A stretch of 20,858 nt of DNA from a virus. The notes below the pieces were generated by a model. The model had not been told where the DNA came from. It searched no databases and saw only the letters and a list, made by a program, of their open reading frames with translations. The stretch covers positions 1 through 20,858 of the IMG/VR virus record IMGVR_UViG_3300030328_002443; one strand, 5' to 3'. A program made the translations under genes and the position numbers. The first letter of the stretch is position 1. Each line of letters begins with the position of its first letter. Shown here piece after piece: positions 1-20,858 of this stretch.

Positions 1-99
1 AGCTGAAGAATTTACATCTGCATTTACAATTGCTCCGTCAATAATCTGAGCAGAGCTTACTGTTTCGTCTTGTACAGGACTATTGCCTATATAAGCCAT
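1..99 (-). CDS. Phage tail/fibre-type protein, N-terminal fragment
   Basis: Only the first 33 codons lie in the window; the gene continues past the left edge. The start ATG follows an AGGAG ribosome-binding site, and the frame is open to base 1. The N-terminus reads MAYIGNSPVQDE and then SSAQIIDGAI. Short openings of the MAYIG...P type followed by a 'DG.I' segment are familiar from phage tail-fibre and virion-associated proteins of aquatic phages (general knowledge). It lies directly downstream of two other tail-type genes on the same strand, which supports a tail role. Which part of the tail cannot be told from 33 residues. Confidence 0.6.
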   Translation of the reverse strand, partial: MAYIGNSPVQDETVSSAQIIDGAIVNADVNSSA

Positions 100-108
100 T
101 CATTACTC

Positions 109-444
109 CTATGTACTTACTGCGTCAACAGTTGAAATCCACGCATCTATTCCGTTTGCCGTACCACATTGCGCCAAAAGTCTATCTCCATTCATAAGAA
201 TTACTTTTGAACCACCATCGATTAGCTCTAACGAACCTCCAGCAGGAACAGGTGCATCCTTGACTAGGTAATAATCATCATCACCACCACCATCATTGTG
301 CTCAACATACACATCAACCGTTACAGCTGCTGTTGTTATATTAGCTACACGAATGCCTACAATAGCATCATCGCTATTCACTGTTCGTAATACGGTCTCT
401 GAGTTTGTAACTCTTACTCCTGCGCCTTCAAAATCCTGTGCCAT
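109..444 (-). CDS. Small virion-type beta-rich protein
   Basis: This is a 111-aa protein with no cysteine cluster, signal peptide or membrane segment. Its pattern is 'ETVLRTV...DAIVGIRVANITTAAVTVDVYV', then 'YYLVKDAPVPAGGSLELI', then 'VILMNGDRLLAQ' and a C-terminal beta segment. That order (nucleation strand, NIT-type turn, 'PAG..LEL', 'GD.L') matches a widespread small beta-sandwich protein found among phage structural genes, often beside tail genes. It sits 9 bp downstream of the long fibre gene. A minor structural or fibre-associated role is inferred from sequence pattern and position. Confidence 0.7.
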   Translation of the reverse strand: MAQDFEGAGVRVTNSETVLRTVNSDDAIVGIRVANITTAAVTVDVYVEHNDGGGDDDYYLVKDAPVPAGGSLELIDGGSKVILMNGDRLLAQCGTANGIDAWISTVDAVST

Positions 445-453
445 TTTTTACTC

Positions 454-3195
454 CTATAATGCTACTGCCATTGCAACAGCAAAACCTTTTGTTGCTGCTG
501 AGTTTTCAGCCCATTTTACTCCACCTGTTGCCGAGCTGTCAGCAGTTAATAAATAATCGTTTGTTCCTACAGCTTTAATTCCCATTGAACCTGTTCCTGT
601 TCCTACAAGAACACCGCCTTTTGCAATTGCTGAGATATCTGCTTCTATACCACCAACTTCATGTTTTAACACCCCATCACTTGCCGTAAAAGCCGTTATA
701 GTAGTTGGGTCTGTACTATTATCGCCTACAACAACAACTCCGTCTCCTAGTACCGACATAGCTGTTATTGCACCCGTTCCACTACCTAGTAGTATTCCAC
801 CATCTGTTAATGTACTAGCTCCAGTACCACCATCTGCTACCGCTAAATCTGTAATACCGCTAATTGCACCACCTGTTATTGTCATGTTAGCTGATGCCCA
901 AGCTCCTGTCAATGTAGCTGTAGTACCATCTCCCGATATATATTCTCCTCCATCGTTGTCATAAATATATATTTTATCTACTACAACAAGGTCACCATCT
1001 GCAACCTTTAAAGATTGTTGTCCATCAGTACCTGTTATTATTAAGCATTCTTCAGATGAATCCCATGTCATGTTATCGCCACTTGTTGCAGAATAAAATA
1101 CTGCGTCTGCACCACTGCCGTTAGAGCCTACAGAAAATCCACTTGTAAATGTAGACGAATCATCTGCTGTTAGTGCCCCTACTCGCAAGTCTACATGATC
1201 AGTTACTGTAACATTTCCTGCCGTAGTTCCATCTTCTGATGCTGCTTTAATTGTTGCAAAAGTATCCGCAGATTCATCCCATACAAACGCCATATTTTGT
1301 GTGTTACTGCTTGAACCATCACCCCTAGTAAATACAATTCCTTGGTCATATGCGCTACCTGTGTATCCTTGCGCTAATTTTATTAAACTATCACCAATTG
1401 TAAGCGTGCTACTAGAAACCGTTGTAGTTGTACCTGACACGGTAAGGTTGCCCGTTACGGTAAGATTATCAGCTACTGTTACTTCTGATGTCCCATGACC
1501 TATTGTGACCGCAATACCAGATGATTCTGTTGCAATCTTTAAAGCTCCTGTAGAATTAGTTATATATGAATTAGAACCATCGTGATATAACTGCATATCG
1601 TCAGCAGCACCAAGTTTAATATTGGCACTATCTGGCATATCAATATGTGTAGTTGGTGAAATTACCCCTGTTACAGCTAAGGTACTGCTCATTGAGACTG
1701 CGCCTGATAATGTTAAAGCTCCAGCAACGGTCAGTGTAGATCCGTCACTTGACATATATTCACCACCCCTATCGTAGAAGTATAATTTATCTACAATTCT
1801 TACATCACCATCTAAGACATCTAATGAGGTTTGACCATTGGTTCCTGTGATATTTAAAACTTCTTCTGAGGCATCCCAAGTTAAATTATCTCCTGAAGTC
1901 CCTGAATAAAAGATTACATCTGTTCCACTTCCATCGCTACCAACTGTGACTGTTCCAGTTACAGCTGCATTACCCGTTACACTTAAATTGTCAGCTACAG
2001 TAGTTTCTGATGTGGTGTGTCCAATTGTAACAGGAGCACCACTAACTGTTCCTACTTTAACCCCGTGTGAAGTATTACCCGCTGAAATGGTTACGCCACC
2101 TGCATCAGATAATAATTCTATTGAATCAGCACCTGTACCCTGGTCAGATTGTATATAAACTGTTTCACTTGTACCGCCATCTGCAATTAGTTTTATAGAC
2201 TTGGCAAGATTAGCAGTTGATTTTAATTCTATTCCACCAGCGTCAGAGAGAACCTCAATAGATGATGACCCCTCTGTTACGCTAGTCCCTTGGTCGTTAA
2301 ATATTTGTATACTTGAAGTAGTCCCACCATCCGCTGTGATATTGACAGCGTTGGCAAGATTTGCAGTTGAGCGTATACCAACTCCACCTGCATCAGATAA
2401 AATAGTTACAGACTCAGCTCCTTCGGTTACAGAAGTTCCTTGATCTGAATGTATTTTTATAGTTTCTGATGTGCCAGCATTTGCACGAAGATATATGGAA
2501 GCTGCTTCGTTTACAGTAGAAGTTATATTAATGTTACCCGTAGCATCTATGGCTAGGTCAGTTCCATCACCTTCAATTTTTTGATTGGATGCGTGTCCGA
2601 AAGTTACACCTACATTAGCAGGTATATTAACATCATTAGTTGCAGATAGTGTAATATCCGCACCACTGCCAAGTGTAAGGTTTGTACCATCGGATTGTAA
2701 GTATTCACCACCTTCGTCATACAAATACATCTTACCACGAGTATCAGAAAATCTTACTACCTCATATCCATCATATTGCTGTACTACTAAATCTTTTGAA
2801 TCGTTTTTTATTTGAAAAATAACATCACTAGAAGAATGATGTATACGGAGCATTTCATCTCCATCATCCTCATACGCTATTCCACTGCCCGCTGTACCCG
2901 CATCTAATGTTATGCCACCTGCTGATTCTATATTAATAGAATCAATTGCAGTACCATCTGATACGATATCTAAATCACCATCAGCGTTTGATGCTATATA
3001 TAATCCAGTATCTCTAAAATATAATTTAGCATCTGAACTTATTTGAGCTGCTACACTACTTAAATATAAAACAGTATCTGTAGCTTCACCATCAGATATA
3101 ACTCGTAAAGTAGAATCAATTCCACTATTTGAATTTGATACCTGAAGTAAATCCTTATAGGTACTCGCTATTGTTTTTCCAGTTAATGTAGCCAT
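454..3195 (-). CDS. Long repetitive phage tail fibre protein
   Basis: This 913-aa protein is rich in Gly, Ser, Thr, Asp and Ala, poor in Cys, and has no membrane segment. It is built of repeated beta-strand modules. A module of about 50 residues (150 nt), containing 'SDQGTSVTEG' and 'LSDAGG', recurs about three times between 2040 and 2535. A longer module beginning 'VGSDGSG', with 'TSGDN.TWD.SEE' and 'YDRGGEY', occurs twice (near 1720-1950 and 890-1130), and a partial copy lies near 2660-2740. 'TSE.TVADNL.VTGN' also occurs twice. The C-terminal part has 'ADGGTGAS' and 'GVLVGTGTGS' segments typical of aquatic phage fibres. The protein probably forms a trimeric fibre for host recognition. No enzymatic domain or chaperone tail is recognised. 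Confidence 0.8.
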   Translation of the reverse strand: MATLTGKTIASTYKDLLQVSNSNSGIDSTLRVISDGEATDTVLYLSSVAAQISSDAKLYFRDTGLYIASNADGDLDIVSDGTAIDSINIESAGGITLDAGTAGSGIAYEDDGDEMLRIHHSSSDVIFQIKNDSKDLVVQQYDGYEVVRFSDTRGKMYLYDEGGEYLQSDGTNLTLGSGADITLSATNDVNIPANVGVTFGHASNQKIEGDGTDLAIDATGNINITSTVNEAASIYLRANAGTSETIKIHSDQGTSVTEGAESVTILSDAGGVGIRSTANLANAVNITADGGTTSSIQIFNDQGTSVTEGSSSIEVLSDAGGIELKSTANLAKSIKLIADGGTSETVYIQSDQGTGADSIELLSDAGGVTISAGNTSHGVKVGTVSGAPVTIGHTTSETTVADNLSVTGNAAVTGTVTVGSDGSGTDVIFYSGTSGDNLTWDASEEVLNITGTNGQTSLDVLDGDVRIVDKLYFYDRGGEYMSSDGSTLTVAGALTLSGAVSMSSTLAVTGVISPTTHIDMPDSANIKLGAADDMQLYHDGSNSYITNSTGALKIATESSGIAVTIGHGTSEVTVADNLTVTGNLTVSGTTTTVSSSTLTIGDSLIKLAQGYTGSAYDQGIVFTRGDGSSSNTQNMAFVWDESADTFATIKAASEDGTTAGNVTVTDHVDLRVGALTADDSSTFTSGFSVGSNGSGADAVFYSATSGDNMTWDSSEECLIITGTDGQQSLKVADGDLVVVDKIYIYDNDGGEYISGDGTTATLTGAWASANMTITGGAISGITDLAVADGGTGASTLTDGGILLGSGTGAITAMSVLGDGVVVVGDNSTDPTTITAFTASDGVLKHEVGGIEADISAIAKGGVLVGTGTGSMGIKAVGTNDYLLTADSSATGGVKWAENSAATKGFAVAMAVAL

Positions 3196-3196
3196 T

Positions 3197-3628
3197 TTAT
3201 CTTAAATCAAAAGTCCTTACAGCTCTTTGCCCACCTATTTTATCCCTACGCCTTGTTCCAAATTTAACTAAAGCGTCCCTCCATTGTTTTTCATGCACCA
3301 TTGCTAAATTCATAGCAGTTGAAGATGCATTAGGATCTGTTGTTTTTCCAGCCCTATCTATATAAAGCTTTGATTTTACATAATCTACAATATTTGCGTG
3401 CATAGCATTATCTATGTCTGGATAATCTGAAAGCTCGTCCACGGTATTAGGTTCGGCGTAGTAATGAATTAATACTCCGTCTGTAACTGCCTCATCTATA
3501 GCTTTCCAATCACCTGCTTTAGAGTGAACGCTTGATGAATCTGTGCCTTTTGTAGTTATTATTGCAAGTTTATCTCCTACAATAAAATATGCTACATCAT
3601 TTTCTGGGTGACTATGATTACTCGCCAT
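3197..3628 (-). CDS. Conserved phage virion protein, putative tail/adaptor component
   Basis: This is a soluble 143-aa protein. Its N-terminal half is mixed (VAYFIVGDKLAIIT), and its C-terminal half is basic and helical, with 'NIVDYVKSKLYIDRAG', 'AMNLAMVHEKQW' and a terminal 'RRRDKIGGQRAV' stretch. The last motif, 'K.RDKIGG.R', recurs in small proteins of the head-tail gene block of aquatic phages (recollection, not a search). Its start overlaps the stop of the upstream gene by one base (TAATG), and its stop is 1 bp before the fibre start, so expression is probably coupled. The exact role is unknown. Confidence 0.65.
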   Translation of the reverse strand: MASNHSHPENDVAYFIVGDKLAIITTKGTDSSSVHSKAGDWKAIDEAVTDGVLIHYYAEPNTVDELSDYPDIDNAMHANIVDYVKSKLYIDRAGKTTDPNASSTAMNLAMVHEKQWRDALVKFGTRRRDKIGGQRAVRTFDLR

Positions 3629-3936
3629 TATGTTATATCCATTTTTAAAATTTCACCGTCAATCATTCTTGGTATTTTTATATAATCTCCCGCTGAATCC
3701 ATAAAATCCACTCTAAATACTTTGTTGATATCAACAGAAGATCCCGTATCTGATAAATCATACCACATTTGGTCTGCTACTGTTGTTGCTTTTGCATACT
3801 CTACTTTTGTTCTATAAAGACCCGCTTCTAATAAAGCGTCATTTATTAGATTATATAAATAATTATCTGGTGCTTCAGGAAAAGTTTGTCTTATCCTACT
3901 TATAATATTTTTAACAGTTAATCTTCTGACAGCCAT
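3628..3936 (-). CDS. Putative head-tail connector-like protein
   Basis: This is a 102-aa protein starting MAVRRLTVKNII. A TTG six codons upstream could extend it, but that TTG overlaps the GGGAGG that serves as ribosome-binding site for the internal ATG. The ATG at 3936 also forms a one-base TAATG overlap with the preceding stop, so the shorter start is chosen. The N-terminal half is helical ('NIISRIRQTFPEAPDNYLYNLINDALLEAG'; in two pieces, ISRIRQTFPEAP and NYLYNLINDALLEAG), followed by a beta-rich part ending 'IDGEILKMDIT'. The fold and position between capsid and fibre suggest a neck or connector protein. This is inference. Confidence 0.6.
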   Translation of the reverse strand: MAVRRLTVKNIISRIRQTFPEAPDNYLYNLINDALLEAGLYRTKVEYAKATTVADQMWYDLSDTGSSVDINKVFRVDFMDSAGDYIKIPRMIDGEILKMDIT

Positions 3937-4139
3937 TAATCTAAATCCTCCCAATTAATTTGTTGTATAGAATCCCAATTACCCCCACTTAACAATTCTG
4001 CTGCTTCGTTCCATTTATTACCAACTAAATCAAAATCTGTAGAAGTCGTTAACGATGTTTCAGAAAACGATGTACTACCTGTTAATGTTACTTCCGTAAA
4101 AGATGTACTAGTTGTTAGTGTTGTACTTGTAAATGCCAT
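3936..4139 (-). CDS. Small Thr/Ser-repeat protein of the tail gene block
   Basis: This 67-aa protein begins with three near-identical decapeptide-like repeats: TLTTSTSFTE, VTLTGSTSFS, ETSLTTSTDF. The Trp-containing C-terminus reads 'NKWNEAAELL...NWDSIQQINWEDLD'. It is coupled at both ends by TAATG overlaps, to the 255-aa gene upstream and the 102-aa gene downstream. That coupling argues that it is a real gene despite its low complexity. I do not recognise its family. A small virion part or linker peptide is possible; the acidic Trp-rich tail may be a docking segment. Confidence 0.6.
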   Translation of the reverse strand: MAFTSTTLTTSTSFTEVTLTGSTSFSETSLTTSTDFDLVGNKWNEAAELLSGGNWDSIQQINWEDLD

Positions 4140-4906
4140 TATCCTGCTATTATTATTTGCAAACCTTTATCATAATCTGATTGTAGTTTTGCTTGCTGTT
4201 CTTGATACCATTTATATTCAGCCATAAATTGCTGCATTTCATTAGTTAGTGAGCTTATTACCCCACTAGCTAATTCTATATCTTCAGAATTTTCTAACAT
4301 ATACCTAACTTTTTCATACCCTTGTGAGCTAGCTGATGCTGTTGTAAATGTTCCATCTTGATCTGAATTTCTTGGTATTTCTTCCATCATACTTGCCATT
4401 TTATTTTGCAATGTTTTTACAGATGCATACAATGGAACTAAATATTCAGCTTCATCAGGAAACTTTGTTATAGCACTATCCCCATATGCAACAGCAGGAT
4501 ATGCTAAGACTTGAACAGTAGCACCTGCGCTTGATGGTTCTGGGTATATACTTAGAATGTTGTTTACTATCCACCACACAGGGTCTGATGTAGTCCCATA
4601 TATCATCTCAGCACTATCTTGAGCCCTACCACTTAATGTAGATGGTATCCTTCTACATGGTTGATTAATGGTTCCATCGTCACGCATAACACCTAATACC
4701 TCAGATCCACCTAGGGTAATATATGTTGTGCTATTATCCAACGCACTCGATGTAGAATACATTACTTTTTTATCCATCGGTAAAGCAGTAAGTATCTCCT
4801 TAGCCCCATCTGTTAAGAATTGGGTTAACTCAGTTTGAGTAGGGGAACTGCTCCCATCAATAGATAAACTTGTAAGTCCTTCTACTTGTGCTTCAAATGT
4901 TGCCAC
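4139..4906 (-). CDS. Conserved phage structural protein, putative head-tail adaptor
   Basis: This 255-aa protein starts at GTG, which overlaps the TAG stop of the upstream 58-aa gene by one base. Domains by eye: an N-terminal helical segment ('SSSPTQTELTQFLTDGAKEI'), a beta-rich centre with 'DPVWWIVNNILSIYPEP' and 'VQVLAYPAVAYGD', then a helical segment ('EAEYLVPLYASVKTLQNKM') and a C-terminal coiled-coil-like stretch ('EMQQFMAEYKWYQEQQAKLQ'). The arrangement resembles adaptor or gatekeeper proteins that sit under the portal. It lies between the capsid genes and the fibre. The adaptor role is inferred; the protein being a conserved virion component is more certain. Confidence 0.65.
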   Translation of the reverse strand: MATFEAQVEGLTSLSIDGSSSPTQTELTQFLTDGAKEILTALPMDKKVMYSTSSALDNSTTYITLGGSEVLGVMRDDGTINQPCRRIPSTLSGRAQDSAEMIYGTTSDPVWWIVNNILSIYPEPSSAGATVQVLAYPAVAYGDSAITKFPDEAEYLVPLYASVKTLQNKMASMMEEIPRNSDQDGTFTTASASSQGYEKVRYMLENSEDIELASGVISSLTNEMQQFMAEYKWYQEQQAKLQSDYDKGLQIIIAG

Positions 4907-5082
4907 TATTTACCGACTTTCTTCATTGCTGTCTTATGTGACTGTGTAAAAGTTTGACCTTTTTTCATAGCAGTCACCATAGATTTAATATGCTTTGCTG
5001 TGTGATGTTTAGCGTGTCTTTTCATAGCCGTTTGTTGACGATTATTTAAACCAGACATACTAACACCTTTTACTTTAGGCAT
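4906..5082 (-). CDS. Small basic phage protein (58 aa)
   Basis: This short gene opens with MPKVKGVSMSGLNNRQ and is dominated by Lys, His and Met: 'AMKRHAKHHTAKHIKSM', then 'AMKKGQTFTQSHKTAMKKVGK'. Two imperfect 'AMK(K/R)...' halves are visible. Its stop overlaps the GTG start of the 255-aa gene (TAGTG), and it begins 8 bp after the previous stop, so it fits the operon exactly. Small basic 'MPKVKGK...' and 'RQ...MKRHS.HHT' peptides recur in phage structural regions (general knowledge). Nucleic-acid binding or a virion-internal role is plausible from charge, but unproven. Confidence 0.75.
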   Translation of the reverse strand: MPKVKGVSMSGLNNRQQTAMKRHAKHHTAKHIKSMVTAMKKGQTFTQSHKTAMKKVGK

Positions 5083-5090
5083 TATTTAAA

Positions 5091-5294
5091 TTAACCTGTG
5101 TGTACTATAATTACTGCAACAGTGTATGGTGCTACCATAACAGAGCTCATACTTTGTACTGCGTTATTGGTGCTATCCAATGTTTGCCAAAAAGTATTTA
5201 TTTTTTCTGCTAATGTGCCTGTAGAGCTACTATCTTGTGTATCACCAGGTATTGTTCCGACTATAATTTTAGTAACTGTATTATAATCTGCCAT
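5091..5294 (-). CDS. Hypothetical small virion-region protein (67 aa)
   Basis: This is a 67-aa protein (MADYNTVTKIIVGTIPGDTQ...). Its central helix reads 'LAEKINTFWQTLDS', and its hydrophobic C-terminus is 'PYTVAVIIVHTG'. A GGAG site lies about 7 bp before the ATG. The next gene begins 8 bp downstream. The hydrophobic C-terminal strand is too short and too beta-like for a confident membrane segment. I do not recognise the family. Its place just after the decoration gene suggests a small head or neck component. An opposite-strand ORF over the same bases is treated as a shadow. Confidence 0.6.
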   Translation of the reverse strand: MADYNTVTKIIVGTIPGDTQDSSSTGTLAEKINTFWQTLDSTNNAVQSMSSVMVAPYTVAVIIVHTG

Positions 5295-5333
5295 ATTTTC
5301 TCCAAGTTAATATTATTAAATTTTTAGGATTTT

Positions 5334-5361
5334 GAGGGCAGCCCTTTATACGACCGCCCTC
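5334..5361 (-). other. GC-rich inverted repeat downstream of the capsid genes
   Basis: GAGGGC (5334-5339) and GCCCTC (5356-5361) form a 6-bp stem with a 16-nt loop. The repeat lies in the largest gap (98 bp) of the structural operon, between the decoration and 67-aa genes. On the minus strand no U-tract follows, so it is not a classical Rho-independent terminator. It could be a processing or stability hairpin. A weak promoter-like pair (TTGGAT, 16 bp, TATAAA) also overlaps it on the minus strand. Confidence 0.4.
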
Positions 5362-5392
5362 CACCAATCCAAAGGTGTGTCATTTCTGACTA

Positions 5393-5860
5393 TTACTGAT
5401 CAGCGAATGTTACGCCAGTGTCAGTTGCTGAAACAACAGTACCATTAACATACCATTTAACGCCATCACAGACCATCATTACATGAGTTCCTGCGATTGG
5501 TGTTAGTACACCCATCTTTGAGTTACTGTTACCATCACTGTCTACAACTGCTGTATCATCACCACCATTGTCGGTGTCATGTTGAACAAGACCTCCGACA
5601 AAATAGTTGGTGTTAGACCCAGTATCAAATGTCCAATCATGTGCATCAGCTGCTGTACCACCGTACCAAAATTCGTATGATAGTCCTTCTTCTTCAGACG
5701 GCATTGTAATTGTACAATCCGCTGTTAAATCAGGCATTACATGAATTTTGCCACTATTATCTTTCGATAAGGTAATAGCTGCTGCATCTTGAACGAATAC
5801 TACGCCTTTTGATACACCGCCGAAATTCCCGCTGTTTGGTTCTGAACTTTTAGATCTCAT
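5393..5860 (-). CDS. Putative head decoration protein
   Basis: This is a soluble, acidic, beta-rich 155-aa protein with no motif of an enzyme. The N-terminus is disordered (MRSKSSEPNSGNFGG), then 'GVVFVQDAAAITLSKDNSGK', then an aromatic region 'YEFWYGG' and 'NYFVGGLVQHD', ending with 'TPIAGTHVMMVCDGVKWYVNG'. It starts 8 bp after the capsid stop with a GAGG site, the usual place of head decoration or head-stabilising genes in phage operons. The decoration call rests on that position and on its size. It could also be another capsid-associated structural protein. Confidence 0.6.
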   Translation of the reverse strand: MRSKSSEPNSGNFGGVSKGVVFVQDAAAITLSKDNSGKIHVMPDLTADCTITMPSEEEGLSYEFWYGGTAADAHDWTFDTGSNTNYFVGGLVQHDTDNGGDDTAVVDSDGNSNSKMGVLTPIAGTHVMMVCDGVKWYVNGTVVSATDTGVTFADQ

Positions 5861-5868
5861 GATTACCT

Positions 5869-7236
5869 CTAATTACCTTCTAGGTTATAGAGAGCATGGG
5901 ATTCTGGTAAAGAAACCTCAAGACCTGCTTCTGTAAGAATCATATCCTTACGCAAGTCTTCATCAGCACTCTGAACATTAGTTTCAATTTGTGTGTCACG
6001 ATTAATACCGTTACCAACTAATGGACGATAAGATACTTTGCCCATATCGACAATCGCCATGAAACCACTTGCGATACCACGGAAAAGTGGTTCCTTCACA
6101 ATGTGAAGGTCGCCATGTATTGTTTCAAGGTTCATAACTTTATGACCAAAAGCACCATCTCTTTGCTCCATTGGAGCATTTAGTTGAATTTGGGTACTAG
6201 CTGTAGACACATCAAGAAATCCGCCATCACCAACTTTATTAAGTTGAGAGATAACAGGAAGACTTGCTAAACATAACTTTTCAGAAGAGCCTCCTCTTGC
6301 AGGATCAAAAATAACTTCAAGATCGCTTAGGAATCTGTCATAAGTGAGCTCTGCCGTTGTCGATGTACGATAGTATGGTGCTCCAGAACTGTAAGAAAAC
6401 GCTGAATTATCAGCGGTTGGATTAGCATTTTTTACAATGTGTCCAACTATTCCTTCAGTATACTGAATACCTGATACACGAGCACGCTGCCCAAATAGCA
6501 TTGCACGCTCGATATCTACTTTATGTTCACGAAGTTTAAGAGCCCAAATCCTATCCCACTCATTAGCGTATCCACGATAACGAGTAGCATAAGCTGTGTT
6601 TGACATTTCTGCAGCAGTCTTAAAGATTTGAGTATAACCGAAGTCATCTTCAATATCATTTGACCATGCATCTGGTGACCCTGTTCCTTCTGCAAATGCG
6701 GTACCAATTACTTGACACTCATCATTATCAGCAAGAACATTGTATCCACTAACATTAGAGTTTGATACATCGATAATCATACCAGTAAACGAAGAATCTG
6801 AACCATTATCAGTTACAGCACTGTTCACTCTTACGAGTGTTTGTGCATAGCCAGCATTACTGTCGACTGTTTTAACTGCAATGACCATTCCCTTTGTTAA
6901 CCAATCAACACTAGCTGAACCAGTGTCTACGGTAAATGAGTATGTTGTACCAGCACTAACAGCAGAACCACCATTAACAGCAGCCGCCAGATAGAAACTT
7001 CTTGTTGTCCAATCAATCTTAGAACGATTTTCTAAGAAACGGAAAACAGGATCATCTGTTGGTGCTTTCGCTACTTGAGATAAGTAAACGAAAAATGGAG
7101 ATTCTTCAGGCGTAAGCTCAGATACCCGATCAGAAAAGTCGTATAACCTTCTTAAATCAGGAGCTTGTCCTACACCAGCACTAGTGGTAGCGGCAGTAAT
7201 ATCGCTAGATTTTTTTACTCCCGTTGTATAAGCCAT
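5869..7236 (-). CDS. Major capsid protein, SU10/DUF5309-like
   Basis: This 455-aa protein is preceded by a strong AAAGGAGG site, 8 bp from the ATG, as expected for the most abundant virion protein. It carries features I associate with the SU10-type capsid family (DUF5309): N-terminal 'DLRRLYDFSDRVSELTPEESPFF', central 'YTQIFKTAAEMSNTAYAT', 'KVDIERAMLFGQRA', and C-terminal 'GDLHIVKEPLF' followed by 'VDMGKVSYRPL'. About 90 residues between 90 and 180 form a beta-rich insertion (Gly, Ser and Thr rich) that could be a surface domain. Position after portal and scaffold, and before decoration, is canonical. It should assemble into an HK97-fold shell. Confidence 0.88.
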   Translation of the reverse strand: MAYTTGVKKSSDITAATTSAGVGQAPDLRRLYDFSDRVSELTPEESPFFVYLSQVAKAPTDDPVFRFLENRSKIDWTTRSFYLAAAVNGGSAVSAGTTYSFTVDTGSASVDWLTKGMVIAVKTVDSNAGYAQTLVRVNSAVTDNGSDSSFTGMIIDVSNSNVSGYNVLADNDECQVIGTAFAEGTGSPDAWSNDIEDDFGYTQIFKTAAEMSNTAYATRYRGYANEWDRIWALKLREHKVDIERAMLFGQRARVSGIQYTEGIVGHIVKNANPTADNSAFSYSSGAPYYRTSTTAELTYDRFLSDLEVIFDPARGGSSEKLCLASLPVISQLNKVGDGGFLDVSTASTQIQLNAPMEQRDGAFGHKVMNLETIHGDLHIVKEPLFRGIASGFMAIVDMGKVSYRPLVGNGINRDTQIETNVQSADEDLRKDMILTEAGLEVSLPESHALYNLEGN

Positions 7237-7270
7237 TTATATGCCTCCTTTATTTGGAAAATACCTTGTG

Positions 7271-8041
7271 TTACCTAAGTCTGCCCATCTTAGACGCACT
7301 CAATACTGCATCAAACGCCTTATTGTCATCACTGACACGCTCGGCTGGTTGGCCTTGCAATACCCCCGCTGAAGGCGGAACTTTTTGCACTGCTTTTACA
7401 GCATCGATAGACGATTGTGTTTGTACTGGTGCTTGATTGACATCTTGCCATAACTTAACAAGGTTTCCTAATCCTACTGCTTCTTTTGGTTGTGCCGACC
7501 ATTCTAAAAAATGATTGACTTGTTCGTCATTCATATTGTGTTTAGACTTCAACTCGTTCACAGTAGTATTTAGAAATTGTCTTTGTTGCGCTTCTGCCTC
7601 ACGCTGTGCAAATTCACCACGGATCTGTTTAACAGCCGACCCTACGGTCTCCTGTTCTTTCTTCACTCGTAATTTATAAGACGGCGATTCGGGCTTATAG
7701 TACGCATCCCAAGGGTTAAAGTCGTTTTCATCCAGTTGAGCTTCACGCTCTGACCCACTATTAGGATTCACAATTTTTTCTTGCAACACCTGAACTAAAT
7801 CGGGGCGACTTTCTAATAAATCACCTATTGGTTCCAATTTTTTTAGTCGATTAATCTCTGATTGAGATTTATCATACATAGATTGAAACTTTTTGGTTTC
7901 ACCTTTCCAGTCTGTTCCCATATCTGGTGCTGTTTCAACAACCCCTTCCATTTCGGAAATTGATTCTTGAACTGAATTTTGTTCTGCTAATGCGTCCTGT
8001 TCTACGACAGTATCTTTTATTAACTGAGATTCATTTGACAT
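7271..8041 (-). CDS. Putative capsid scaffolding protein
   Basis: This is a 256-aa protein, highly charged and rich in Gln and Glu, with predicted helix throughout and no cysteines. Visible stretches include 'KKFQSMYDKSQSEINRLKKL', 'IRGEFAQREAEAQQRQ' and 'NTTVNELKSKHNMNDEQV'. The C-terminus is basic (SKMGRLR), a common feature of scaffolds that contact the capsid. AAGGAG precedes the ATG. It lies immediately between portal and major capsid genes, where tailed phages almost always place the scaffold. No protease motif is visible, so it is not a fused maturation protease. Confidence 0.72.
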   Translation of the reverse strand: MSNESQLIKDTVVEQDALAEQNSVQESISEMEGVVETAPDMGTDWKGETKKFQSMYDKSQSEINRLKKLEPIGDLLESRPDLVQVLQEKIVNPNSGSEREAQLDENDFNPWDAYYKPESPSYKLRVKKEQETVGSAVKQIRGEFAQREAEAQQRQFLNTTVNELKSKHNMNDEQVNHFLEWSAQPKEAVGLGNLVKLWQDVNQAPVQTQSSIDAVKAVQKVPPSAGVLQGQPAERVSDDNKAFDAVLSASKMGRLR

Positions 8042-8068
8042 TATTACTTAAACTCCTTTAAGATATCT

Positions 8069-10081
8069 CTAGGCTTTTAGAGCTTGACTGAGGCGATCTG
8101 CTTCACGCCTTAATCTCTCTGCTTCGAGCTTTACCTTATTTTGCATTTTGTTGGATTCAACCCTTCTATCTGCTTTAGCATCTGCTACGACATCATTTAG
8201 CTTTGTTTTAGCTTTTTCAACCTCTACACGCTTTCTGTCGCTAACAGATTCTCTTCTAGCAGTTTGCAAGTCCCCTTGCAAATCTTTTACCTGTCCTTGT
8301 AAACCTTGAATTTGTTGCATCATTTGTTGCTTTTCATCCATTCTAGCCAATATTCCTTCCTTGTCGAAAATCTCTGGGTTTTTCTTTAAGACTTCAATTC
8401 TGTCTACAAGACCCATTTGATACGCTTCTAGGTATACTCCTAACTCAGCCCACTTGCTTGTTGGCAAAGTTGAACCAGGTTCAATTCTTATATCATGTTG
8501 GTCAAGCTTATAACGATCTTTTGCAATATCTAAAACTGGACCTGTTTTGTCATCATATAAATTTATCGTTGCTTCGCTTAAATTATTATTTGGTTGTGCA
8601 ATTCTAAACATTTTTTGAAATGTGTAGTGCCCTTTTGCATAATTGTATAAAACTTTTCCAAGTCTATTTATGCTAAATTCTATATCTCTTAATTTAGACT
8701 TAGGTCTTTCTTGCCCTAAAGCCATCATTCTTTCTGTTCCCCTAACTGTTTCAGGTGCTTTTTCTGCAAATCCGTGCATCATCTCAGGTAAACCAAATAT
8801 GAAATCTATATAAAATTCACATTGTTGAATTAATTTATAAAACTCTCCTGCAAGGGGTTGGGGCGCTGGAAAGTGCGGTTCTCCTTGAGAAGAGTCTACT
8901 TCTATAACAGCGTTAGGGTTAGCCCAATCTTTTTCTAATTGATTTAAATCTTCTACGCTTCCTAATGGAACTAGTAATTTTAAACCTGCCGATGCTTGTG
9001 CGTGCGACAAAGCAAGTGACCATACTTTATTTAAAAGCCTTTGCATGGGTCTAGCTCTAGATACATCAGACTTAGGATACGGACTTTCTGTCCAAACATT
9101 AGGCATTGGAACTATTGGATACATATCCGTATTTAATACAGATTCATATAATACTATCTCACCTAAAGTTGCACAAACCTTAACTCTGTTTTGTGGAACT
9201 TCTACAATTTGCACAACACCATTTTCTATAATTTCTGTATTTTCTTCCATATAACGCTTTATATCAAGCTCGTCAAAAACAAATTCTTCGCCTGTGCCCG
9301 TATTTAATACTCTATAGAATGGCACTTTAGTTTTATAATATCGTTCTAAAATTTGATATTTTCTATATTCAAACTGATCTAAATATTGTGTTTCAGCAGG
9401 TGTGTTAACAGACATTGAGTTTTTATTTTGCGTAGTTGGATAATCTTCTTCTCTATAAGCAGAAACCCTATCAATTAAAGGTGTTAAGCTTTCTCCTGTT
9501 TCAGGGTCTTCCGATATATTAAGCTCAGGGTAGAGGGCGATTACCTGTTCTCCAGTTAATATAGTAGACAATAAGATGCTCTCTGCGTCCCCAAACCATC
9601 TATCTCTAGATGATGGAGGAACATACACCCTAAAAGGATTAACATTTGTGAACTTAACATCGCCCCTACCGAAATCAGCTTCTGTATCAATATAAACATA
9701 TAAATAACCTAATCCTGATATTGCGTAGTCATGAATTGCTTGTTTCATATGAGCGTCGCCACCTGATATATCCCATACATAACCCAGTATAGTTCTCCAC
9801 ACACTAGATATCTTTACATCAGATTCTTCTCTAGGTGTTATTGTAAATACTGGTGGTCTTGAAGTTAAGGTTGCTTTTAATTTTTCCACAGCAGGAGATA
9901 TCCTATCCATCGGAACATCAGCTTGATTTCGTGTTTTTAACTCATCAGATTCTGATGCTGTAAAATGATTTCCTAAGTAAAAATCAATATCTTTTCGTGC
10001 CTCAGTGTCCCATTCTGATCGTGCATCACGCCATCGCCTATAAAGATCTCTATTATAATCTGCTCTAGGATCTGATTCCAT
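8069..10081 (-). CDS. Portal protein (P22-like)
   Basis: This 670-aa protein is large, like P22-type portals. N-terminal 'WDTEARKDIDFYLGNHFT', then 'MDRISPAVEKLKATLTSRPP', 'HDYAISGLGYLYVYIDTEADFG' (given as HDYAISGLGY and YVYIDTEADFG), 'NPFRVYVPP' and 'LSTILTGEQVI' are typical portal signatures. Later 'GLPEMMHG' and 'RGTERMMALGQ' fit the family wing/stem region. The last 100 residues are a long charged coiled coil ('QQMMQQIQGLQGQVKDLQ', then KAKTKLNDVV and a basic tail), comparable to a barrel helix. It starts immediately after the upstream stop (TAA then ATG). It forms the dodecameric DNA entry ring at the capsid vertex. Confidence 0.9.
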   Translation of the reverse strand: MESDPRADYNRDLYRRWRDARSEWDTEARKDIDFYLGNHFTASESDELKTRNQADVPMDRISPAVEKLKATLTSRPPVFTITPREESDVKISSVWRTILGYVWDISGGDAHMKQAIHDYAISGLGYLYVYIDTEADFGRGDVKFTNVNPFRVYVPPSSRDRWFGDAESILLSTILTGEQVIALYPELNISEDPETGESLTPLIDRVSAYREEDYPTTQNKNSMSVNTPAETQYLDQFEYRKYQILERYYKTKVPFYRVLNTGTGEEFVFDELDIKRYMEENTEIIENGVVQIVEVPQNRVKVCATLGEIVLYESVLNTDMYPIVPMPNVWTESPYPKSDVSRARPMQRLLNKVWSLALSHAQASAGLKLLVPLGSVEDLNQLEKDWANPNAVIEVDSSQGEPHFPAPQPLAGEFYKLIQQCEFYIDFIFGLPEMMHGFAEKAPETVRGTERMMALGQERPKSKLRDIEFSINRLGKVLYNYAKGHYTFQKMFRIAQPNNNLSEATINLYDDKTGPVLDIAKDRYKLDQHDIRIEPGSTLPTSKWAELGVYLEAYQMGLVDRIEVLKKNPEIFDKEGILARMDEKQQMMQQIQGLQGQVKDLQGDLQTARRESVSDRKRVEVEKAKTKLNDVVADAKADRRVESNKMQNKVKLEAERLRREADRLSQALKA

Positions 10082-12115
10082 TTATTGTCTCATAGCCATT
10101 TGTGCTGTTCTGCTTAATTCTTCCATTTGGTCATTAGTAACTACATTAACTTCATCCCTATCTACTTCATACGGATTTACTAGTCCTGTATCCACTAATG
10201 CATCATATGCTGACCATTGCTGTCTTGGCTTGTATTTAGGTGCCATAAACCTAAAAGAATCAGGTCCGTGCTTCATATACGCCATGTGTTCATACCGATC
10301 TAACCCTAATTGATTTTCTGGTGTTTCATAATATGCTTGTTCACCTGTAGGCATAGGTGGTTCTTCTAACATCATAGGTTCTCCACCTGTCATAGGTGGC
10401 TCTACAGGTCCACCTTGTTTGTATTTCTTTACATAACCACCACCCATCATTCCTGTTGGCTCTTTTTGCCTTTTTAGAAATTCAAGAGTCTCAGGATCCA
10501 TTCTATGAAAATTATCAGAACTTGTTGGTTCTTTCATACTTTTTAAAAATTCAAGAGTTTTTGCATCCATTGTTCCTATATTGTTAGGAATAATGTTATC
10601 GGGTCCCATTGCCCTCGTAGCGTCTTGTTCTGCTTGTTGCATTTGTTGCATTCTAATTAATGCAGCCAAAGCCCTTAACCCATCAGCGTTTTGTGATTTT
10701 TCACCAAATACTGACATAAGTTCATCGTTGTGCATAACTTCTCCTCCTTCTTGGTATCCTGTCCGTTTTTGTTTAAGCCCTAAAATATCTTCCATAAGGC
10801 TTCTGCTGGTTGCTATATTATCTCTACCACCAAATAGATAATCTAAAAATCCACCTCGCTCATCTTCTGGCATAGGGGGTGGTGATTCCCACGGGCTAAA
10901 ATCATATCTATCTTCCATCCCATGAAGCATTTTAAACATTTCGTTATCAAACTCTGGACTTATTTTTTCGTCTGATAGCATTTCTACACTTTCTCGATCA
11001 GGTCGTACCGTTGGTCTACCTGGATTAACCAAAGCTACTTCTTCTAGTTCCCCTAAAAATGGATCCCAACCACGAGCTCTCACTCCAAGCTGTTCGGGTC
11101 GCCCCGCATCTCTAGCTAAATTGCTTAAATGCTCTATTTTTTTTAGTTTTTCAAGAGACTCAGAATGTTTATAACCTAACTCTCCCTGTTTTTCACGAAA
11201 TGCTTTTTTTAATTCTTCTCTTCTAGCGTCTCCCTCTAATTCACCTTCTTCCCTAGCCCTTACAGAATCTAAATATCTATCATATTTTTGTGTTAGTTTT
11301 TCTAAACCTGGTAAACTTTCCTGATACGCTTTTTCTGTATCAGATGAATACATAGATTCATCGCCGAGCATTTCTAATGCATATCTTACTTGTTCCATTG
11401 GCACATTAGGTCTTTGTGGTGGAGCAGGAGGTGTTATTTCTCCACCTGGCACTAAACCATATTGTCTTTGCAATGCTCTTTGCTCTTCTGCTGTCTTTAA
11501 AAATGGATTTCTTGTGCCTGTTTCCTCTTCCATCATAGCAGCTCTTTCCCAGTTCTTTCCCTGCTGTTCTAAGAAACCACCTATTTTGTCTTTAAACAAT
11601 CCAAAGAAACCGCCACCTTGCACCTCGCCACCTTCTTGAAACCTTCTTAATTTTAATTTTGGTGCCTCGCCTAATTCATCCAACATTTTTAACCTGTATA
11701 AATCTGCTGGGTTTGGTGGTCCATAGTATTCATATCCGCTTGGACCTTGATTATGAGGTTCAAACTCCTTTCCTTTTCTTTCTTTTTCTCTTTCTATCAT
11801 TTTTAAAACATCTTCAGGGGTTATATCGCCAGGTCTGTAAGTTTTATTATTACCAATTGGAAGAGGGTCTTGGTAGTCTTGCATCCGCTTTGGAAAACCT
11901 TGGAGGTCTTGCGCCTCTTGCGCCTGTTGTACCTGCCCACCGTTTTGCATAGCAACAGGTGTTCTTGCGTTTTCAAGCAATGCGGAATTGCTTAAACGAT
12001 CAATATTGTTAAGCATTTGTAATTTTTCAGGTCCAATTTGCTCTGCTGCATCTTTGCGTATAACAAACTCACCAGGTGTGAGCATAGCAGGAACTGTATC
12101 AGTGTTTCTTTGCAT
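10082..12115 (-). CDS. Large structural-region protein with 'TPGEFVI' and GG-V repeats, unknown function
   Basis: This 677-aa protein opens with 'DTVPAMLTPGEFVIRKDAAEQ', split here as VPAMLTPGEFVI and RKDAAEQIG. That motif is usually met in phage tape-measure or other virion proteins. The rest is low-complexity, hydrophilic and Glu/Pro/Gln rich. Short Gly motifs recur: 'MQNGGQVQ', 'RRFQEGGEV' (near residue 157), 'GYQEGGEV' (near 452) and 'KYKQGGPV' (near 565). A 23-residue repeat 'MD..TLEFLK..KEPT' occurs twice (10455-10572). No catalytic motif is recognised. The start overlaps the endolysin stop (TAATG). A virion-internal or ejected protein is possible, but its function is not established. 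Confidence 0.7.
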   Translation of the reverse strand: MQRNTDTVPAMLTPGEFVIRKDAAEQIGPEKLQMLNNIDRLSNSALLENARTPVAMQNGGQVQQAQEAQDLQGFPKRMQDYQDPLPIGNNKTYRPGDITPEDVLKMIEREKERKGKEFEPHNQGPSGYEYYGPPNPADLYRLKMLDELGEAPKLKLRRFQEGGEVQGGGFFGLFKDKIGGFLEQQGKNWERAAMMEEETGTRNPFLKTAEEQRALQRQYGLVPGGEITPPAPPQRPNVPMEQVRYALEMLGDESMYSSDTEKAYQESLPGLEKLTQKYDRYLDSVRAREEGELEGDARREELKKAFREKQGELGYKHSESLEKLKKIEHLSNLARDAGRPEQLGVRARGWDPFLGELEEVALVNPGRPTVRPDRESVEMLSDEKISPEFDNEMFKMLHGMEDRYDFSPWESPPPMPEDERGGFLDYLFGGRDNIATSRSLMEDILGLKQKRTGYQEGGEVMHNDELMSVFGEKSQNADGLRALAALIRMQQMQQAEQDATRAMGPDNIIPNNIGTMDAKTLEFLKSMKEPTSSDNFHRMDPETLEFLKRQKEPTGMMGGGYVKKYKQGGPVEPPMTGGEPMMLEEPPMPTGEQAYYETPENQLGLDRYEHMAYMKHGPDSFRFMAPKYKPRQQWSAYDALVDTGLVNPYEVDRDEVNVVTNDQMEELSRTAQMAMRQ

Positions 12116-12507
12116 TATTCTTTTATTTCAAAGTGTACTAAGTCGTCAAATTTATTATCTTTGGTTTGGGTATCCTGATTCCAGTCGCCGCCCCATCTTA
12201 TATTAAGTCCCATTTGTTTAGCAATCCCAAGAACATACCCACCAAAATAGTGAAACCTATCCCGATCTGACCAATCCACAGGGTAAGGTGCAACATCAAC
12301 AGCGATACTTGGCATTTTATTATGCTTACCTTTTGGAAATTTAAGCTTACTATTGCCTTTTCTATACGCTTCGTTTTGTTTTTCTTTACCACGATGACCC
12401 TCTATAATAGTACAATCAAAACCTTTGACCACTTGCTTAAAAAGGTCTTGCAACCTGTCATCACAGGTACCCAGTCTTGATTTACTTCTAGTTCCGAATC
12501 TTGGCAT
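12115..12507 (-). CDS. Endolysin, M15-family peptidase
   Basis: This 130-aa protein matches small phage peptidases of the VanY / L-alanyl-D-glutamate endopeptidase type that cut peptidoglycan cross-links for lysis. Visible motifs are 'IIEGHRGKEKQNEAY' (residues 34-48), the zinc-ligand block 'KHNKMPSIAVDVAPYPVDW' (His62 and Asp71), 'IRWGGDW' (103-109), and the C-terminal 'DLVHFEI' with the third ligand His125. The length is normal for a single-domain enzyme. There is no signal peptide, so a holin would be needed to reach the cell wall. Its stop overlaps the next start by one base. Confidence 0.92.
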   Translation of the reverse strand: MPRFGTRSKSRLGTCDDRLQDLFKQVVKGFDCTIIEGHRGKEKQNEAYRKGNSKLKFPKGKHNKMPSIAVDVAPYPVDWSDRDRFHYFGGYVLGIAKQMGLNIRWGGDWNQDTQTKDNKFDDLVHFEIKE

Positions 12508-12563
12508 TTTAATATAAACCTGTATAACTTATCATTATTATCGAACAATGCAAACTTTATTTA

Positions 12564-14162
12564 TTAAATTTTTGAACCAGTTATCCAATTATAAACTTTA
12601 ACAGTTGGTCTTTGAACTCTTTCCTCTAAAGCCTCCTCATAATCATCAACATCCATCTTTTTACTTTTTGGTGACCTAGCAAAATAATCTGCGTAGTACA
12701 ATCCGTCCATTAAATCATCATTTCTAGGTTTTGGGTGCTCAAATATTTCATCTACTAGCTCTGTCATTTCTTCTCTAATATATAATTTTTTACTATTAAT
12801 AATTGGTCCAAGTGTTGTTTCGAGCCTATCTTGCTTTTTTATACCTGGTGGTGGCTTTACACCTTTAAAAACACCTGGCATTAACCTTCTTTCCTTTGCA
12901 GACAGTCTAGTTACCATATCCCTGACCATTTCTTGCGCTGCTACTGTTTCAATTGTTACTCGCTTAACTGGATGATATTTCTTGGTCATCTCTATAATTT
13001 TAGCTGGAACATCAAAAGTGGGTATTCTTTCTCTAAAATATTCTAAAACATAACGATTTTGATTGGAATCAATAGCCATTACTAAGATTACCTGATAATC
13101 TGATGTTTCAGAAGCTGTAGCTGCAAGGTCGACACCTATGTAAACATTGACTGGTATAGCATGGTTTTTATCTGCAAGGTATGCAAATCTGTTTTCTGAT
13201 TTAAATTCATAAGAATGTTTTTGTACTCTGTCTACTTTAAACGCAGCTGCCCCAGCATCCCGTGCATCATTCATATATTCTTGGGCAAATTTGTTTACAA
13301 GCCCTGCTTCAATAAATTCTTTTTTCTTCTTTTTTAATTTTGTTAAAGGAAATTGTTCTTTCCATATAGCTTTTTCGTCTTCTATGGCACGCTTAAATAT
13401 AACATCCCATGAATAGGTACTATTTTCTTCTTTAGATTTATTAAAACCGTCTAAAGTCATCTGTAAAAAGCTATCAAAATGGACAATAGTACCTGCTAAC
13501 CATATCCAACCTTCCCTTCCAGGGCTTTCTTCTAGTGCAGGATATACTGTAGATACTACCCATTTTTTAATTTCAGATCTTCTTTCAGGTGTTTTTGTAT
13601 TTAATTCTGATTCAAAGTCATCTAAGATGATTCCCGTATAGCGTACATCCACTTCAGCACGACCCCTAAGCCTTTGATTGGTACCCTTCGCTATAATCCT
13701 GTCTCCCCTAGCTGTTACAAGATCTTTTTCTGTCCATCGTTTACCCATAATACCACCATCCATATTGCCAAAATAATATTTAATCATCTTATTATCTTCA
13801 AAGTGTTGACGAATGTACTTGATATGGTCAATTGCTTGAGTTTGTTCTTCTGATATCCAAGCAAAGAAATGCTGCTCATCTTTTTGTGAAAAACATAATT
13901 TGTGCACAATAGCTGTTTTTGAAAGAATCGACTTACCAAACCCCCTAGGAAGTATAATACACATACGATTACCAGGTTTAGTATTTATTAATTTATTACC
14001 TACGGTATAATGAAACTCTGGAGATTTGCTTTTATTTAAGAAATCTTTAGGTAAAAATGCTTTTCCAAAGAAAACTAGGTCGGTATATGCTTTTTTTAAA
14101 ACTTCATCCCTTTCAGCCATTACCGAAGGGGGTGGAGTTATATTAAATTCAGCTTCTTTCAT
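12564..14162 (-). CDS. terL: Terminase large subunit
   Basis: This 532-aa packaging motor contains an N-terminal ATPase and a C-terminal nuclease. The Walker A is PRGFGKS (72-78). The Walker B is 'GIILDDFESE', with Asp181, Asp182 and Glu184, preceded by 'LRGRAEVDVRY'. 'WLAGTIVHFDS' (221-231) fits the coupling motif. The RNase H-like nuclease has Asp345 in 'YIGVDLAAT', Glu405 in 'RVTIETVAAQ' and the acidic cluster 'NDDLMDGLYYAD' (481-492). The length is standard. No clear ribosome-binding site precedes the ATG; instead the start lies inside the end of a small membrane-protein gene, so it may be translated by coupling. Confidence 0.96.
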   Translation of the reverse strand: MKEAEFNITPPPSVMAERDEVLKKAYTDLVFFGKAFLPKDFLNKSKSPEFHYTVGNKLINTKPGNRMCIILPRGFGKSILSKTAIVHKLCFSQKDEQHFFAWISEEQTQAIDHIKYIRQHFEDNKMIKYYFGNMDGGIMGKRWTEKDLVTARGDRIIAKGTNQRLRGRAEVDVRYTGIILDDFESELNTKTPERRSEIKKWVVSTVYPALEESPGREGWIWLAGTIVHFDSFLQMTLDGFNKSKEENSTYSWDVIFKRAIEDEKAIWKEQFPLTKLKKKKKEFIEAGLVNKFAQEYMNDARDAGAAAFKVDRVQKHSYEFKSENRFAYLADKNHAIPVNVYIGVDLAATASETSDYQVILVMAIDSNQNRYVLEYFRERIPTFDVPAKIIEMTKKYHPVKRVTIETVAAQEMVRDMVTRLSAKERRLMPGVFKGVKPPPGIKKQDRLETTLGPIINSKKLYIREEMTELVDEIFEHPKPRNDDLMDGLYYADYFARSPKSKKMDVDDYEEALEERVQRPTVKVYNWITGSKI

Positions 14163-14316
14163 ATATTTTTTTTGTAAGCATTAAGCCTATTACAATTAAA
14201 GATAAATAAATTATTATTGGTACAATTGGACTATTTCTTATTTCCCACGCAATTACAGCGCACATAACTATTCGTACTCCGTTTATTGCATATTTCCACA
14301 TATTTGTTAAATTCAT
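14149..14316 (-). CDS. Small membrane protein overlapping terL start, possible holin
   Basis: A 55-aa reading frame (MNLTNMWKYAI...) ends with TGA inside the first codons of the large terminase (14-bp overlap). Residues 13-24 are moderately hydrophobic (VRIVMCAVIAW), and residues 29-48 form a strong membrane segment (SPIVPIIIYLSLIVIGLMLT), followed by the basic TKKIYERS. It lies upstream of the endolysin in the same operon, and no other holin is evident, so a holin-like role is possible. The start lacks a good ribosome-binding site. The call rests on the overlap and the membrane pattern. Confidence 0.55.
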   Translation of the reverse strand: MNLTNMWKYAINGVRIVMCAVIAWEIRNSPIVPIIIYLSLIVIGLMLTKKIYERS

Positions 14317-14382
14317 GTGTTATGTTATAAGTTGTGTTACCCCATTTTTGAAACTTTGGATAGCTCCAGGAGTATTTCTTGT

Positions 14383-14625
14383 TTAATTCTCTGAACATTT
14401 TGGACAAGTTTCTCTTTTCTTGCCAAATTTGGGAAAGTCTTTATAATAAGTAATCTTACCCATATCAGCAAAATCCTTATAATATTTAGTGTCGTAACAC
14501 AGATTGCATACAGGACATAGCCTAATCGCTTTATCAGTGGTTCTCCCATCTAGAGTTGACTGCTCTGATGATTCAATTCTAGATTTAACGCCACTAACTG
14601 TTTCCAATATCGTTTTTTTCTTCAA
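14383..14625 (-). CDS. Small zinc-ribbon protein
   Basis: This is an 80-aa frame with two cysteine pairs: CPVC (37-40, with Cys43 following in 'NLC') and CPKC (74-77). The 30 residues between contain 'YKDFADMGKITYYKDF'. That spacing fits a treble-clef or zinc-ribbon fold. The first 35 residues are polar (ESSEQSTLDGRTTDKA). The longest start is a TTG that overlaps the small terminase by 32 bp with no good ribosome-binding site, so the true N-terminus is uncertain. An overlapping frame (14337-14549) is rejected as a shadow. Its location between the terminase genes suggests a DNA-packaging or regulatory accessory (inference). Confidence 0.6.
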   Translation of the reverse strand: MKKKTILETVSGVKSRIESSEQSTLDGRTTDKAIRLCPVCNLCYDTKYYKDFADMGKITYYKDFPKFGKKRETCPKCSEN

Positions 14626-15394
14626 GTGCTGGCCTCGTAAATGCTTCTAGTTCTTGCTTGGTAAAGCCACGGATCTCTTTCTGCATGAGCCCAATCGTCT
14701 GTGTCTTCTCTTTAGGCATCATTCCACGCATTTCTGCGGCTAATTTGATATAGTTAAACTTTACTGAACCCTTTTCTGCTAATATACTATCATGCATTTC
14801 TTCAAGTAGCATATCCTCAGTAATGTTCAATTGGTCCATTTTGTCTGCTAATTTCTCGTTTATCACTTTTTTAATCCTTTTTTGTTTTAAAAGCCATGCG
14901 GAACGCTCTTTCGCATAGGCAAAGTTGTTTGTTTTGTATAAATGCATATACGCTATCTCTTTAGGTACATTGCCAAATATGAGGTTTACAAACAAAACCT
15001 CCATCTCCGTAGGTATTTCTCTCTCTTTATAGTCCCACGGGTCTTTTTTAGAGAAGGTATATATGTTTTTGTGTGGTTCACCAGAGATAGGATTATTGCC
15101 TTTATAAGGTCTAAACTGTCCTAGTATAGTGCGAATGTACTGTGTCTTGCCTATAGTGCCTGTTTTTAGCACTTGACTCATCACACCATTTTGTGCTTCT
15201 ACCCAGTCCCCCTCTTGTGCGGTCCCCGCATCCGAAATTTTTGCGCTTTTGTGTCTTTTTAATAAATCTTTTTTGTTTTTATAAGCGTAATGTGTTACGC
15301 CTTTTACTTTTCTTTGGAATGTAGGGTCAGCACACCCAACCTGATCATTGTAATGATCTAACTCTAAGTCCCTCCGACTGACCCTAGTTTCCAT
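14594..15394 (-). CDS. Putative terminase small subunit
   Basis: This is a 266-aa basic protein. The N-terminal third is probably flexible (METRVSRRDLELDHYNDQ). The C-terminal half has the layout of a small terminase: 'EMEVLFVNLIFGNVPKEIAYMHLY' (a helix-turn-helix-like segment), 'AYAKERSAWLLKQKRIKKVI', then long helices 'LNITEDMLLEEMHDSILAEKG' and 'YIKLAAEMRGMMPKEKTQ'. Such terminal features, followed by terL on the same strand, support recognition of the packaging site. The start overlaps the phosphoesterase stop by 11 bp. The assignment is from helix pattern and position, not a unique signature. Confidence 0.7.
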   Translation of the reverse strand: METRVSRRDLELDHYNDQVGCADPTFQRKVKGVTHYAYKNKKDLLKRHKSAKISDAGTAQEGDWVEAQNGVMSQVLKTGTIGKTQYIRTILGQFRPYKGNNPISGEPHKNIYTFSKKDPWDYKEREIPTEMEVLFVNLIFGNVPKEIAYMHLYKTNNFAYAKERSAWLLKQKRIKKVINEKLADKMDQLNITEDMLLEEMHDSILAEKGSVKFNYIKLAAEMRGMMPKEKTQTIGLMQKEIRGFTKQELEAFTRPALEEKNDIGNS

Positions 15395-16154
15395 TTATTT
15401 CGTTTCCCCATACGAAACATCTCCCTTTTTGTATTTCTATAGTCTCAACTTGAAAATTTCCATTGCTAAACCATGTAATAATACCAAATGCATGGTTCCA
15501 GTTATGTAATCGACCTCTTAACCACTTGTTTTTCTCGGCAGACATATCCTTAAGACACCCCATAGACCAAGCACCAATAGTGCCACTATCGAGCTTAGTA
15601 AGAGAATGACGCTGTACATCATGAGTATGACCATACACAATATTACTGCCGTAAGCCTCAAGATGCTTTTTTGCATGATATGTTGTAGCGTATGCACCAT
15701 GTATAAAATTAAGTTTACCAAGTTTTAATGGTTTATTATAATTATAGAACTTATACCCTCTTTCCTTCATTTTACAGCTTTTTTCAAAGGATACATAGTC
15801 CATATAGGGATATTTTTCTACAAATCGATTAGTCCAATCGTCATGGTTGCCTTCTAGCATATACTTAGTTTCACAGCCTACCTTTGCTAAAGCTTCATCA
15901 AAAAGGTCAATACCTGCGTTTACTTCATCAATTTCCTTTTCAATCAATGGAATCTGATATTCCAGAGGCGGCTGCTTCTTATCACGCCACTTCCAAGCTG
16001 ATACTGAGTCCCATTCGCCTACATCTCCAAGATTTATGAAGGTATCAGGCTTTACGATCTCTATAGCTTGTAAAGCGCAGTGAACAGCAGGTTCATCATG
16101 AATAGGAAAATGCTGATCAGGTATAACTATTGCGACTTTAGGCTTCGGCCTCAT
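15384..16154 (-). CDS. Calcineurin-like metallophosphoesterase
   Basis: This 256-aa protein carries the complete two-metal phosphoesterase motif set: 'PDQHFPIHD' with Asp13 and His15, 'NLGDVGEWD' with Asp44, 'EGNHDDW' (101-107) with Asn103 and His104, 'FIHGAY' with His152, and 'YGHTHDVQ' with His176 and His178. It is a soluble enzyme. Phosphoesterases of this class are common in phage genomes near packaging genes, but the substrate (nucleotide, nucleic acid end or protein phosphate) cannot be told from sequence. Its start lies 17 bp inside the preceding small gene, so expression is probably coupled. Confidence 0.94.
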   Translation of the reverse strand: MRPKPKVAIVIPDQHFPIHDEPAVHCALQAIEIVKPDTFINLGDVGEWDSVSAWKWRDKKQPPLEYQIPLIEKEIDEVNAGIDLFDEALAKVGCETKYMLEGNHDDWTNRFVEKYPYMDYVSFEKSCKMKERGYKFYNYNKPLKLGKLNFIHGAYATTYHAKKHLEAYGSNIVYGHTHDVQRHSLTKLDSGTIGAWSMGCLKDMSAEKNKWLRGRLHNWNHAFGIITWFSNGNFQVETIEIQKGRCFVWGNEINGN

Positions 16155-16344
16155 AGGGTATGTGGAATTCGTTTATAAAAACTTCGATATCAACTTGTCT
16201 AATTAAAGCTAGTAATTCATCTAACACTGCTGGATCTTTACTATTCTCAAAAAGAAATGCTTTTCTTTTTATTTCTAAGAAAGCCTGATTAAGATTTTGA
16301 TTTGTTAGTGGCAGATTCTCCACTATTTTTGTCCTGTTTATCAC
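16138..16344 (-). CDS. Small conserved helical phage protein (68 aa)
   Basis: This is a short acidic helical protein with 'NQAFLEIKRKAFLFENSKDP' and 'LDELLALIRQVDIEVFINEF'. I recall similar small phage proteins with 'IRQVD.E.FINEF' but cannot name a family. The longest start is a GTG at 16344 that overlaps the upstream gene by 56 bp. A second GTG at 16323, with AGGA eight bases before it, is a better start and would give 61 residues. The stop overlaps the phosphoesterase start by 17 bp. The role is unknown; it is the second gene of the leftward operon. Confidence 0.6.
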   Translation of the reverse strand: MINRTKIVENLPLTNQNLNQAFLEIKRKAFLFENSKDPAVLDELLALIRQVDIEVFINEFHIPYEAEA

Positions 16345-16576
16345 TATTTTTAGCGGTATCGCTATTATCTAGTGCTTTTGATGGTAATTGTGTTTTTAAT
16401 TTAGATTCGTACACTCCTCTAGTTACCTCCAGGAAGTGTGATTCTTTCTTAAATTCGTTGATTCTACCACTTAGTTCAGATATTACAGCAATTGTTGTTT
16501 GCGCATCTGGGCTTAAACTAGCGTAATCGTAAGTATTACCATCAATTTCAATTTTTTCAATGTTTTGGCTTGGCAT
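16289..16576 (-). CDS. First gene of the leftward operon; small phage protein, possibly DUF6447-like
   Basis: This 95-aa protein has the opening 'IEKIEIDGNTYDYASLSPDA' and then 'VISELSGRINEFKKE...VTRGVYESKL'. The pattern 'I.IDG..Y....LS..A' followed by a helical hairpin is a common small phage protein, which I think is the DUF6447 type (from memory). The last 25 residues are a polar, Lys/Ser/Asn-rich tail (NSGESATNKSKS). GGAG precedes the ATG by about 8 bp. It is the promoter-proximal gene next to the divergent non-coding region. The molecular role is unknown. Confidence 0.65.
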   Translation of the reverse strand: MPSQNIEKIEIDGNTYDYASLSPDAQTTIAVISELSGRINEFKKESHFLEVTRGVYESKLKTQLPSKALDNSDTAKNSDKQDKNSGESATNKSKS

Positions 16577-16672
16577 TTATTGTCTCCATTATGTGTATAC
16601 TAAGTTAAAAACAAAAAAACTTATGAATCAATAGTCTTTTTTTTATTAAAAATATTAATAAAACTTGCCTAT

Positions 16673-16712
16673 ATACTATATATATATAATATACTATATA
16701 TATATAATATAC
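16673..16712. repeat. AT-only 18-bp tandem repeat
   Basis: The unit ATACTATATATATATAAT occurs twice exactly (16673-16690 and 16691-16708), and a partial third copy ATAC follows. It lies in a longer stretch with almost no G or C, and just upstream of pyrimidine-rich tracts and DnaA-box matches. It could act as a DNA-unwinding element or as an iteron-like protein-binding repeat. Confidence 0.8.
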
Positions 16713-16746
16713 AATAATAATATTATATAATATTTTTATATATATA

Positions 16747-16795
16747 CTTTCTTTTTCTTTCTTTTATGTTACTTTTCTTTCTTTTTCTTTTTTTT
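16747..16795 (+). repeat. Duplicated polypyrimidine tracts
   Basis: Two C/T-only runs, 16747-16765 and 16772-16795, are built of CTTT and CTTTTT units and separated by ATGTTA. They read as an imperfect direct repeat. The opposite strand is purine-only. Such tracts can be single-strand-prone, triplex-forming, or binding sites. Here they lie between the AT repeat and the DnaA-box cluster. Confidence 0.65.
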
Positions 16796-16810
16796 ATGCA
16801 AAATAGAGAC

Positions 16811-16852
16811 TTATCCACAAGTTTTACACATATAATTAACAAGTTTTCCACA
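16811..16852 (+). other. Candidate replication origin: three phased DnaA-box matches
   Basis: TTATCCACA (16811-16819) is the strong consensus DnaA box. TTTTACACA (16822-16830) and TTTTCCACA (16844-16852) both fit the relaxed consensus TTWTNCACA. All three have the same orientation, with starts 11 and 22 bp apart, about one and two helical turns. The second and third share a longer direct repeat, CAAGTTTT.CACA. They lie next to an AT-rich repeat at the point where the two transcription arms diverge. Box identity and spacing are seen; origin function is inferred. Confidence 0.65.
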
Positions 16853-17065
16853 ATATTAAAAAATATAGCGCACTACACTTGATCACTAAAACCTATTAAA
16901 TTGCTTAAAATAAGATATTTAGGTCAGAGACACGCAAAATTTTCTTAAAAAAAATTTCACAAAAAATTATGGGATTATGTCTATCTCTCTTTTATTTATT
17001 GGGGGCACGGGTCGAAATTGGAATTAGGAATCCAAAAAGGGGTTGAGTTTTCGGATGTGGTTCGC

Positions 17066-17103
17066 CTTAGATTTTTAGGTATCTAAGCTCCCACACCTAA
17101 AAA
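17066..17103. other. Overlapping, mutually exclusive inverted repeats
   Basis: CTTAGAT (17066-17072) pairs with ATCTAAG (17081-17087), an 8-nt loop. TTTTTAGGT (17072-17080) pairs with ACCTAAAAA (17095-17103), a 9-bp stem with a 14-nt loop. The two hairpins share bases, so only one can form at a time. Neither is followed by a U-tract in the right orientation, so a terminator is unlikely. The segment lies upstream of the mapped promoter, so it may act as DNA (operator) unless another promoter transcribes it. Confidence 0.5.
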
Positions 17104-17127
17104 AATAAGGAAAATCCTGGTTTATGC

Positions 17128-17141
17128 CTTAAATGTTTAAG
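17128..17141. promoter_or_regulatory. Palindrome, possible operator
   Basis: CTTAAATGTTTAAG is a 6+2+6 inverted repeat, flanked on both sides by direct copies of TCCTGG (17115-17120 and 17144-17149). It lies 120 bp upstream of the early promoter. The symmetry is right for a dimeric repressor site, but no repressor is visible in the window. Confidence 0.35.
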
Positions 17142-17260
17142 TGTCCTGGTGTGTGTGGCGTGTGACTATGAGAGAGTAAAGCTGTGAGGCTGTGAATATG
17201 TACAATTAACCCCGCTATTATATAGGGCAATTCTAGACAACATTACCACACACAAAGCAC

Positions 17261-17289
17261 TTGACTCTTATTTATATTCGCCGTATGAT
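17261..17289 (+). promoter_or_regulatory. Sigma-70 promoter for the rightward operon
   Basis: The -35 box TTGACT (17261-17266) and the -10 box TATGAT (17284-17289) are separated by exactly 17 bp; each differs from consensus by one base. The transcript should begin near 17296, giving a leader of roughly 26 bases to the first ATG at 17322, which has a GAGG site. Its strength and position suggest transcription by host RNA polymerase early in infection. Confidence 0.85.
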
Positions 17290-17321
17290 TGAGGGTAATT
17301 AATAATAATGAGGTAAACATT

Positions 17322-17525
17322 ATGACTATAACATACACTATAACAAAGACTAAGCGACCAAGTGGAGCGCTTATTAAAATGGAAGTAACGGAAAGCAACG
17401 AGGAAATAACATACATTGTAACTAACTCTAAAAACTTTGATACAAGGTACTATTATACTTATAGCGAAGCCGTTAATCATTATAATAATCTAGTAATAAA
17501 AGAAAACAAGGAAGGTAAACAATGA
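17322..17525 (+). CDS. Hypothetical small early protein (67 aa)
   Basis: This is the first gene of the rightward operon. The start MTITYTITKTKRPSG is chosen because GAGG lies 8 bp before this ATG; an upstream in-frame TTG would overlap the promoter -10 box and precede the transcript start. The protein is soluble with alternating beta-like segments ('ITYIVTNSKNF', 'RYYYTYSEAVNHYNNLV') and a charged C-terminus. No family is recognised. Its TGA overlaps the next ATG (ATGA), so the two are probably coupled. Early placement suggests a host-takeover or regulatory role, which is only a guess. Confidence 0.7.
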   Translation: MTITYTITKTKRPSGALIKMEVTESNEEITYIVTNSKNFDTRYYYTYSEAVNHYNNLVIKENKEGKQ

Positions 17526-18124
17526 ATCTATTGACGCAGAATAGTAAAATAAAAAAGACAGCCAAGCATTTTAATGTGCGCCTGTTTAATTTCTCAATTC
17601 CTGCCTATAAATCTAAAGCGGGGATGATTACCTGTCCAATGGCTGACACCTGTATAAAATTCTGTTATGCTAGAAAAGGTATGTATAAAATGGCTAGTAA
17701 ATGGAGCGAATTAAAGCTTGAGGCAAGTTTAAAAAATGACTTTGTACAGGCTATGAATCAGGATATAAAAGATAAGAAAGCGGAATATGTTAGAGTGCAT
17801 GATTCAGGCGATTATTACAGCAAACAATATCTTTTAAAATGGTTCCAAATTGCTGAGGATAATCCTGAAGTTAAATTTTATTCTTACACGAATAATATTA
17901 CCATGATTAAAGCGCTGAAATATATTCCGATTAACTTCGATTTTATATTTTCGGATAGTGGCAAGCAAAACAAATTCATTGACAAAAAAACGGATAGGCA
18001 TACGAAAATATTTGAGAGCCTTGAGGCACTGAAAAAAGCCAATTATACGGATAGCTCGGAATTTGATTTATACGCTACAAGGTGGCACAATCCGACAAAT
18101 AATGTTGGTTTGGTCATACACTAA
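17522..18124 (+). CDS. Gp88-like phage protein with N-terminal cysteine cluster
   Basis: This 200-aa protein resembles the phage 'gene product 88' group: 'NSKIKKTAKHFNV', a cysteine cluster 'CPMADTCIKFCYARKG' (Cys38, Cys44, Cys48), then 'YVRVHDSGDYYSKQYLLKW' (89-107) and 'EVKFYSYTN'. The biochemical function of this group is not known to me; the cysteines suggest metal or Fe-S binding. It starts with a GAAGGTAAAC leader that overlaps the previous stop. The C-terminus 'NNVGLVIH' ends 2 bp before the first hammerhead ribozyme begins, and I cannot tell whether it is complete compared with relatives. Confidence 0.7.
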   Translation: MNLLTQNSKIKKTAKHFNVRLFNFSIPAYKSKAGMITCPMADTCIKFCYARKGMYKMASKWSELKLEASLKNDFVQAMNQDIKDKKAEYVRVHDSGDYYSKQYLLKWFQIAEDNPEVKFYSYTNNITMIKALKYIPINFDFIFSDSGKQNKFIDKKTDRHTKIFESLEALKKANYTDSSEFDLYATRWHNPTNNVGLVIH

Positions 18125-18126
18125 GC

Positions 18127-18190
18127 AACCTAACTGATGAGCCTATAAAGGGCGAAACAGGGGCGTTAAATTGCGTCCCTGTCTTAGGTT
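18127..18190 (+). ncRNA. Type I hammerhead ribozyme (copy 1)
   Basis: All hammerhead elements are present. Stem I is AACCUAA (18127-18133) with UUAGGUU (18184-18190), 7 bp. The core CUGAUGA is at 18134-18140. Stem II is GCC/GGC (18141-18143, 18151-18153). GAAA is at 18154-18157. Stem III is CAGGGGCG/CGUCCCUG (18158-18165, 18174-18181) with one G-U pair, plus the A15.1-U16.1 closing pair (18157-18182). The cleavage base is C18183, giving GUC before UUAGG. Stem I is the open stem, hence type I. Predicted cleavage is between 18183 and 18184, leaving a 24-nt leader with AAAGG before the next ATG. The upstream stop codon is 2 bp from stem I. Hammerhead activity is known for such cores; activity here is untested. 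Confidence 0.93.
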
Positions 18191-18207
18191 AAAAAGAAAG
18201 GTAAACA

Positions 18208-18420
18208 ATGAATCTTGTAATGGATAGAAAAAAAAGAATTTATGACTCAAGTTATAAGTGCTACGGCGAATTTGTTAGGGTTTTAGGTGGTTATAAGTTT
18301 TATAAAAAATGGCTTAAAAATACTATGTTAAAATCTCAATTAAGAAAAAAAGATAACATAGGAAGGAATGACCCTTGCCATTGTGGAAGCGGTAAGAAAT
18401 TTAAAAAATGTTGTATGTAG
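18208..18420 (+). CDS. SEC-C motif zinc protein
   Basis: This 70-aa protein has a basic N-terminal part ('[14 protein letters not shown]', '[12 protein letters not shown]') and ends with a textbook SEC-C motif: '[18 protein letters not shown]' (52-69), with Cys57, Cys59, Cys68 and Cys69 as zinc ligands. This motif is best known from the SecA C-terminus, where it binds zinc and SecB, and it also occurs in many small standalone proteins. Here it may mediate contact with host protein, ribosome or nucleic acid (inference). It is the first gene inside the ribozyme-bounded block, with an AAAGGTAAACA leader. Confidence 0.85.
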
Positions 18421-18448
18421 TTTTAACAATAAAAAAGGAAGGTAAACA

Positions 18449-18640
18449 ATGATTAAAAGCATCCGACAATTAACGGATTTACAACTTACCTTGGTTATGT
18501 ACGGCGTTATTAAATACCCTATAGAATTTAGGGCGCAATGCGAGGATGAAATAAAGAGACGAACAAAGGCAGAAGGTAGGCAAAATTTTATTAACGCTCC
18601 TCAAGATCGCTTGAGGGCAGACATCAAAAAAGGAGAGTAA
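18449..18640 (+). CDS. Hypothetical small early protein (63 aa)
   Basis: This is a short helical protein. The N-terminal 'SIRQLTDLQLTLVMYGVIKYP' (SIRQLTDLQLTLV then MYGVIKYP) is followed by a charged 'RAQCEDEIKRRTKAEGRQ' and 'RLRADIKKGE'. It has a GGAAGG leader identical in layout to its neighbours (GGTAAACAATG). No family is recognised. The next gene begins 3 bp after its stop, with the ribosome-binding site embedded in its final codons. Confidence 0.7.
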   Translation: MIKSIRQLTDLQLTLVMYGVIKYPIEFRAQCEDEIKRRTKAEGRQNFINAPQDRLRADIKKGE

Positions 18641-18643
18641 ATA

Positions 18644-18799
18644 ATGGCACAAATTACAACTTGTGAAGCGTGTGATATGGTCGTTGACCATTCATCCGAT
18701 GAACGCAGATATTACCCTTATGAAGTAATTGATGAGGAATATTTTTGCATCGATTGTTATAAGGAAATTTTTATAGAACCAAACGAGGAGAGCAAATAA
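18644..18799 (+). CDS. Small CxxC zinc-ribbon protein (51 aa)
   Basis: This 51-aa acidic protein has two CxxC pairs (Cys7/Cys10 'CEAC' and Cys35/Cys38 'CIDC') 25 residues apart, enough to bind one zinc. The stretch between reads 'HSSDERRYYPYEVIDEEYF'. GGAGAG precedes the ATG. Its TAA overlaps the next ATG (TAATG). Tiny treble-clef or ribbon proteins are frequent in phage early regions, often as host-interaction factors, but a specific role cannot be assigned. Its unbroken frame and good ribosome-binding site support it as real. Confidence 0.75.
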   Translation: MAQITTCEACDMVVDHSSDERRYYPYEVIDEEYFCIDCYKEIFIEPNEESK

Positions 18800-19107
18800 T
18801 GATAATAAATAAAAAACTATACTGCGATTGGTGCGGATTTGAGGACGAAGGTGCGCAAATCGGTAATTGGCACAGGAGCCACGCAGATGACTTGTGTTGC
18901 CCTAAGTGCATCGATGAGGCAAATAATAGGACATTGCCCTTGAGAGGCTTAGAGGATATTTACCGCCTTAATCAAGAAGAAGCAACTCAAATGCTGATGA
19001 CTATAGCAACTTCATATCTTGGTAATAATTTTCGTTTAAGGGAAGGCGTAAATACAAGGCTTGAGGGATTAAACAATATCTTAATTCAAATCAGGAGAAA
19101 CGCATGA
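18799..19107 (+). CDS. Small zinc-finger protein (102 aa)
   Basis: Cysteines form 'CDWC' (9-12) and 'CCPKC' (33-37), with His25 and His28 between in 'WHRSHADD', so a single zinc site is likely. The rest is helical: 'LEDIYRLNQEEATQMLMTIA' and 'VNTRLEGLNNILIQIRRNA'. It resembles the preceding 51-aa protein in its N-terminal CxxC layout, and the two may be related. It begins with a TAATG overlap after GAGGAG and ends with ATGA overlapping the next gene. Role unknown; binding to nucleic acid or host protein is possible. Confidence 0.78.
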   Translation: MIINKKLYCDWCGFEDEGAQIGNWHRSHADDLCCPKCIDEANNRTLPLRGLEDIYRLNQEEATQMLMTIATSYLGNNFRLREGVNTRLEGLNNILIQIRRNA

Positions 19108-19196
19108 GAGATAAATTCAGATTATTTCAAGAGTTTATAACGCTTGTATTTATTGTGAGCGTATGGCTATTTTTCATGATATTCTTTAACTTATAG
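19104..19196 (+). CDS. Tiny membrane peptide (30 aa)
   Basis: This 30-residue frame reads MRDKFRLFQEF and then a hydrophobic helix 'ITLVFIVSVWLFFMIFFNL' that fills the rest. It starts with ATGA overlapping the previous stop, and AGGAG lies 6 bp upstream. It is therefore likely translated and inserted in the inner membrane with the charged N-terminus inside. The function is unknown. Its shortness lowers confidence. Confidence 0.55.
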   Translation: MRDKFRLFQEFITLVFIVSVWLFFMIFFNL

Positions 19197-19207
19197 ATGA
19201 GGTGGAT

Positions 19208-19375
19208 ATGAGTACCAATTATTGGGAAAAGGACGATTTTGAACACTTTTTGAGGTTCCTAGCCGATGAAGAGGGCTATACTGCTAATGCAATTATCAAT
19301 GTAGTGGCAGAGCCGTACAAATGGGAAAAGGATTACCAAGAGTGGATAATTAAAGAAGCTCAAGAACCTAACTGA
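19208..19375 (+). CDS. Small conserved-type protein ending in the ribozyme core (55 aa)
   Basis: This 55-aa acidic protein begins MSTNYWEKDDFEHFLRFL and continues 'ADEEGYTANAIINVVAEPYKW', given in two parts: ADEEGYTANAI and INVVAEPYKW. It has a GAGG site 5 bp before the ATG. I recall small phage proteins with 'GY..NAI..VV..P.KW', but no named family. The last codons 'EPN' plus TGA are also stem I and part of the CUGAUGA core of the second hammerhead ribozyme, so a ribosome finishing this gene sits on the ribozyme. Confidence 0.72.
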   Translation: MSTNYWEKDDFEHFLRFLADEEGYTANAIINVVAEPYKWEKDYQEWIIKEAQEPN

Positions 19376-19425
19376 TGATTCCTGAATGGATGAAAACAGG
19401 GCATAGTTTTGCCCTGTTATTAGGT
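19366..19425 (+). ncRNA. Type I hammerhead ribozyme (copy 2)
   Basis: Stem I is ACCUAA (19366-19371) with UUAGGU (19420-19425), 6 bp. The core CUGAUGA is at 19372-19378. Stem II is short, UCC/GGA (19380-19382, 19388-19390), with a U-U mismatch at its base and loop UGAAU. GAAA is at 19392-19395. Stem III is ACAGGGCA/UGCCCUGU (19396-19403, 19410-19417), 8 perfect bp, plus the A15.1-U16.1 pair (19395-19418). The cleavage base is A19419 (UUA), allowed by the H17 rule. Predicted cleavage is between 19419 and 19420, leaving a 29-nt leader to the next ATG. The weak stem II base and the A at the cleavage site may make it slower than copy 1. Confidence 0.88.
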
Positions 19426-19448
19426 AAATATAGAAAGGAAAACCTATC

Positions 19449-19610
19449 ATGAAAAAAACACTAGAAAGAGGTAGCGCATCATTGAATATCTCACTAAGTA
19501 AAGGTATGATAATAATGCGACACGGAAGCGATAACACATTGCTTCATAAAAGGAAATGTCCTAAAGGTGATTGGGATAAACTTTGTAAATTTTTAAGAAA
19601 GGAAAAGTAG
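19449..19610 (+). CDS. Hypothetical small early protein (53 aa)
   Basis: This is a basic 53-aa protein: MKKTLERGSASLNISLSKGM, then 'IIMRHGSDNTLLHKRKCPKGDW' (two parts: IIMRHGSDNTLL and HKRKCPKGDW), ending 'LCKFLRKEK'. AGAAAGGA lies about 10 bp before the ATG. It is the first gene after the second ribozyme, and the next gene starts 2 bp after its stop. No family is recognised. An overlapping minus-strand frame is treated as a shadow. Confidence 0.62.
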   Translation: MKKTLERGSASLNISLSKGMIIMRHGSDNTLLHKRKCPKGDWDKLCKFLRKEK

Positions 19611-19612
19611 TC

Positions 19613-20071
19613 ATGAAAAATGGACACGGAAAATACTCACACTTAATTGTTTTTCTAAAAAATGAACCACTAAAATATTCTGACATGAATAGATTTTTAA
19701 AATCTACGGAAAGAGATGAGAATGGTTACTATGGGATAAAAGAAGAATACAAAGGTGGTAAATGGCGCAAAAGAAAAGATTATCAAGGCTACGGCAATAC
19801 CAACCTAGTTCAGCTTACAGGAGGTAAAAATCCCATCCTTAAAAAGAATGCCGATGGCAAGTACGAAGTAACAGAACATGGGTGGGAAAACAGACACCAT
19901 CCATTCAAGCGCTCCCCTGAAGATCTTGAGAGGGAACGACAATGGAGAGATGAACGAATTGTACGATTTGAGAGGGCGATGAGAATACAAGTAGCCAAGC
20001 CTACATATGTTGAGTTTGTTGAATTTGAGAATGACGAATACAAACTTATCAGAAAGGTACGAACTAATTAA
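19613..20071 (+). CDS. Hypothetical basic early protein (152 aa)
   Basis: This is a charged 152-aa protein with high Lys/Arg/Glu content. The N-terminal part is 'YSHLIVFLKNEPLKYSDMNRFL'. The middle part is 'YYGIKEEYKGGKWRKRKDY'. Then comes 'WENRHHPFKRSPEDLERERQW', and the C-terminal strand region is 'YVEFVEFENDEYKLIRKV'. An Arg-rich helix (LERERQWRDERIVRFERAM) could bind nucleic acid. No family is recognised. GGAAAAG precedes the ATG, and the TAA overlaps the methyltransferase ATG (TAATG), so the two are coupled and may work together. Confidence 0.7.
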   Translation: MKNGHGKYSHLIVFLKNEPLKYSDMNRFLKSTERDENGYYGIKEEYKGGKWRKRKDYQGYGNTNLVQLTGGKNPILKKNADGKYEVTEHGWENRHHPFKRSPEDLERERQWRDERIVRFERAMRIQVAKPTYVEFVEFENDEYKLIRKVRTN

Positions 20072-20858
20072 TGACTAAGGTATTTAGTATGTTTTCAGGC
20101 ATTGGTGGCTTCGAGGTGGGGCTACTAATGTCTGAAAAGGATGTAAAGCTTGTCGGCTTCTCTGAGGTCGACAAGTATGCAATTGAGATATTTGAAAAAC
20201 AATTTAAAGGAATTAAGAATTATGGAAACGCAACAACAATCAATGAATCTGAATTACCAGACTTCGACTTGCTCGTTGGGGGATTTCCTTGCCAAGCTTT
20301 CAGCGTTGCAGGAAAACGGAAAGGATTTGAAGACACAAGAGGTACGCTCTTTTTTGATGTCGCAAGGATTCTCTCCCACAAAAAACCCAAACATTTTATA
20401 CTCGAAAATGTTAAAGGTTTACTTTCTCATGACTCTGGAAGAACTTTCCAGACAATCCTTAAAGTTCTCGCCGACATTGGGTATATGGTGCAATGGCAGG
20501 TACTCAATAGTAAAAATTTCGGAGTCCCACAGAATAGGGAACGAGTGTATATTGTCGGACATCTTAGAGGAAGAAGTCGACCAGAAGTATTTCCTATCGG
20601 AGAAGTCAACTCAGAAAATAATAAACTCAACAAGCCCAAGGAAATAACCAAAGATATGTCGATGGCATATCGAGTATATGATACAGATGGATTATCAACC
20701 ACTTTACGAGCTGTTGGTGGTGGTGTTGGTGCGAAAACAGGATTGTATCAAGTTGGTGTAGAGGTTCGAGCCTGTTTGACTCCAGACAGATTGGAGAAGA
20801 GGCAGAATGGTCGTAGGTTTAAAGATCACGAGGAGCCGATGTTCACTTTAACTAGTCA
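20071..20858 (+). CDS. DNA (cytosine-5) methyltransferase, 3' end outside window
   Basis: The visible 262 codons are an uninterrupted C5 methyltransferase. Motif I is 'FSGIGGFEVGL' (8-18), for AdoMet binding. Motif IV is 'GGFPCQAFS' (70-78) with catalytic Cys74. Motif VI is ENV (112-114). Motif VIII is 'QNRERVYIV' (154-162). The start of the target-recognition region follows, with 'DTDGLSTTLRAVGGGVG' and 'RACLTPDRLEKRQNG'. The C-terminal motifs IX-X lie past the edge. Phage enzymes of this class usually protect phage DNA from host restriction; the target sequence cannot be read from this. It starts with a one-base TAATG overlap after the 152-aa gene. No cognate nuclease is visible in the window. 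Confidence 0.95.
   Translation, partial: MTKVFSMFSGIGGFEVGLLMSEKDVKLVGFSEVDKYAIEIFEKQFKGIKNYGNATTINESELPDFDLLVGGFPCQAFSVAGKRKGFEDTRGTLFFDVARILSHKKPKHFILENVKGLLSHDSGRTFQTILKVLADIGYMVQWQVLNSKNFGVPQNRERVYIVGHLRGRSRPEVFPIGEVNSENNKLNKPKEITKDMSMAYRVYDTDGLSTTLRAVGGGVGAKTGLYQVGVEVRACLTPDRLEKRQNGRRFKDHEEPMFTLTS

Follow-up and report, generated by a model that had tools for sequence, protein, structure and literature searches.

The segment at positions 18127–18190 of the viral record IMGVR_UViG_3300030328_002443 raises the question of whether a short element lodged between two genes of a bacterial virus is a self-cleaving RNA and, if so, what it does for the operon around it. An earlier note on the window (the whole stretch of DNA analysed here, 20,858 nucleotides) had read it as an intact type I hammerhead ribozyme, with its core residues, helices and GUC cleavage site in the right order, following a gp88-like gene and predicted to cut 24 nt before the start codon of a SEC-C gene. 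Our analysis bore out each of these points and revealed a second hammerhead, absent from that note, 1.2 kb downstream. Both elements (hereafter HH1 and HH2) sit between genes of one operon, and we consider it probable that they are cis-acting ribozymes by which a polycistronic transcript, probably an early one, is processed where genes meet. The features concerned are the following.

17522–18124 (+): GP88-family gene (PF17338, Pfam E = 2e-30), ending 2 nt 5′ of HH1
18127–18190 (+): HH1, a complete type I hammerhead ribozyme (sequence, fold and covariance model R1, E = 1.8e-14)
18127–18133 (+): 5′ strand of HH1 stem I, AACCTAA, containing an in-ribozyme UAA and pairing with 18184–18190
18134–18140 (+): HH1 core CUGAUGA, C3 to A9 (sequence)
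18141–18153 (+): HH1 stem-loop II, GCCUAUAAAGGGC (sequence, fold)
18154–18156 (+): HH1 core GAA, G12 to A14 (sequence)
18157–18182 (+): HH1 stem-loop III, 10 bp with a 6-nt loop (fold), which cleavage would leave at the 3′ end of the upstream mRNA
18183–18184 (+): predicted HH1 cleavage site, C17 (18183) / U (18184), triplet GUC (hammerhead rules)
18184–18190 (+): 3′ strand of HH1 stem I, UUAGGUU, the predicted 5′ end of the downstream product (sequence, fold)
18197–18201 (+): AAAGG Shine-Dalgarno sequence, 6 nt 5′ of the SEC-C AUG, predicted to be mostly unpaired before and after cleavage (accessibility prediction)
18208–18420 (+): small gene encoding a SEC-C motif at the C terminus (PF02810, E = 1e-9), the first after the HH1 cut
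18184–19419 (+): 1236-nt RNA that both predicted cuts would release, with six small ORFs (predicted cuts, ORF list)
19202–19375 (+): ORF whose UGA stop (19373–19375) forms part of the HH2 CUGAUGA core (ORF list)
19366–19425 (+): HH2, a type I hammerhead in the operon of HH1, on the same strand and sharing its stem I CCUAA/UUAGG (core pattern, repeat search, R1 E = 2.3e-9)
19419–19420 (+): predicted HH2 cleavage site, A17 (19419) / U (19420), triplet UUA (hammerhead rules)
19434–19439 (+): AAAGGA Shine-Dalgarno sequence 5′ of the AUG at 19449, with a predicted post-cleavage leader of 29 nt (sequence)
19449–19610 (+): small ORF, the first after the HH2 cut (ORF list)

The letters of HH1 run, in order, AACCTAA (stem I), CTGATGA, GCCTATAAAGGGC (stem II), GAA, ACAGGGGCGTTAAATTGCGTCCCTGT (stem III), C17 and TTAGGTT. 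Stem III, with strands ACAGGGGCG and CGTCCCTGT, opens with the A15.1-U16.1 pair, stem I is an open helix, and the minimum free energy structure from RNAfold is exactly the three-helix hammerhead (−27.2 kcal/mol, z = −3.83). HH2, recovered both by a simple core pattern and by a repeat search (family D4), reads ACCTAA, CTGATGA, TTCCTGAATGGAT, GAA, AACAGGGCATAGTTTTGCCCTGTT, A and TTAGGT; its weak points are a U-U mismatch that closes stem II and UUA, a less favoured cleavage triplet. Both elements have the type I residues C3-U-G-A-N-G-A9, G12-A-A14, A15.1-U16.1 and H17 in order, as well as the type I topology of three helices round the core with helix I open to the flanks. Cleavage of HH1 would give a 3′ product whose first nucleotide is 18184 and whose leader, 24 nt long, retains AAAGG ahead of the AUG at 18208.

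A loose hammerhead descriptor matched twice in the window, compared with a single match when the window was shuffled 150 times with its dinucleotides preserved. The covariance model R1, built from 33 gapless 52-nt relatives in other phages with no window sequence included, scored HH1 at 50.3 bits (E = 1.8e-14) and HH2 at 35.1 bits (E = 2.3e-9), with the next best match in the window at E = 0.4. R1 also matched a hammerhead (44112–44035, − strand), immediately 3′ of the orf67 stop, in PaP3, a phage whose hammerhead had been assayed in the study of Perreault et al. 2011 (PMC3088659); with no R1 match on Bcep176, PaP3 is the sole positive control. The check with the Rfam hammerhead type I model that the earlier note had put forward would by itself have missed HH1: no RF00163 Hammerhead_1 match was listed for the window, and the other Rfam hammerhead models remained below their cut-offs on HH1 (HH9, 18.5 of 52 bits; RAGATH-1-hammerhead, 23.5 of 56.3 bits). 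Likewise, an Rfam search at gathering score or E 1 over 17 sampled loci brought none of their type I copies to gathering score, but did recover type II copies in locus L072.

Relatives were sought in viral contigs by two scans, the first with the core and stem I and the second with the core and a G-C stem II, leaving stem I free, followed by a structure filter. This yielded at least 267 hammerheads, at least 229 of them distinct, in at least 174 sequences (173 fetched loci, designated by L-numbers, plus the window), while the reversed-sequence control of the scans gave zero hammerheads. Since the pairing filter is circular, tests were confined to stems on which the search pattern had placed no demand. 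A stem III of 5 bp or longer was present in 110 of the 138 viral matches listed but in only one of 61 same-pattern matches in bacterial and archaeal genomes, and with the stem II pattern fixed, stems I and III were both present in 76 of the 115 matches listed. Copies were almost absent from cellular genomes. Across the 33 sequences from which R1 was built, 99.8% of pair cells were paired, a figure inflated by selection for pairing, and both-sided changes occurred in 13 of 16 pairs, with a covariation score of 0.772 compared with 0.148 after shuffling and at most 0.110 with slid partners. Compensatory changes among relatives were present in all three helices, and loop II was mostly U-N-A-N-U among the matches listed. 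Also among the matches listed, all multi-copy loci (56/56) had every copy on one strand, at a median spacing of 642 nt. In 30 whole viral records, R1 matched at E 0.001 in 25, with up to seven matches per record; 33 phage loci (160 kb) fetched by their SEC-C gene, and thus not chosen for ribozymes, contained no copies. The hammerhead motif is small and the Rfam cut-offs are missed, which is what a chance resemblance rather than a ribozyme would look like; however, the R1 E-values, the occurrence of two copies in one operon, the empty reversed-sequence control and the covariation in relatives make such a resemblance extremely improbable.

Across phages, these elements lie in a defined register between a stop codon and the next start. 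Among the 229 listed copies, the stop of an upstream ORF of at least 40 codons fell between −12 and +11 of C3 in 199, compared with 11.8% of random positions drawn from the same loci and strand, and a Shine-Dalgarno-like site with a start codon (ORF of at least 30 codons) lay within 60 nt past the cut in 169, compared with 17.6%. Both were present in 154 of these copies versus 2.5% of random positions, and the cut mostly fell 20–45 nt before the next start. Stops occupied discrete registers, namely the UAA in stem I (−3), the core UGA (+1), loop II (+11) and positions just 5′ of stem I (−8, −9), of which the −3 class is biased by the search pattern in the first set and unbiased in the second. 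In 198 of the 229 listed copies, two or more reading frames have a stop between −9 and +14 of C3.

The junction downstream of GP88 could be followed across relatives. Counterparts of HH1 lie directly after GP88 in L002 (where GP88 is 89% identical), L051, L069/L114, L041 and L341. All three helices can form in the window copy and these five relatives, with stem III rewritten in each; L341 has CCUAU/AUAGG in place of CCUAA/UUAGG as stem I, stems II and III differ throughout, and the core is kept in five of the six copies. The compensatory changes to which the earlier note had looked as a check are therefore present, and the pattern that it had named as a refutation, stem pairing lost in relatives as the core drifts, is the opposite of what was observed. 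A shifted stem I register was preferred by RNAfold in three relatives, a caveat for energy-based prediction, and in L001–L003 the core G5 at the GP88 junction is replaced by A with the stems intact. Single core mutants with their stems kept, at 3611 in L001–L003 (G5A) and at ∼4775 (−) in L051 (C3U), each occur in a relative of the window that also has an intact copy. In L004/L005, the ribozyme is absent after GP88 and the next gene starts after 20 nt; the DNA of that gene is 96.9% identical to the gene after the L002 ribozyme, where the gap is 83 nt, and L004/L005 and L002 are thus a natural with/without pair. Most homologous junctions that at first seemed to have lost the ribozyme proved to have variants lying just outside the descriptor, and L133 was the only junction truly lacking a ribozyme in the homologous-junction test, with a plain 10-bp hairpin (6539–6609, −) where its relative L134 has a hammerhead. 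In L079 (∼3900–3995) and L111 (∼8255–8343), hammerhead variants have one extra base between A9 and stem II at junctions where relatives have the standard form.

GP88-family genes (PF17338), at 22–88% identity, were seen beside type I hammerheads in the window (17522–18124), L041, L017, L051, L069, L104, L213 and others. GP88-like ORFs occurred in 29 of the 228 ribozyme-fetched loci listed (28 of them among the 173 loci where a hammerhead was confirmed), compared with 0 of 33 SEC-C-fetched loci. However, only 4 of 80 loci fetched by GP88 carried a hammerhead, which rules out GP88 as a universal ribozyme partner; the association is probably lineage co-occurrence. For the ORF at 19202–19375 that flanks HH2, a search for relatives found none, and a search of the operon DNA for relatives among isolated phages returned a single 63-base match and nothing more.

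Hammerhead cleavage chemistry is established in general, and from it we infer cleavage at both sites and the ends of the products. In the processing that we propose, each ribozyme would fold behind the last ribosome to translate the upstream gene, immediately past its stop codon, and the cut would be made co-transcriptionally, as RNA polymerase passes. The upstream mRNA would then end with the stem III hairpin and a 2′,3′-cyclic phosphate, and the downstream mRNA would begin with a 5′-OH and a leader of 24–29 nt in which the ribosome-binding site is kept. The stem III hairpin would hinder 3′ exonucleases, and a 5′-OH end is no substrate for 5′-monophosphate-sensing decay; the likely benefit would be separate, differently stable mRNAs for neighbouring genes, and any such effect on stability or expression is conjecture. 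The predicted accessibility of the Shine-Dalgarno sequence changes little from before to after cleavage (0.78 to 0.84 for HH1, 0.40 to 0.51 for HH2), which makes processing more likely than a translational on/off switch that works by hiding this sequence, and we rejected the latter. Against processing, we count the G5-to-A core of L001–L003, the shifted stem I registers, the U-U mismatch and UUA triplet of HH2, and L004/L005, which indicate that a homologous junction can do without a ribozyme.

The element could instead be kept mainly as a strong 3′ hairpin, acting as a terminator or exonuclease block, or as a spacer, with catalysis incidental: stem III is stable in nearly all listed copies (median −10.3 kcal/mol), the homologous junction of L133 has an ordinary hairpin instead of a ribozyme, and some core mutants, such as those of L002 and L051, keep their stems. 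However, an intrinsic terminator can be discarded, given that CUUAGG or AUUAGG, and no U-run, comes after stem III and that a terminator scan of the + strand found none at HH1 or HH2. Moreover, the core and cleavage triplet have no hairpin function, and a hairpin of purely structural role is not expected to keep the core. Among copies not used for fetching, 48 cores were intact and only three were single core mutants with intact stems (G5A, C3U, U4C), which indicates selection on the catalytic core and not just on a hairpin; a fourth core mutant (A14C, L142) was a chance-like match, and the reversed control gave two mutated and no intact cores. We therefore regard the hairpin or spacer explanation as unlikely. 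It also seems unlikely that the elements are a selfish or recombination-driven intergenic cassette, one that duplication and homologous recombination would have spread while the phage gained little from it. Such a cassette would suit the near-identical copies that single operons contain (L041, L059, L072), presence and absence at one junction next to a 97% identical downstream gene, and the shuffled gene order in relatives of the window, but not the strict stop/start register, the conserved core and the retention of the ribozyme at orthologous junctions despite large divergence of all stems.

Two hammerheads on one strand could instead excise the RNA between them for ligation into a circle, which would be a circular mRNA or resemble a retrozyme or viroid. 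The 5′ UUAGGUU left by HH1 would pair with AACCUAA of HH2, which would then run in reverse, or an RtcB-type ligase would join the ends. The two copies of the window would give a hybrid stem I of 7 bp without a mismatch, and a hammerhead fold is predicted for their joined ends; the predicted product ends (5′-OH and 2′,3′-cyclic phosphate) are ligatable, and a hybrid stem I of at least 4 bp was found in 49 of 89 adjacent listed pairs compared with 23% of random pairs. However, much of this excess is explained by local duplication, 31 of the 89 adjacent listed pairs reach at most 2 bp, so that their ends cannot pair, and the RNA between the cuts is ordinary coding sequence. In addition, the 2011 study sought circular or spliced products of such clusters and found none (PMC3088659). 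Excision to a circle is thus very unlikely overall, and its specific form, in which either HH2 or an RtcB-like ligase would close the 1236-nt six-gene RNA to make a polycistronic mRNA circular, is highly improbable even though the full complementarity between AACCUAA of HH2 and the newly made 5′ end UUAGGUU suggested it.

Processing of the operon at gene boundaries, the reading we prefer, agrees with what has been described for prophages. Perreault et al. 2011 described prophage genes flanked by multiple hammerheads (types I, II and III), proposed that long transcripts are processed into operon- or gene-length mRNAs, and reported that the clustered hammerheads are active in vitro, with the triple set of A. 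tumefaciens cleaving in E. coli (PMC3088659). As in those clusters, closely spaced hammerheads here flank single genes or short blocks in phage-derived DNA, and HH1 and HH2 are two same-strand hammerheads flanking genes of a phage operon, which places them with the gene-junction clusters of that study (PMC3088659). The earlier note had called a type I form inside a phage operon unusual; this was not supported, as phage and prophage forms of types I, II and III are already published (PMC3088659, PMC7761336) and at least 229 distinct copies were found here. Some members of the type I group of the window may be in the supplementary alignments of the 2011 paper (PMC3088659). Its main text contains neither "stop codon" nor "Shine-Dalgarno" (PMC3088659), and the register is measured here over at least 229 copies; the novelty of this register is not certain. 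A 2023 paper found bacterial hammerheads enriched near Mu-like phage genes and other ribozymes, and called the reason unknown (PMC10085705).

Among Rfam families, RF00163 Hammerhead_1 and RF02275 Hammerhead_HH9 share the core and type I topology with the present group, and the best sub-threshold matches are those to relatives in L213 (RF00163, 30 of 34 bits; RF02275, 23 of 52 bits), but stem I is here an open helix of 5–7 bp and loop II is mostly U-N-A-N-U. RF03152 RAGATH-1-hammerhead, which gave HH1 its best bit score, shares the core and a similar stem I (ucuua/uaaga compared with ccuaa/uuagg), but HH1 matches only model positions 26–77 and has no counterpart to the 5′ third of the model. 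Retrozymes and viroid-like circular RNAs likewise have two hammerheads on one strand and circularisation-compatible ends (PMC7761336), whereas the window is a coding phage operon with no retroelement sign.

The kind of element is therefore already known, and what is added here is the phage of the window with its two copies, the exact register, a large group that scores below Rfam cut-offs and the with/without pair. The results also show that a sizeable group of phage ribozymes escapes Rfam at its present cut-offs. Together, the register, the selected core, the mixed type I/II junctions and the with/without pair give clustered hammerheads a concrete, testable job, proposed to be the protein-free cutting of phage operons into single-gene mRNAs. 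The mixed junctions are those of L072 (3091–5251, +), where type II (Rfam 52–60 bits) and type I hammerheads occur at successive junctions of one operon, so that the cut, and not one particular RNA, seems to be what is kept.

L072 also has a glutamine riboswitch match at 12245–12338 (−). In the window, a PreQ1-riboswitch-like RNA (RF00522, 25.4 bits against a cut-off of 39) was seen at 17051–17114 (+), in the leader upstream of the operon. Divergent gene blocks flank an AT-rich region at 16600–17000, in which a perfect DnaA-box-like sequence, TTATCCACA, lies at ∼16812 and a second, TTTTCCACA, is also present; this region may be a replication origin. At the other end, a frame at 20072–20858 (+) that runs off the window resembles, as judged by eye, a cytosine-5 DNA methyltransferase.
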